Below are positions 1 through 64,000 of a stretch of 64,000 bases of DNA, in pieces. Source of the DNA: Erysipelotrichaceae bacterium. Its GTDB lineage: Bacteria; Bacillota_I; Bacilli_A; RFN20; CAG-449. Both the position numbers and the translations under genes were made by a program. Position 1 is the first letter of the stretch; every line of letters begins with the position of its first letter. The notes beneath the pieces were generated by a model. The model saw only the letters and a program-made list of their open reading frames with translations. It was not told where the DNA came from and did no database searches. The stretch spans positions 20,947 to 84,946 of the forward strand of contig SVBD01000006.1 of the NCBI GenBank assembly GCA_015059045.1, given 5' to 3'.

Positions 1-495
1 TTTCATTATTTTTAACGAATTATTTTCATCTAGAGAACCAACAATTTCATCACAAAAAATAATTTTTGGATTCTTCATTAATGTTCTTGCAATTGCTACA
101 CGTTGCTTTTCTCCACCAGATAAAAGCTTAACTTTTTTATTTATCTTATCTTCTAAATTCAATAAACTTATTATTTTTTTATAATTTTTACTTTTACCAA
201 AAAGAGTAATGTTTTCTTTAACTGTCAAATATTCAAACAAATGGAAATTTTGGAAAATAACTCCCGTATATTTATTTCTAAACTCATCGAAAGATTTAAT
301 TTTCTTCCCTTTAAAATATATAGTCCCTTCACAAGCTTCTAATCCCAACAAACAATTTAATAAAGTAGATTTACCACATCCAGAATGTCCAATGATAGAA
401 ACAATACCAAAACTAGGAAAAGAAATATTTATATCTTCTAGGATTTTTTCTTGGTTAAAAGATTTAGATAAATTTTTGCAAGAAAAAAAGTTCAT
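1..495 (-). CDS. ABC transporter ATP-binding protein, partial (3' end outside window)
   Basis: Manual minus-strand translation from ATG at 495: MNFFSCKNLSKSFNQEKILEDINISF...IIGHSGCGKSTLLN (Walker A)...LLSGGEKQRVAIART (signature)...IIFCDEIVGSLDE (Walker B); RBS aggaggat upstream. Not in ORF track because the stop is outside the window. Confidence 0.93.
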   Translation of the reverse strand, partial: MNFFSCKNLSKSFNQEKILEDINISFPSFGIVSIIGHSGCGKSTLLNCLLGLEACEGTIYFKGKKIKSFDEFRNKYTGVIFQNFHLFEYLTVKENITLFGKSKNYKKIISLLNLEDKINKKVKLLSGGEKQRVAIARTLMKNPKIIFCDEIVGSLDENNSLKIMK

Positions 496-546
496 ATTTT
501 TATCCTCCTATATATTAGTTAAGGATTTTATGAACTTTTTACTAAT

Positions 547-741
547 TTATTTTTGAATTATTTTTTTAACCTTTTTATTAAAGTCATTTCTAGGTAGCAT
601 GATAACATTTCCACATCCCATGCATTTAATCTTAATATCCGCGCCAAGTCTAGTTACTTGGAATAATTTAGATTTACTTTGACATGGATGAGGCTTTTTC
701 ATTTCGACAATCGAATCTAATTGATATTCACTTGATTCCAT
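547..741 (-). CDS. DUF951-family small protein
   Basis: 64 aa with MKKPHPCQSK...IKCMGCGNVIMLPR motif typical of DUF951 (YyzM-like). Confidence 0.8.
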   Translation of the reverse strand: MESSEYQLDSIVEMKKPHPCQSKSKLFQVTRLGADIKIKCMGCGNVIMLPRNDFNKKVKKIIQK

Positions 742-744
742 AAA

Positions 745-1566
745 TTAGCTCCTTTGCTTTTTATATAACTTTAATACATTTTCCATCAAGACACTTGTAG
801 TGATAGTTCCAATTCCTCCTGGAACTTTACTTAATTTACTTACATTATCACTAGGTAATACATCACCAACAATTCTTCCATCGTCTAAATAATGGATACC
901 GCAATCTAGAACAATAGCATCTTCTTTACATAGACTACTATCTAAGAAATGAGGTATACCAACTGCAACAACAACTACATCATAATTTTTAACCTTTTCC
1001 ATTAAATTAACTGTTCTAGAATGAGCAATTGTTACTGTGGCGTGTTTATTTAATAACATCATACTTAATGGTTTGCCTACAGAAATTGATCTACCTATTA
1101 CCAAACAATCTTTACCTTTTAATTCAATTCCATAATGTTCAATCATTTTCATGGTTGCTTTAGCTGTAGCCGGCGCTAAATCATCATTACCTACAAAGAT
1201 ATCACCCAAACTGACTTTGTTCATTACATCAACATCTTTTAATGGGGAAATAAAAGATAAAATATATTCTTCTCTAGCCCCTTTAAAAAGAGGTCTAGTT
1301 ACCATAATTGCAGAACAAGCTGGGTTTTCATTTAACTCTTTAATTGTGTTAATATATTCTTCTTCACTATCCTTCATGATTCTTTTTTCAAAAGTGATAC
1401 CTAAGTTTAAGGCGGTCTTTTCTAAAGAGGCAACATAACCTAATGAAGAACTATCGTTTTCATTAACTAAAACGAAAAGACTAGGTTTTTCTAATAAAAA
1501 CTCAACTTCTTTTTTGATTTGTTCTTTAATATTTAAACTAATTTCTTTACCTAATAAGAGTTCCAC
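745..1566 (-). CDS. folD: Bifunctional methylenetetrahydrofolate dehydrogenase/cyclohydrolase
   Basis: VIGRSISVGKPLSMMLLNKHATVTIAHSRT and PGGIGTITTSVLMENV motifs. Confidence 0.95.
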   Translation of the reverse strand: MELLLGKEISLNIKEQIKKEVEFLLEKPSLFVLVNENDSSSLGYVASLEKTALNLGITFEKRIMKDSEEEYINTIKELNENPACSAIMVTRPLFKGAREEYILSFISPLKDVDVMNKVSLGDIFVGNDDLAPATAKATMKMIEHYGIELKGKDCLVIGRSISVGKPLSMMLLNKHATVTIAHSRTVNLMEKVKNYDVVVVAVGIPHFLDSSLCKEDAIVLDCGIHYLDDGRIVGDVLPSDNVSKLSKVPGGIGTITTSVLMENVLKLYKKQRS

Positions 1567-3177
1567 CTATTGATCCTCCATCTTAACAGCTTGAGGAATT
1601 TTTGGAAGTCCTGGCATTGTTAAAATACTACCAGTTAATACTACTAAGAAATTAGCCCCACTTGAGAGGTTAACCTCTTTAACGTGAAGAGTAAATCCTT
1701 CTGGTGCATTTAATACTTTTGGATCATCACTAAATGAAGCAGGAGTTTTTGCAATACACATATATGTCTTGTTAAATCCTAATTTTTCATAGAAAGCAAT
1801 ATCAGCTTCCGCTTTTTCTGAGTATTCAACATTTCCAGCATGGTAAATTTCTTTAGCGATTCTTTCAATCTTATCTTTAATTGGTTCTTCCTTTTTATAC
1901 AAAGGGTGGTAAGAAGAATTATTTTCTTCTAATCTGTTTGAAACTAAAGTAGCAAGTTCAATTGCTCCTTCTCCACCTTTTAAGAAACCATCAACGAAAC
2001 TACATGGATAATTTCTTTCTTTACACCAAGATAATAAGTAATCAATTTCTTCTTGGTTGTCAGTTGTAAAGTGGTTAACTGCAACAACAACATCAAGACC
2101 ATATTTCTTCATATTTTCAATATGTCTTTCTAAGTTCTTTGTACCTTCTTTTAAAGCTTCTAAGTTAAGTTCGTCAATGTTGTCTAATAAATGACCACCA
2201 TGAACTTTCAACGCTCTAATTGTTGCAACAACTACTACTAAATCAGGATTTAAATTGCCTTCTTGACATTTAATATCTAAGAATTTTTCTGCACCTAAAT
2301 CACTACCAAAACCAGCTTCAGTAACAACGATATCACCAAGTTTTAAACCAAGTTTGGTAGCGATAAGTGAGTTACATCCATGAGCGATATTTGCAAATGG
2401 TCCACCATGAATAATAGCAGGATTATTTTCACCAGTTTGAACTAAGTTAGGTTTAATAGCTTCTTTCATAAGTTTGCAAATAGCTTTAGAAATTCTTAAA
2501 TCTTTAACTGTAATTGGCTTATCTTCATATGTATAAGCAACGATAATTTTATTTACTCTTTCTCTAAAATCTTCTAATGAAGAACTTAAGCAAAGAATAG
2601 CCATTAATTCACTAGCAACTGTAATTAAGAAACCATCTTTTCTTACAACGCCATTTTTCTCTCCTAAAGCAATTTCAATTTCTCTTAATGTTCTATCATT
2701 CATATCAAGAGCTCTTTTCCAAACAACTCTTTCAGGATTGATATTTAAAGGATTTCCTTGGAATAAAGAATTATCAATAACTGCAGAAATTAAATTAATT
2801 GAGCTAGTTAAAGCATGCATATCACCAGTAAAATGAAGGTTAATTTCTTCTGTTGGTTCAACAGTAACTTTTCCTCCACCAGTAGCCCCACCTTTTAATC
2901 CAAATACTGGGCCAAGAGAAGGTTCTCTTAAACATAAAGCGACTTTTTTATTTAACTTATTTAAACCTTCAGTTAAAGCAATTGACATAGTAGTTTTACC
3001 TTCACCAAATTTTGTAGGTGTAATTGCAGTAACTAAAACTAATTTACCATCTTTTCTATCTTTTAATTCTTCGTGAATTGATAAATCAATTTTTGCTTTA
3101 TATTTACCATATGGTTCAATATATTTATCATCAATTCCTAATCTTTTACTGATTTCATAAATATTTTTCAATTCCAT
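1567..3177 (-). CDS. fhs: Formate--tetrahydrofolate ligase
   Basis: TPTKFGEGKTTMSIALTEGL, GGGKVTVEPTEEINLHFTGDMHA, LPKIPQAVKM C-terminus. Confidence 0.97.
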   Translation of the reverse strand: MELKNIYEISKRLGIDDKYIEPYGKYKAKIDLSIHEELKDRKDGKLVLVTAITPTKFGEGKTTMSIALTEGLNKLNKKVALCLREPSLGPVFGLKGGATGGGKVTVEPTEEINLHFTGDMHALTSSINLISAVIDNSLFQGNPLNINPERVVWKRALDMNDRTLREIEIALGEKNGVVRKDGFLITVASELMAILCLSSSLEDFRERVNKIIVAYTYEDKPITVKDLRISKAICKLMKEAIKPNLVQTGENNPAIIHGGPFANIAHGCNSLIATKLGLKLGDIVVTEAGFGSDLGAEKFLDIKCQEGNLNPDLVVVVATIRALKVHGGHLLDNIDELNLEALKEGTKNLERHIENMKKYGLDVVVAVNHFTTDNQEEIDYLLSWCKERNYPCSFVDGFLKGGEGAIELATLVSNRLEENNSSYHPLYKKEEPIKDKIERIAKEIYHAGNVEYSEKAEADIAFYEKLGFNKTYMCIAKTPASFSDDPKVLNAPEGFTLHVKEVNLSSGANFLVVLTGSILTMPGLPKIPQAVKMEDQ

Positions 3178-3189
3178 TTTATTCTCCTC

Positions 3190-4074
3190 CTATTTATTTA
3201 AAACTTTAACTGCATATTCGAATGCAGAATCTATATTATCAAACCAATTTACATCTAATTGATTTTCAAAATAAGTATATTGTCTTTTTGCATATCTTCT
3301 AGAGTTTCTTTTAATTAACTCTTTGATTTCTTCTTCACTTAAATTATTTTTCTTACCTTCAATAATTTCTTTATAACCGATTGCTTGGAACGAACGAAGA
3401 TTATCATCATATTTACTTAATAGATATTCTACTTCTTTCATTAAGCCCATTTCAAACATAATATCTACTCTTTTATTAATTCCTTCATATAGTTCGTCTC
3501 TGTTTTTAGTTAAGCCAATAAAGGTTACATCATATAGTAGTTTATGTTCTTGCTTAGCAATCATTTCTGATTTCTTCTCATTATGAGTTAGACAAATTTC
3601 AATTGCTCTTAAAACTCTTTTACGATTATTCATATGAATCTTTTTACTTTCTTCAAAATCAAGTTTTTCTAATTCTTTATGAAGTTCTTCATTAGTATAT
3701 GCATCATACATAGATAAAGAAATCTTTTCTTTTTCTTCGTTTAAACTAAAATCATATAAGGATGCTTTTAGATAAAGACCTGTTCCTCCTACTAAAATAA
3801 TAGGAACATTTCTTTTTTGAAGTTCTTCAATTTTATTTCTTAAAGTAACTTGATAATCAAATACTGAAAAGGAAGTAGTAGGTTCTACATAATCAAATAA
3901 GTGATGAGGAACTTCTCTTCTTTCTTCTAAACTAGGCTTAGCGGTTCCTATATCCATCTTTTTATAAATTTGAAATGCATCGCAATTAACTATTTCACCT
4001 TTTACTTCTTTAGCTATTTTGAGGGCTAATTTTGACTTTCCAATTCCAGTTGGACCAACAATAGCAATAATCAT
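3190..4074 (-). CDS. miaA: tRNA dimethylallyltransferase
   Basis: IVGPTGIGKSKLAL, DAFQIYKKMDIGTAKP, GGTGLYLKA, RSFQAIGYKEI, RRYAKRQYTYF. Confidence 0.96.
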   Translation of the reverse strand: MIIAIVGPTGIGKSKLALKIAKEVKGEIVNCDAFQIYKKMDIGTAKPSLEERREVPHHLFDYVEPTTSFSVFDYQVTLRNKIEELQKRNVPIILVGGTGLYLKASLYDFSLNEEKEKISLSMYDAYTNEELHKELEKLDFEESKKIHMNNRKRVLRAIEICLTHNEKKSEMIAKQEHKLLYDVTFIGLTKNRDELYEGINKRVDIMFEMGLMKEVEYLLSKYDDNLRSFQAIGYKEIIEGKKNNLSEEEIKELIKRNSRRYAKRQYTYFENQLDVNWFDNIDSAFEYAVKVLNK

Positions 4075-4076
4075 TT

Positions 4077-5903
4077 TTAAATACCCGAACGCTTAAACAT
4101 CTTCTCGATGTCATATTTAGAAAAATGAACAATAGTTGGTCTTCCATGTGGACAACATGTTGGATTATCACATGCGAATAATGACTTAATTACATCTTCC
4201 ATCTCTTTCAAAGAAAGTTTGTGATTTGCTTTAATAGAAGCTTTGCAAGCAAAAGTAGAAATCACGTGTTTTCTTAAACTGTCCAAATCAATCTTATCCT
4301 TAGAAATAACTTGAGTAATTAATTCTTCGATATATACTTCTTCATTACTTTCTTTAACAAATAATGGGATTGAATCGATTTTAATTGTATTTAAACCAAA
4401 TGGTTCAATAGAAATACCAATTTGATTTAATAAATGAATTTTATCTTTTAGTCTCAACATTTCTGTTGGATTAATATTCATAACAAGAGGAACAAGTAAA
4501 TCGCATACTTTAATTTCGCTATTAAGTTCTTTAGTTAATTTTTCATAATTAACTCTTTCTTGAGCGGCATGTTGATCGATTAAATAGAATCCATCTTCTC
4601 CTTGACAAACAATATATGTTTCATGAATTTGACATAAAGGAATTAATAAAGGAGCTTTAAATTTATTTTCTTTGACTTCAACTTTGATTTCTTCTTTTAC
4701 TTTGTTAACTACTACCTCTTCATCAAAACTTGATAAATCAACACTTGGTGTAACCACTTGTTTTGTTAAAGTAGGTCTAATAACCTCTGCTACTTCTTTT
4801 TCTTCGTCTTCATCTAAAAGAAGAGATATCTTTTCTTGTTCTTTAATATAAACATTTTCGTCCTTCAAAACTTCTTCTTTCTTTATTTCATTTCTAAAAA
4901 TATTAGATTCAGTTAAAGGCTTCTTTTCTAATAATTGATCTCTAATTAGATTATAGATACAATCGGTAATTCTTTCTTCGTTAGATAAACGTACTTCTCT
5001 TTTTGAAGGGTGTACGTTAACGTCTACTAAAGAGTGTTCAACATCAATTTTTAAAATTACAAAAGGATAGCGAGAATTGAAGATAAAATCGCTATACGCT
5101 TCCATAATTGCTTTTTGAACTTTAGGTAAATAAACTGATCTATCATTTAAAATAGTAATCATAAAATAACGATTAGATTTATTTAATTCAGGTTTACCAA
5201 TATAACCAGTAACTTTAAATTCATAGTTTTCATAATTAACTGACATCATCTTTTTAGCAGTATCATTAGAATAAATTCTAGCGATAACTTCTAATAAATC
5301 TCCTCTACCAGTAGTTTTAAAAACTAAACGATTATCAATGTAAAAATCAAAACTAATATCAGGTCTAGAAAGAGCAAGACGTTGCATTACTTCCAAAGTA
5401 TTAGCGTTTTCTGTAGTGTCCATTTTTAAGAATTTCAATCTAACTGGAGTATTATAAAATAATTCCTCAACAGTGAATTGAGTTCCTTTTCTCATTGAAC
5501 ATTCTTCTACTTTCATTTCATCTTCTTCGATAGTGATTTTAGTTCCTACACTTTCTCCAGTAGAAGTTTCCATAATTACTTTACTAACAGAACTAATAGA
5601 AGGTAATGCTTCACCTCTAAAGCCCATAGTTTTAATTCTAAACAAATCTCTATCGTTTAATAATTTACTAGAAGCGTGTCTTTTAAATGCAATCATAGCA
5701 TCTTCTTTTTCCATGCCATGACCATCATCTTTTACAATGATTCTTTTTCTTCCTGCTTCATATACGTAAACTTCGATGTGTTTACTATTTGCATCAATCG
5801 AGTTTTCAACTAATTCTTTTACAACTGAAGATGGTCTTTCAATAACTTCACCTGCGGCAATCATATTAGCAAGGTGAGAATCCATAACTTTAATTTTTGC
5901 CAT
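4077..5903 (-). CDS. mutL: DNA mismatch repair protein MutL
   Basis: IAAGEVIERPSSVVKELVENSIDA, DDGHGM, FRGEALPSI; C-terminal ACDNPTCCPHGRPT. Confidence 0.96.
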   Translation of the reverse strand: MAKIKVMDSHLANMIAAGEVIERPSSVVKELVENSIDANSKHIEVYVYEAGRKRIIVKDDGHGMEKEDAMIAFKRHASSKLLNDRDLFRIKTMGFRGEALPSISSVSKVIMETSTGESVGTKITIEEDEMKVEECSMRKGTQFTVEELFYNTPVRLKFLKMDTTENANTLEVMQRLALSRPDISFDFYIDNRLVFKTTGRGDLLEVIARIYSNDTAKKMMSVNYENYEFKVTGYIGKPELNKSNRYFMITILNDRSVYLPKVQKAIMEAYSDFIFNSRYPFVILKIDVEHSLVDVNVHPSKREVRLSNEERITDCIYNLIRDQLLEKKPLTESNIFRNEIKKEEVLKDENVYIKEQEKISLLLDEDEEKEVAEVIRPTLTKQVVTPSVDLSSFDEEVVVNKVKEEIKVEVKENKFKAPLLIPLCQIHETYIVCQGEDGFYLIDQHAAQERVNYEKLTKELNSEIKVCDLLVPLVMNINPTEMLRLKDKIHLLNQIGISIEPFGLNTIKIDSIPLFVKESNEEVYIEELITQVISKDKIDLDSLRKHVISTFACKASIKANHKLSLKEMEDVIKSLFACDNPTCCPHGRPTIVHFSKYDIEKMFKRSGI

Positions 5904-8425
5904 TATTTATCACCCATCTTTCTTTTTAAATCATATAAGAAATTAAGAGCTTCAAGTGGTGACATTGCTAAAGGATCAATCTTTTTAACTTCGTCTACCC
6001 AAGAAGGCATTTTAACTTCATTCTTTCTTAATACATCGGTATTAGTATTAACCTTATTTGCTTCTAAAGATAATAAAATTTCATCTGCACGACTAATTAA
6101 TTCATTAGGTAATTTAGCTAAACGAGCAACGTTGATACCATAAGATTTGCCCATTGCGCCTTCGCTAACTTTATATAGGAAAGTAATATCATTATCATTT
6201 TCACTTACTGAAACATGAACATTTCTTAACACTTTTAATTCTTTATCAATCTTAGTAATTTCATGATAGTGAGTTGAGAAAAGAGTCTTTGCCCTAATCT
6301 TAGTTGCAATATATTCTAAAATTGCTTGCGCTAAAGCCATACCATCAAATGTGGCAGTACCTCGACCAATCTCATCAAAGATTAATAACGAATTTTCACT
6401 AGCGTGTCTTAAAGCAAAATTAGTTTCATTCATTTCGACCATAAATGTTGATTGACCAGAAACTAAATCATCACTTGCCCCAATTCGAGTAAAGATAGAA
6501 TCAAATATCATTAAATCTGCTTCATCACAAGGAACAAAACAACCAATTTGAGCAAGAATTACAATAAGTGCCATTTGACGCATAAAAGTAGATTTACCAC
6601 CCATATTTGGACCAGTAATAACTAAAATGTCACTATCTCTATCCATAATGATATCATTTGGAACGTAAGAATTATTCTTCATAACTTTTTCAATTACTGG
6701 ATGACGTCCATTAATAATTCTAATTCTTCTTTCATCATTAAATTTTGGGCGACAATATCTATTTTCCAAACTTACTTCACTAAACGCGATTAAACAATCG
6801 ATATAAGAAACTAAATTAGCTAATTCTTGAATGTCTTCAGTAAAATTAGCAACGTGCTTTCTTAATGCGTTAAATAATTCATATTCCAAAGCACAACGTT
6901 TCTCATCAGCATTTAAAATCATTGCTTCTTGTTCTTTTAATTCTTTTGTAATATATCTTTCAGAGTTAATAGTTGTTTGCTTTCTTTCATAACCCCATTC
7001 TTCTTTAACTTGATCAACTTGTCCTTTAGAAACTTCAATATAATAACCAAAGACACGATTATAACCTACCTTTAAAGTTTTAATTCCCGTCTTTTCTTTT
7101 TCTTTAGCTTCTAAAGATGCAACCCATGATTTGCCACCTTGAGATAAAGTAATTAATTCATCTAAAGTTTCATGATATCCAACCTTAAAGATACCACCCT
7201 CTTTAACAGTTAATGGTGCATCTTCACTGATAGAACGTTCTAATAATTTAGTTAATTCAACAAAATCATTTTTAGTTCCTTTCATCTCATTTAAAAAAGG
7301 ATTATTTAATTGTTTTAAATGATATAAAAGACTAGGAACAATTTGTAAAGACTTCTTTAATTGAAGCATATCTCTACCGTTTGCCGAACCAAAATTAATC
7401 TTAGCAACTAATCTTTCTAAATCGTAAATATCTCTTAAATCAGCAGTTAAATCGCCTCTAATTAAGAAGTTATCCATTAAATCGCTGACGATGTTTTGAC
7501 GATTAGTAATTTCTTCTAAATCGCATAAAGGTTTAGAAATCCATTTTTTTAACAAACGACTTCCCATATTAGTTTGGGTTTGATCTAATAACCAAAATAA
7601 AGTTCCATAGCTATCTTCACTTCTAATAGTTCTGATTAACTCTAAATTATTTCTTGAGAAGCTATCAATTTGCATATTTGCGTTACTTCTAATAACCTTA
7701 ACTTGCTTCATATAGTCTAAACTACTCTTTTGAGTGGATTTTAAATATTGAAGAAGCCTTACGACGTTTCTTCTTTGATTTAAATCGTATACATTATTTA
7801 AGATATACTCATGTTCAATAGTAACTTCGTTATTATTTTCATAAGAAATTAAGACATTTCTTCTTGTTCTTAAAGTTAATAAATCACTACTTGAAAAACT
7901 TGTTGCAGAAACAACTTCTTTAATAAACAAGTTATCAATTTCACTAATAACTGAATCGATATTTTTCTCTAAATTTTCTACATATATTTCACCTGTGGAA
8001 ACATCTGCATAGGAAAAGATATAGCAATTTTCGCTAACGTCAATACAACCAATATAGTTATTATCCTTAACTTTTACATCAATATTAGCCCCCGGAGTAA
8101 TAATTTGAACGACATCACGTTCAACGATTCCTTTAGCACCGCTAGGATCTTCTAGTTGTTCAACAATACCAACACGATATCCTTTAGCAATTAATTTATC
8201 AATGTAAGATGAGATTGCATGATGTGGTACCCCACACATAGGGACTCTTTCTTCCACCCCTGCGCTTTTTCCAGTTAATGTTAATTGTAAAACACGAGAT
8301 GCAATTTTCGCATCTTCGAAGAATAACTCATAGAAATCTCCCAAGCGAAAAAGAATTAAAGTATCTGGATGTTTTTCTTTAATTTTTAAATATTGCATCA
8401 TCATTGGTGTATATTTCTTTTCCAT
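5903..8425 (-). CDS. mutS: DNA mismatch repair protein MutS
   Basis: MMMQYLKIKEKHPDTLILFRLGDFYELF, TGPNMGGKSTFMRQMALI, DEIGRGTATFDG. Confidence 0.97.
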   Translation of the reverse strand: MEKKYTPMMMQYLKIKEKHPDTLILFRLGDFYELFFEDAKIASRVLQLTLTGKSAGVEERVPMCGVPHHAISSYIDKLIAKGYRVGIVEQLEDPSGAKGIVERDVVQIITPGANIDVKVKDNNYIGCIDVSENCYIFSYADVSTGEIYVENLEKNIDSVISEIDNLFIKEVVSATSFSSSDLLTLRTRRNVLISYENNNEVTIEHEYILNNVYDLNQRRNVVRLLQYLKSTQKSSLDYMKQVKVIRSNANMQIDSFSRNNLELIRTIRSEDSYGTLFWLLDQTQTNMGSRLLKKWISKPLCDLEEITNRQNIVSDLMDNFLIRGDLTADLRDIYDLERLVAKINFGSANGRDMLQLKKSLQIVPSLLYHLKQLNNPFLNEMKGTKNDFVELTKLLERSISEDAPLTVKEGGIFKVGYHETLDELITLSQGGKSWVASLEAKEKEKTGIKTLKVGYNRVFGYYIEVSKGQVDQVKEEWGYERKQTTINSERYITKELKEQEAMILNADEKRCALEYELFNALRKHVANFTEDIQELANLVSYIDCLIAFSEVSLENRYCRPKFNDERRIRIINGRHPVIEKVMKNNSYVPNDIIMDRDSDILVITGPNMGGKSTFMRQMALIVILAQIGCFVPCDEADLMIFDSIFTRIGASDDLVSGQSTFMVEMNETNFALRHASENSLLIFDEIGRGTATFDGMALAQAILEYIATKIRAKTLFSTHYHEITKIDKELKVLRNVHVSVSENDNDITFLYKVSEGAMGKSYGINVARLAKLPNELISRADEILLSLEANKVNTNTDVLRKNEVKMPSWVDEVKKIDPLAMSPLEALNFLYDLKRKMGDK

Positions 8426-8487
8426 AAAAATACCTCAGTTAGATAATATTATACAATAATAATTATCTATTTTGGTATAACAAAGTC

Positions 8488-9003
8488 TTATTTTTTATCA
8501 ATTAGGTAATTTTCATTCACATTCATCGCTATCTCTTCTTCAAGTGTAATATCCTCAACATAATCTTCTGAGCAAGATACCACAAGTAATGCTTCTTGGA
8601 ATATCTCTAAAAACAATATGTACTCAATAGTTAATTCAACTTCATTATTACCAATCAAATTCATTGATGTACAAGTAGGATACTTATTAACATATATTTT
8701 AGGAAATGGTGTATCATCAATAGTTTTTAAATCTCTATAAGTTACATCGACTTTCTCATAAAAGTTCATTTTTTCAATGAAAACATCACTTTTTTGATCA
8801 TTATCTTTTGCATACCAAAGCTGAATATCAAAACTACCTTTGATGAAAATATCACTATTAATGATTTCTACTTGATGTTCAAAATTAATAATCCAGCAAC
8901 CTAATGTTTTAGATACATTACTATCTAACGAAATAGTTTTATTAATATAATTTTCTAATTTACCTTTACCGGTTAATGTCTTAACCGCAATTTCTCGAAA
9001 CAT
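8488..9003 (-). CDS. CotE-like outer spore coat morphogenetic protein
   Basis: MFREIAVKTLTGKGK...TLGCWIINFEHQ...IKGSFDIQLWYA resembles CotE (REI..KAVVAKG; LGCWIINH; V.GSYDINVWYS); upstream of mutS as in B. subtilis cotE-mutS-mutL. Start at 9003 preferred over ORF-track 9024 because of RBS aggaggga. Confidence 0.8.
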   Translation of the reverse strand: MFREIAVKTLTGKGKLENYINKTISLDSNVSKTLGCWIINFEHQVEIINSDIFIKGSFDIQLWYAKDNDQKSDVFIEKMNFYEKVDVTYRDLKTIDDTPFPKIYVNKYPTCTSMNLIGNNEVELTIEYILFLEIFQEALLVVSCSEDYVEDITLEEEIAMNVNENYLIDKK

Positions 9004-9062
9004 AAAAAAATCCCTCCTAATCATTATATGATTAAGAAGGATTAATTTATTAAAAAGTAGGA

Positions 9063-10328
9063 TTAATTTGCTTCCTTGTTGTAAATAAAACTTGAAATGG
9101 TGTTCAATGCTTCTTTTTTATATTTCAATAAATATGCTTTAAAATAAAGTGAGTATTCAAATAATTTTTTCTTAATTTTACAAAGATAAATGTCATTTGA
9201 TTTTAATTTTTCTTTTACAAGTGGACATTCTCCACCGCAATAAAATTTACATTCGCAATCATTACAGTAATCAATTTTCGCTATTGATTTAAAATAGTTT
9301 ATTCCTTCTTCGCCTTCGAAAGAAGAATTCACAATACTTGGAGCACAAGGATAGATTTTATAATTTTTTCCAAGTGATATTCTACCAACCCCACCATCAC
9401 ATCTAGCAAATACTTTATTTTCAATGATAACTCTTGATAACATAGTTCCAAATGTATCATCACCTCTTAAAATTGAAAATAGAAGTTGATAATCATTTTC
9501 TCTTATCATTTGGATAAGATATAACATTAGATTGAAATATTCACCAATAATGTAATCAGCCCTATCTTTATACTCATCAATATGGTCTGATCTTTTAAAT
9601 TTAATGCTTGTAGTTGTTGATAACTTACTCATGTTTAAATAGCAGTTTAATAAATTAGTATTAAAACTTCCATCAATGACCATTGCGCTACCTAAAAATT
9701 GTTTTTCTTCGATAGCTTTCATATTTTTTTCTATCAAATCATAACTTGGTCTACCATCACTAAACACTCTATTTTTATCATGATTTTCTTTTGTTCCATC
9801 TAATGATACTCCAAATAATACTGCATTATCTTGAAGTAATTTAACTGTTTTTTCATCTAGTAATGTTCCATTTGTAACGAATTGCACAATAACATTTACT
9901 TTATATTTTCTTTCTAGTTTCTTACACCACTTAGCAATCGCCATTACTTCAACAAGATTAATTAAAGGTTCTCCCGAGCCAGATAAATCAACAAAGATTT
10001 TTTTCTTTTTTATATTTCTTTTTACAAAGTTTTCAATTTCTTCCTTTATTTTCTCTAAACTATATAAGGTTTCTCCTTCTTTGTGATCTAAAAAGCAATA
10101 TTTGCAATTCAAATTACATTTAGTAGAGAAATTTAAAGATAACGTGATTTTGCTATATGAATCATTATCATAGACTTGAGGAAAAATAACATTATTAAAA
10201 GTAGGATCTTGATATAAGAAAACTTCATAAGTTTTTTCTTCATCAATATCTTTCATAAAATATCTTATTTCCCCATTAATTGAGTTCACTAAAACTCTTG
10301 CTATTCCAAATCTATAATGCTTAATCAT
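9063..10328 (-). CDS. Radical SAM/SPASM domain protein (anSME / peptide-maturase-like)
   Basis: CNLNCKYC radical SAM motif; SPASM-like cysteine pattern CDGGVGRISLGKNYKIYPC ... CNDCECKFYCGGECPL ... C. Confidence 0.88.
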   Translation of the reverse strand: MIKHYRFGIARVLVNSINGEIRYFMKDIDEEKTYEVFLYQDPTFNNVIFPQVYDNDSYSKITLSLNFSTKCNLNCKYCFLDHKEGETLYSLEKIKEEIENFVKRNIKKKKIFVDLSGSGEPLINLVEVMAIAKWCKKLERKYKVNVIVQFVTNGTLLDEKTVKLLQDNAVLFGVSLDGTKENHDKNRVFSDGRPSYDLIEKNMKAIEEKQFLGSAMVIDGSFNTNLLNCYLNMSKLSTTTSIKFKRSDHIDEYKDRADYIIGEYFNLMLYLIQMIRENDYQLLFSILRGDDTFGTMLSRVIIENKVFARCDGGVGRISLGKNYKIYPCAPSIVNSSFEGEEGINYFKSIAKIDYCNDCECKFYCGGECPLVKEKLKSNDIYLCKIKKKLFEYSLYFKAYLLKYKKEALNTISSFIYNKEAN

Positions 10329-10343
10329 ATACTTTTTTCCTTA

Positions 10344-11099
10344 TTAACAATATGGTGGGAATAGTGAATTTCTTACACCTTCTGTTGTATGGATAAATCC
10401 TAAATCATTAGCGGTCATTTCATAAACATCATAATATGATCCGTATTTGACAACGTGAGTTGCAAATTTTGCTAGATTTAATGGGTCTTGATTTGCAGGC
10501 ATACTTAAATGATAGTTATTAGCATATTGTATTCCAATGTTCAGACCAATCGCGTTATTATGACAATCCATACCATGCCTACTTAATTGAGCAATATCTG
10601 AGCCATTATATCCACCTTGAGATAATAAATCATTTGTAAGAGCGCTTCCAAACTCATTTGCAACTTGAGCTACAAAATAAATGTGTCTAAATGCATCAGA
10701 AGCATCATCAGAATTAAATCTATTATAATATTGATTTGTATAAGCATATGTTAATTCTAAATATGCAGAAAATGAAGCAATGACAGATGGTATATAAACA
10801 AATGTCATTCTATACCAAAATTCTTCTGAACCAACGCCAAAAAAGAAGTCAAAAGCTACCGAATCACTTGCAGCGCTTCTTGTTGGAGTTGTAATAGATA
10901 ATATTCTATCTAGCATTTCTTTTCTTTGTTCTTCGTCAACAACTGTACCTTCTGAAATTAAATATTGAGAAATATCTTCTTTATTTTCTTCTAATGATAA
11001 TTTTTTCGATGGTAATTCAACAAATTTATCTTGTTTAACTGATGGTACAGTTGAAAGACTTAATGTTAATAATGATAATCCAATTAAATATTTATTCAT
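10344..11099 (-). CDS. Secreted protein with DUF6973-like (DAFRH...MDCHNNAIG) region, ends in Cys
   Basis: N-terminal hydrophobic signal MNKYLIGLSLLTLSLSTVPSV; SDDASDAFRHIYFVAQ...RHGMDCHNNAIGLNIG; terminates ...FPPYC; RBS present. Confidence 0.6.
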   Translation of the reverse strand: MNKYLIGLSLLTLSLSTVPSVKQDKFVELPSKKLSLEENKEDISQYLISEGTVVDEEQRKEMLDRILSITTPTRSAASDSVAFDFFFGVGSEEFWYRMTFVYIPSVIASFSAYLELTYAYTNQYYNRFNSDDASDAFRHIYFVAQVANEFGSALTNDLLSQGGYNGSDIAQLSRHGMDCHNNAIGLNIGIQYANNYHLSMPANQDPLNLAKFATHVVKYGSYYDVYEMTANDLGFIHTTEGVRNSLFPPYC

Positions 11100-11655
11100 A
11101 ATTCTTCCTCCTTTCTTTATTTTTATCTTTGTTCATTTTATTTTCAGCTTTCCTGCTTTTTATACATTCAAAAAGAAACGTGAAAACAGATAGCAAAAAT
11201 AGTACTATAACAGAAGCTATTGCTAATATTGAATATAAATTTATTAGTGAATAATAAAGTAGGTTCTCATAAATATCATCGCTTTTTATATTGTTTAATT
11301 CTTTCAACTTATCCATTTCAGAGAAAAATATCTCCGTAAATAAAAAACCACCAATACTAAAAAACAATACACCTAAAGATAAAATTCCTAAAAGAAAAAA
11401 TATTATTTCACCTATAGACCTATTAAACAATTTTCGTTTCTTATAATTGCACGAATTAAATAAATCTTCTGGAGTAATATATAAATATTTACATATTTCT
11501 TCCAATCTACTTTTTGGGGCTCTAGAATTATTCTCCCATTTAGCAATTAATGATGGTGTTACATTTAATAAATTTGCAAGTTCTTTTCTAGATAAATCAG
11601 CTTTTATGCGATAATGTCTAATGGCTAACCCAATGTTTTTATATATAGTACTCAT
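11092..11655 (-). CDS. XRE-family HTH transcriptional regulator with C-terminal transmembrane helices
   Basis: N-term IGLAIRHYRIKADLSRKELANLLNVTPSLIAKWENNSRAP HTH_3; two hydrophobic segments. Confidence 0.85.
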   Translation of the reverse strand: MSTIYKNIGLAIRHYRIKADLSRKELANLLNVTPSLIAKWENNSRAPKSRLEEICKYLYITPEDLFNSCNYKKRKLFNRSIGEIIFFLLGILSLGVLFFSIGGFLFTEIFFSEMDKLKELNNIKSDDIYENLLYYSLINLYSILAIASVIVLFLLSVFTFLFECIKSRKAENKMNKDKNKERRKNYE

Positions 11656-12161
11656 TCTTCAAAATCCCTATTTATTTTTATATGTTTTAAAAGAAATCCT
11701 ATAATAAAAATAATTATTGATGAAATTATTATTGCTATAGATATTAAACTATAATTTTTAATTATTACTATTAATGAGTCCGAAAAAGAAATTAGTACTT
11801 TATTAGGCTCTTTATAAACAAACTTACCTATGAATTTTCTTATTTTCTCCCACACAGAAACAACCGCTAAACCTACTGCAAACACTAAAAAACTAATTAT
11901 ATATAACACCATACTTGCATCCTCGTAATTTTCATTACAAGTAGTAAATTGAATGAATCGTTCCTTATCTGCTTTCCCTTTTAATCTTCTTACAGAAACT
12001 CCAAATAGTTTTGCTAATTGTTTATAGTTTTCTTCATCTATTTCTTCTAAACCCGCTTCCCATTTAGCTACTTTTGTTCTTTTTACACCGATTTCTTTTG
12101 CTATTTCTTGTTGAGTTAGATTACATTGAATTCTGAAATATCTAAATTTCTTATTTACCAT
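11652..12161 (-). CDS. XRE-family HTH transcriptional regulator with C-terminal transmembrane helices
   Basis: FRYFRIQCNLTQQEIAKEIGVKRTKVAKWEAGLEEI HTH_3; two TM segments; TGA stop overlaps next ATG (ATGA); start MVNKK at 12161 preferred. Confidence 0.85.
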   Translation of the reverse strand: MVNKKFRYFRIQCNLTQQEIAKEIGVKRTKVAKWEAGLEEIDEENYKQLAKLFGVSVRRLKGKADKERFIQFTTCNENYEDASMVLYIISFLVFAVGLAVVSVWEKIRKFIGKFVYKEPNKVLISFSDSLIVIIKNYSLISIAIIISSIIIFIIGFLLKHIKINRDFEE

Positions 12162-12270
12162 TTCTACACATCCTTTTTTGTCGTTGCTTGCCAAATTATA
12201 TCAATGATAATAAAATAATTGAATACTTTATAGTTGGACAAAATTGAGATTTTTTGGACAATCAACCAAA
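12090..12270 (-). promoter_or_regulatory. Candidate promoter/operator region of the HTH-TM operon (TTGGACAA direct repeats, TATAAT -10)
   Basis: TTGGACAA at 12234-12241 and 12254-12261 on +, 20 bp apart; minus strand TTCAAT-17 nt-TATAAT downstream of them. Confidence 0.35.
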
Positions 12271-12314
12271 AAGTTTACTATAAGTAACATATTTAATTGT
12301 TTTTTTCAAATTAA

Positions 12315-12380
12315 TAAAAAAAGTTGTTAATTTATGAAGTGAATCCTAAATAGTTCACTTCAATTAATAACAACTTTTAT
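12315..12380. terminator. Long inverted-repeat terminator after ymcA-like gene
   Basis: aaaaagttgttaatt.atgaagtgaa / ttcacttcaattaataacaactttt with T run on minus strand. Confidence 0.75.
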
Positions 12381-12691
12381 TTTTTCAAATTTAATACTAA
12401 CTCATTAACTAACGAACTAATTTCTTCCTTAATAACATTAAAATTTGTTATTAACGGATGCGTGTCATATGTCAATTTTATTTGTTCGTATTCTTTCTTC
12501 TTATCTTGATATGAAGATTTTCCTAATGATAGAGCAAGATCCTTTTGCGCTTTCGCCACTTGGGAGGATAATTCTTTTATTTCATTAGAGTTTTCTATTT
12601 CACTTTTCAAAGAAAGATATTGCTTTACTTCTTTTAAAGATAAAAACTTTTCTATAAATGAATCCAAATATTCTTTTAATTCATTATTCAT
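12377..12691 (-). CDS. YlbF/YmcA family protein
   Basis: 104 aa helical DUF964-type; overlaps miaB as in B. subtilis miaB-ymcA. Confidence 0.75.
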   Translation of the reverse strand: MNNELKEYLDSFIEKFLSLKEVKQYLSLKSEIENSNEIKELSSQVAKAQKDLALSLGKSSYQDKKKEYEQIKLTYDTHPLITNFNVIKEEISSLVNELVLNLKK

Positions 12692-14129
12692 CTACTTCTT
12701 CTCCAATTAAAGAATAAGTGTGTGCTTCATTAATTTTTACTTTAACAATTTTTCCTACGTGTTCAGGATTACCAACAAAGTTAACTAATTTTAATGTATC
12801 TGTATAACCAGTTAATCTAGTTGTATTTTTCTTTGAACATCCTTCTACTAATACTGGAACAATTTTACCAATATAAGCATCAGCTTTTGCTTTAATATCA
12901 ACGGCTAAAGTATCTACTAAACGATTAAATCTTTCGTGCTTTGTTTCCATAGATACTTCATCTTTCATATTAGCACCTGGTGTTCCAACTCTTGGTGAAT
13001 AGATGAATGTAAATGCTGAATCATATTTTACATATCTAACAACATTTAATGTATCTTCAAAGTCTTGGTCCGTTTCATTTGGAAAACCAACAATAATATC
13101 AGTAGTAATAGCAACATTAGGAACAATTTCTCTTAATTTATCTACAAGAGCCATATATTCTTTAGAAGTATATCTTCTTCCCATTCTTCTTAATACATCA
13201 TCACTTCCTGATTGAAGAGGTAAGTGAATTGCAGGCATGATATTTTTATAAGTTGCCATTGCTTTAAACATACCTTCTGTAAAATCCCATGGGTGAGAAG
13301 TAGTAAATCTTAAACGAGGAATTCCAAGTTTTGCAACTTCCACTAAAAGAGTAGCAAAATCATATCCTAAATCTAAATCTTTAGCGTATGCATTAACATT
13401 TTGTCCAATAAGTGTGATTTCTTGATATCCTTCTTCTACTAAATTTTTACATTCAAATAGGATGTCTTCCATCTTTCTACTTCTTTGCTTTCCTCTAGTA
13501 TATGGAACGATGCAATAAGTACAGAATTTATCACAACCAAACATAATATTTACAAAAGCTTTGAAGCGGTCTTGTCTATAACAAGGGATATGTTCAATTA
13601 CTTCTCCTTCCTTAGAATAAACTTCAATAATTCTTGAATTTGTTTCTAAAGCTTTTTGAATTAATTGAGGTAAATGATTGATATTGTGTGTACCAAAGAT
13701 AATATCAACTTGAGGATATGTTTTTCTAATTTTTTCAACAATATGAGGTTGTTGACTCATACATCCACAGATACAAATTAAACTATCTTTGTTTTTATTT
13801 TTAAGTTGTTTTAAAGAACCAATTTCACCAAAGACTTTATCTTCGGCATTTTCTCTAATTGCACATGTATTTAAAATAACAATATCTGCTTCTAAAGGAT
13901 CATCACAACTTACATAACCAATCTCTAAAAGAATACCTTCTAGATTTTGAGAATCTAAAACATTAGCTTGACAACCATAAGTTCTAATAAAAAACTTTTT
14001 CCCATTCGCTAAAAGTTTTAGTTGAGTAGGAATTACCATCTCATCTAAAACAAATTCTGTAGGTCTTCTATTGCGGCGACTTGCCTTTTTTAAATCAGGC
14101 ATTTCTTCGATAATTACTTCTTTTGCCAT
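12684..14129 (-). CDS. miaB: tRNA-2-methylthio-N6-dimethylallyladenosine synthase
   Basis: RTYGCQANVLDSQ, CGCMSQQ, CDKFCTYCIVPYTRGKQRSR. Confidence 0.96.
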   Translation of the reverse strand: MAKEVIIEEMPDLKKASRRNRRPTEFVLDEMVIPTQLKLLANGKKFFIRTYGCQANVLDSQNLEGILLEIGYVSCDDPLEADIVILNTCAIRENAEDKVFGEIGSLKQLKNKNKDSLICICGCMSQQPHIVEKIRKTYPQVDIIFGTHNINHLPQLIQKALETNSRIIEVYSKEGEVIEHIPCYRQDRFKAFVNIMFGCDKFCTYCIVPYTRGKQRSRKMEDILFECKNLVEEGYQEITLIGQNVNAYAKDLDLGYDFATLLVEVAKLGIPRLRFTTSHPWDFTEGMFKAMATYKNIMPAIHLPLQSGSDDVLRRMGRRYTSKEYMALVDKLREIVPNVAITTDIIVGFPNETDQDFEDTLNVVRYVKYDSAFTFIYSPRVGTPGANMKDEVSMETKHERFNRLVDTLAVDIKAKADAYIGKIVPVLVEGCSKKNTTRLTGYTDTLKLVNFVGNPEHVGKIVKVKINEAHTYSLIGEEVDE

Positions 14130-14141
14130 ATTAACTCCTTG

Positions 14142-14405
14142 TTATTTTTTCTCGATTCTTAATTTTATCGCAGTCTTTTCTTTTCCATCAATTAATATTT
14201 CTTTAAAAGAAGGCATCACATAGATTTCTATCCCGCTAGGAGTAAGGAAACCTCGAGCAATTGCGATTGCTTTAATTGCTTGATTTAAAGAACCCGCTCC
14301 AACGGTAGATACCTCTAAAAACGATTGATTTCTCATGATATTACTGATCGCACCTGCGACATTTGAAACATTGCTTGATGAAGCAACTTTAATTTGTTGT
14401 AACAT
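14142..14405 (-). CDS. spoVS: Stage V sporulation protein S
   Basis: KVASSSNVSNVAGAISNIMR...VGAGSLNQAIKAIAIARGFLTPSGI. Confidence 0.93.
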   Translation of the reverse strand: MLQQIKVASSSNVSNVAGAISNIMRNQSFLEVSTVGAGSLNQAIKAIAIARGFLTPSGIEIYVMPSFKEILIDGKEKTAIKLRIEKK

Positions 14406-14450
14406 TATTATTTTCTCCTTTAATCACAAAATATGATTAAGGATTAATAA

Positions 14451-15245
14451 TTATAACTTTTCTTCTTGAACTACTTCATAAATAGGTTCAATAGATAGAC
14501 ATTCAAATGTTCCATCATCAAACTCTAATAATACTGCAGAAAACAAACATTCATCGTGTTCAATTACATCAAAGGTAGAAGGAAGTCCAGTCCAAGTTCT
14601 TGTAATTACTTCCTCTTTTTTTGCTCCTAAAATCGAATTGTAAGGTCCACACATTCCTACATCTGAAATAAAAGCAGTACCTTTATCTAAAATTCTATAG
14701 TCTCTAGTTTGAACATGAGTATGTGTTCCAAGTACTGCAGAAACTTGTCCATCAAAAGCATATGCTAAAGCATATTTTTCTCCTGTTGCTTCTGCGTGGA
14801 AATCAACAATATGAATATCCGCTTGAGCTTCTTCGTTAATAATCCATTGGAGACTGTCAAATGGATTATCAATTGAATTAGACATAAACGAACGCCCGAT
14901 TAAATTAGTTACTCTTACTTTGATTCCGTTGCAATCAAATAAATTAGTTCCAGTTCCAGGAATTGACTCATGTAAATTATGAGGTCTAAGGATACATTCA
15001 TAAGAATCGATATAATTGAAGATTTCTTTTTTTGCAGCATAATGATTTCCTAGCGTTACAACATCAACTCCTGAATTTAATAATTCTTTAAAGTGAGCTT
15101 CGCTTAATCCTTTTCCATGAGTTGCGTTTTCTCCATTTGCAATAATAAAATCAACTGGTCTTTTACTTGTGATACGTTCAATCATATAATTGACTACATC
15201 ACGCCCTAATTTACCAACGATATCTCCTATAAATAAAATATTCAT
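14451..15245 (-). CDS. ymdB: YmdB-family metallophosphoesterase
   Basis: MNILFIGDIVGKLGRDVV, NGENATHGKGL, GNHYA, GTHTHVQT. Confidence 0.94.
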   Translation of the reverse strand: MNILFIGDIVGKLGRDVVNYMIERITSKRPVDFIIANGENATHGKGLSEAHFKELLNSGVDVVTLGNHYAAKKEIFNYIDSYECILRPHNLHESIPGTGTNLFDCNGIKVRVTNLIGRSFMSNSIDNPFDSLQWIINEEAQADIHIVDFHAEATGEKYALAYAFDGQVSAVLGTHTHVQTRDYRILDKGTAFISDVGMCGPYNSILGAKKEEVITRTWTGLPSTFDVIEHDECLFSAVLLEFDDGTFECLSIEPIYEVVQEEKL

Positions 15246-15267
15246 ATTATCCTCCTTCCTAGAAACG

Positions 15268-15292
15268 ATTAAAGAGAGACAAAGTCTCTCTA
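15268..15292 (-). terminator. Rho-independent terminator of rny
   Basis: Minus: TAGAGAGACTTTGTCTCTCTTTA. Confidence 0.55.
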
Positions 15293-16954
15293 TTATTTTG
15301 CAATTTCAGTTGCTCTAACTTCTCTTACTACAGAAACTTTAATTTGTCCTGGGTAAGTCATTTCATTTTCAATTTGTTCTTTAATATCTCTTGCTAATTT
15401 ATAAGCGTCATTGTCAGAAATCTTTTCTGGAACAACAAGTACTCTAACTTCTCTTCCTGATTGCATTGCATATGAAGAAGAGACTCCATCATAACTCTTA
15501 CAAATTTTTTCAAGATCTTCAATTCTCTTAATGTAGTTTTCTAATGTTTCACTTCTTGCTCCTGGTCTAGCCGCAGATAAAGTATCAGCAGCAGAAACTA
15601 AGTGAGCGATAACACTTGTTGCCTCTACATCACCATGGTGAGATTCAATTGAGTTAATAACAACTTCGTCTTCACCATATTTTTTAGCAAGTCTAACACC
15701 GATTTCAACGTGGCTACCTTCCATTTCAAAGTCAACAGCTTTACCAACGTCATGTAATAAACCTGCGCGTTTTGCTAAGTTCACGTCTAATCCTAATTCA
15801 CTTGCCATAATACCTGTTAAGTAAGCAACTTGGATTGAGTGATCTAAGACATTTTGCCCATAAGATGTACGATATTTTAATCTACCAATAATATCTAATA
15901 ATTCTTTATTGATACGTGGTAATCCAAGTTTAAACGCTGCATTAATACCTGCTTCGTGAACTGATTTTTGAACATCATTTTTAGCTTTTTCAACGACTTC
16001 TTCAATTCTTCCTGGTTGAATTCTGCCATCTTTAATTAAATATTCTAAAGCAAGTCTAGCAGTTTCTCTTCTAATTGGATCAAAACAGCTAACTGTAATT
16101 ACTTCTGGTGTATCATCAATGATGATATCTACACCAAGCATTTGTTCAAGGGAACGAATATTTCTACCTTCACGACCAATAATTCTTCCCTTCATTTCAT
16201 CACTTGGTAAACTTACCGCAGAAACAGTTCTTTCAGAAATAACTTCTTGAGAGAATTTATCAATAGCTAATCCTAAAATATTTTTAGCCATTACTTCAGA
16301 ATTTTCTTTTGCTTCTTCTTCTCTTTGTTTCATATAAGCAGTAACTTCTTGAGTCATTTTATCTTCTACTCTTTTTAGAATTTCAGTTCTAGCATCTTCC
16401 AAAGATAATTGACCAACACGAGTTAATTCCTTATCGATTTCTTCATTTCTTTTTGCGATTTCTTCGAATTTAGTATTAATTTCTTTTTCTTTGTTTCTAA
16501 ATTCTTCTTCTTGAGCAAGTTGCTTCTTATGTAAAGCTTCTTGTTTTTCTTCTAATGCGTTTTCCTTAGATAATAAAACACTATCTCTACGATCGATATT
16601 ATGTTCTCTTTGGTTTAAACGATTTTCTTGATTAGCAAGTTCAATTTTCTTTTCCTTGAACTCTTTTTCTGCTTCTTGTTTTGATTCTAAAATTTCTCTT
16701 TTTGCTTCATCTTTTAATTGTTTAACTCTATCTTGACCTTTTTCTTCCGCTTCAAAAATTGCCTTTTTAGCTTTTGATTTTGCTTCTTCAACAACTTCTT
16801 CAGCTTCTTTATTAGCGTCTTCAATTATCTTACGAGCTTTATTTAAAGCTCCATCAGCATCCTTTTTAGCGATATTTGTAAAAATTAAATATCCACCGCC
16901 AAAACCTAGGCCTAAACAAACAACTAAAAGAATAATCCATATTGCTGGGTGCAT
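15293..16954 (-). CDS. rny: Ribonuclease Y
   Basis: N-term TM, coiled coil, [35 protein letters not shown] domain LLHDVGKA. Confidence 0.96.
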
Positions 16955-17154
16955 AGTATTATCCTCCTAAATATATACGATCATTGTTTAAAACTTCGCG
17001 ATCGTTAATGCGAAGAAAATTTAGAAAAATAGCTTTTTTATATATTATCGCTTTAATAATTTCAATAATTATTAAACTATAAATAAAGCTTAAGTAGTAT
17101 CACTACAAGATTATTATATCAAATATAATAATTAATAAAAAGTTTTTTTTACTT

Positions 17155-17649
17155 TTACTTAATTAACACCTTAACAATTTCACCGATATATTGAGTATGC
17201 ATGCCATTATCAGTGTAATATTTTAAAATTGTTGGATCATTAACCTTATTCACAGGTAAATCTATTTGATAGATTTTTTTCATGATTAAAGTTAGTCTAG
17301 CTTCTTTTAATACTAATACACCATCAACATAATCTCTAGTTAATTTAGAATTAGTAATTTTGTCTTCGTCTCTTCTACTAACTCTACCTAAATACGCTAA
17401 AACATCTTTATATGAATCATCAAAAAAACTTACTGAGAAATATTCTGCTTCATCTAACATATGTTTTGTGTATCTTAAATTTTTAACATATACTGAGCAA
17501 ACTTGTTTACTCCAAATAATTCCTACTCCACCCCAAGCGATAGTCATTGCATTATCTTCTTTAGAGTCTTTAACAACTACTAGAGCCCATTTGTTTTTAA
17601 ACTCATCAAAAAAGTTTGATGTTAATTCGTTTGCTAAAATTTCTTTCAT
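17155..17649 (-). CDS. Flavin reductase-like (FMN-binding) domain protein
   Basis: ALVVVKDSKEDNAMTIAWGGVGIIWSKQVCSVYVKNLRYTKHMLDEAEYFSVSFF. Confidence 0.75.
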   Translation of the reverse strand: MKEILANELTSNFFDEFKNKWALVVVKDSKEDNAMTIAWGGVGIIWSKQVCSVYVKNLRYTKHMLDEAEYFSVSFFDDSYKDVLAYLGRVSRRDEDKITNSKLTRDYVDGVLVLKEARLTLIMKKIYQIDLPVNKVNDPTILKYYTDNGMHTQYIGEIVKVLIK

Positions 17650-17662
17650 TTTTTATTATCTC

Positions 17663-18430
17663 CTATAAATTGATATTTAATTCAATTGGGCAATGATCGC
17701 TTCCATAAATGTCATTATGAATCAATGAACTTTCTAATAAATCTTTAATTCTTTCACTGATAACAAAGTAATCAATTCTCCACCCTGCATTTTTTAATCT
17801 TGCTTGGAAACGATAACTCCACCAAGTATACTTAACTTCTTCTGGATATAGATATCTAAATGTATCAATATAACCATTACTTAATAAATTAGTCATTGCC
17901 GTTCTTTCTTCAATAGTAAATCCAGGATTATGCGTATTAGCCTTTGGATTTTTTAAATCTATTTCTTGATGAGCAACATTTAAATCTCCAGCATATACAA
18001 TTGGTTTAATTAAATTTAAACGATTTAAATAGTTAACTAAATCCACTTCGAATTCCATTCTAAAATCTAAGCGTTTTAATTCATCTCCTGCATTTGGAAC
18101 ATAGCAAGCAACATAAAAGAAATTATCAAATTCTAATGTTACTACTCTTCCTTCGTCATCATATTTATTTTCATCCAATCCATAATGAACAGATAAAGGT
18201 TTAATTTTTGTAAATACTGCAACTCCTGAATATCCTTTTCTTATTTTTGAATTAGTCCAATATGTAAAATATCCTTCCGGATTAAAAGGGAATTGATCTT
18301 TAAATTCATCTTCACTTAATTTTGTTTCATTAAGAGAAAAGATATCTGCATTTAATTTATTAAATGATTCGATAAAATCTTTCTTTAGAATTGCTCTAAT
18401 ACCATTTACATTAAAAGAAACAATTTTCAT
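17663..18430 (-). CDS. exoA: Exodeoxyribonuclease III
   Basis: MKIVSFNVNGIRAIL, LNETKLS, GDLNVAHQEIDLKNPK, RIDYFVIS, SDHCPIEL. Confidence 0.94.
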   Translation of the reverse strand: MKIVSFNVNGIRAILKKDFIESFNKLNADIFSLNETKLSEDEFKDQFPFNPEGYFTYWTNSKIRKGYSGVAVFTKIKPLSVHYGLDENKYDDEGRVVTLEFDNFFYVACYVPNAGDELKRLDFRMEFEVDLVNYLNRLNLIKPIVYAGDLNVAHQEIDLKNPKANTHNPGFTIEERTAMTNLLSNGYIDTFRYLYPEEVKYTWWSYRFQARLKNAGWRIDYFVISERIKDLLESSLIHNDIYGSDHCPIELNINL

Positions 18431-18507
18431 AAACAACCTCTTTCTACTATAGATATATTTTTTAATTATCTATATAATTAACTATATCATATAGGAGGCA
18501 AGGAAAA

Positions 18508-18891
18508 ATGACAAATTTAGAAATTAATAAAAAATTTAATTTAGAAATGATTTATTTCTTAAATCAAATTAAAAATAATGTTAAATCTTTTTTATCTGTT
18601 CCTACTTTAGAAAATTTAATTATTTTATTAGACGGATTTTCTTATGGTGTAATTGGTCAACTTGTAAAAGAAGCTAATGAAGATGAATATATCGTTTATA
18701 AAAGCCCAGATATCCTAGTTAAAGAAGAATTAATTAGAAATTGCTTAATTCCTGAAAGTAAACGTAGCAATACAATAAATCCTAACTATACAATGATTAT
18801 GTACTTTAAAAATAAGTACACCGATCCTAACGAAAGATTAAATAATTTTATTGATATGGCATTAAAGTGCTATACAAATGAATTAGTATAA
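18508..18891 (+). CDS. Hypothetical protein
   Basis: 127 aa ORF with RBS aggaggcaagg and terminator directly after stop. Confidence 0.7.
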   Translation: MTNLEINKKFNLEMIYFLNQIKNNVKSFLSVPTLENLIILLDGFSYGVIGQLVKEANEDEYIVYKSPDILVKEELIRNCLIPESKRSNTINPNYTMIMYFKNKYTDPNERLNNFIDMALKCYTNELV

Positions 18892-18914
18892 ACACTCAAA
18901 AAGAGTGTTTTTTT
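18891..18914 (+). terminator. Rho-independent terminator
   Basis: AACACTC AAAAA GAGTGTT TTTTT. Confidence 0.8.
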
Positions 18915-19257
18915 ATACACTCTTTAATTCTTTTTCTAACTCTTTTTTTAATTCATAGATATCCCTAGATACTATTTCATAAACAATGCTATAGTCCGTT
19001 TTTCCATAATCATGAACTATCCCATTTCTAAAACCAATTATATTTCCCCATTCAATATTTGAATGAAGTAATTTATATTCTTTTGAAATATGATTAATAT
19101 TTTCAACTAATTGAACTAAGCGAAACATTGTCGCATCAATAACTATTTGACTATTCAATAATTCTTTATAAGTCAATTCTTTAGTATAAGTAATAATTGA
19201 ATTTATATTTTCAATAACTTTATTTATATAATATTTATCATCTTTTTTATTATCCAT
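18913..19257 (-). CDS. HepT-like (DUF86) toxin
   Basis: 114 aa helical; RNGIVHDY = R-X4-H-X-Y motif of HepT HEPN RNases; overlaps the nucleotidyltransferase ORF. Confidence 0.88.
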   Translation of the reverse strand: MDNKKDDKYYINKVIENINSIITYTKELTYKELLNSQIVIDATMFRLVQLVENINHISKEYKLLHSNIEWGNIIGFRNGIVHDYGKTDYSIVYEIVSRDIYELKKELEKELKSV

Positions 19258-19726
19258 AGATTTTTATTCCATCTTTCATAATTTCTTGTAATAATTCTTC
19301 ATTATTCATTAAATCAGAAAGTCTCAATAAATCTATTTTTTTATGTAATACTGTTCGTAGTTCTTCAATTAACCCAATAAATTCTAATCCCTTTAACGAC
19401 GTTGAAACACAAAGATCAACGTCACTTAAATCATTTGCATATCCTTTTGCATAACTTCCAAATAAATAGCAAAAAAGAACCTTGTCTGATCGTTTATCTA
19501 ATATGCTTCTTACATTTTCTTTTATTTTATCTATACTCAATATCCCTTTTTCATCTGTAATTTCATATTTTTGTTTTAACAATAAAAATATTTGATTTCT
19601 TTTTAAAGAATTTCCATATTGATCATTGTTTTCATATCTAATATACGTTCTCAAAGGAACCCCTGTAGTTAACGACGCATCATTAATAGTTATCCCTAAA
19701 CTTTTTCTATATTCTTTTAAGTTCAT
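19250..19726 (-). CDS. HTH-fused MntA-like nucleotidyltransferase antitoxin
   Basis: C-terminal LFGSYAKGYANDLSDVDLCV (GSX10DXD minimal NTase); N-terminal YRKSLGITINDASLTTGVPLRTYIRYEN HTH-like; start MNLKEY at 19726 has RBS GGTGAT. Confidence 0.87.
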   Translation of the reverse strand: MNLKEYRKSLGITINDASLTTGVPLRTYIRYENNDQYGNSLKRNQIFLLLKQKYEITDEKGILSIDKIKENVRSILDKRSDKVLFCYLFGSYAKGYANDLSDVDLCVSTSLKGLEFIGLIEELRTVLHKKIDLLRLSDLMNNEELLQEIMKDGIKIYG

Positions 19727-19742
19727 ATAAATCACCATTTAA

Positions 19743-19793
19743 AGATTAACACCAATTGACATATTTGTCAAATCAAAAATTGCCATTTTGGCA
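19743..19793 (-). promoter_or_regulatory. Promoter with overlapping palindromes for the HepT/MntA-type operon
   Basis: Minus -35 TTGACA (19766-19771), 17-nt spacer, -10 TAATCT (19743-19748); palindrome TTGACA-TATT-TGTCAA 19756-19771 on +; second palindrome TGCCA-TTT-TGGCA 19781-19793. Confidence 0.6.
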
Positions 19794-19882
19794 CTTGACA
19801 TTATATTTTATGTGCCATTTGTTTTGTATTACATAAAATAAATTCGTTTTAACTTCCCATTATTTTTTCATAATCTAATAAA

Positions 19883-19907
19883 AATACTCCCAAATGGGAG
19901 TATTTAA
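19883..19907 (-). terminator. recA terminator
   Basis: ATACTCCC AAAT GGGAGTAT with T run on minus. Confidence 0.8.
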
Positions 19908-19908
19908 A

Positions 19909-20901
19909 CTATTTAGCTTGTTCTTCTAATACTTTAGAAACTAATTCTTCATAGACATCTGGATTATCATTTAAGAACTTAAGAGTATTATCTTTACCTT
20001 GACCGACTCTTTCACCTAATACTTCAAACCAAGATCCTGATTTTTTAGCAAGTCCATATTGTAACGCTAATTCTAATACTTCGCTTGCTTTAGATAATCC
20101 TTTACCGTAGATTAAATCAACTTTACAGCTCTTAAATGGTGGAGCAACTTTGTTTTTAACAATTTTAACATTGATTTGATTACCAATAATTTTATCGCCT
20201 TCTTTTAAAGCTTCACCTTTTCTAATATCCATTCTTACTGTTGCGTAGAATTTTAATGCTCTACCACCAGTAGTAACTTCTGGATTACCATACATAACAC
20301 CAACTTTTTCTCTTAATTGGTTGATAAAGATAACTGTACATCCTGTCTTATTTAATACACCTGCTAGTTTTCTCATTGCTTTGGACATTAATCTAGCATG
20401 AGCGCCTACTGAGTTATCTGACATTTCACCTTCAAGTTCAACTTGTGGTACTAAAGCTGCAACAGAGTCAACAACTACAATATCAATTGCTTCTGATTTC
20501 GCTAACATTTCAACGATTTCAAGAGCTTGTTCACCATTATCTGGTTGAGATAAAATAAGTTCATCTGTATCTACACCTAATTGTTGAGCGTAACTTGGAT
20601 CAATTGCATGTTCTGCATCAACAAATGCAGCTCTTCCACCAGCTTTTTGACATTCGCTAACAGCAGTTAAAGCAAGAGTTGTTTTACCACTTGATTCTGG
20701 TCCATAAATTTCAATAATTCTTCCTTTTGGATAGCCACCTATTCCTAAAGCATTATCAACCAAAATAGATCCTGAGTGAATGATATCAATATTTAATGCT
20801 GGTTTTTCACCAAGTTTCATTACCGAGCCTTTACCGAATAACTTTTCAATATCTTTTAAAGTCGATTCTAATTTTTCTTCTTTTGTTTTTTCAATTGCCA
20901 T
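19909..20901 (-). CDS. recA: Recombinase RecA
   Basis: [52 protein letters not shown]. Confidence 0.98.
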
Positions 20902-20933
20902 TTTTTTGACCTCCTATATATTAATTATCGAAT

Positions 20934-21410
20934 TTATTGATTTTTTACTAATTTTTTTTCAATTATTTTAAATCCTTCTAAAACCACTTGTTCTCTAATA
21001 GAATTTCTATCTCCCTTGAAATGATATTCATATACTTCCACTTTATTTAAATAACATATTCCAATATAGACTAATCCAACTTCTTTATTTTCCATTGCAA
21101 TTGGTCCTGCATTACCCGTGAATGAAATACAAATATCACTAGAAAGTAATTTTGAAGTTTTTTCACACATTTGATAAGCGATTTCTTTTGAAACTACTCC
21201 ATGTGTATTTATTAAATCAACTGGTATCTTTAATAAGTTTTCTTTTACTTCATTTTGATAAGTAACAAGAGCCCCTTTAAAGAAACTAGATACTCCACTA
21301 AAAGAAGTGATAGTAGAAGCAAATAATCCACCAGTTAGTGATTCACAAGAACTTAAAGTTAATTTACTTTCTTTTAATAATTCAATTACTTTATTAATTT
21401 GATTATTCAT
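20934..21410 (-). CDS. CinA C-terminal domain (PncC-type nicotinamide-nucleotide amidase), stand-alone
   Basis: LTLSSCESLTGGLFASTITSFSGVSSFFKGALVTY, ISFTGNAGP; only the C-terminal domain present. Confidence 0.9.
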   Translation of the reverse strand: MNNQINKVIELLKESKLTLSSCESLTGGLFASTITSFSGVSSFFKGALVTYQNEVKENLLKIPVDLINTHGVVSKEIAYQMCEKTSKLLSSDICISFTGNAGPIAMENKEVGLVYIGICYLNKVEVYEYHFKGDRNSIREQVVLEGFKIIEKKLVKNQ

Positions 21411-21990
21411 CTTTAAACACTTCTCTATTTTGAATAATATATACTACCATTGAAAGAAGCGAACATACTCCTGCAATATAGCATAAAATATAAGAAACAT
21501 TAACATCCCATGGGATGAAAGAGAATGGGAAATCGTTTAATAAAACTAAAGAAATTGCTACCATTTGGAATACAGTTTTTAATTTACCCCAAATATTCGC
21601 CGCAACTACTTTGTTTTTAGTAACTGCAATTAATCTAACAGCATCAACAACAATATCACGAGCAATCATCACAACTGCAACAATTACTAATTGAGGAATT
21701 CTACTAGCAAGGATGATGATAGTTGAATTTACTAATAATTTATCTGCAATAGGATCCATAAATTTACCATATGTAGTAACTAGATTGTATTTTCTTGCGA
21801 TGTATCCATCTAAGAAATCACTAATAGATGCAACTACAAAGATAATAAAACTAATAAAGTATTCTAATGAAATATCATTAAATAAAATAGGCATATTTAC
21901 TCCGCATTTTGTCCATGGGAATAAAAGCATAAAAATAATAAATATTACACATGCCATTCTAAATGTTGTTATTTTATTAGGTAGATTCAT
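21403..21990 (-). CDS. pgsA: CDP-diacylglycerol--glycerol-3-phosphate 3-phosphatidyltransferase
   Basis: DFLDGYIARKYNLVTTYGKFMDPIADKLL CDP-alcohol phosphotransferase motif; likely start MNLPNKITTFRM at 21990. Confidence 0.93.
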   Translation of the reverse strand: MNLPNKITTFRMACVIFIIFMLLFPWTKCGVNMPILFNDISLEYFISFIIFVVASISDFLDGYIARKYNLVTTYGKFMDPIADKLLVNSTIIILASRIPQLVIVAVVMIARDIVVDAVRLIAVTKNKVVAANIWGKLKTVFQMVAISLVLLNDFPFSFIPWDVNVSYILCYIAGVCSLLSMVVYIIQNREVFKDE

Positions 21991-22016
21991 GTTAATTCCT
22001 TCTTTCTTAAATATCG

Positions 22017-22360
22017 AGTCTTTGACCCTGTAAGCCATGTTTTGTCGAGGATAATTATTTATCTATGCAATGCATGCTAGAGTTAAATTCGTTTCTTCAC
22101 TCCAACTTCCCTTACCAAATTTAGGTTTCTCGCTTGAGGGGTTTACCGCGTTCCACTTTATTCTTTCGAATAAACTCCGTCACTGTGGCACTTTCAAAAG
22201 GTTGACCATGTCTTTCGATTTAGGTTTTCCTTTGCCGTTAGGTGCTCCCACCTACCTAAGGTTATTTTTTCCCTTAGCACAAACACTACAACCATCACAG
22301 GTTGTGCGAGCATGGACTTTCCTCTAATAGTTTCCTATCAGCAATTATCCGGGTCAAAGG
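22017..22360 (-). ncRNA. rnpB: RNase P RNA
   Basis: Minus strand contains ATTAGAGGAAAGTCCATGCTCGCAC near 5' end and CGACAAAACATGGCTTACAGGGTCAAAGA at 3' end; P1 pairing CCTTTGACCC/GGGTCAAAG; adjacent to gpsB as in B. subtilis. Confidence 0.95.
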
Positions 22361-22732
22361 TTATTTGTTATAAATAGAGTTTGGATCAATTCCAGCCTTA
22401 AATAGAGCTTGTTCTAATAGCGAAATCTTTTTTAACAAATCAATGTTTGACATATTTACTCCCGAATCGTTTTCGGAAATATTCTTTAATTTGTCATTTA
22501 ATATTTCATTTTGAACTTCAGCGCTATCTAAACGTTCTTTATAGATTTTACATGTTTTTTGAAGTTCAATTACAGATGTTTTTACCTCTTGTAAATATTG
22601 TTCCATCAAAGCATAATCTTTAATAACTAAATCTAAAAATTCATCGACTTCTAATGGGTCATACCCCATTTTCTTACCTTTGAATTCTTTATCAACAATT
22701 TTTTGAGGTGTTAATAATAATTTTACTTCCAT
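22361..22732 (-). CDS. gpsB: GpsB/DivIVA-type cell division regulator
   Basis: LLLTPQKIVDKEFKGKKMGYDPLEVDEFLDLVIKDY DivIVA-like lipid-binding motif; start at 22732. Confidence 0.85.
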   Translation of the reverse strand: MEVKLLLTPQKIVDKEFKGKKMGYDPLEVDEFLDLVIKDYALMEQYLQEVKTSVIELQKTCKIYKERLDSAEVQNEILNDKLKNISENDSGVNMSNIDLLKKISLLEQALFKAGIDPNSIYNK

Positions 22733-22833
22733 GTTTTTCTCCTTAAAAGACTGCATATTAATTATAAACAATTTTACTATATAAGTAAATATTTCATAAT
22801 TTATTAACAAGAAAAAAGGAGAGTAAACTCTCC

Positions 22834-23289
22834 TTAGTTTGTTCCTTGACAGCAACAGCAAACTTGAACGCAGTTAACATTAGATAGAACGCAAAGATTT
22901 CTTTTTGCAAAGCAACAACAGACTAAGAATCTAACCTTAGCGGTTGTCTTAATATATCTTTGACATTCCATTACCATTGTTTGATAAGTAATAGTTGCTG
23001 TTTCTCCTACTGGTAAATCACCAATAAGAATGTTAGTTAAATCAGCATTTTCTAAAGTTGTACCATTGACTGTTACGGTATTTGGCATCAACGCTAATGC
23101 CTTATTCAAAGGCAATGTCATTACCACGTTTCTCATAACTTGATCTGAGTTATTAGTTATGGTAACCGTATAAGTAATCTCATTACAAACTCTAGTTATT
23201 GCAACATTACTAGTAACAACAACACTTACACCACAATCTTCCGTTGACGGAACACATTGAGTATATGCTAGATTTTGGCAATTATACAT
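22834..23289 (-). CDS. DUF11-like (Ig-type) cysteine-rich protein
   Basis: ITYTVTITNNSDQVMRNVVMTLPL...DLPVGETATITYQT DUF11-like; C-term FLVCCCFAKRNLCVLSNVNCVQVCCCCQGTN. Confidence 0.7.
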   Translation of the reverse strand: MYNCQNLAYTQCVPSTEDCGVSVVVTSNVAITRVCNEITYTVTITNNSDQVMRNVVMTLPLNKALALMPNTVTVNGTTLENADLTNILIGDLPVGETATITYQTMVMECQRYIKTTAKVRFLVCCCFAKRNLCVLSNVNCVQVCCCCQGTN

Positions 23290-23390
23290 ATATTCACCTA
23301 CTTTTCGAACAAAACATTGTTCACTTATTTATATGTAAGTAATAACTAATAAGTTATTTAATTTTTAAAAATATTCAATTATACTTAAAT

Positions 23391-24128
23391 ATGGTGATAA
23401 ATATGGAAGCTTTTAAGAAAATATTAAAAAATCGTCATACATTAGTGTTTATGGATTTTGAAGGAACACAATTCTCTCATGAAATTATTGCAATTGGTTT
23501 ATGCAAAACTCATTGTGATGATAGTGGAATGATTGATGGGGATTATCAAACATATAAAAGATATGTTAAAAGTTATGGCCCAATTGGAAAAATTGTTAAT
23601 CGTATGACTAATATTACTCCAGAGATTTTAAAAGAAGAAGGTGTTACTTTTGAAACCGCATTACAAGAAATTAGAGAATTTGTCGGTGACGATATTAACG
23701 ATACAGCATTTATTGCGTTTGGATCTAACGATGTAAAAATGATTATTGATTCTTTAAAATATTCTAAACCAACAAACGATCATATTGGTCTTGATATTTG
23801 CAAACACTCTATCGACTTTTTAGCGTTTTTAAGCCAATTTATTAAAGATGATAAAGGAAACAATTACTCTTTAGTAAATTACTTAAAACTATATAATAAA
23901 GAACCATTTGGTCAAAGTCACGATCCACTTAACGACGCAATTGATTTAATGAATCTTTATAAAGAATTTATGGACAATAAAGAAATTCGTTCTAGAGAAT
24001 ATATCAATGTAATTAAAAAGCAAAAAATTTATCCTACTCCAATTAAAAGAATTATTAATAAGTTATTAAATAACGAATGTGTTACTCCTGAAGATTTCAA
24101 AAAAGAAATTGATAAATATATCGAATAA
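23391..24128 (+). CDS. DEDDh-family 3'-5' exonuclease-like protein
   Basis: LVFMDFEGTQFSHEIIAIG (DxE), FGSNDVKMI, SHDPLNDAIDL (HxxxxD). Confidence 0.8.
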   Translation: MVINMEAFKKILKNRHTLVFMDFEGTQFSHEIIAIGLCKTHCDDSGMIDGDYQTYKRYVKSYGPIGKIVNRMTNITPEILKEEGVTFETALQEIREFVGDDINDTAFIAFGSNDVKMIIDSLKYSKPTNDHIGLDICKHSIDFLAFLSQFIKDDKGNNYSLVNYLKLYNKEPFGQSHDPLNDAIDLMNLYKEFMDNKEIRSREYINVIKKQKIYPTPIKRIINKLLNNECVTPEDFKKEIDKYIE

Positions 24129-24172
24129 AAAAGAAAGGTTTGGTTCATAATAACTATGAGCCTTAGGTTGCT

Positions 24173-24787
24173 ATGATTAATTATCCTAACAAGAAAAGAT
24201 TAGATAACAATCTATCTATAGAAGAAAAACAAATAAAAACCAAAGAAAAGAAAATTCTTTCCGCTGCAAATAGAGGAATGGATTTTGAACACGCAGTTAA
24301 CTCTTCTAACTCTTATTATGATGATAACAACATTGCAACCATTACTAAAAGACCTACTCCAATTCGTATAGTAAAAGTAGATTACGCTCATAACGCTAGA
24401 ATCGTTGATGCCTATTTTGAAAAGCAATCAACAACTGATTACAATGGAGTTTATAAAGGAAAATATATCGATTTCGAATGTAAAGAAACCAAATCAACAA
24501 CCGCGTTAACATTTAACAATATTTCTTCACATCAAATTAAGCACTTACAAAAAGTTATTAATCATGGGGGTATTGCCTTCTTTCTAATTTACTTTGTAAG
24601 TTTAAACGAAATCTATTTATTAGATGCTTCATACGTTATTGAAAGATATACTCATAAAGAAGAAAGAAAGTCCCTTGCGCTTTCCTACATCAAAGAGAAA
24701 GGTCATCTAGTTGAACAAGGCTTTATTCCTCGTCTAAAATATCTAGACGTTGTAGATAAGGTATATTTCAATGAAGAAAATAAATAA
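24173..24787 (+). CDS. recU: Holliday junction resolvase RecU
   Basis: ANRGMDFEHAVNSSN, AYFEKQSTTDYNGVYKGKYIDFECKETKS; overlaps PBP gene as in recU-ponA. Confidence 0.93.
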   Translation: MINYPNKKRLDNNLSIEEKQIKTKEKKILSAANRGMDFEHAVNSSNSYYDDNNIATITKRPTPIRIVKVDYAHNARIVDAYFEKQSTTDYNGVYKGKYIDFECKETKSTTALTFNNISSHQIKHLQKVINHGGIAFFLIYFVSLNEIYLLDASYVIERYTHKEERKSLALSYIKEKGHLVEQGFIPRLKYLDVVDKVYFNEENK

Positions 24788-27101
24788 ATCCAACTTATTC
24801 AAATTATTAATTAATACTTTTTTTATTTGTGTGTTTCTAGTTTCAACTCTACTAGGAACATTTTTATTTATTACCGTTAAAAACGAGAAATTAAAAATAG
24901 AACCTGAAAGTTTAGTTTCTCAAACGATTATTTATGATAATCATATGAATCAAATAGAAGTAATTGGCGAATCAAATGATTATCGCAAAATAGAAGAAAT
25001 ACCTCAAGTAATGATTGATGCTCTTCTTTCTATTGAAGACAACGAATTTTACTATCATAAAGGAATAAATACTAAAAGGATTATTCTTTCCTTTGTCAAT
25101 AATATTTTTTCTTCTTCCACTCAAGGTGGTTCCACTATTACTCAACAACTAATTAAAAATACCGCTTTAACTAATGAAAAAACTTATACAAGAAAAGTAA
25201 AAGAAGCATATCTAAGTATTATGATGGAAAAGGAATATACCAAAGAAGAAATATTAGAATTATATTTTAACAAAGTATACTTTGAGCAATCAGTTCCAGG
25301 AATAAACTACGCTTCTAAAATATTTTTTAATAAAGATATTTCTTTGATCAATTATTTAGAAGCCTCTATTCTTGCTTCGTTAGTTAAATCCCCTAGTTAC
25401 TATTATCCTTTTACCTATCCAGAAAGAGTAAATGAAAGAAAGAATTTAGTATTAAAAGCAATGTTAGAAAATAATACTATTACTTCAAACCAATATAACT
25501 TTGGAATTAATATTCACGCTAAAGATTTATTAGTCAAAAAAGATGTTAAATTAATTACGTCTTATCCTTATCAAGCTTACTTAGATATAGTCTATGAAGA
25601 AGTAAAAGCTATATGCAATAAAGACTTATATACTCATCCATTAATTGTAGAAACTTATCTAGACACATATCTCCAAACTCATATTGATAAAATTCAACAG
25701 GATAAAGTAATTTCTTTTACTGATGAGGAGCAACAAATAGGTGGAGTCGTAATTGATAATGATAATAGCAAAATAATTGGGGTTGTCGGTGGAAGAAACT
25801 ATAATGGCAAGAAACTTTTTAATCGCGGATATCACTTAAAAAGAAATCCCGCTAGTACAATTAAACCATTACTATCTTATCCTTTAGCAATTGAACATCT
25901 TTCCTTTCATCCGTTAACCACTATTAAAGATGAACCTTACCTTTATAAAGGAACTTCAATTAACGTTAATAATGCAGACAAAAAATATTTAGGTCCTCTC
26001 TCTTTAATTGAATCTATTGGATATTCTAGAAATACTTGCGCTGTTAAAACTTTTGATCAAGTAGTAGATAAAATTGGAATTAAAGAAGTAACTTCCTATT
26101 TAAAAGATTTAAATCTTTATGATGGAGGTAATATTACATCTTCTTATTCTTTAGGTGGAATGATGTATGGAATTTCCCCATTTCAAGTAGCAGGAGCTTA
26201 CTCTTGCTTGGCTAATCATGGTAAGTTTTTACTCCCTTCTACAATCAAAAGAATCAAGGATTACAATGGAAAAGTCCTATATGAACGCGACATTTCTTAT
26301 AAAAAAGTTCTATCCGAAGAAAGTGCTGATTTAATAACTTATTCATTAAAAAAGGTTATGGATAATAACTATTTAAATATTAATGTTTGCAAACCAAAAG
26401 GAATTGATGTGGCTTGTAAAACTGGAACTAACGCTTATGATTCTTCAACTATAAGAAAAAATAATTATCCTAAAAACGCCGATAAGGACATTTGGCTTGC
26501 TGGATATTCAAAAAACCATACTTGCGTTATCTGGACCGGATTTGATAAAAGCGAATATCAAAAGAACTACTTTACTTCTAACGATCCTAGAAAAAAGATT
26601 TCTAAATTAGTTTTCAAATCAATTATGGAAACTATTAATAAGAAAGGTGTTTTTGAATACTCTTCTTCATTACAAGAAATATCTCTAGTAAAAGGATTAG
26701 ACGAAACATATTTACCTAATGAATTTACTCCATCTTCTTATATTGTAAAAACACTAATTAATCCTAATAAAACTAGTGTTAAACCACTACCTAATTTGAC
26801 TATAGAAGAAGTAAATGATGTTAGTTGCTTTACAAGTAATAACTATGGAATATTCCAGATTAATAATCCCTTAATAGAAGATAAGATATATTCTTATTTC
26901 TATGGAGATAAAACGTATTTAATGGAAGTAACCTTACCAAATCAAAATAAAGAAATACACACTTCTAAAGAAGGATATTTTGAATATGAATTCAAAGAAA
27001 AAGGAAAGTATACTATAGAGTTTTCAATAACTTTTTCTAATAATACTTCCCTAAAAGGTTCTTCATATAAATTTACTTATTCTAAAAATGATTTTTTATA
27101 A
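24771..27101 (+). CDS. ponA: Class A penicillin-binding protein
   Basis: ALLSIEDNEFYYHKGI, GGSTITQQLIKN glycosyltransferase motifs; NPASTIKPL (SxxK) and KTGTNAYD transpeptidase motifs. Confidence 0.93.
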   Translation: MKKINKSNLFKLLINTFFICVFLVSTLLGTFLFITVKNEKLKIEPESLVSQTIIYDNHMNQIEVIGESNDYRKIEEIPQVMIDALLSIEDNEFYYHKGINTKRIILSFVNNIFSSSTQGGSTITQQLIKNTALTNEKTYTRKVKEAYLSIMMEKEYTKEEILELYFNKVYFEQSVPGINYASKIFFNKDISLINYLEASILASLVKSPSYYYPFTYPERVNERKNLVLKAMLENNTITSNQYNFGINIHAKDLLVKKDVKLITSYPYQAYLDIVYEEVKAICNKDLYTHPLIVETYLDTYLQTHIDKIQQDKVISFTDEEQQIGGVVIDNDNSKIIGVVGGRNYNGKKLFNRGYHLKRNPASTIKPLLSYPLAIEHLSFHPLTTIKDEPYLYKGTSINVNNADKKYLGPLSLIESIGYSRNTCAVKTFDQVVDKIGIKEVTSYLKDLNLYDGGNITSSYSLGGMMYGISPFQVAGAYSCLANHGKFLLPSTIKRIKDYNGKVLYERDISYKKVLSEESADLITYSLKKVMDNNYLNINVCKPKGIDVACKTGTNAYDSSTIRKNNYPKNADKDIWLAGYSKNHTCVIWTGFDKSEYQKNYFTSNDPRKKISKLVFKSIMETINKKGVFEYSSSLQEISLVKGLDETYLPNEFTPSSYIVKTLINPNKTSVKPLPNLTIEEVNDVSCFTSNNYGIFQINNPLIEDKIYSYFYGDKTYLMEVTLPNQNKEIHTSKEGYFEYEFKEKGKYTIEFSITFSNNTSLKGSSYKFTYSKNDFL

Positions 27102-27715
27102 TGAGCACATAAATGCGTCAAAGGGCAATGTTTACAATCAGGATTTTGACTTTTACACATATATCTACCAAAGAAGATTAATTGATGATGTGCTTTAATC
27201 AATCTACTTCTTGGTAGTTTTCTTTTTAACTTTAATTCTACTTCTAAAGTAGAATCATTTTCTTTTGCTAGTTTTAATCTTTTAGATACTCTTTCTACAT
27301 GAGTATCAACAGGGATTTCAGGGATCTTAAAATATTCAATTCTTACTACATTACAAGTTTTTCTTCCTACGCCTGGAAGTTCCATTAATTCTTTTCTAGA
27401 AGAAGGAACTTTACCATTATGTTTTTCAAGTAAAATAGTAGAGCACGCTTTAATATTTTTAGCTTTAGAATAGCTTAATCCAATAGAATGAATAATCTTT
27501 TCAATATCTTCTACACTAGCATCTTTAAAAGACTCTAATGAAGGATATTTACTAAATAACACTTCTGTAACTTTATTAACACTTTTATCTGTTGCTTGCG
27601 CAGATAAAATAACTGCGAATAGTAATTCGTAGTCTTTAGTATAATTTAATTCACAATGCGCATCAAAAAATTTTTCGTCTAAAAATGCAAAGATTTCTTC
27701 TACTCTATTCATCAC
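27077..27715 (-). CDS. nth: Endonuclease III
   Basis: LLFAVILSAQATDKSVNKVT, LPGVGRKTCNVV, PVDTHVERVSKRL, C-X6-C-X2-C FeS cluster CKSQNPDCKHCPLTHLC. Confidence 0.95.
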   Translation of the reverse strand: MMNRVEEIFAFLDEKFFDAHCELNYTKDYELLFAVILSAQATDKSVNKVTEVLFSKYPSLESFKDASVEDIEKIIHSIGLSYSKAKNIKACSTILLEKHNGKVPSSRKELMELPGVGRKTCNVVRIEYFKIPEIPVDTHVERVSKRLKLAKENDSTLEVELKLKRKLPRSRLIKAHHQLIFFGRYMCKSQNPDCKHCPLTHLCAHYKKSFLE

Positions 27716-28364
27716 TACTTGTCCACTTAGTATTAGCGATCCTTATTGTATCTTCAATATCTTTTTTCCATTTTTCGTTAACTGAAGAATATCCTTCTTT
27801 TTCAATATCTCTACTTGAAAGATACTTCATAATAGATTTATCAATTTGATTAATAGTAACCCTTTTAGATTTATGTTGGCATTCATGAACACAAGAAATA
27901 ATAACTTCTTCTTTAATTCCTTGAGAAATCCATTCTCTTACCTTTTCAATTTCTAATGGTGAAAGAGTTCTTCCCATTTCTTTTTGCATTAATGCAAAAA
28001 CATTATTAAACTCTTCATTAGCTTCTTTGTTTTTATTTCCTTGAGCCAATCTTAATAATTCACTTTGAAATTCAACAATAATCTTATTATATAAAGGTTC
28101 AATAGAAGTCACTAATGAATTATTATCACTAGCGTATTCAATAAAGCCACGATTAGTTAAACTAACTAATACACTATCAATTTCTTTTATTGCTATATTC
28201 ATTTTAAGCGCTAAAAGATCAGCAGTAATTAATACTTTCTCTTTCTTTAATATATTATCAATAGATAATAAAACACATAAATCGTATTCACTTAATCCAA
28301 AAGATTTATAATTATCTACTAAAAAATAACGATAATCTATTTGTTCAATTCTTAATTCATTCAT
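27705..28364 (-). CDS. dnaD: DnaD-domain replication initiation protein
   Basis: FALMQKEMGRTLSPLEIEKVREWISQGIKEEVIISCVHE; upstream of nth. Confidence 0.88.
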   Translation of the reverse strand: MNELRIEQIDYRYFLVDNYKSFGLSEYDLCVLLSIDNILKKEKVLITADLLALKMNIAIKEIDSVLVSLTNRGFIEYASDNNSLVTSIEPLYNKIIVEFQSELLRLAQGNKNKEANEEFNNVFALMQKEMGRTLSPLEIEKVREWISQGIKEEVIISCVHECQHKSKRVTINQIDKSIMKYLSSRDIEKEGYSSVNEKWKKDIEDTIRIANTKWTSSDE

Positions 28365-28372
28365 ACTTCCAC

Positions 28373-30025
28373 CTACTTACACACTTTCTTAAATACCCTT
28401 AAGAAATTCTTATAGAAAATCTTATCAATTTCTTCTTGAGTATATCCTTCTTTTACTAATGCTTCTTTTAATTCTAATGTTTTAGTTGCATCACTCATTC
28501 CATTAGGAGTAGGGATTCCATCAAAATCGCTACCTAAAGCAATTATATCAATCCCACCAACTTCTTTAATATGGTTGATATGCTTTATTATATCAGGTAT
28601 TTGATTCTTTTTGCTTGAAGAAATAAAATCCGGACAATAATTTATTCCCATAACACCTTTGTTTTTCTTTAAAGCAAGTATCATTTCATCGGTTAAATTT
28701 CTTGATACCTTGCATATTTTTCTACTATTAGAATGGCTACAGACAATTGGTTTAGTAGATAAATTAATTACATCATAAAATCCAGCATCAGATAAATGAG
28801 AAACATCAATAATCATACCTAACTCATTCATCTTTTTAACAACTTCTTTACCAAAAGGAGTTAATCCATCTACAGTATTAGGAATTCTAATATTAACTTT
28901 AGTTTTATTAGTCATATTAATATTTGGATAACCTATCTCATTAGGGAAATTCCAAGTTAACGTCATCATTCTTACCCCTAAAGAATAGAAATATTCTAAC
29001 TTTTCTAAATCCCCTTCAATTGCTCCACCTTCTTCAATAGAAAGAAGTGCAGACATCTTTTTTAAAGCTTTATTGTTTTGTAATTCTTGATAAGTTGTAA
29101 CTTGACTAATTACATGACTATTTTTATTGATTTCACTTTTAAATAATTCAATATATTTTTTTGTTGTTTCAAAAGGAGTATTAACTTTATGTAATGGAAT
29201 AAAAACTGCAAAAGTTTGCATTAAATATTCCCCTTTACTCATCTTTAAAATATCAATGTGTAAGTTATTTTTATATATTCCTTTTGTTTCAAATTCCTCT
29301 CTAGTAATAGTATCACAATGCATATCGATAACATTTAATCTTTCTTTATTAAATTCTAGAGGGATATAATCATCTACATGATGGATTTTTAGCATCCACA
29401 TTGCCTTTTCGTAAGAAAAAGCTTTCATTTTATCAATTTCATCTAAACATCTAACATAAGATACTTTTTTTAATAGATGTAAATTATCTTTAATATCTTT
29501 AACTAATCCTGGGGTTAAAGAAAAATCATAAATTAAACTAAATCTTAACGCTCTTAAGATGCGTAAAGGATCTTCTTTAAAACGAATAGAGGGCTTTCCA
29601 ATCATTGAAATAAGATGATTTTTTAAATCATCTCTACCATGATAATAATCATACACATTACCATTTTTATCGATATATAAAGCATTGATAGAAATATCTC
29701 TTCTTTTCGCATCAAGCCTTAATTCTTTAACAAAAGCAACTTTATTAGGATGACGATAATCTTTATAATCTTCTTCTACTCTTAAAGTTGTTATGTCTAC
29801 TTTGTGACCTAAAAAAGAAATATGCACACTACCAATAGATACAAACGATTCATCAAAAGACAGAAACTCTTTCATTTGAGAAGGTGTTGCATCGCTGACA
29901 AAATCAAAGTCTAATATTTCTCTGCCTAAAAGATAATCTCTACTAGTCCCACCTACCATAAATAGGGCATAACCATTTTGAGAAAAAATCTTTTCAAGTT
30001 CCAAATAGACTTTTGGTAATTCCAC
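28373..30025 (-). CDS. Fusion: CCA tRNA nucleotidyltransferase head/neck + M19 membrane dipeptidase
   Basis: aa 1-~225: FMVGGTSRDYLLGREILDFDFVSDA, DAKRRDISINALYID, FKEDPLRILRALRFS; aa ~230-550: VIDMHCDTI, LLSIEEGGAI, MIIDVSHLSDAGFYDV, SHSNSRKI, LGSDFDGIPTP. Junction near 29344 reads continuously. Confidence 0.88.
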   Translation of the reverse strand: MELPKVYLELEKIFSQNGYALFMVGGTSRDYLLGREILDFDFVSDATPSQMKEFLSFDESFVSIGSVHISFLGHKVDITTLRVEEDYKDYRHPNKVAFVKELRLDAKRRDISINALYIDKNGNVYDYYHGRDDLKNHLISMIGKPSIRFKEDPLRILRALRFSLIYDFSLTPGLVKDIKDNLHLLKKVSYVRCLDEIDKMKAFSYEKAMWMLKIHHVDDYIPLEFNKERLNVIDMHCDTITREEFETKGIYKNNLHIDILKMSKGEYLMQTFAVFIPLHKVNTPFETTKKYIELFKSEINKNSHVISQVTTYQELQNNKALKKMSALLSIEEGGAIEGDLEKLEYFYSLGVRMMTLTWNFPNEIGYPNINMTNKTKVNIRIPNTVDGLTPFGKEVVKKMNELGMIIDVSHLSDAGFYDVINLSTKPIVCSHSNSRKICKVSRNLTDEMILALKKNKGVMGINYCPDFISSSKKNQIPDIIKHINHIKEVGGIDIIALGSDFDGIPTPNGMSDATKTLELKEALVKEGYTQEEIDKIFYKNFLRVFKKVCK

Positions 30026-30066
30026 AATATTTCTCCTTTGTTATTTTGCTAAAAACATAATTTGTA

Positions 30067-30095
30067 TTGACAATATGTTAATTTTTATTTATATT
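30067..30095 (+). promoter_or_regulatory. tRNA promoter
   Basis: TTGACA (30067-30072) - 17 nt - TATATT (30090-30095). Confidence 0.7.
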
Positions 30096-30117
30096 AATAT
30101 CGTTATCGATTCCAAAT

Positions 30118-30193
30118 GGGTATTTAGCTCAGCTGGGAGAGCATCTGTTTGACGTACAGAAGGTCGGGGGTTCGATTCCCTCAGTACCCACCA
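30118..30193 (+). tRNA. tRNA-Val (anticodon GAC), CCA encoded
   Basis: Cloverleaf: acceptor GGGTATT/AGTACCC, anticodon loop TTGACGT, T-arm GGGGGTTCGATTCCCTC, 3' ACCA. Confidence 0.95.
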
Positions 30194-30210
30194 TTTAGTA
30201 GATAGCAATA

Positions 30211-30240
30211 AGATTCCTAAAAAGGAATCTTTTTTATTTT
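30211..30240 (+). terminator. Terminator of tRNA-Val
   Basis: AGATTCCT AAAA AGGAATCT TTTTT. Confidence 0.85.
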
Positions 30241-30246
30241 AATATA

Positions 30247-31011
30247 TTAATTTTCTTCTCTATCATTCATCATTGAGATGAATTCGTTTAAGAAATTATC
30301 ATAAGAACAACTTTCCATTGTTCCTTTATATGTTAAAGAAATTCTTCCAGTTTCTTCACTGACAACAATTGTAACCGCATCACTTACTTCACTGATACCA
30401 AATGCAGCACGATGTCTTGCACCATATTTACCAGTTAAAGCTCTAGTTGTTGGAGTGTAATAAACCGAAGCGGCTAAAATTGTATCACCACGAATAATTA
30501 CAGCACCATCGTGAAGTCTAGTTCCTGGATAGAAAATAGTTAATAATAATTCATAACATAATGGAGCGTTTAATCTTGTTCCACTCTTACTAATATCTGA
30601 TAAATTTGTAGTTTTTTCAAAAGTAATAATCGCACCTACTTTATTTCTTGATAAATGTTTTACCGCATCAGAAATAATTTTATACTTTGCTTCATCAGAA
30701 ACATTATTAATTTGAGTCTTCTTTCTTGAAGAAACGTTATTTAAAATGTAGTAACGATATTCACTACCATTTACCATAACATAAATAACTCCAGTAGCAA
30801 TTAAAAAACCTACTGATAATAATGTAACTGTTTCAAACGCAAATACTTTACTAACAACAAATAAAATATCTGCGACAATAATTGAGATTATAACAAACTT
30901 TCTTTTCATTTTAGAAAGTAATAAATACGAAACAAAAGCAAGTATTAGTAGGCTAATACCAAAGTCTAACAAGAAGAAGATATTTGAAAAACGTTCAATA
31001 ATTTCTTTCAT
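30247..31011 (-). CDS. cdaA: Diadenylate cyclase, CdaA type
   Basis: TM helices then GAIITFEKTTNLSDI, LHDGAVIIRGD (DGA), GARHRAAFGISE (RHR). Confidence 0.92.
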   Translation of the reverse strand: MKEIIERFSNIFFLLDFGISLLILAFVSYLLLSKMKRKFVIISIIVADILFVVSKVFAFETVTLLSVGFLIATGVIYVMVNGSEYRYYILNNVSSRKKTQINNVSDEAKYKIISDAVKHLSRNKVGAIITFEKTTNLSDISKSGTRLNAPLCYELLLTIFYPGTRLHDGAVIIRGDTILAASVYYTPTTRALTGKYGARHRAAFGISEVSDAVTIVVSEETGRISLTYKGTMESCSYDNFLNEFISMMNDREEN

Positions 31012-31209
31012 ATTAAGTTCCTCGCTTATATTAATTTAACATAGTTTAAATTAAATTTAAATATTGCTAACTAATTTTATTATAAAAATAATAAAAAAAG
31101 TATTTTATTAGTTTGTTATAATATTTTTTTGAGTTTTTTTCTATAATTTTAAGTATTGATATAACATTTGCTAAATTTTGTATATAATAAGAAGATAGGA
31201 GGCGATATA

Positions 31210-31971
31210 ATGTTTTCAAAATTTAATATAAAAAATGTTAAATGGATTAGTATTCTCGGTGCAATATTAAATATTGTTTTATCTATAATTTTCTTTATTG
31301 GTCTTTATCAAGCAATTAGTAATATAGAAGCTATTAATGCACTTCAAAATGGTGTAAGTGAAGTTCAATACAGTTTATATAGAACATATAGTTTGTTAAT
31401 TAATCTAACAACCGTTACAATCGCTTTTTCTTTATTACTAATTTCTTCAAGTTTAAGAATTGATCAAATTTACGTTAGATTAAAATGGGTAAATATTCTT
31501 TCATCCATTTTCAGCGTAATCACTACATTTATCATTCTATTCACTTCAATGAATAATAATGATTCAAGTGTTTTAAAGATTCAAAGTCCATTAATCTATG
31601 TTTTACTAGCAATTAGTGTTATTTGTATGATTTTTGACCAAATTAGATTATATTTCAAATATAAAAACAATCCATTCTATCATAATGGAAAATTCAAATC
31701 TAATGCATCTCAATTCAATTACCGCTATACAACAAATCAACCTAACCAACAAAGCGAAGATGGCTATATTACTCCTCGACCAAGAGAAGAAAATAAAATT
31801 ATTGAAGAAGAAAACGTATTTGATAATAACATGTCTTACTTTGAAATGTATGAAAAAAGAAGTGAAGAACTTCACAAGGTTGAAGAAGAATTCGACAAAG
31901 GAGAAATTAGCGAAGCTGAATATACTGCTAAAAGAAAAGCAATATATGCAAAATACGATAAATATAATTAA
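31210..31971 (+). CDS. Four-TM membrane protein with SHOCT-like C-terminus
   Basis: Four hydrophobic segments; C-term KVEEEFDKGEISEAEYTAKRKAIYAKYDK; start MFSKFNIK at 31210 has RBS aggaggcg. Confidence 0.75.
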   Translation: MFSKFNIKNVKWISILGAILNIVLSIIFFIGLYQAISNIEAINALQNGVSEVQYSLYRTYSLLINLTTVTIAFSLLLISSSLRIDQIYVRLKWVNILSSIFSVITTFIILFTSMNNNDSSVLKIQSPLIYVLLAISVICMIFDQIRLYFKYKNNPFYHNGKFKSNASQFNYRYTTNQPNQQSEDGYITPRPREENKIIEEENVFDNNMSYFEMYEKRSEELHKVEEEFDKGEISEAEYTAKRKAIYAKYDKYN

Positions 31972-32006
31972 AAACCCGCTTATTTTAAACTAAGCGGTTT
32001 TCTTTT
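31971..32006 (+). terminator. Rho-independent terminator
   Basis: AAAACCCGCTTA ttttaaac TAAGCGGTTTTCTTTTTT. Confidence 0.75.
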
Positions 32007-32753
32007 TTAGAACATTTCTTCAATATATTCAACGTATGATAATTCTTTTAATTCATCAATTAACAATTGATGATTTTTATATTTTTTTCCCTCTCTTATT
32101 GCTAACATGATGGAATAAACACTTAAGCCAGAATTAGAATAAGCAGTATTATGTTCTACAGAAATTACTTCGATTCCTTTTTCTCTTATAATATGAACAA
32201 ATTCTTTTAAATTTGATCGTTGTTCAAATTCAATATGTAGTTCAAAACATCCAGATCTAGTTGTAAATCTTCTTTCTAGTTGAGGCATAATAAAGATGGC
32301 AACAAAGATTAAAACATAACCAATTAACGCTGCCGTATAAAAGCCAGCGCCAATAGTTAGTCCTAAACACGCTACAGCCCACAAACCAGCAGCAGTTGTC
32401 AACCCTTTAACTTGGCTTCTAGAAGTAACTAAAATTGTTCCAGCTCCTAAAAAACCAATACCAGAAATAACTTGAGCGCCAAATCTTGCCGCATCACCTG
32501 TTCCATATGTTTCAACAATAAAGGCATCAGCAATCATTGCCATACATGAAGCCACACAAACAAGAATATATGTTCTTAATCCTGCCGCATGTTTTTTAAT
32601 TGCTCTTTCAATACCAATTGAACCCGCTAGAATAATTGCTAATGCTAAACGAACAATAATACTTCCAAAAGAAAGATTTGCAAGCCATTCACCATTTTCG
32701 CCAAATAGTTTAACAATTGGGTCAACAATATTAATATCCATTAAAATATTCAT
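32007..32753 (-). CDS. MgtC/SapB family membrane protein
   Basis: LAIILAGSIGIERAIKKHAAGLRTYILVCVASCMAMI, QVISGIGFLGAGTI, GLTTAAGLWAVACLGLTIGAG. Confidence 0.9.
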   Translation of the reverse strand: MNILMDINIVDPIVKLFGENGEWLANLSFGSIIVRLALAIILAGSIGIERAIKKHAAGLRTYILVCVASCMAMIADAFIVETYGTGDAARFGAQVISGIGFLGAGTILVTSRSQVKGLTTAAGLWAVACLGLTIGAGFYTAALIGYVLIFVAIFIMPQLERRFTTRSGCFELHIEFEQRSNLKEFVHIIREKGIEVISVEHNTAYSNSGLSVYSIMLAIREGKKYKNHQLLIDELKELSYVEYIEEMF

Positions 32754-32844
32754 ACTATCACCTTCTATAAAATGTTTATTAATAATATATTATATTATAC
32801 ATCAAATTATGATAATTACAATATGCGATTATTTTATAAGAAAA

Positions 32845-32868
32845 GGGATGCGTTAAACTGCATCCCAA
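32845..32868 (-). terminator. Terminator at end of opp-DUF3899 operon
   Basis: GGGATGC gttaaact GCATCCC with T-rich tail on minus. Confidence 0.65.
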
Positions 32869-33266
32869 TAATCTTTAAAGTTTGGTGAAATTAATATAAA
32901 TATAACCGAAATTGCAATAAGAATTAATCCAACAATTACTAAATATCCAAATGGTCTATTTTCTTCGTGTTTTGCTAAAGTATATTCGTGATAAGTCTTA
33001 TATTTGATATCGTTATGATCTTTTTTAAATAAAGATACAAATCTCATCATACCATAAGTTAACATATCAAATGTTCCGCCGTTTGTCGCAAGAACTAACA
33101 TTCCAAAACAGAATAATAAGATTCCCGGAATAAAGAATGCATCGATTAATATCTCAACTACATCGACAAATTCTTTTGCAAGAAATATATGATTACAAAC
33201 TGCAAATATAAATGCAGCAACTAACCCAATAGAAAATGTAATTAAATATTTATATATTTGTTTCAT
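32853..33266 (-). CDS. DUF3899-like membrane protein
   Basis: Multiple TM segments; FFIPGILLFCFGMLVLATNGGTFDMLTYGM; downstream of oppF. Confidence 0.7.
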   Translation of the reverse strand: MKQIYKYLITFSIGLVAAFIFAVCNHIFLAKEFVDVVEILIDAFFIPGILLFCFGMLVLATNGGTFDMLTYGMMRFVSLFKKDHNDIKYKTYHEYTLAKHEENRPFGYLVIVGLILIAISVIFILISPNFKDYWDAV

Positions 33267-33267
33267 A

Positions 33268-34554
33268 TTACTTTGCTTTAATTTCTTCTAAATATTTAGC
33301 TTCTTCTTCACTATTACAATATACAAAGTGACCCGGAACGATTTCTCTCATTGTAGGTTTTTCCTTTGAATAATCATGATCCATTAATGGATTATATGTA
33401 ATTCTCTTTCTTGCCTTTTCATAAACTGGGTCAGGTAAAGGAATTGCAGATAATAACGATTTTGTATATGGATGAAGAGGATGTTTGAATAATTCATCAG
33501 ATGTTGTTAATTCAACAATCTTACCAAAATACATAACTGCAATACGATCTGAGAAATATTTTACAACTGATAAGTCGTGAGCGATAAATAGAATTGTTAA
33601 TCCCATTTTTTCTCTTAAATCGTTTAATAAGTTAATAACTTGAGCTTGAATTGAAACGTCTAAAGCAGAAACTGGTTCGTCAGCAATAATTAATTCTGGA
33701 TTTAATACAATCGCACGAGCGATACCAATACGTTGACGTTGTCCACCAGAGAATTCATGAGGATAACGACCAGCATGTTCTGGAACTAAACCAACTAATT
33801 CTAATACGCGATAAACTTGTTCATCAATAAACTTTTTATCTTTAACACCACGAATAATTAAACCTTCTGCGATAATATCACGGACTGTCATACGTGGGTC
33901 AAGTGAAGCAATAGGATCTTGGAAGATCATTTGCATTTTATTAGTAATACGATCCTTTTTAGCAAATCTTAAAGCTTCTTTATATTCCCTTTGAAGAACT
34001 TCTCTTTTTTGTTCGTCCATTTCTTTTTCAATTAATGGGAGATATTTATCAGAAACTTTTTGCATTTCGTATTTAGCAAATTCTTTATTACAGTTTTTGT
34101 GATCAAATTTTGCACTACGAATCTTTTCTGTATTTTCTTTTACTACTTCTAATAATTCTGCTTCTTTTTCTTTTAATGCATCTTGATAAGCTTTATTTGC
34201 AAGTTCTTTAGATTCACCATTTTCAAGATCTCTTTTTAATTTTTCTTGAAGAACCGATCTTTCTTGTTTGTATTTTAATTTAGCTTGTTTAACAGCAGCT
34301 TTATACTGACGAATACCAGCGCAGATTCTTTTACCATCAAGATAAACAGAACCACCAGTAATGTCATATAAACGAATTATTGATCTACCTGTTGTTGTTT
34401 TACCACATCCAGATTCACCAACTAAACCTAAAACTTCACCTTTATAAAGTTCGAAGTTTACATCATCAACAGCTTTTAAATAACGAAGTTTTCCTAATTT
34501 AAAATATTGTTCAAGGTGTTCAACTTTTAATAATACTTCTTTATTATTTTCCAT
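33268..34554 (-). CDS. oppF: Oligopeptide ABC transporter ATP-binding protein OppF with ~125-aa insertion
   Basis: GESGCGKTTTGRSIIRL, QMIFQDPIASLDPRMTV, HEFSGGQRQRIGIARA. Confidence 0.92.
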   Translation of the reverse strand: MENNKEVLLKVEHLEQYFKLGKLRYLKAVDDVNFELYKGEVLGLVGESGCGKTTTGRSIIRLYDITGGSVYLDGKRICAGIRQYKAAVKQAKLKYKQERSVLQEKLKRDLENGESKELANKAYQDALKEKEAELLEVVKENTEKIRSAKFDHKNCNKEFAKYEMQKVSDKYLPLIEKEMDEQKREVLQREYKEALRFAKKDRITNKMQMIFQDPIASLDPRMTVRDIIAEGLIIRGVKDKKFIDEQVYRVLELVGLVPEHAGRYPHEFSGGQRQRIGIARAIVLNPELIIADEPVSALDVSIQAQVINLLNDLREKMGLTILFIAHDLSVVKYFSDRIAVMYFGKIVELTTSDELFKHPLHPYTKSLLSAIPLPDPVYEKARKRITYNPLMDHDYSKEKPTMREIVPGHFVYCNSEEEAKYLEEIKAK

Positions 34555-36691
34555 TGTTCTTCACCTCTTTCTTCATACGTTTAATTCTTTCAGTAATAAT
34601 CTTTGGTGGATTAACTTTTGGTGCATCTTCATGTAATAACCATGTAGCAGCATAGTGAGTTTTAGAAACTTCAAATAATGGAGGTTCCATTTCAAAGTCG
34701 ATTTCTAATGCATATTTATTTCTATCTGCAAAAGCATCACCTTTAGGTGGATAAATCATATTTGGTGGAGTTCCTGGAATTGCTTCTAGTTTTTCTTTTG
34801 TTTCTAAATCTGGCATACTACTTAATAATGCCCAAGTATATGGATGTTTTGGATCATAGAAAATATCTTCGCTTGTACCATATTCTACAATCTTACCAGC
34901 ATACATAACTGCGATTCTATCAGCCATATTAGCAACAACACCTAAATCGTGAGTAATAAAGATAACTGATAAATTTCTTTGAACTTTAATTCTATTAATT
35001 AATTCAAGGATTTGTGATTGAATTGTAACGTCTAATGCAGTTGTAGGTTCATCACAGATAAGAATATCTGGGTTAGCAGATAAAGCAATAGCAATAACGA
35101 TTCTTTGTCTCATACCACCTGAGAATTCAAATGGATATTGTTTAAATCTAATTGCTGGTTCTGGAATACCTACTTCTTTCATTAATTCAAGAGCTCTAGC
35201 TTTAGCCAAACCTTTTGTTACTTTATAAACTACTTTAGATGCTTCTTCTTTTAAGAAATCAACTAATGCAATCATTTCTTTCTTAGCGTCAAATTCATCT
35301 TTGTGTTTAATGTCACTTTCAATACTCTTAATTAAATAATGAACAATTTTAGCGATGTTTTCTTTTGTTAAATCTAAATCAACTAATGCAGGAGGAACAA
35401 CTTTCCATGTTGGAGATTTTCCTTTTTCTACAAGAGCATCATATTTTGCTTTGTTCTTTTCATATTTTCTAGTGTTCTTTGGATTTGTTTTTTCACCATA
35501 GAAATAACGTTTAATTTCATGGTTAATAGAAATTCCAAATGAGTATTCAACACTTCTCTTATGAACGTTAAGATAGTCAATAGCTTCTTTTAATTCAGCA
35601 CTTACAGTTTTTACTTTGTTTTCTAGAATAGATTTAGTAAGTCTTTCACTTTCAGAAACATACTTATATAAGTCATTTAATTTAATTAACAATTGTTGTT
35701 TTCTTTCAATTGATTTTTCATGTGAATGTAAAATACCTGTGCTACCTAATTCAATGAATTGATTCATATAATTTTCATCAAGGTATTTTTTAGTTAAATC
35801 ATTTAATTCATCAACTGGAATACTTGTAAAATCAAATTCTGGATTTTTTAAGATATAATAACCTAAACGGAAATAGTTTGGTTTTTGTTTTTCTAACCCT
35901 TTATTAATTAAATTTACTGTTTTTTCAAGTAAATTGATCATGTCTTCTGGATTAGTTTTCTTTCCATAAATGAAATATTCTAATGCTTTAGTTTGGATTT
36001 GTTGATATTCTTCATCATCAGAAACTAAGAATGGATTAATAGTTTTTACTAAATTTGATTTTAAATTTCTTAAAACCTTACGATAATCAACTTTTTGTTT
36101 TTTCGAAATTAAGAATGCAGTAGTTTCTAATTCTGTTTTTAATGAAACAGCTGCTTCTTGAGCGTTATTGTATGCTTGTTCTAATTCTGTACCTTTGATA
36201 CAGAAAGCATCGAAAGTATGACATTGATTTTTATTATTTTCAACATCATTATTTTTTTCATCAAGTGCTTTATTTAATAAAGCAAGTTTTCCATTAAATT
36301 CTTTTTTAGCGCTTTTTTGACGTAATTTACCATTCAAAATCATCGCTTCAGTTAATTGGTGTCCAACTCTAACGATTGGATTTAAACTTGATAATGGATC
36401 TTGGAAGATCATTGAAATTTTATCTCCACGAATTTTGTGGAAATCATCTTCCGAAATCTTTAATAAATCTTGTCCGTCGTACAAGATTTCTCCACCTTCA
36501 ACAATTGAGTTACCTGCTAAAATACCAATAATGGCTTTACTAGTTACTGATTTGCCAGAGCCTGATTCACCTACGATAGCAAGTGTTTCACCTTTGTATA
36601 AATCGAAAGAAATATTTCTAACAGCTTTAACAATACCACCTTGAGTTCTGAAGGATACTTGTAAATTTTTAACTTCTAATTTCTTTTCCAT
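34544..36691 (-). CDS. oppD: Oligopeptide ABC transporter ATP-binding protein OppD with ~370-aa insertion
   Basis: GESGSGKSVTSKAIIG, SMIFQDPLSSLNP, FEFSGGMRQRIVIAIAL, ICDEPTTALDVTIQ. Confidence 0.92.
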   Translation of the reverse strand: MEKKLEVKNLQVSFRTQGGIVKAVRNISFDLYKGETLAIVGESGSGKSVTSKAIIGILAGNSIVEGGEILYDGQDLLKISEDDFHKIRGDKISMIFQDPLSSLNPIVRVGHQLTEAMILNGKLRQKSAKKEFNGKLALLNKALDEKNNDVENNKNQCHTFDAFCIKGTELEQAYNNAQEAAVSLKTELETTAFLISKKQKVDYRKVLRNLKSNLVKTINPFLVSDDEEYQQIQTKALEYFIYGKKTNPEDMINLLEKTVNLINKGLEKQKPNYFRLGYYILKNPEFDFTSIPVDELNDLTKKYLDENYMNQFIELGSTGILHSHEKSIERKQQLLIKLNDLYKYVSESERLTKSILENKVKTVSAELKEAIDYLNVHKRSVEYSFGISINHEIKRYFYGEKTNPKNTRKYEKNKAKYDALVEKGKSPTWKVVPPALVDLDLTKENIAKIVHYLIKSIESDIKHKDEFDAKKEMIALVDFLKEEASKVVYKVTKGLAKARALELMKEVGIPEPAIRFKQYPFEFSGGMRQRIVIAIALSANPDILICDEPTTALDVTIQSQILELINRIKVQRNLSVIFITHDLGVVANMADRIAVMYAGKIVEYGTSEDIFYDPKHPYTWALLSSMPDLETKEKLEAIPGTPPNMIYPPKGDAFADRNKYALEIDFEMEPPLFEVSKTHYAATWLLHEDAPKVNPPKIITERIKRMKKEVKNNGK

Positions 36692-36694
36692 ATA

Positions 36695-38242
36695 CTAATC
36701 CTCCGCTCCTCTAAGTGATGGGTTAAATGCATCACGTAATCCATTACCGAATAAGTTGAAACTTAACATCAATAAACAGATGAAAATTGATGGGAATAAA
36801 ATATAGTGTGGATATGTAACTAAGTATGGTTGAGCGTTAGCTAATAATGTACCAACACTAGTCATATCGCCTGTATTTAAGTTAATGATTCCTAAGTAAG
36901 ATAAACTTGTTTCAGAGAAAATCATACCAGGAATTACAAGAACACTACTTGTAATTAATGTACCTAAAGAGTTAGGGAAAATATGTTTAAACATAATTCT
37001 TCTATCTCTTGCACCTAAAGTTCTAGCAGCTAAAACATACTCTTGGTTCTTGAAACGATAGAATTGCATACGAGTACGTCCCGCCATACCAATCCAACCC
37101 GTCAAGAAGAACGAGATGAATAGAATCAATACTTGAGGTGAGGATTTCATGTGATATTTTAATAATGTAACGACAATCATGAATGGAACTGCTGATAGAA
37201 TTTCAACAAATCTTTCCATTAAAATATCAATCTTACCACCATAATAACCTTCGATAGCGCCATAAATAGCACCAACGATTAAGTTAACACTTGCAACAGT
37301 AATAGCAAGAATGAAACTAAATCTAGCACCACTAGCTAAGCAAGTGAAGATATCTTGTCCACTATTAGTTGTACCAAAGATAAAGAATGGTTCTCTAATT
37401 CCGTCTTTTAATACTTCTGAATGATAGTATTTATAATATTCATAGTAGTTTACTCTAATTTTGTAACCACCTTGTTGTTTTTGACCATATGCATATAAAG
37501 GAGTATCTCCTTCAATTCTCATTTTACTTGTATATGGATCATCTCTATCAGGACTATAAGGTAAATAAATGTTATTATATTCTCTTACACCTTCAGAGTT
37601 AGATGTTCCAGCCGTAATTGTTTTACCATCTAATGTTGTTGTTTCATACCAGAAGTTAGCATCTTCAGCATCATTAGCAATTGCTGATGGTCTTTTTGAT
37701 GGATCAGTAATAGGATAAATAATTTGAACATCATGTTCATCTTGATATGCTTGAATGTCAGCATACATTTTTGGAGTAGCATCTAAGAAAACTACACCAA
37801 CTTGTTGATATGTATCTAATTTGAATTTGTACATCCAAATTTTCTTACCATAAGGGTTTGTTGTAATTCTTCTTTCGAATTCATTATCAACAACTACATT
37901 TGCGCCTGTTTCAACACCAATTCCATAATAATAACTAAAGCTTGTTTCATTTAGATCTTTTGTTCTTTTACCATTATTGAAAATTTTAGGTGCTGTATAA
38001 GTATAATACTTATCCGAATAAGAAACAGAATAAGGTGAGATGATCGGTGCAAAAATTGCATATAAAATTAAGATTAAAATAACAATAGCACCAGCAATAG
38101 AAGCTTTGTTTTTCTTAAAACGATTCCATGCATCTCTAAAATAGCTAATAGGTTTTGTAACTAATTCTTTATCATGAAGTCTTCCTTCTGTATTAGCTAA
38201 AACTAATTTTTCTCTTGGAACTTGAATTTCATTTGGTTTCAT
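36695..38242 (-). CDS. oppC: Oligopeptide ABC transporter permease OppC with large extracytoplasmic insertion
   Basis: FGTTNSGQDIFTCLASGARFSF, AARTLGARDRRIMFKHIFPN. Confidence 0.9.
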   Translation of the reverse strand: MKPNEIQVPREKLVLANTEGRLHDKELVTKPISYFRDAWNRFKKNKASIAGAIVILILILYAIFAPIISPYSVSYSDKYYTYTAPKIFNNGKRTKDLNETSFSYYYGIGVETGANVVVDNEFERRITTNPYGKKIWMYKFKLDTYQQVGVVFLDATPKMYADIQAYQDEHDVQIIYPITDPSKRPSAIANDAEDANFWYETTTLDGKTITAGTSNSEGVREYNNIYLPYSPDRDDPYTSKMRIEGDTPLYAYGQKQQGGYKIRVNYYEYYKYYHSEVLKDGIREPFFIFGTTNSGQDIFTCLASGARFSFILAITVASVNLIVGAIYGAIEGYYGGKIDILMERFVEILSAVPFMIVVTLLKYHMKSSPQVLILFISFFLTGWIGMAGRTRMQFYRFKNQEYVLAARTLGARDRRIMFKHIFPNSLGTLITSSVLVIPGMIFSETSLSYLGIINLNTGDMTSVGTLLANAQPYLVTYPHYILFPSIFICLLMLSFNLFGNGLRDAFNPSLRGAED

Positions 38243-38244
38243 AA

Positions 38245-39204
38245 TTACTTAACCCCCATTCTAATACGTGGATCGATAATTCCATAACTTAAGTCAATAA
38301 AGATTGCAGCGAACAATCCAATTAAGATATAGAAACTTGACAATAACATGAAGAAGTCATAATCTTGATAGGTTATCGAATCTAAATATAATCCACCGAC
38401 ACCTGGAATAGAAAATATTTTCTCAATAATCAATGAACCGGATAATACTGAAACGAATTCTCCGACGATTGATGGGAAAATTGGAACCATCGCATTTCTT
38501 AATGCGTGGTGAACAGTTGCTTGTCTTCTTGTTAAACCTTTAGTTCTAGCAAGTAACATAAAATCACTTGTTAATACTTCAGTTAATTCGGCACGTGTAA
38601 AACGAGCATAACCTGCAATAGATCCAAACGACATTGCAATAACTGCTGGCATCATAGATTTAAACATTGGCCATGTGAAATAGTCAAAACCTGCTTTCAT
38701 ATATAATGGGAATAGCCCTAATAAGAAACAGAATACATATTGAACTAAGAACGCAGTAACTAATCCTGGAACAGAAATGAAAATCATAACACCAGTACTA
38801 ATTACATGGTCTTGCCATTTGTTTTTCTTTAACGCAGCAAAAATACCTAGCGCAATACCTAATGGTACTGAGAAAATAGTTGAATATACGTTAATCAATA
38901 CTGTTGGTGGTAGTTTCTCAACGAATACATCCCAAACAGGTGAGTTACGATATTCTGGGTGGTTAACACTAACACCAAAGTCACCTTGGAAAATTCTTTT
39001 AATATAATTTACAAGTTGAACTGGTATTGGATCATAATAACCTCTCGCTTTAATAGTTGCATAAGCAATATCAGCGTCTTTACCAATTGATACGTCAATA
39101 ACAATAGGTAACATTTTAATTAATACAAAGCAAACTACGAAAATAATTAGAAAAGTCATGATCATTAAACCAAGTCTTTTCAAAATATATTTGATCATAT
39201 ACAT
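38245..39204 (-). CDS. oppB: Oligopeptide ABC transporter permease OppB
   Basis: YILKRLGLMIMTFLIIFVVCFVLI; RFTRAELTEVLTSDFMLLARTKGLTRRQATVHHALRNAMVPI. Confidence 0.92.
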   Translation of the reverse strand: MYMIKYILKRLGLMIMTFLIIFVVCFVLIKMLPIVIDVSIGKDADIAYATIKARGYYDPIPVQLVNYIKRIFQGDFGVSVNHPEYRNSPVWDVFVEKLPPTVLINVYSTIFSVPLGIALGIFAALKKNKWQDHVISTGVMIFISVPGLVTAFLVQYVFCFLLGLFPLYMKAGFDYFTWPMFKSMMPAVIAMSFGSIAGYARFTRAELTEVLTSDFMLLARTKGLTRRQATVHHALRNAMVPIFPSIVGEFVSVLSGSLIIEKIFSIPGVGGLYLDSITYQDYDFFMLLSSFYILIGLFAAIFIDLSYGIIDPRIRMGVK

Positions 39205-39234
39205 GCGTTTATACCTCCTTCTAAATTGACAAAA

Positions 39235-39262
39235 TGCGAGCTAACTTAAACGTTAGCCCGCA
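39235..39262 (-). terminator. Stem-loop between oppA and oppB (attenuator candidate)
   Basis: TGCG.GCTAAC ttaaac GTTAGC..GCA; T-rich tail on minus. Confidence 0.55.
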
Positions 39263-39289
39263 TAATAATAATAAGTTTTGCGACAAAGA

Positions 39290-41743
39290 TTAAGCTTTAT
39301 AATCTAATGTGTTATTTGCACAGTAGTCAGCCCATTCAGCATCTGTATAAGCGTATCTTAAGTATTCGATTCCGCCGTAACCCATGAATGTATTGTAGTC
39401 ACGTGTTACATAATCCCATTTATAAGAGATTAATGAAGCACTAAATGAGTTTTGAATTGGGACTGTGTAGTAAACAGATAAGATAACTTTTTCAAGAGCA
39501 GCGATGATACCTAATCTAGCTTCGTGTGATACAGCACCTTCAGCCCAGTTATATTTAGCACCTGGTGCACCGTTTAAGCAATCATACCATTCTAATAATG
39601 TCATTGTTTCTTCAACGTCAGCTCCGTTTTCACCAACACCTTTAACTGTGTAAGTTAATGTTTCAACATCTGTTCTCCAAGCTGTTGAATACATATAGTC
39701 TGGTGATAAGTAAGCTAATAAGAAGTAACCTGGATCCCAAGCAGCGCCTGTCCAACCACCTGTACATACATCGTATGCACCAGCACGGAAGTCAGTAGCC
39801 CAAGCAGATTGGTGATCTTCGAATTCAGTTTCAACACGACCTTCTAATGGTGTGCCTTTAACTGCTTCTTTAATTGCATTTGATAAGAAGTTATATGCTC
39901 TTGTTGTAGATTCTGTAATAGCACCTGTACCGAATGTTAATACAACTTTATCTGTTGCAGAAATTACTCCGTCAGCTAAAGCAGCATTGTATGCGTTTGT
40001 ATAGCATTCTCTTGCTAATTCTAAGTCATAACCTGTGATAGCTGCGTGAGCTTCGTCTAATGAAGCATAGTCGTTAACGTCTACACCATAGACATCACAT
40101 AATACTTGTTTAGCAACGTCTTCGTTTCTGTAAACACCACCGTTAGCAACATCATAGTAGTGCATTGAGTTGAATAAACCAAATCCAGCTTTTGAAGCAG
40201 TTGAACATGTTTGGTTGTATTCTGCTCTGTTAATACTTAATGAGATAGCTTTTCTGAAATCAACATATGTTAAGATTTCTTTATCAACACCAGCTTCTTC
40301 TCTCTTCTTTAAAGCTTCAGCATCTGATTGTAATTGTAATGATCCAACGAAATCATCTGGTGTGAAGATAGCTTGTGATGAGTTTTTATAGTCTTGAGCA
40401 ATTGAAACGTCGATACCGATTGAGTCGATTTCACCGTTTTGGAATGCTTGCCATGCAGTATTCCATTCTTTAATTGTGTCACAAACGATTGTATCTGTTT
40501 GATATTTGTCTTTATTTTCTTCTAAGTTATAACCATACCAGTTAGTATTTCTTTCAAGAACATATTGTTTACCTGATTGGAATGAAGCTAATTTATATGG
40601 TCCCCAAGAAGCTGTAGATTCAACTGATTGGTTGTATGTTGATGTCCATAATGTTGAACCTTCAACTGGTGCAACTTTATTTGCTTCATATAAATCTTGT
40701 TTAACTAATGGTAAACTTGAGAAGTTATATGCAGCTTTGTATCCTAATGAACCATCTTCTTTTAATAAATCTAATGGAGAATCTAATACTACTACTAATT
40801 CATTGTCTTTATCACCAACGAATAAGCCAACTTCTTCGAAGTTAACTTCTGGCCATGTGTATTCTGTACAGAAGAAGTCTAATTCTTCATTTGGATCAGT
40901 TTGCCACCAACCAATTAATGAATCCCAAGCTGCTTTTAATGTAGCATCAGCTTTGATTTCAGCAAATGTTTTACCTTGTAATTTAACTACGTCTGCAGAA
41001 ACACCATAGTAAACATTTAAGTATTGTGCTACTAATTCATAACCATATGATTCTGGGAATCCCATAGATCCTCTGAATGAACATAAAGCTCCACCGTAAT
41101 TTTCAGATTCAGCTGTATTACCAACGTTGAATACTAATTGGCTATCTAATGATTCTTTATATTCAACATATGGAGTGTCAGCGCCATACCATCCTTTATC
41201 GCCTTGGAAAACGTAATCCTTAGCTTTGTGGATAACTGTTGAACCATTATAGAAACTATCAGCACGGTAGTTTTTGAATAATGGGTTTAATTGTTCTTTC
41301 ATTGTGTAGACGAAGTCAGCAGCCTTAATTGGTGTGCCATCATCCCATTTTAAGTCGTTACGTAATGTAATTTTATATGCATAGTGTTTTGCTTCTCCAG
41401 ATGGAACTGCATATTTTTCATTACCTGCATAAGTTGCAGTAACGTCTTCTAAAGCAGTAGCTGCTTCATAAGTTACTTCGAATTCACCTGGTACGATCAT
41501 ACCATTTGCATCGAATTTGAAATCATATCCGAAGAATGCACTTCCGATATAACCCATAATTTGTGTATCATTGTTATCTTGATAAGTTAATTCGTTCCAG
41601 TTAGATGGTGAAACTGATGTGTAAGTATTATAAGTGTATTGTTTACCATCATCTTTCCATTTATAACCACCACAAGATGCTAATGATCCAAGTCCTGCTA
41701 CAAGTGTAGCTGTTGCTAAAACATACTTTAATGTCTTTTTCAT
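39290..41743 (-). CDS. oppA: Oligopeptide-binding lipoprotein OppA
   Basis: MKKTLKYVLATATLVAGLGSLASCGG lipobox; SBP_bac_5-type sequence; RBS aggaggac supports start 41743. Confidence 0.9.
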   Translation of the reverse strand: MKKTLKYVLATATLVAGLGSLASCGGYKWKDDGKQYTYNTYTSVSPSNWNELTYQDNNDTQIMGYIGSAFFGYDFKFDANGMIVPGEFEVTYEAATALEDVTATYAGNEKYAVPSGEAKHYAYKITLRNDLKWDDGTPIKAADFVYTMKEQLNPLFKNYRADSFYNGSTVIHKAKDYVFQGDKGWYGADTPYVEYKESLDSQLVFNVGNTAESENYGGALCSFRGSMGFPESYGYELVAQYLNVYYGVSADVVKLQGKTFAEIKADATLKAAWDSLIGWWQTDPNEELDFFCTEYTWPEVNFEEVGLFVGDKDNELVVVLDSPLDLLKEDGSLGYKAAYNFSSLPLVKQDLYEANKVAPVEGSTLWTSTYNQSVESTASWGPYKLASFQSGKQYVLERNTNWYGYNLEENKDKYQTDTIVCDTIKEWNTAWQAFQNGEIDSIGIDVSIAQDYKNSSQAIFTPDDFVGSLQLQSDAEALKKREEAGVDKEILTYVDFRKAISLSINRAEYNQTCSTASKAGFGLFNSMHYYDVANGGVYRNEDVAKQVLCDVYGVDVNDYASLDEAHAAITGYDLELARECYTNAYNAALADGVISATDKVVLTFGTGAITESTTRAYNFLSNAIKEAVKGTPLEGRVETEFEDHQSAWATDFRAGAYDVCTGGWTGAAWDPGYFLLAYLSPDYMYSTAWRTDVETLTYTVKGVGENGADVEETMTLLEWYDCLNGAPGAKYNWAEGAVSHEARLGIIAALEKVILSVYYTVPIQNSFSASLISYKWDYVTRDYNTFMGYGGIEYLRYAYTDAEWADYCANNTLDYKA

Positions 41744-41913
41744 AACTTGTCCTCCTAACATTAAATTATTATACGTATGCTTAGATTGTGCGAAAAAACG
41801 AAGATTCCAACGTCTTCACTAATTTCCACAGAATTTAAATTTACGTATTTCTATAAAACACTATTTTTTATTATATGTCAATAAAATTATTTACATTTTT
41901 TTCAAAAAAAATC

Positions 41914-41929
41914 ATGAAATCGCTTTCAT
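41914..41929. promoter_or_regulatory. Candidate CcpA cre site upstream of oppA
   Basis: ATGAAATCGCTTTCAT, palindromic, matches cre-like TGAAANCGNTTTCA. Confidence 0.5.
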
Positions 41930-41996
41930 TTACATATTTTTTTCATTATTCATCTTTCCAAGGTAGTATATATATAAAATATATATATCAAAAAGT

Positions 41997-42608
41997 TTAT
42001 AAATTTATCGCTATTTTATTTAAAGTGAAAACAAAATCATTGACAGTGTTCGATAATATGTCGATATTTGTGAAAAATATTTCAGACTCCATATCTTGTA
42101 AAATTTTTATTTTTATTTCATCGATAAGAGTATCGCCACTATCATTATTTTTAATTAAAGCCAATAAATCATCTAAATATAAAATTTCCTTGTTTTCAAA
42201 ACTTAAGATAATCTCATCATATTTTTGTAAATCATCTTTGTTTGTCAAAAAGAAGAAAGCCTTTTTAGTTTTCATTTCACTTGAAAAATCTTTCTTATTA
42301 ATTGCTGTACAATAATTGATTTCTCTTTTTAATAATTTCCTTGTTAGTTTAATTTCTTTTTCACTTGGATCTATTAATAATGATGAAGTAGATAAACTAT
42401 TAATATTAGATTTAATCAAATATCTAATAGATGCATCATTAATATTATAATAAGGATTAGAAATAAGTTCTTTTTTTAATAATTTTAAATAATGTCTCTT
42501 TCTTAATTTTGATAATTGATATTTTAAGCACAAAAAAGAGACCTTATCAAATTTAAAGGTTGAAAAGCTTAATCCAGTATATATATAACTATCAATTGTT
42601 TCTAGCAA
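41997..42608 (-). CDS. Hypothetical protein
   Basis: 203 aa ORF abutting smpB; no recognised motif. Confidence 0.65.
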   Translation of the reverse strand: MLETIDSYIYTGLSFSTFKFDKVSFLCLKYQLSKLRKRHYLKLLKKELISNPYYNINDASIRYLIKSNINSLSTSSLLIDPSEKEIKLTRKLLKREINYCTAINKKDFSSEMKTKKAFFFLTNKDDLQKYDEIILSFENKEILYLDDLLALIKNNDSGDTLIDEIKIKILQDMESEIFFTNIDILSNTVNDFVFTLNKIAINL

Positions 42609-42611
42609 TGT

Positions 42612-43058
42612 TTATCCCTTCATTCTTTCTATTTCTCTTTTTTGAGATTTTTCTTTTTCACTTTCGCGTTTATCAAAATTCTTTTTACCTTTCGCTAAGG
42701 CGATTTCTAATTTTGCTCTACCATTTTTTAAATATACTTTTGTACAAACTAAGGTATATCCCTTTTCTTTTACTTTTTGTTGCAACTTTAAAATTTCTTT
42801 TTTATGTAATAGAAGTTTTCTAGTTCTTAAAGGTTCATGATTAAAAATATTTCCTTCTTTAAAAATAGCTATGTGCATATTTAAAATGAATGCTTCATTA
42901 TTTCTAATTAATACATACGAATCATTTAAAGATGCTCCATTAACTTTTAAAGATTTAATTTCGGTTCCTTTTAAACTAATCCCAGCTTCGATAAAAGAAG
43001 ATAAGAAATAATCATAAGATGCCCTTTTATTGGATGCAATTAATTTAATACCTTCCAT
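42612..43058 (-). CDS. smpB: SsrA-binding protein SmpB
   Basis: NKRASYDYFLSSFIEAGISLKGTEIKSLKVNGASLNDSYV...NHEPLRTRKLLLHKKEI. Confidence 0.96.
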   Translation of the reverse strand: MEGIKLIASNKRASYDYFLSSFIEAGISLKGTEIKSLKVNGASLNDSYVLIRNNEAFILNMHIAIFKEGNIFNHEPLRTRKLLLHKKEILKLQQKVKEKGYTLVCTKVYLKNGRAKLEIALAKGKKNFDKRESEKEKSQKREIERMKG

Positions 43059-45180
43059 GCTTCTTACCTCTTTTTACCTTTCTAACTTCTTTCTTACTTA
43101 CTATTTTAGTGGTTTTATTGTGGTTAATCAAAGTAAAAGTGATTTCATATGTTTCAATATCTACTTTTTCTACTAAAATTTTAACTTCGTCACCTAAAGA
43201 AAACTTGTTATTTCTTCTTCTACCAATTGCGCACATTAAAGTTTCATTATAAACGTAAAAATCATCCTCTAATGTTTCAAAATCAATAAATCCATTTATT
43301 CCATTTTGAAGTTCAACAAACATTCCATTAGAATTCATCCCATTAATCATACCAGAATAAATGTTACCAACTTTATCTAACATATATTTAGCGCTTTCTA
43401 AATCAATAACTTCTCTTTCAATAGATAATGCTCTTCTTTCTTTAATAGAACTGTTTTCACAAATAAATCTAACTTTATCTTCTAATTCATTATTCACGCT
43501 GACATCATTAGAAATTAAATATCTATCAATTAATCTGTGAACAAGTAAATCAGGATATCTTCTAATAGGCGAAGTAAAATGACAATACGATTCACTTGCT
43601 AACCCATAGTGGCCTAAATTTTGTTCGCTATATTTAGCTTTAGATAATGAACGAAGTAAAATCATCGATAAGATTTCTTTTTTACTCCTATCTTCAATTT
43701 GACTTAAATGATCGGATAATTCTTTTGGAGTTACATTTAAAGAAGAGAAGTTAGGACGATATCCTAAATGAGTTGAGATCAACATAAACATATCAATCTT
43801 CTTAGATTTAGGTTGTTCATGAATTCGATATGCAAAAGGAACTTTTAGATTTTCAATAGTTTGGCTTACTACTTCATTTGCACAAATCATTAAATCTTCA
43901 ATTAGTTCTTCTGCTTCATCTTGTTTTCTTTTAATAATATCAATAGGATGATTATTTTCATCACAAACAAATTTAAGTTCAGTTGATTCAAGTTCAATGG
44001 ATCCTAATCTAATTCTTCTTTTTCTAATTTTTCTTGCAACTTCATTTAGAATAAATAACATTTGATCTACTTCAAAAGAAATATGTTCATTTTTATCTAA
44101 TTGATGCTTGAACAATTTATTTACATAAGTATAAGTAAGTCTTGCTTTAGAATTAATTACACCTTTTGTAATTCTACTATTAATAACATTACCAAAATTG
44201 TCCACTTCAAAAATACATGAAGTGACTAATCTATCAACATTAGGATTTAGTGAACAAATACCATTAGATAATTCTACTGGTAACATTGGAACTACTCTAT
44301 CAGTAACATATATCGAAGTACCTCTTGATAATGCTTCTTTATCTAAAGGAGAACCTTCTTTTACATAGTGAGCAACATCGGCGATATGAACACCCACTAA
44401 ATATCCATTAGGTGTTCTTTCTACTTCAACAGCATCATCAAAGTCTTTCGCATCTTCCCCATCTATAGTGACAATTAAACGAGATCTAAAATCTTCTCTA
44501 TTTTCATAATCTTCTGTTTCTAATTTTGAAGGAATAGATTTTAATTGCTCTCTTACTTCTAAAGGAAATTCTATATCCGCATCATGACTTCTAATAATTC
44601 TTTCAATATCAACACCTGGATCATTTTTATGGCCAATAATTGAAACTACATCAATATAGACTCTAGTCTTAGTTTCTTTAGCGATAACTCCTCGAACAAT
44701 GTATCCATCAAACAAACTAACTTCTGAATGATTAACTACGAATTCAACATCTTTTGATGCCAAATCTTTTGTAATTAAAGTATATAATCCTTTTTTAAAG
44801 ACAACTTCTCCAATAATTTGTTTTCTTCCTCTTTTAATAATTGAAACAACTTCATAAGCTTCGTATCCATTAGAATATTCTCTTCTTAAATAAACTTCAT
44901 CATCGATAAAAGCACCATTTAAATTATAATTAGAAATATATCCATCTTCTTGGTTTTCAATACTAGCAAAGGAAAAACGATCTTTAATCGATGTTATTTT
45001 ACCCTTCACTAAATTAAGCATATATGGCAAATAGAATTTGTGATTATGGTAAACTATTTCTCCTTTATTAATCAAATTATCTAAGGCTTTATTAGTTTCG
45101 AAAGTAGAAGAAAAGAACTCTAGAATAACTTTTCTAGACAAAGCGTGTTTCTTTAATAAATTTAAAATTCTTTCTTCCAT
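43045..45180 (-). CDS. rnr: Ribonuclease R
   Basis: VTIDGEDAKDFDDAVEVER, HIADVAHYVKEGSPLDKEA, YCHFTSPIRRYPDLLVHRLI; S1 domain. Confidence 0.96.
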   Translation of the reverse strand: MEERILNLLKKHALSRKVILEFFSSTFETNKALDNLINKGEIVYHNHKFYLPYMLNLVKGKITSIKDRFSFASIENQEDGYISNYNLNGAFIDDEVYLRREYSNGYEAYEVVSIIKRGRKQIIGEVVFKKGLYTLITKDLASKDVEFVVNHSEVSLFDGYIVRGVIAKETKTRVYIDVVSIIGHKNDPGVDIERIIRSHDADIEFPLEVREQLKSIPSKLETEDYENREDFRSRLIVTIDGEDAKDFDDAVEVERTPNGYLVGVHIADVAHYVKEGSPLDKEALSRGTSIYVTDRVVPMLPVELSNGICSLNPNVDRLVTSCIFEVDNFGNVINSRITKGVINSKARLTYTYVNKLFKHQLDKNEHISFEVDQMLFILNEVARKIRKRRIRLGSIELESTELKFVCDENNHPIDIIKRKQDEAEELIEDLMICANEVVSQTIENLKVPFAYRIHEQPKSKKIDMFMLISTHLGYRPNFSSLNVTPKELSDHLSQIEDRSKKEILSMILLRSLSKAKYSEQNLGHYGLASESYCHFTSPIRRYPDLLVHRLIDRYLISNDVSVNNELEDKVRFICENSSIKERRALSIEREVIDLESAKYMLDKVGNIYSGMINGMNSNGMFVELQNGINGFIDFETLEDDFYVYNETLMCAIGRRRNNKFSLGDEVKILVEKVDIETYEITFTLINHNKTTKIVSKKEVRKVKRGKKHGRY

Positions 45181-45212
45181 ATTTTCACCTACTTACTATT
45201 TTACCCAAAAAT

Positions 45213-45242
45213 AAAAGGGCTGTCTTTAACAACCCTTATTTT
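45213..45242 (-). terminator. secG terminator
   Basis: Minus: AAGGGTTGTT AAAG ACAGCCCTTTT. Confidence 0.55.
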
Positions 45243-45244
45243 TT

Positions 45245-45466
45245 TTAACCAACGTACTTTGTTAATAATGTGAAGAGGAAGAATATAATACCTAAAATCA
45301 AAGTCATAATAGAAAGAACTCTTTCAGAACCTCTTTCTTTAGTCTTTGCAAAAATATTCATCTTACTTCCACCAGTAATAGCGCCTGAAGCACCGTTTGT
45401 TTTTCCACCTTGTAATAGGGTAATTAAAATTAATATAACTGAAATGACTACTAATACGTATTCCAT
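45245..45466 (-). CDS. secG: Preprotein translocase subunit SecG
   Basis: Two TM; LVVISVILILITLLQGGKTNGASGAITGG. Confidence 0.93.
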   Translation of the reverse strand: MEYVLVVISVILILITLLQGGKTNGASGAITGGSKMNIFAKTKERGSERVLSIMTLILGIIFFLFTLLTKYVG

Positions 45467-45594
45467 TTTTACTCCTCCTTTTCTTAAGGGTCGTTAATAT
45501 AATACACTATTTTGTTAAACTTTAAAAATGTTTTTTTAATTTTATGTTATATTTCTTTATCTTTTTATTATTTTCTGGTTATAATCTTACTAAC

Positions 45595-45678
45595 AGAGTA
45601 GTTAGAAAGCGTTAAGTGCCTAATTCGTGGAAGAAGAGTTAGGACGAACCTTGGGGCGGTTTTCTAACGCGTCCGCTG
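45595..45678 (+). promoter_or_regulatory. Tetrahydrofolate (THF) riboswitch
   Basis: AGAGTAG...GCGTTAAGTGCC...GGACGAACCTTGGGGCGG...CGCGTCCGCT matches folT-type THF riboswitch consensus; upstream of a folate ECF S component. Confidence 0.85.
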
Positions 45679-45717
45679 TAATTTTATATGCGGACCTCAA
45701 GTAATGGAGGTCTTTTT
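45671..45717 (+). promoter_or_regulatory. Riboswitch expression platform: mutually exclusive hairpins over the RBS
   Basis: GTCCGC(45671-45676)/GCGGAC(45690-45695) competes with GACCTC(45693-45698)/GAGGTC(45707-45712)+TTTTT; SD GGAGG 45706-45710 lies in the second hairpin. Confidence 0.7.
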
Positions 45718-45719
45718 CT

Positions 45720-46925
45720 ATGAACAAATTAACTAAGGAATCTAAAATATATATATTAAAACTTCTTAGCGTTCTTATATTATCATTAATTCTATCTTTC
45801 CTTGCGGGATTTTTTATTACATCTACTGTTAATAATCAAAATAGTTATTATCAAGTTACTTTTACATACTCCGGAAATAAAGATTTAAGTAACATTGTTT
45901 CTAAAGATTATTTACAATCAATCAAAGATACTGATGCAAATAAATACTCTACTGTTGACGTCGATAAGTTAATTGAAAAAAGACATTTTACAATTGAAAA
46001 AATTGATGATGAATACATAATCAAAACTAAAACAAAATACTATGCAGATTTCTTTTTTTCAAAGCAACAAAGAGTAGCAACTCGTGCGGAATCGTTTATA
46101 AAACTAACACTAAATAATTTTGTTGATTCTCAAGATGAAATCACATATAAAAACAAAAATGTCGTCGAACTTAAAAACCATTTTTCACCATATCTAGGAG
46201 GATGTATTGGACTACCTATTGGTGTTATTGCATCCTTAATTCTATTTAACTTTATAAAAAAAGAAGAAAACGAAAATATTGAAGATAACAAAACATTATA
46301 TAAAACACCATTTCACTTATCCTACTGGAAAGAAAGTTTAGATACATTTAAAGATACCAAAAAAATGGTGTCTCTAGCGATGATTTTCTCTTTATTATTA
46401 GTGTCTAAATTTTTTATTTTACCAAGTGGATTTGGTAATTTAGGAATTGGCTTTGGATTTATATTCCTTTCAATAATAGGATTAATGTATGGTCCAACCA
46501 CTGGATTAATTATTGGCGCTCTTTCTGATATTATTGGTTATTTCATTACCCCTCAAACCGGACCATTTAATTTTGGCTTTACCATCCAAGCAGCTTTAGC
46601 CGCTTTTACATATGGATTAACATTCTACAAAACTAAATTATCTTTTAGTAAAATTCTGCTATCTAGAATCATTGCTAACCTATTACTTAATGTTATATTA
46701 GGATCTTATCTACAATGTTTAATTTTTGTAAAAGGTGGAACAATTACTAACGAATTATTCTTTGAAACATTAAAAATATATATGTTAACTTATTCTTTAC
46801 CTAAAAACTTACTAACTTTAATACCTCAATCAATTGTTCTATTTGTAATATTTAAAGCTATAATACCTGTATTAATAAAATTTAATTATATTGATAATAA
46901 AGCTAAAAATATCTCATTAATTTAA
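45720..46925 (+). CDS. ECF transporter S component, folate-type
   Basis: C-terminal SIIGLMYGPTTGLIIGALSDIIGYFITPQTGPFNFGFTIQAALAAFTYGL; THF riboswitch upstream; extra N-terminal TM/extracytoplasmic region. Confidence 0.85.
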   Translation: MNKLTKESKIYILKLLSVLILSLILSFLAGFFITSTVNNQNSYYQVTFTYSGNKDLSNIVSKDYLQSIKDTDANKYSTVDVDKLIEKRHFTIEKIDDEYIIKTKTKYYADFFFSKQQRVATRAESFIKLTLNNFVDSQDEITYKNKNVVELKNHFSPYLGGCIGLPIGVIASLILFNFIKKEENENIEDNKTLYKTPFHLSYWKESLDTFKDTKKMVSLAMIFSLLLVSKFFILPSGFGNLGIGFGFIFLSIIGLMYGPTTGLIIGALSDIIGYFITPQTGPFNFGFTIQAALAAFTYGLTFYKTKLSFSKILLSRIIANLLLNVILGSYLQCLIFVKGGTITNELFFETLKIYMLTYSLPKNLLTLIPQSIVLFVIFKAIIPVLIKFNYIDNKAKNISLI

Positions 46926-46940
46926 TATCAAGCAACAAAA

Positions 46941-46964
46941 AAAGCTTCCGTAATTGGAAGCTTT
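46941..46964. terminator. Bidirectional terminator between S component and rplS
   Basis: AAAGCTTCC gtaatt GGAAGCTTT. Confidence 0.75.
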
Positions 46965-46976
46965 ATTAGTCTTAGA

Positions 46977-47333
46977 TTAAAGAACTTCTTTAAGACGTGC
47001 GGATTTACCAGATCTACTACGTAAGAAGTAAATTTTCTTTCTTCTAACTTTACCATGTTTGATAACTTGGATAGAAGAAATTACTGGGGAGTTTACTGGG
47101 AATGTTCTTTCAACACCTACACCAGATGACATTTTTCTAACGATAAATGTTTCGCTCACTCCTGAGCCGCGACGTGCAATGACAACACCTTGGAATACTT
47201 GGATTCTTTCTTTGCCATTTTCAATAATTCTAATACTTAATTTGATTGTATCACCAGTAACGAAATTAGGAAGATCTGTTCTAATTTGTGACTTTGTGAT
47301 TTGTTCAACTAATTGATTATTCATTGAAGACAC
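46977..47333 (-). CDS. rplS: 50S ribosomal protein L19
   Basis: [59 protein letters not shown]. Confidence 0.97.
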
Positions 47334-47497
47334 GCTCCTTTCAAGTCAAATTTTCATTAATTCATATGCTTTGTCTAGAGGAATTAACTAAGCGTTTTTA
47401 TTTACGCGTGTTAATAATATCAAATTTTAATAAATAAAACAAGTGTTTTTATTTAAGAATTAAAAAGCTAAGAGCACTTCGCTCCTAACCCTGTTTT

Positions 47498-47696
47498 TTA
47501 TAACTTATTAATTTCTTCTACACTTAATGATGTAGCTTTAGAAATAACTGATATTTCATTCGCATCAATGTTTTCGTTTAAAATAAGATTAACAAGTTTA
47601 GTCGCAGTAACAGAATCAGAAAAACTACCTTTAAAGATTTCATCATAAGTTAAGTTATATCTAATAGTATTTATTTATTTATTTTGTTTGTGACAT
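47498..47696 (-). pseudogene. Decayed short ORF (RBS plus MSQTK*, then ...RYNLTYDEIFKGSFSDSVTATKLVNLILNENIDANEISVISKATSLSVEEINKL*)
   Basis: GGAGGTGAAAATATG start followed by stops across an (ATAA)n tract; downstream reading continues in +1 frame. Confidence 0.4.
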
Positions 47697-47831
47697 ATTT
47701 TCACCTCCCTCTATATAATTGCCTTAAACAGTTTTATTTTTTTAAAATCTTTTTTAATGTTAAGCATTTTTACTTGACAGCAATTATAAGATAATGTAAT
47801 ATACTATTGTTTGAAAAAGGAGATTATACAA

Positions 47832-48116
47832 ATGGCAGTAAAAATTAGATTAACAAGAATGGGTCGTCATAAAGATCCTATCTACAGAGTAGTAGTTGCA
47901 GATTCACACTTTGCTCGTGATGGACGTTACATTGAACAAGTTGGTTACTTCAACCCAAATGCAAAAGGTAAAGCACCATCAGTAACATTAGACAATGAAA
48001 AAATCTTAGGTTGGTTAAACAACGGTGCTATTCCATCAGATACAGTTAGAACACTTCTTTCTAATGCAGGTATCATGAAAGCTTTTGCTGAAAGCAAAAA
48101 CAAAAAAGGAGAATAG
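47832..48116 (+). CDS. rpsP: 30S ribosomal protein S16
   Basis: [25 protein letters not shown]; start at 47832 with aaggagat upstream. Confidence 0.97.
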
Positions 48117-48121
48117 TAACA

Positions 48122-48397
48122 ATGGATTACATTGCTTCAATTCGTAAATTCATCGATCCAATTGTTGCAAACAAAGACAACATTGTAATCAACGAATTAC
48201 CAAACGAATCAAGCAAAGATCGTACATTCCAAATTGTCTGTGATCCAGAAGATACAGGTAGATTAATTGGAAAACACGGTTCTACAGCTGAAGCACTTCG
48301 TGAAGTTCTATCAATTGCAGGAAAATCTAATGGTGAAAGAGTTCACATTAAATTTCTTTCAAATGATGTAGAAGTAGAAACTGATACAAACGAATAA
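48122..48397 (+). CDS. khpA: KH-domain RNA-binding protein KhpA
   Basis: DPEDTGRLIGKHGSTAEALREVLSIA; between rpsP and rimM. Confidence 0.9.
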   Translation: MDYIASIRKFIDPIVANKDNIVINELPNESSKDRTFQIVCDPEDTGRLIGKHGSTAEALREVLSIAGKSNGERVHIKFLSNDVEVETDTNE

Positions 48398-48400
48398 TTA

Positions 48401-48428
48401 GATGTGGTAAAATCCACATCTTTTTTTT
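48401..48428 (+). terminator. Intra-operon terminator between khpA and rimM
   Basis: GATGTGG TAAAAT CCACATC TTTTTTTT. Confidence 0.8.
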
Positions 48429-48449
48429 ATAATTATTTTGGTGATGTAT

Positions 48450-48962
48450 ATGGAATATTTATCTTTAGGATTAATTTTAAAAACTCGTGGACTAAATGGA
48501 GAAGTAAAAGTTAAGTCTTCTACAGACTTTGCTTCGTCTCGTTATAAAAGAAAAAATAAAGTCTACCTATATAAAGAATCAAGTGGTGATTTAAAAGAAG
48601 TACACGTTGCTTCTTATTCTTTTAATCAAGGATTTGATTATGTAAGTTTTGAAGAATTAAAAGATATCAATCTAGTACTTCCATATATTGGATATGAAAT
48701 TGTTGTAAAAAAAGAAGAACAACCAAAATTAAAAAAAGACACATATTACTATGGTGACTTAATCGGTTGTGAAGTATATGATCAAAATAATAATTTTATT
48801 GGTAAAGTAACTAAAGTTGAAGATTTCAGCGCGAATCAAACTTTAAGAATTAAATTAGAAAATGGTAAAGATTTACTATTACCATTCATGAAAGCTTTTA
48901 TCAAAAAAGTAGATATTGAAAACAAAAAGATTGATTGTGAACTAATTGAAGGAATGATTTAA
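48450..48962 (+). CDS. rimM: Ribosome maturation factor RimM
   Basis: LGLILKTRGLNGEVKVKSSTDF; DLIGCEVYDQNNNFIGKV. Confidence 0.92.
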   Translation: MEYLSLGLILKTRGLNGEVKVKSSTDFASSRYKRKNKVYLYKESSGDLKEVHVASYSFNQGFDYVSFEELKDINLVLPYIGYEIVVKKEEQPKLKKDTYYYGDLIGCEVYDQNNNFIGKVTKVEDFSANQTLRIKLENGKDLLLPFMKAFIKKVDIENKKIDCELIEGMI

Positions 48963-48963
48963 T

Positions 48964-49737
48964 ATGAAAATAACTATTTTAACTTTATTTCCAGAAATGT
49001 TTTCTTCTTTTCTTGATAACTCAATAATTAAAAGAGCTATCGCTAAAGAAAAGGTTTCTTTTGATATTGTTAATATTAGAGATTTCACCTTAGATAAAAA
49101 TCATCGAGTTGATGATTACCCTACTGGTGGTGGTGCTGGTTTAATTATGAAATGTCAACCAGTATATGATGCATTGCAAAGTGTTAAAACCGAAAATTCA
49201 AAAGTGTTGTTAACTTCTCCTAGAGGCAAAACATTTAATCAAGCAAAAGCTTTAGAATTATCAAAAGAAGAACATCTAGTTTTTGTATGCGGTCATTATG
49301 AAGGTATTGATGAAAGAATCAACAAATACGCAGATGAATTAATATCTATCGGAGATTTTATTCTTACTGGAGGAGAAGTTCCAGTTATGGCAATAAGTGA
49401 TTCAATTATTAGATTAATTCCTGGAGTAATTTCAGAAGGTTCTACTGACGAAGAATCATTTAATAACGGATTACTTGAATATCCTCAATACACTCTTCCT
49501 TATGAGTTTAATGAAGATAAAATACCTGATATTCTTTTCTCTGGAAATCACACTGCGATAGACAAATGGAGAAAAAAAGAATCTCTAAAACTAACTAAAA
49601 AATATCGTCCTGATTTATTTGATAAATATACTCCAAATAAACAAGAACAAAAACTATTAAAAGAATTAGAATCCAATGAGACTCCTAAATGGGAAAAAGA
49701 AGCATTAGAAAAAGGTCATAAGTTTATAAAGAAATAG
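48964..49737 (+). CDS. trmD: tRNA (guanine-N1)-methyltransferase
   Basis: MKITILTLFPEMF, DDYPTGGGAGLIMKCQPV, VCGHYEGIDERI, GDFILTGGEVPVM. Confidence 0.97.
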   Translation: MKITILTLFPEMFSSFLDNSIIKRAIAKEKVSFDIVNIRDFTLDKNHRVDDYPTGGGAGLIMKCQPVYDALQSVKTENSKVLLTSPRGKTFNQAKALELSKEEHLVFVCGHYEGIDERINKYADELISIGDFILTGGEVPVMAISDSIIRLIPGVISEGSTDEESFNNGLLEYPQYTLPYEFNEDKIPDILFSGNHTAIDKWRKKESLKLTKKYRPDLFDKYTPNKQEQKLLKELESNETPKWEKEALEKGHKFIKK

Positions 49738-49740
49738 TAC

Positions 49741-50270
49741 CAACGTGAAATCACGTTGTTCTGACTCGTCCCTATGGGCTAATACTCTTCCGACCCATAC
49801 ATGGCCATAGAATGTTTGCCAATCGTGTCTTTTATCCAGCCATCCTTAAAAAGGTAAACATATTCTTTCGTCCAAAACACTTTGTTACCAAACTTATACT
49901 TCCAATTTGCAAATCATTCAAATATCATCAAACTGCTTTTTCATTTCAAATATCCCATAAAATTTGAAATGAAAAACTATGGTGGTATTTTTACTAATAT
50001 ATGAATATGATTAGGCATCGCGTGACCTCTAATATCTTTTCGAAATTTTCCATATATTACTTTTCTTTGATACTTTGGAACAAATACGATGTGATACTTA
50101 CAATCACATCGTGCAGATAAACTAGAATAATCATTCATGAATGATACCTCCTTTATGTTAATTTGGTTATAGGACCATAATTATCATATCGTGAGGTTTT
50201 TTCTTTTCCCATACATCACTTAAGTTTCTTCTAGTCTCACACGTGTCAACGTATGGTTTTCATCTTATCA
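49741..50270 (-). mobile_element. Decayed IS200/IS605-family element (approximate limits)
   Basis: tnpA remnant plus perfect hairpin CAACGTGA-AA-TCACGTTG at 49741-49758 and stem-forming sequence (CCATAC...GTATGG) on the tnpA-5' side. Confidence 0.7.
49779..50138 (-). pseudogene. IS200-like transposase TnpA (Y1 HUH) remnant
   Basis: Manual minus translation: MNDYSSLSARCDCKYHIVFVPKYQRKVIYGKFRKDIRGHAMPNHIHILVKIPP then MGYLK*KSSLMIFE*FANWKYKFGNKVFWTKEY; HIH motif retained, internal deletion before it, two in-frame TGA. Confidence 0.85.
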
Positions 50271-50285
50271 CGAAGATAATAAAAA

Positions 50286-50309
50286 AGAGAGTGATATACA
50301 CTCTCTTAA
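50286..50309 (-). terminator. Terminator of repeat lipoprotein gene
   Basis: AAGAGAGTG atata CACTCTCTT with T run on minus. Confidence 0.8.
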
Positions 50310-50318
50310 TAGATTTTT

Positions 50319-53300
50319 CTATTCGCTTACAAATGTAATATTTTGAATGACAACACGTTTACTAAAAGTAAATGTAATTGTAGTTGCATCACTAATATCA
50401 AATTCTAATACAGCTAGAGTTCCCGCACCTGCTTTTTGAGTAGCAGATCCATTAACAGAAACAGTATCACCTGATGTTGCACCCCAAGCATAACAAGATA
50501 CATAAACCTTACTAACTGTTTCACTAGTAGTGATTGTAAATGATCCAGTTGCAGAACTTGTACCGGATTTTAAACCAGCAACTTGTGGACCTTGGCTAGT
50601 ATTCGCACCATACATATTTGTAGTACTAGATACAGCAGTTACAATGTCATCTCCATTTGCAGAATCAGCAAATGCAGTTTTAAGTTGTTCCACAGATAAT
50701 TTACTTGTGCTAATAGTTGCTTTTGTAAAGTCATATGAATATTCTACAACACCTACTGGTTTTTCACTAACAACAACTTTTACATTAGCCGCACCATATG
50801 CTTCTAATTTATATATAGAATTAGCAACTGTTACTGTACAGTTTGTAGTTTCAATTGTGAAATTATAATTTTCATTTACTGACATTGTAAATTCTGCTGG
50901 GGTTCCAGATGTAATTGTAGCTGGTAAATTATCTATTGTTACTACACCTGTCACTGGATTATCTGATCCATCAACAACTGTTGAAGTTACATTATATGTA
51001 TTATGAGTTACTGATAAGTAAACAGGATATGGATTATTTGCGTCTCCAGTTAATTCGTTTGTTCCAGAATAAAGTTTTGAGTGACCATAAGCGACAATTG
51101 TATCACCAACATTTGGTGCATTGACACCTTCTTTTAAATTACCACTATGAATAGTTAATTCGTTTGTTCCATCAGTAATGACTGTTGTATAACTCTTATA
51201 TTGTGAGTTATAAGACCAACTCTTAACTGTACCTATAACAAAATATGTTTTTGTTGAAAGTGTTGATTTAATTTCAGAAATCACAGTATCAAAGTCTGTA
51301 AATGATTCATCTGTGTATGTAATTTCAACTACTTCTAATGCTAAAGTTGAGTTTTCATTTAATTCGATTGTAGTACCATTGAATTCTTCGCCGTTAACTA
51401 AAATTTTAGATACTTCATAACCAGCTTTTACTTCAACATCAAATACTAATTCTGTTCCTTGTTTTACAGCTGTTCCACTTGTATATGCAGAAGCATCTGA
51501 ATAGTTTACTGAAATCTCAGCATTATCATTTGCAGTTACATCTAATTTAACGTATTGCTTAGTTGTATAAGAAACATCAACCACAATGTTTTCATCACTT
51601 GCAGGAATTGTAAATGTATATTTATTTCCATCTACAGCAACCGAAATAGGAGTTTCACCTAATTTAGCAGTTACAGTATCAACATACCATCCAGCATCTG
51701 AATTAATTGTGAATTCGACTTTTTCTTCAACAAAGTAAGAACTTCCTAAATTAATAACGTTAGCATGTCCAGCACTATTATCAAGATTAACATCACATAA
51801 AGCTTTTGCTTCGCCAAATTCTACAACAACTTTACCACTTGTAGTAGCATTGAATACGCAAGTATATGAATTTCCAATTTTACTTGGTGTATATGTTTCT
51901 AGAACTTCGCCTTCTCCATCAACAAGAGTGACACTATAAACCATATTGCCTTCATCTGGATTCAATGTTAGTGTAACCGTATCAACTCTATATAATCCAT
52001 CTAATACTCCAGTTGAAGATACACATGTAAATGTCCCACCCACTGATTGTTCATATGTAATTGTTTTTGTTTGTTCTGTAGAAACTTTATATAAGGTAAT
52101 TAGACCATAATCTTCTGAAGTTAAATTTCCTGAAGCATAATGACCAATAGCAGGATTTGTTCCGCTATTATTTAATAATGCAACTCTATCTGCGTCAGAT
52201 TGGAAATAATAATCTCCACTATCTGTAATGCCAATTGTCCATTTAGCAGCTAAAGATTCATCACTTACTAATTTAAGTTTTGTATTAGCGCTATCGCCAT
52301 CTTTTCCATATGCTAAATATTTAGTGCCGCTTGTAATATAATATGTAGCTGGATTTGTTCCATCAGTTTCTGTTGCAATACTAATTTCCCATAATTCCTC
52401 TGCATTAAAATTTTCAGCGCCTTTTTCATAAGAATTAATATTACTTAATTTAACTGTCTCCGTTTTTGATAAATTATTAGGTAATGCATAAATCAAATTA
52501 TCTAACTCAACTGTTAAAGCGTATTCTGCAGATAAATCAACATCTGCAATATTTACTATTTTTTCAGAAACCGTTGGTGAGACAATTGTTAATGTAGCAG
52601 TTGTTTCTTTATCATTATATCCTTCTAAAGAAATAGTTGCTGTAATTTGATATGTACCGACTGCTCTATATTCATATTCACCACTATATTCTACTGTAGC
52701 ACCTTCAGGTAAATTAGAAACTTCAATTGTATGTTTCTTACCATCGTAGTTAAGTGTTAAATCTTCTAAAGCAACATTTTCATCAAAATCTAATAATTCG
52801 ACTTCACTAGATTCCTCACTTGTTACTGGTGCTTCTGAACTTGGTTCTTCACTTGGTTGTTCTGATGTAACTGGTGTTTCACTTGTTACTGGTATTTCTG
52901 AACTTGGTTCTTCGCTTGGTGTTTCTGATGTAACCGGTGTTTCACTTGTTACTGGTGCTTCTGAACTTGGTTCTTCACTTGGCTGTTCTGATGTAACTGG
53001 TGTTTCACTTGTTACTGGTATTTCTGAACTTGGTTCTTCACTTGGCTGTTCTGATGTAACCGGTGTTTCACTTGTTACTGGATCTTCTGAACTTGGTTCT
53101 TCACTTGGCTGTTCTGATGTAACTGGTGTTTCACTTGTTACTGGTGCTTCTGAACTTGGTTCTTCGCTTGGTGTTTCTGATGTAACTGGTGTTTCACTTG
53201 TTACTGGTGCTTCTGAACTTGGTTCTTCACTTGGTGTTTCTGATGTAACTGGTGTCTCACTTGTTACTGGTGCTTCTGAACTTGGTTCTTCACTTGGTGT

Positions 53301-53612
53301 TTCTGATGTAACTGGTGTCTCACTTGTTACTGGCGCTTCTGAACTTGGTTCTTCGCTTGGTGTTTCTGATGTAACTGGTGTCTCACTTGTTACTGGTGCT
53401 TCTGAACTTGGTTCTTCGCTTGGTGTTTCTGATGTAACTGGTGTTTCACTTGTTACTGGTGTTTCTGAACTTGGTTCTTCACTTGGTGTTTCTGAAGTGA
53501 CTGGTGTCTCAGATGTAGTAGGTGTTACTGATGAAGATGGATTATTTCCACGCGAACAACCTACTAGTGCTGCAATACAAAGTAATGAAGCTAAAACTAG
53601 TCTTTTTTTCAT
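50319..53612 (-). CDS. Large repeat-stalk lipoprotein with Ig/MBG-like and OB-like domains
   Basis: MKKRLVLASLLCIAALVGCSRGNN lipobox; Ser/Glu/Thr/Pro repeat stalk; LNYDGKKHTIEVSNLPEGATVEYSG (MBG-like); C-terminal domain shared with 53790-54992. Start MKKRLV at 53612 preferred. Confidence 0.85.
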   Translation of the reverse strand: MKKRLVLASLLCIAALVGCSRGNNPSSSVTPTTSETPVTSETPSEEPSSETPVTSETPVTSETPSEEPSSEAPVTSETPVTSETPSEEPSSEAPVTSETPVTSETPSEEPSSEAPVTSETPVTSETPSEEPSSEAPVTSETPVTSETPSEEPSSEAPVTSETPVTSEQPSEEPSSEDPVTSETPVTSEQPSEEPSSEIPVTSETPVTSEQPSEEPSSEAPVTSETPVTSETPSEEPSSEIPVTSETPVTSEQPSEEPSSEAPVTSEESSEVELLDFDENVALEDLTLNYDGKKHTIEVSNLPEGATVEYSGEYEYRAVGTYQITATISLEGYNDKETTATLTIVSPTVSEKIVNIADVDLSAEYALTVELDNLIYALPNNLSKTETVKLSNINSYEKGAENFNAEELWEISIATETDGTNPATYYITSGTKYLAYGKDGDSANTKLKLVSDESLAAKWTIGITDSGDYYFQSDADRVALLNNSGTNPAIGHYASGNLTSEDYGLITLYKVSTEQTKTITYEQSVGGTFTCVSSTGVLDGLYRVDTVTLTLNPDEGNMVYSVTLVDGEGEVLETYTPSKIGNSYTCVFNATTSGKVVVEFGEAKALCDVNLDNSAGHANVINLGSSYFVEEKVEFTINSDAGWYVDTVTAKLGETPISVAVDGNKYTFTIPASDENIVVDVSYTTKQYVKLDVTANDNAEISVNYSDASAYTSGTAVKQGTELVFDVEVKAGYEVSKILVNGEEFNGTTIELNENSTLALEVVEITYTDESFTDFDTVISEIKSTLSTKTYFVIGTVKSWSYNSQYKSYTTVITDGTNELTIHSGNLKEGVNAPNVGDTIVAYGHSKLYSGTNELTGDANNPYPVYLSVTHNTYNVTSTVVDGSDNPVTGVVTIDNLPATITSGTPAEFTMSVNENYNFTIETTNCTVTVANSIYKLEAYGAANVKVVVSEKPVGVVEYSYDFTKATISTSKLSVEQLKTAFADSANGDDIVTAVSSTTNMYGANTSQGPQVAGLKSGTSSATGSFTITTSETVSKVYVSCYAWGATSGDTVSVNGSATQKAGAGTLAVLEFDISDATTITFTFSKRVVIQNITFVSE
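52824..53516 (-). repeat. Eleven tandem 63-bp repeats encoding TSETPVTSE[T/Q]PSEEPSSE[A/T/I/D]PV
   Basis: Counted directly in the translation: 11 x 21 aa with few substitutions. Confidence 0.95.
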
Positions 53613-53759
53613 TATGTTTTTTCCTTCCTTCTGAATTATTAAATTCAATTATATTATTACATATCTTATTTTTATTTCCTAGATTAACTTTTAAAATTTC
53701 AATTTTAAAAATTAATAGTATCATTAATAAGATAAAATAATCTCTTTTTTTACCAAAAA

Positions 53760-53786
53760 AAAGTTAGGCAAAAATGCCTAACTATA
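53760..53786 (-). terminator. Terminator of 53790-54992 gene
   Basis: AGTTAGGCA aaaa TGCCTAACT with T run on minus. Confidence 0.8.
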
Positions 53787-53789
53787 TAA

Positions 53790-54992
53790 TTATGCTTCTT
53801 TAACAGTAATTTTTAGAGAATCAAATCTAACTTGTTCTGATTCACTTGTATTAGCGATTACTACTTGAGAAACTCCATTTTCATATGTTACTACAACATT
53901 GACATTCGAACTATCTTTTGTTGCAGTTGCATCTGTTGCTAAACCAGTAACGCTTACTGAAGATTCAGAATCTTTATTACCAACAAAGTTAACTAATTCA
54001 ACACCAGAAATAACATATCCGTCTTTAACATCAATTGTTAAAGTAGATCCTGTATATAAACGGTAGTTTGAATAGAAACCAAAGCAGTTTGCTCCTGAAG
54101 TTTCTGCTGTAATTGTAACAACTGATAATAAATCAGCACCAGCAGGTTCAACTACTGCAAAGAAAGGAGTAACATCTCCAGATTTAGCAGCATTTGCCTC
54201 TAATGTATGTCCTGTTAAAAGGAAAGTTGTTGTTCCAGCAACTTCTTGTCTTTCTGTTACTTTAACTACTACTTCTGAGTCCATATATGCTTCAACACTA
54301 TATGTACCTGATGTTGCAGTAATTGTTTGACCATTTAATGTAACTGTAGCAACATAACCTTCTTTAACTGTTAAAGTAAATGAAGCAGGAGTGCCAGAAG
54401 TAACTTGATTTGCTAATCCATTAACAGTTGCGTTAGTAGATGCATTACCATTTTCATCAACTACTTTTGATGATAATTTATATGTTTTTGCTGTAGCTGA
54501 ATCAATTAAAGGATAACTTCCATCTTTACCTGTAAATTCATAAGTTTTTCCTTGGTATAAAGTGTAATATCCATGAGCAACTAATTCATCACCAACATTT
54601 AATTCAGCGATACCTTCTGCTAAATTAGCACTGTAAAGAGTAAATTCTTTTTCTCCATCAGTAATAATAGCGGTATAGCTATTATATTTTTCGTTATAGT
54701 AAGTTACTTTTACTAATGAACCAACAACATATGCTGTTGCATCTGAAACTGCACCTTCAGCTAAGCTATCGCATAAAGCGCAAATTTCTGAAACTGTGTA
54801 AGGTAAATCTTTTGTGCCTTCTCCTACATAAGCACTAGAAACTTCTTCACTTGAAACTTCTTCACTTGAAACTTCTGACGAGATTTCTTCTGAAGAAGGG
54901 TTATTGACTGAAGATGATGGATTATTATCATTTCCACAGCCAACAAGAGCTCCTAAGCATAACAAAGAAGCTAATAAAATTCTTTTTTTCAT
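53790..54992 (-). CDS. Lipoprotein with OB-like domain, paralog of the neighbouring repeat lipoprotein
   Basis: MKKRILLASLLCLGALVGCGNDNNPSSS lipobox; AYVVGSLVKVTYYNEKYNSYTAIITDGEKEFTLYSANLAEG aligns with FVIGTVKSWSYNSQYKSYTTVITDGTNELTIHSGNLKEG. Confidence 0.85.
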   Translation of the reverse strand: MKKRILLASLLCLGALVGCGNDNNPSSSVNNPSSEEISSEVSSEEVSSEEVSSAYVGEGTKDLPYTVSEICALCDSLAEGAVSDATAYVVGSLVKVTYYNEKYNSYTAIITDGEKEFTLYSANLAEGIAELNVGDELVAHGYYTLYQGKTYEFTGKDGSYPLIDSATAKTYKLSSKVVDENGNASTNATVNGLANQVTSGTPASFTLTVKEGYVATVTLNGQTITATSGTYSVEAYMDSEVVVKVTERQEVAGTTTFLLTGHTLEANAAKSGDVTPFFAVVEPAGADLLSVVTITAETSGANCFGFYSNYRLYTGSTLTIDVKDGYVISGVELVNFVGNKDSESSVSVTGLATDATATKDSSNVNVVVTYENGVSQVVIANTSESEQVRFDSLKITVKEA

Positions 54993-55075
54993 TATATGTT
55001 TGTTTCCTTCCCGAATTATTCTTAATTCAATTACATTATTACATATAAAATATACTTATTCTATCTAATTTTTTA

Positions 55076-55089
55076 TGAAAGCGATTACA
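55076..55089. promoter_or_regulatory. Candidate CcpA cre site upstream of lipoprotein gene
   Basis: TGAAAGCGATTACA, cre-like, ~85 bp upstream of ATG. Confidence 0.5.
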
Positions 55090-55090
55090 A

Positions 55091-55113
55091 AAAAATCTCC
55101 CGTTAAGGAGATT
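55091..55113 (-). terminator. ffh terminator
   Basis: Minus: AATCTCC TTAAC GGGAGATT TTTTT. Confidence 0.75.
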
Positions 55114-55122
55114 AATTTTTTA

Positions 55123-56439
55123 TTAGAAGTTAGGCATTCTACCGCCCATTTTTCCTTTCATTTGCTTCATCATTTCTTTCATTTGTTCATACTTCTTTAG
55201 AACTTTATTAACATCATAATTAGTTTTTCCACAACCTTTTGCAATTCTTACTTTGCGGGAGTTTTTAATAATTTCAGGATGTTTTCTTTCTTCTGGAGTC
55301 ATTGAATAGATGATAGCTTTAGTCACTTTCATTTCTTCTTGAGCTTTTTGTTGATCTTCATCGCTAATCTTTGGCATACCAGGAATTAATTTAAGAATTT
55401 TACTCATGCTGATTTTTTGGAACTGCTCTAATTGTTGAACCATATCATTCAAATCGAAGGTTCCCTTCATCATTTTATTTGCAGCTTTTCTTGCTTCTTT
55501 TTCATCAATTTCTTCTTGAACACTTTCAACAAGAGAAACGATATCTCCCATTCCAAGAATTCTATCTGCCATTCTATCAGGATGGAAAACTTCTAAATCA
55601 GATAATTTTTCACCAACACCAGCATACTTAATTGGAATCCCTGTTAAATGTTTAATACTCAAAGCAGAACCACCTCGAGCATCACCATCTAACTTAGACA
55701 TAATCATACCTGTAAGATGTAATTTAGTATTGAAACTTCTTGCAACGTTAACTGAGTCTTGTCCACTCATAGCATCGACTAAAAGTAATTCTTCATCTGG
55801 ATGAACTGCATTTTCAATATCAACTAATTCTTGCATTAAGACTTCATCAATTTGTAAACGTCCAGCAGTATCGATAATTACTACATCAAAATTTTCTTGC
55901 TTTGCTTTTTCAACACCCTTTTTAGCGATTTCAACCGGAGATAATTTATCTCCCATATTTAATACTTCTACATCAACTTGTCTACCAACAGTAACTAATT
56001 GATCAATCGCAGCAGGACGATAAATATCACCTGCGACAAGAAGTACTTTCTTATTCATTTTCTTTTTGAATAAAAGCGCTAATTTACCTGATGTAGTAGT
56101 TTTACCTGAACCTTGTAAACCACACATCATAATAATAGTTGGTTTATGTCTTAATGAAATTTCACATTGATCAGCACCTAATAAATCTACTAATTCATCA
56201 TGAACAATTTTAACAACCATTTGTCCAGGACTTACTTTAGTAAATACTTGTTGACCAAGTGCTTTTTCTTTAACCGCAGAAACGAATTCTTTAACAACTT
56301 TAAAGTTAACATCAGCTTCGAGTAAAGCAACACGGATTTCTTTTAACATTTCCTCCATGTTAGCTTCAGTTAATTTTGCTTGACCTTTAATTTTCTTTAA
56401 TATCCCTTGAAAACGATCACTTAACGATTCAAAAGCCAT
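55123..56439 (-). CDS. ffh: Signal recognition particle protein Ffh
   Basis: GLQGSGKTTTSGKLALLFKKK, DTAGRLQID, TGMIMSKLDGDARGGSALS, M-domain and GRMPNF end. Confidence 0.97.
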   Translation of the reverse strand: MAFESLSDRFQGILKKIKGQAKLTEANMEEMLKEIRVALLEADVNFKVVKEFVSAVKEKALGQQVFTKVSPGQMVVKIVHDELVDLLGADQCEISLRHKPTIIMMCGLQGSGKTTTSGKLALLFKKKMNKKVLLVAGDIYRPAAIDQLVTVGRQVDVEVLNMGDKLSPVEIAKKGVEKAKQENFDVVIIDTAGRLQIDEVLMQELVDIENAVHPDEELLLVDAMSGQDSVNVARSFNTKLHLTGMIMSKLDGDARGGSALSIKHLTGIPIKYAGVGEKLSDLEVFHPDRMADRILGMGDIVSLVESVQEEIDEKEARKAANKMMKGTFDLNDMVQQLEQFQKISMSKILKLIPGMPKISDEDQQKAQEEMKVTKAIIYSMTPEERKHPEIIKNSRKVRIAKGCGKTNYDVNKVLKKYEQMKEMMKQMKGKMGGRMPNF

Positions 56440-56440
56440 A

Positions 56441-56764
56441 TTACTTCACCTTACTTTCAATTTTATTAATTAATATCAATTCTTCTTCAGAACAATTCTT
56501 CTTTAGTTTTGAAAAAAATTTTTCTAGTTCTTCATCTTTTTGAACTAAATGAAGTTTTTCTTCATATTTTTCTAATAACGCAACACCTTTTTTTAATGCA
56601 TCATAAACACCATTACGAGAAATGTCTAATTGTTCAGAAATTTCTGATAATGATAAATCCATTTGAAAATATAAAGAGATGATTTCTTCTTGATGTTTTG
56701 TTAATAAGTTACCATAGAAATCAATTAACTTATTAACTCTAATACTTTTCTCTAACTCTTCCAT
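56441..56764 (-). CDS. ylxM: YlxM family SRP-associated HTH protein
   Basis: LIDFYGNLLTKHQEEIISLYFQMDLSLSEISEQLDISRNGVYDALKK; upstream of ffh; start MEELEK at 56764. Confidence 0.9.
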   Translation of the reverse strand: MEELEKSIRVNKLIDFYGNLLTKHQEEIISLYFQMDLSLSEISEQLDISRNGVYDALKKGVALLEKYEEKLHLVQKDEELEKFFSKLKKNCSEEELILINKIESKVK

Positions 56765-56766
56765 AC

Positions 56767-57021
56767 TTATAAAATAAAACCTATCGCTGAAATAGCGGTT
56801 AAAATTGCATACCAAATACAAACATTAGTATGGAAACTAATATCTTTTAATAATTCTTTCTTCTCTCTAACTCTTGAAAAATTCCAATAAGTAAATACAA
56901 AAGCAAGAACTAAATTAGTTACCATTTCAATATAAAGATATGGCATTCCAAACATTTGTAATACATATTGAAGTACCATTTGAATAGCAACAATAATAAT
57001 AAGTGATAAAAAGAATCCCAT
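56767..57021 (-). CDS. Small membrane protein, hypothetical
   Basis: 84 aa with about three TM segments, between ftsY and ylxM. Confidence 0.7.
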   Translation of the reverse strand: MGFFLSLIIIVAIQMVLQYVLQMFGMPYLYIEMVTNLVLAFVFTYWNFSRVREKKELLKDISFHTNVCIWYAILTAISAIGFIL

Positions 57022-57023
57022 AA

Positions 57024-58004
57024 TTATTCATCCTCCTCTTGCGATAAACATAATCCATATAAATATTGATCTAAATCAAATTCTTCTAAATCATCCATTT
57101 TTTCACCTAGACCAATAAATCTAACTGGGACGCCAAGTTCATCTCTAATAGCAAGAATGATTCCACCTTTACTAGTTCCATCCATTTTAGTAATAACAAC
57201 ACCAGTAAGAGAAGTACATTCTTTAAATGCCTTAGCTTGTACAACACCATTTTGCCCAGTTGTAGCGTCAATGATTAAAAAAACTTCGTGAGGTGCACTT
57301 TCTATCTCTTTAGAGATAACTCTTTTCATTTTAGATAATTCTTGCATTAAGTTTAACTTGTTTTGAAGTCTACCGGCTGTATCGCAAATTACTAAATCAT
57401 ATTTTCCTTCTTTTGCTTTTCTCATTCCATCAAAACAAACACTTGAAGGATCTTGATTTTCTTTACCTACAACAATGTCAACACCAAGTCTAGAAGCCCA
57501 AATACTTAATTGTTCTGTCGCGCCGGCTCTAAATGTATCTCCTGCAACAAGAAGAACTTTCTTACCTTGATTTTTATATCTATTTGCAAGTTTAGCAATA
57601 GTAGTAGTTTTTCCTACTCCATTAACCCCAACTACTAGTAAAACAGTAGGTTCGTTTTCTCTAAATTCAATTTCATTTGTAATACTATCACCTTGTTGAG
57701 CGTAGCTTACAAACATTTTATCAACTAAAATTTCATTGATTAATTTTGGATCAGTAATCTTCTTTTGATCTGTTTCATTTCTTGTAACTTCAACAATGTC
57801 TAAAGCAAGATTTACTCCAACATCCGCTTCAATTAAAATTTCTTCTAATTCTTCAAAATATTCTTCGTTAACTTTAGAATATCTTTTTGTTAATAAATGG
57901 AGTTTAGATGAAAAGTTCTTTCTTGATTTATCTAAACCTGCAACGTATTTTTCATTTTTTTCCTTCTTAGAAAATTTATCTTTTAAAAACGAAATTAATC
58001 CCAT
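57024..58004 (-). CDS. ftsY: SRP receptor FtsY
   Basis: GVNGVGKTTTIAKLANRYKNQGKKVLLVAGDTFRAGATEQL, DTAGRLQNK. Confidence 0.96.
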   Translation of the reverse strand: MGLISFLKDKFSKKEKNEKYVAGLDKSRKNFSSKLHLLTKRYSKVNEEYFEELEEILIEADVGVNLALDIVEVTRNETDQKKITDPKLINEILVDKMFVSYAQQGDSITNEIEFRENEPTVLLVVGVNGVGKTTTIAKLANRYKNQGKKVLLVAGDTFRAGATEQLSIWASRLGVDIVVGKENQDPSSVCFDGMRKAKEGKYDLVICDTAGRLQNKLNLMQELSKMKRVISKEIESAPHEVFLIIDATTGQNGVVQAKAFKECTSLTGVVITKMDGTSKGGIILAIRDELGVPVRFIGLGEKMDDLEEFDLDQYLYGLCLSQEEDE

Positions 58005-58009
58005 AAAAA

Positions 58010-58693
58010 TTACCTCGCAACCTTAGATAAAGCATCTTTTGCAGCATTTTGTTCAGCTTTCTTTTTATTTTTACCTGAACCAACACCCCAAACATTACCA
58101 TCTAAAAGAACTTCTACAATAAATAATTTATTTTGAGAAGATCCACTTTCTTTAACAACTCGATATACAACATTTTCTCTAGTATCCGCTTGAACGTATT
58201 CTTGTAATCTAGATTTATAATCAGTTACTTCTTCAACTGAGAAATGTTCAATATCATATGTGAAAATATCTTTGATAATTCTATATACAACTTCAAATCC
58301 TTGATCTAAATAAATAGCTCCGATAAATGATTCAAATACATCTTCTAAAATTTTATCTAAATTACTTCCACCATTTAGTTTTTCTCCATGACCGAGTAAA
58401 ATAGCTTCTCCTAATCCTAGTTTTCTAGCATAACTTGCTAGAGATTCTTTCCTAACTAAAGATGAACGAAGCTTACTCATTAAACCTTGATCCATATTAG
58501 TGTGAATTTTAAAAATTAAATCTGCAACAACTAAATCTAAAACTCCATCACCAATAAATTCTATTCTTTCATAATCAACGTGATTACCACGATTTTCATT
58601 TACAAATGAAGAATGAGAAAATGCATGCTCAAAAAGACTAACATCGTTAGGTTCAATATTAAATCTTTTTAATACATCCATAAATTTATGCAT
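58010..58693 (-). CDS. rnc: Ribonuclease III
   Basis: YERIEFIGDGVLDLVVADLIF, DVFESFIGAIYLDQG, C-terminal dsRBD. Confidence 0.96.
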   Translation of the reverse strand: MHKFMDVLKRFNIEPNDVSLFEHAFSHSSFVNENRGNHVDYERIEFIGDGVLDLVVADLIFKIHTNMDQGLMSKLRSSLVRKESLASYARKLGLGEAILLGHGEKLNGGSNLDKILEDVFESFIGAIYLDQGFEVVYRIIKDIFTYDIEHFSVEEVTDYKSRLQEYVQADTRENVVYRVVKESGSSQNKLFIVEVLLDGNVWGVGSGKNKKKAEQNAAKDALSKVAR

Positions 58694-59672
58694 TCTCTTT
58701 TACTCCCTCTTTAATTTGATTTAACGCATCAGCTTTTACAATTTGATAAATTACTTCCATCGCACTTGTGAAATCTTTAGTTGAAGAACCTCCATGAGAT
58801 TTAACAACTACACCATTAACGCCTAATAACATAGCTCCACCAACTTTTTCGTTTTTCATTTGAGCGGATAAATCATCAAATCCTTTTTTAGCAAATAAAT
58901 AACCAATCTTAGTAAATAAATTTTTCTTAAATGATCTTTTAATTAAATTAGACATCATTTTAGCGACACCTTCATAAGTCTTTAAGAAAATATTTCCAGC
59001 ATAACCACCAGTTACTAAAACGTCTTGGTCACCTTTAACTACTTCTTTACCTTCAATATTACCCATGAATCCAGGCATATTCATTTCTCTTAATAATTTA
59101 TTAGCCCCTTTAACTTCTGGACTACCTTTTTCATCTTCAGCACCATTGCTCAATAAGTAAACTTTAGGTTCTTTTACTCCTAATACTTTTTGAGAATAAA
59201 TTCTTCCCATTTGAGCGAATTGAACTAATTGTTCACTAGTTGTTTCAACGTTTGCGCCTACATCTAAAACAGTAAATAATTTACCATCTTGATTTGGAAG
59301 TAAAGTAACTAAAGCTGCTCTATCAATTCCTTCGATTGTTTTTAATTTAACTGTTGCCAAAGTTAAGAAAGCAGCAGTTCCTCCAGCGGAAATAACTCCA
59401 TCGTAACCATTATCTTTAACTCCAACAATAGATTTATACATAGAAGTATTTCTTGCTCTCATTGCCTCAATTGCTCCTGCAGTCATTGACATAACTTCAC
59501 TACAATCAACAATTTCAACATTTTCTAAATTTTCTAATTCAACTAATTCTTCCTTTTTTCCATAAGCGACAATCTTACAATCTGAATGTCTTTTTAAGAA
59601 AGTTTTAATTGATTCAACACAAATTACAGAACCTCTATCTGATCCCATACAATCTACTGCGATAGTATACAT
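58686..59672 (-). CDS. plsX: Phosphate acyltransferase PlsX
   Basis: IAVDCMGSDRG, GGTAAFLTLATVKLKTIEGIDRAALVTLLP, LDVGANVE. Confidence 0.95.
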   Translation of the reverse strand: MYTIAVDCMGSDRGSVICVESIKTFLKRHSDCKIVAYGKKEELVELENLENVEIVDCSEVMSMTAGAIEAMRARNTSMYKSIVGVKDNGYDGVISAGGTAAFLTLATVKLKTIEGIDRAALVTLLPNQDGKLFTVLDVGANVETTSEQLVQFAQMGRIYSQKVLGVKEPKVYLLSNGAEDEKGSPEVKGANKLLREMNMPGFMGNIEGKEVVKGDQDVLVTGGYAGNIFLKTYEGVAKMMSNLIKRSFKKNLFTKIGYLFAKKGFDDLSAQMKNEKVGGAMLLGVNGVVVKSHGGSSTKDFTSAMEVIYQIVKADALNQIKEGVKENA

Positions 59673-59756
59673 AACAAAAAATCCTCCTATTGGGTAATTA
59701 TATCATAATATAAATATTTATAAAATAAATATTCTTTTATCAAATTTCTATTAAAA

Positions 59757-61760
59757 TTAATCAATTAATGTGATAATTTCGTCTTTTTTTATCTTATTTA
59801 AGCAATAATAATAATATTTATTAATCTCAGGATCTAAAAGTGAATTAAACATAAAGTTTACTTCATCTCTAGCAACCATGAACATTTTAAAGTCTGAAAC
59901 GATATTTAAAGAATTAAAAGAAGGGAATCCACTTTGTTCAATTCCAATGAAATCTCCAGGTCCTCTTCTTCTCATGTCCTCTTCAGAAATTTCAAATCCA
60001 TCTAAGCAGGATTCTAAGAATTTTAATCTAGAAGCTTCTTCTTCACTTTCAAAATGATCCACTAATAAGCAATATGCTTTTTGTCCATCTCTACCTACTC
60101 TTCCTCTTAATTGGTGAAGTGAAGCAAGTCCAAAACTATTTGCCGAATAAATAATCATCGCACCTGCTGTTTTAATATCAATCCCTAGTTCAATTAATGT
60201 TGTAGAAACTAAAATATTAATTTCATTATTTTTAAATTTATCTAATATTTCAATCTTTTCTTTACTAGAAATCTTTCCATGTAATAACGCTATCTTTTCT
60301 TTAAATAGTGGTTCAAATCTTTCATAAATATCTTCACTTGAATCGTTTGTATCACCTTTATCAATTTTTGGACAAACAATAAATACTTGCCTATTATTAT
60401 CTACCATATGATGGATTAAGGAAAGAATTTTTTCCGAATCAAAATCGACTACTTTTGTAGTAATATCATGTCTTCCTGTTGGATATTCCGTCAATGAAGA
60501 AACATCTAAATCGCCATAAATCGATAAAGCTAAAGTTCTAGGAATTGGTGTAGCGCTCATTAATAATAGATCTACTTCATCACCCTTACTTGCTAAAATA
60601 TTTCTTTGGTTAACACCAAAACGGTGTTGTTCATCAATTAATGCTAGTCCTAAATTATTATAAATTACACTACTAGAAAATATCGCATGAGTTCCTACAA
60701 CTACATCAATTTCACCATTTGCAATTTGCTCTTTAATCGTATTTTTTTCCTTAAGTTTAACATCACCAACTAAAAGACAAGTTTTAATACCTAACGGACC
60801 TAAAACTTTCTTAACATTTTCATAATGTTGTCTAGCTAAAGAATCAGTAGGCGCTAATAGAGCACCTTGTTTATTTCTTAAATAATTTGCGTATAAACTA
60901 GTAATACCTACTATTGTTTTACCTGTTCCAACATCACCTTGAAGAAGACGATACATTACTTTTTTATCTTTTAAATCTAAAACAATTTCTCTTATTGCTT
61001 GAATTTGATCTTTAGTTAATTTATATTCTAATGACTTAACAAATTCATTTATTTTATTTGTATCTATATCCTTTATAGAACTTTTAGTTAGTTTTTTATT
61101 TTGTTCTCTAATAATTTTATTTTTAAAACAATACTCTAAACACTCTTCAAACTTAAGTGTTCTTAATCCTTGGGAAATTTCTTGGCTATTAGAAGGCGTA
61201 TGAACCATTTTTAACGCGGAATTATGATCTAATAGTCGATATTTTTGGATTAAATAGTTAGGGACTATATTTCCAGATATTTCATCAATTGATTCAAAGG
61301 TTCTTTTAATTAAATTGATAAAAGTACTTTGAAGAACCCCACTAGGAAGATGATATACTGGTTTTAAACTTTCACTTTTAGGGATTTCACCTTTTTTAAT
61401 ATTAATAATATTTAATTCTTTTCTTTTTAAATTATAATTAGCGACTATAGTAAATTCATTACTTAAATCTAACATTTGCATATAAAAAGGTCGATTGAAT
61501 ATCTTACAACTATAAAAGTGATTTTTCCCTGTAATAAAATGAAAGGTAATAATATCATAATTATTAGTTTTAACATGTCTAGGATTAGAAACAATTCTTC
61601 CTAATAAAACTACTCTTTGACCATCTTCTAATTCATTTTCATCAGTATAGTCAAAAGATTCATATCGGTAAGGAAGATATTCAATTAATTCTTCACTTCT
61701 TTCAATATGAATTTTCTTTAATTCCTCAATTAAGTTTTTTGAATTAGTTAATAGTTTCAT
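59757..61760 (-). CDS. recG: ATP-dependent DNA helicase RecG
   Basis: RLLQGDVGTGKTIVGI, DEQHRFGVNQR, LMSATPIPRTLALSIYGDLDVS, LHQLRGRVGRD. Confidence 0.96.
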   Translation of the reverse strand: MKLLTNSKNLIEELKKIHIERSEELIEYLPYRYESFDYTDENELEDGQRVVLLGRIVSNPRHVKTNNYDIITFHFITGKNHFYSCKIFNRPFYMQMLDLSNEFTIVANYNLKRKELNIINIKKGEIPKSESLKPVYHLPSGVLQSTFINLIKRTFESIDEISGNIVPNYLIQKYRLLDHNSALKMVHTPSNSQEISQGLRTLKFEECLEYCFKNKIIREQNKKLTKSSIKDIDTNKINEFVKSLEYKLTKDQIQAIREIVLDLKDKKVMYRLLQGDVGTGKTIVGITSLYANYLRNKQGALLAPTDSLARQHYENVKKVLGPLGIKTCLLVGDVKLKEKNTIKEQIANGEIDVVVGTHAIFSSSVIYNNLGLALIDEQHRFGVNQRNILASKGDEVDLLLMSATPIPRTLALSIYGDLDVSSLTEYPTGRHDITTKVVDFDSEKILSLIHHMVDNNRQVFIVCPKIDKGDTNDSSEDIYERFEPLFKEKIALLHGKISSKEKIEILDKFKNNEINILVSTTLIELGIDIKTAGAMIIYSANSFGLASLHQLRGRVGRDGQKAYCLLVDHFESEEEASRLKFLESCLDGFEISEEDMRRRGPGDFIGIEQSGFPSFNSLNIVSDFKMFMVARDEVNFMFNSLLDPEINKYYYYCLNKIKKDEIITLID

Positions 61761-61787
61761 ATTTATTCTCTTTTTTTCTCAAATTAT

Positions 61788-61813
61788 AAAAAAAGGGATT
61801 TATCCCTTTTTTA
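61788..61813 (-). terminator. Terminator after the fakA-like gene
   Basis: AAAAAAAGGGA TTTA TCCCTTTTTT. Confidence 0.6.
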
Positions 61814-63469
61814 TTCAACACCAACAATGAAAGAATAGACTGGTTGATTTCCTTTTCTAACATCTAAATCAACTTCATCATATTTGTCTTGAATCATTTC
61901 AGTTAATTTTTCTACTTCTTCTTCGCTAGCGTCTTCACCGCAAATTAAAGTAATAATTGAACTTGATTCATCAATCATTTCTTCAAGCATATTCATTGTT
62001 ACTTGGATTTTGTCTGGATCACAAGAAACGATCTTTTTACCAAATAAAGCAATGAAATTGTCTTTTTTAACTTCTACATCATCAATTACTGTATCTCTAA
62101 TAGCAAATGTAACTTGTCCTGATTTAACATTTGACATAGCTTCTTTCATTTCTTCTTCGTTATCATCAAAGCTAGCTTCTGGATTAAACATCATACAAGC
62201 TGTTAAACCTTGAGGAATTGTCTTAGTTGGAATTACTCTACATTCAACTCCATCTGGAGCAACATCACATGCTTGAGAAGCCGCCATAATGATGTTTGAG
62301 TTATTTGGAAGAATGAAAATTTTCTTTGCATTACATCTTTTAATTGCTTCAATGAAATCCTCAGTAGATGGATTCATAGTTTGTCCACCAGAAACTATTT
62401 CTGTAACATTTAAGTCTTTAAACATTTCTTCAATTCCATCACCAACAGAAACAGAAATTAATGCATATTCAGTAAGTTCTTTAACTTCGTTTTGTTTTAA
62501 TGGATCTTTATTTTCTTCTTGAAGTTGAGTATGTTGTTCAGACATATTTTCAATTTTTAATTTTACGAATTCACCAAATTGTTGAGCGTAAACTAATACG
62601 TTACCTGGATTTAATGTATGAACGTGAACTTTAACTAATTCTTCATCTCTAACTACAACAATTGAATTGCCATGTGAAGTTAAGAATGTTTGGAATCTCT
62701 TTTCTGAGAAAACTTTCTTCCCTGCACTAATTGGTTCTTCTGGTAATCTCATAATGAATTCTGTACAGTAACCATATTCTTCGCCTTCAACATTAGCTGC
62801 AGCCATTTGTTGAGGTTCTTCAGTAACAGTTGCCATATTTCTTTCAATGACTTTACCATTAATTGCACTTTGGAATCCTTCTAATACTTTAATTAAACCT
62901 GCTCCACCTGAGTCAACTACACCAACTTCTTTTAATACTGGAAGAAGTTCTGGAGTTCTATCTAATGATTCATAAGCTTCTTTTAAGAAATACTCAAATG
63001 CTTTATTAATATCGATATTTGGATTACGATAGACATGTTCTTGTAAAGCATCACTTGATTCTCTAATAACAGTAAGGATTGTTCCTTCTACTGGTCTCAT
63101 AACTGCTTTATAAGCTACTTCTTTACCAGAAACGAATGCTTCTGCTAAAAGTGAAGAATCAATACGACTTGCTCCTTCTAAAGCTTGAGAGAATCCTCTA
63201 AAGATTTGACTTAAAATAACACCAGAGTTACCTCTAGCACCCATTAATAAACCTTTCGAGAATGATTTTGCAATGTCATAAACATCTGTGTCTAAACGAT
63301 TTCTAATTTCTTTTGCACCACTAGAAATTGTTAAGTTCATGTTAGTACCTGTATCTCCATCAGGAACTGGGAAAACGTTTAATGCGTCTACCTCAGGATA
63401 ATGATTAAATAAATTATTAGCGCCGCTGATAATCATTTGTTTCAGCATATTACCATCTATGTATTTCAT
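61811..63469 (-). CDS. fakA: DAK2/DegV-like protein, fatty acid kinase FakA type
   Basis: NVFPVPDGDTGTNMNLT, GARGNSGVILSQIFRGF, EGTILTVIRE, VDSGGAGL. Confidence 0.93.
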   Translation of the reverse strand: MKYIDGNMLKQMIISGANNLFNHYPEVDALNVFPVPDGDTGTNMNLTISSGAKEIRNRLDTDVYDIAKSFSKGLLMGARGNSGVILSQIFRGFSQALEGASRIDSSLLAEAFVSGKEVAYKAVMRPVEGTILTVIRESSDALQEHVYRNPNIDINKAFEYFLKEAYESLDRTPELLPVLKEVGVVDSGGAGLIKVLEGFQSAINGKVIERNMATVTEEPQQMAAANVEGEEYGYCTEFIMRLPEEPISAGKKVFSEKRFQTFLTSHGNSIVVVRDEELVKVHVHTLNPGNVLVYAQQFGEFVKLKIENMSEQHTQLQEENKDPLKQNEVKELTEYALISVSVGDGIEEMFKDLNVTEIVSGGQTMNPSTEDFIEAIKRCNAKKIFILPNNSNIIMAASQACDVAPDGVECRVIPTKTIPQGLTACMMFNPEASFDDNEEEMKEAMSNVKSGQVTFAIRDTVIDDVEVKKDNFIALFGKKIVSCDPDKIQVTMNMLEEMIDESSSIITLICGEDASEEEVEKLTEMIQDKYDEVDLDVRKGNQPVYSFIVGVE

Positions 63470-63488
63470 ATCAATAAAACTCTCTTTC

Positions 63489-63845
63489 TTAAATGTTCTT
63501 TATTCCTTGAACATAAATATTAATTGCAGCAAAAGTCATATTAAAAGTTCTCTCCAAGTCAAACTTTACTTTCTTTTGAACTGCAGAAGCAATTTCGGTT
63601 ATTTTTAAACCATAACCAACAACAATATATATATCAACTTCGAATGAGTCTTTTCTTTTTGTTACAAAGACTCCTTTGCTGAAGTTTTCATTTTTTAATA
63701 ATTCATTAATTTCGCTACGAATAGATCTTTTGTGAGCCATACCAACAACACCATAACATTGACCTGCTGCATTACTTGCAACTTGAGCGATGGCATCACT
63801 AGTGATATTAATAACTCCAAATTGTGTTTTCTTATCTATATCCAT
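63489..63845 (-). CDS. Asp23/Gls24 family envelope stress protein
   Basis: GVINITSDAIAQVASNAAGQCYGVVGMA...VDIYIVVGYGLKITEIASAVQKKV; upstream of fakA as yloU-yloV. Confidence 0.9.
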   Translation of the reverse strand: MDIDKKTQFGVINITSDAIAQVASNAAGQCYGVVGMAHKRSIRSEINELLKNENFSKGVFVTKRKDSFEVDIYIVVGYGLKITEIASAVQKKVKFDLERTFNMTFAAINIYVQGIKNI

Positions 63846-63950
63846 AATAAAACCTCCCATAATACCATTATGGTATTTTATATTTTATCATAATTTTTAT
63901 TTTATTAATAGTATTAATAAATCATAATCACAAAAAAAGGCAAAAAAAAA

Positions 63951-64000
63951 GCCCGGCAGCTCGCTATTCTGTCCTTTCGGATACCTTCGCCACTACGGTG
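63951..64000 (-). rRNA. Probable 3' end of 5S rRNA, truncated by window edge
   Basis: Minus: CACCGTAGTGGCGAAGGTATCCGAAAGGACAGAATAGCGAGCTGCCGGGC then T run; resembles 5S helix IV/loop E and 3' acceptor stem. Confidence 0.65.

Follow-up and report, generated by a model that had tools for sequence, protein, structure and literature searches.

The locus raises the question of whether a tRNA nucleotidyltransferase lacking body and tail is genuinely joined to an M19 dipeptidase, and what the joint protein does. The gene is situated on the (-) strand at 28373..30025 of the window (the whole stretch of 64,000 nucleotides that was analysed), starts with GTG and encodes 550 aa in one uninterrupted frame. 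A sequence-only reading had described CCA enzyme head motifs followed by a complete-looking M19 domain, with body and tail missing. The frame, the quoted motifs and the coordinates were confirmed by the ORF and by Pfam and solved-structure matches, and the domain composition by PF01743, full-length PF01244 and an EDPLR neck motif.

The head domain (aa 1-139; 29609..30025, (-)) comprises motif A (GGTSRD/DFD), D77 and RRD, and is matched by PF01743 at aa 21-139 (E 4.9e-30). The catalytic D39-x-D41 (29903..29911, (-)) and the RRD motif (aa 108-110; 29696..29704, (-)) show no variation among the 18 proteins of the family. In the neck domain (aa 140-214; 29384..29608, (-)) the base-selecting EDPLR is found at aa 151-155, and thus the class II head motifs (GGxxRD, DxD, RRD) are present together with the neck EDxxR motif. 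The CCA homology ends after the neck, body and tail being absent, and M19 homology sets in from aa ~214-229. A linker (aa 215-229; 29339..29383, (-)) with a D-x-x-[ILV]-P-like element, common to the fusions of the family, leads into the complete M19 domain (aa 230-550; 28376..29338, (-)), to which PF01244 aligns at aa 228-547 over profile positions 4-319 of 319 (E 6.6e-99, 331.5 bits). The metal-ligand motif H236-C-D238 (29312..29320, (-)) occurs in 14 of 14 intact fusions; the other active-site residues of the M19 part are E331, H410, H431, R442, and D500.

A comparison with solved structures pairs aa 14-228 with the Bacillus stearothermophilus CCA enzyme 1miv, and aa 230-544 with Listeria lmo2462. 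With the class II CCA enzymes of Bacilli (1miv and 6qy6 of the psychrophilic Planococcus) the fusion shares the head/neck fold of ~219 residues (rmsd about 2.4 Å, about 33% identity) and the catalytic motifs, but it lacks body and tail (about 220 aa compared to about 390) and has gained a C-terminal M19 domain. The likeness to M19 dipeptidases (lmo2462, 3neh/3lu2; human renal dipeptidase, 1itq) extends over the whole domain and the zinc and substrate residues checked. In contrast to these enzymes, the N-terminus of the fusion is the nucleotidyltransferase itself, and the fused M19 is therefore presumably cytosolic.

The same in-frame fusion was found in 14 of the 18 genomes of the family, in each case as one single frame and with 42-71% identity, as the sequence-only reading had suggested looking for in related genomes. 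The intact fusions are distributed over three genera, namely all eight genomes of the own genus, four of g3, and two of g4. The third g4 genome, G010, contains a fifteenth fusion with a degenerate M19 and a dead active site, and the three g2 genomes encode a frame of 328-332 aa without recognisable M19. No M19-bearing family member has the two domains split. Among named records, the fusion occurs solely in assemblies from uncultured bacteria, which carry the labels Bacilli, Bacillales or Erysipelotrichaceae. A search over 398 genomes of the phylum listed no match with the fusion outside the family, and the long open frames inspected in other families encode full-length or short CCA enzymes, not cca joined to another partner. 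A separate M19 made from an internal translation start was also considered and rejected, since start positions are not conserved before the HCD motif: within the preceding 35 codons no start codon is conserved across the fusions, and L005 and L017 lack any.

Two independent fusion events were considered, since g4 stands apart from g1+g3 in the M19 tree. The AU test, however, does not reject a single origin (p 0.178), and the linker element is common to all fusions, in g4 and g1+g3 alike. In g2, M19 may have been lost or may never have been present, the branching order of the genera favouring neither. The C-terminal tail of the g2 proteins (~110 aa) shows a weak similarity to M19 in hhalign (P 0.015, probability 3%), with a score that 2 of 200 column shuffles also reach, and may represent a further-reduced M19 remnant.

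The fusion is thus genuine, but the loss of body and tail, which the sequence-only reading had treated as part of it, did not belong to the fusion event: throughout this order of reduced Bacilli, an M19-free form of head and neck only is the norm and occupies the same locus. Of the 131 genomes of the order that were listed outside the family, 114 have solely a short PF01743 protein (203-270 aa). These proteins end just past the neck, and the short frames have a median of 226 aa with extra rows of another PF01743 listing pooled in; elsewhere in the class, CCA enzymes usually have about 360-460 aa (~390 aa). The stand-alone short cca (about 205-250 aa) shares head, neck and locus with the fused gene and differs by the missing M19.

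Directly downstream of the fused gene lies a dnaD-like gene (27705..28364, (-)), which is a neighbour of cca across the order. Further conserved neighbours are nth, encoding endonuclease III (27077..27715, (-)), and recU (24173..24787, (+)), and in many loci of the family ponA (24771-27101) is located between nth and recU. This set of dnaD, nth, ponA, and recU resembles the corresponding region of B. subtilis. The dnaD gene adjoins the short cca, the fused cca, and the g2 gene alike, in most loci together with nth and recU. The order cca-dnaD-nth-recU is common to the fused locus and the unfused short cca of family f4, and cca-dnaD-nth to the fused locus and the unfused short cca of family f5. 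Due to these common neighbours, the gene is taken to have been inherited vertically at one locus, with body and tail lost first and M19 added later. As judged from the sequence comparisons, the fusion and this history are near certain: the loss of body and tail almost certainly predates the fusion, and the addition of M19 followed later and was confined to this family. The fusion is real and conserved, and constitutes a new domain architecture on an order-wide truncated CCA enzyme.

The number and type of PF01743 proteins vary in some members of the order. In genus g23 (G040, G044, G048, G127, G168) two matches per genome were observed instead of the usual one, and in G035, G076, G095, G141, and G177, three of which are >90% complete, there were none. 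In G042, G083, G090, and G136 of family f4 and in several f5 genomes, a short cca was not found but a full-length CCA enzyme is encoded; the two f4 sequences that were read are HD-type.

A tRNA-Val(gac) gene with encoded CCA is present next to the fused gene (30118..30193, (+)), as had been pointed out from the sequence, but this vicinity is not special. The genome, 1.44 Mb in 33 contigs and 95% complete, yielded 39 distinct tRNA predictions, of which two are cut by contig ends, and the remaining 37 complete ones all encode CCA, so that the enzyme is required for repair only. Within the class, the listed genomes of the apparently Mycoplasma-like families f11 and f22 gave no PF01743 match, and this absence fits a relaxed need for the enzyme where CCA is encoded. 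Highly reduced genomes have been described for RF39, an uncultured order of Bacilli (PMC6784871); the window may come from a member of this order.

Adjoining the tRNA-Val gene, a CdaA-type diadenylate cyclase is encoded at 30247-31011 (-), scoring 166.6 bits compared to the curated CdaA cut-off of 188.8. At 33268-36691 (-), two adjacent genes encode OppD/OppF-type ABC-transporter ATPases of 428 and 715 aa. As read from the translations, the former seems to contain a coiled insertion of ~100 aa between Walker A and the signature motif, and the latter an insertion of about 300 aa.

All 18 family proteins share G25, G26, R29, D30, D39, D41, R108, R109, D110, and N114 of the head as well as E151, D152, R155, R158, and R161; the third carboxylate, D77, is retained in 17 of them and replaced by a conservative E in one. 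All seven M19 residues (H236, D238, E331, H410, H431, R442, D500), which we take to have the zinc and substrate roles of their counterparts in renal dipeptidase, are present in the 14 intact fusions and are invariant in a 19-row alignment including solo M19s. Comparisons of relatives gave roughly similar rates of evolution for head plus neck and for M19. Both active sites are intact in the fused protein of the window, and two working sites are likely.

We consider it probable that the gene encodes a conserved bifunctional protein for CCA-end repair and cytosolic dipeptide hydrolysis, in which M19 would also provide structural support. According to this proposal, the ancestral cca of the order shrank to catalytic head and neck while staying at its old locus, and a complete M19 dipeptidase was then added in frame in this family, two steps that can be read from the sequences. 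Head and neck would repair damaged CCA ends of tRNAs, presumably a lighter task than building CCA, since each complete tRNA gene found encodes it. The M19 part would cleave dipeptides in the cytosol. Packed against the neck in a fixed position, this C-terminal domain could also stabilise or position the nucleotidyltransferase, standing in for the lost body and tail. Such a supporting role is plausible and is drawn mainly from G010 and the structure model.

Alternatively, the stop codon between neighbouring genes may have been lost, each enzyme working alone in a join that is harmless and hard to split. We regard this explanation as possible but doubtful. It would agree with tRNA repair and dipeptide hydrolysis having no known functional connection, with genus g2, which has no recognisable M19, and with the unfused short enzymes elsewhere in the order, which evidently manage without M19 and thereby also speak against a supporting role. 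The closest solo M19s, encoded by separate genes at other loci of Erysipelotrichia, have about 57-60% identity to the fused M19. For three of the nearest (L041, L044, L048), the genes immediately upstream encode MetN- and MetI-type transporters, a gene order suggesting uptake and cleavage of methionine-containing dipeptides. The nutritional role implied by it also speaks for two enzymes working alone, and suggests a nutritional dipeptidase as the donor of the fused M19. Against mere coexistence of two enzymes stand the conservation of the fusion across three genera (42-49% identity), unsplit in every M19-bearing family member, the confident interdomain packing in the AlphaFold2 model, and the M19 frame of G010, still open after the loss of the active site.

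The latter two observations lead to a stronger form of the supporting role, in which M19 was recruited as a tRNA-holding or scaffold substitute for body and tail, took over a structural or tRNA-positioning job, and in one lineage gave up catalysis to be kept only for that job. In G010, six of the seven active-site residues (H236, D238, H410, H431, R442, D500) are lost, every head and neck motif checked is kept, and about 270 codons remain open to the same C-terminal end. Neutral simulations, in which the DNA of G008 or G009 was mutated to the same or a much smaller divergence (200 runs per setting), yielded 0 of 200 stop-free runs in any setting and a mean of 8 to 20 stops. Judged by the open frame in this one draft genome of one lineage, the C-terminal domain is thus probably selected for something besides catalysis. 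The AlphaFold2 model, built with 19 sequences, has a mean pLDDT of 92.4 and a pTM of 0.87 for the whole fusion, whose two domains have 220 and 320 aa. As a loose tether would be expected near 0.6, the domain placement is predicted with confidence. In Foldseek, the M19 part of the model aligns to lmo2462 with a target-normalised TM of 0.91, and head plus neck to 6qy6 over 219 columns at 2.4 Å. The possible remnant in g2 would point in the same direction, but that similarity is weak, a basic patch on M19 could not be shown, and the zinc site is complete in all 14 other fusions, where catalysis therefore matters. Recruitment of M19 to replace body and tail, in some lineages as its sole role, is rather unlikely in our estimation. 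The fused M19 is less acidic (-1.9) than the Erysipelotrichia solo M19s (-14.5); the same holds for solo M19s of the order itself, and the shift was rejected as a sign of RNA binding since it is confounded by lineage.

Bifunctionality presupposes that head and neck still add CCA, which remains a putative activity read from the sequence. In class II CCA enzymes, binding of the tRNA elbow is ascribed to the C-terminal part (PMC3925840, PMC7730189, PMC12013499), and the absence of this part counts against CCA activity of head plus neck. Together with a pathway that could be relaxed by CCA-encoding tRNA genes, this would allow another nucleotidyl transfer or a regulatory job. Such a change of function seems improbable to us, as all motifs checked are kept in the 18 family proteins and the best curated family match of head and neck is the CCA tRNA nucleotidyltransferase model. 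The fused protein scores 197.5 bits against the CCA equivalog NF009814, below the cut-off of 290 as expected for a truncated member, and only 125 bits against the PcnB model (cut-off 305.65). Furthermore, the 550-aa ORF is the one PF01743 match and the one PF01244 match of the host genome, and the search for a second, complete CCA enzyme there, proposed from the sequence, found none. Across the order, 17 of the 131 genomes listed outside the family have a full-length CCA enzyme, several of them without the short one, as if the short cca had been displaced by it in the f4 and f5 genomes; this is expected if the short form is the working CCA enzyme.

An assembly or binning artefact, conceivable for a draft of 33 contigs, was rejected as the same in-frame junction recurs in independent assemblies of three genera, which excludes chance or a chimeric contig.

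In the open-licence literature we found neither an earlier description of a tRNA nucleotidyltransferase-dipeptidase fusion nor a report of a natural CCA enzyme consisting of head and neck only. The pairing of M19 with a CCA enzyme joins domains without a described functional link, and the relatives provide a natural series with no M19, an active M19, and a dead M19. A small tRNA-repair enzyme without the usual tRNA-holding half raises the question of how CCA addition works. An order of gut bacteria appears to use head and neck only, and the need for body and tail would be testable with its natural proteins of ~220 aa.
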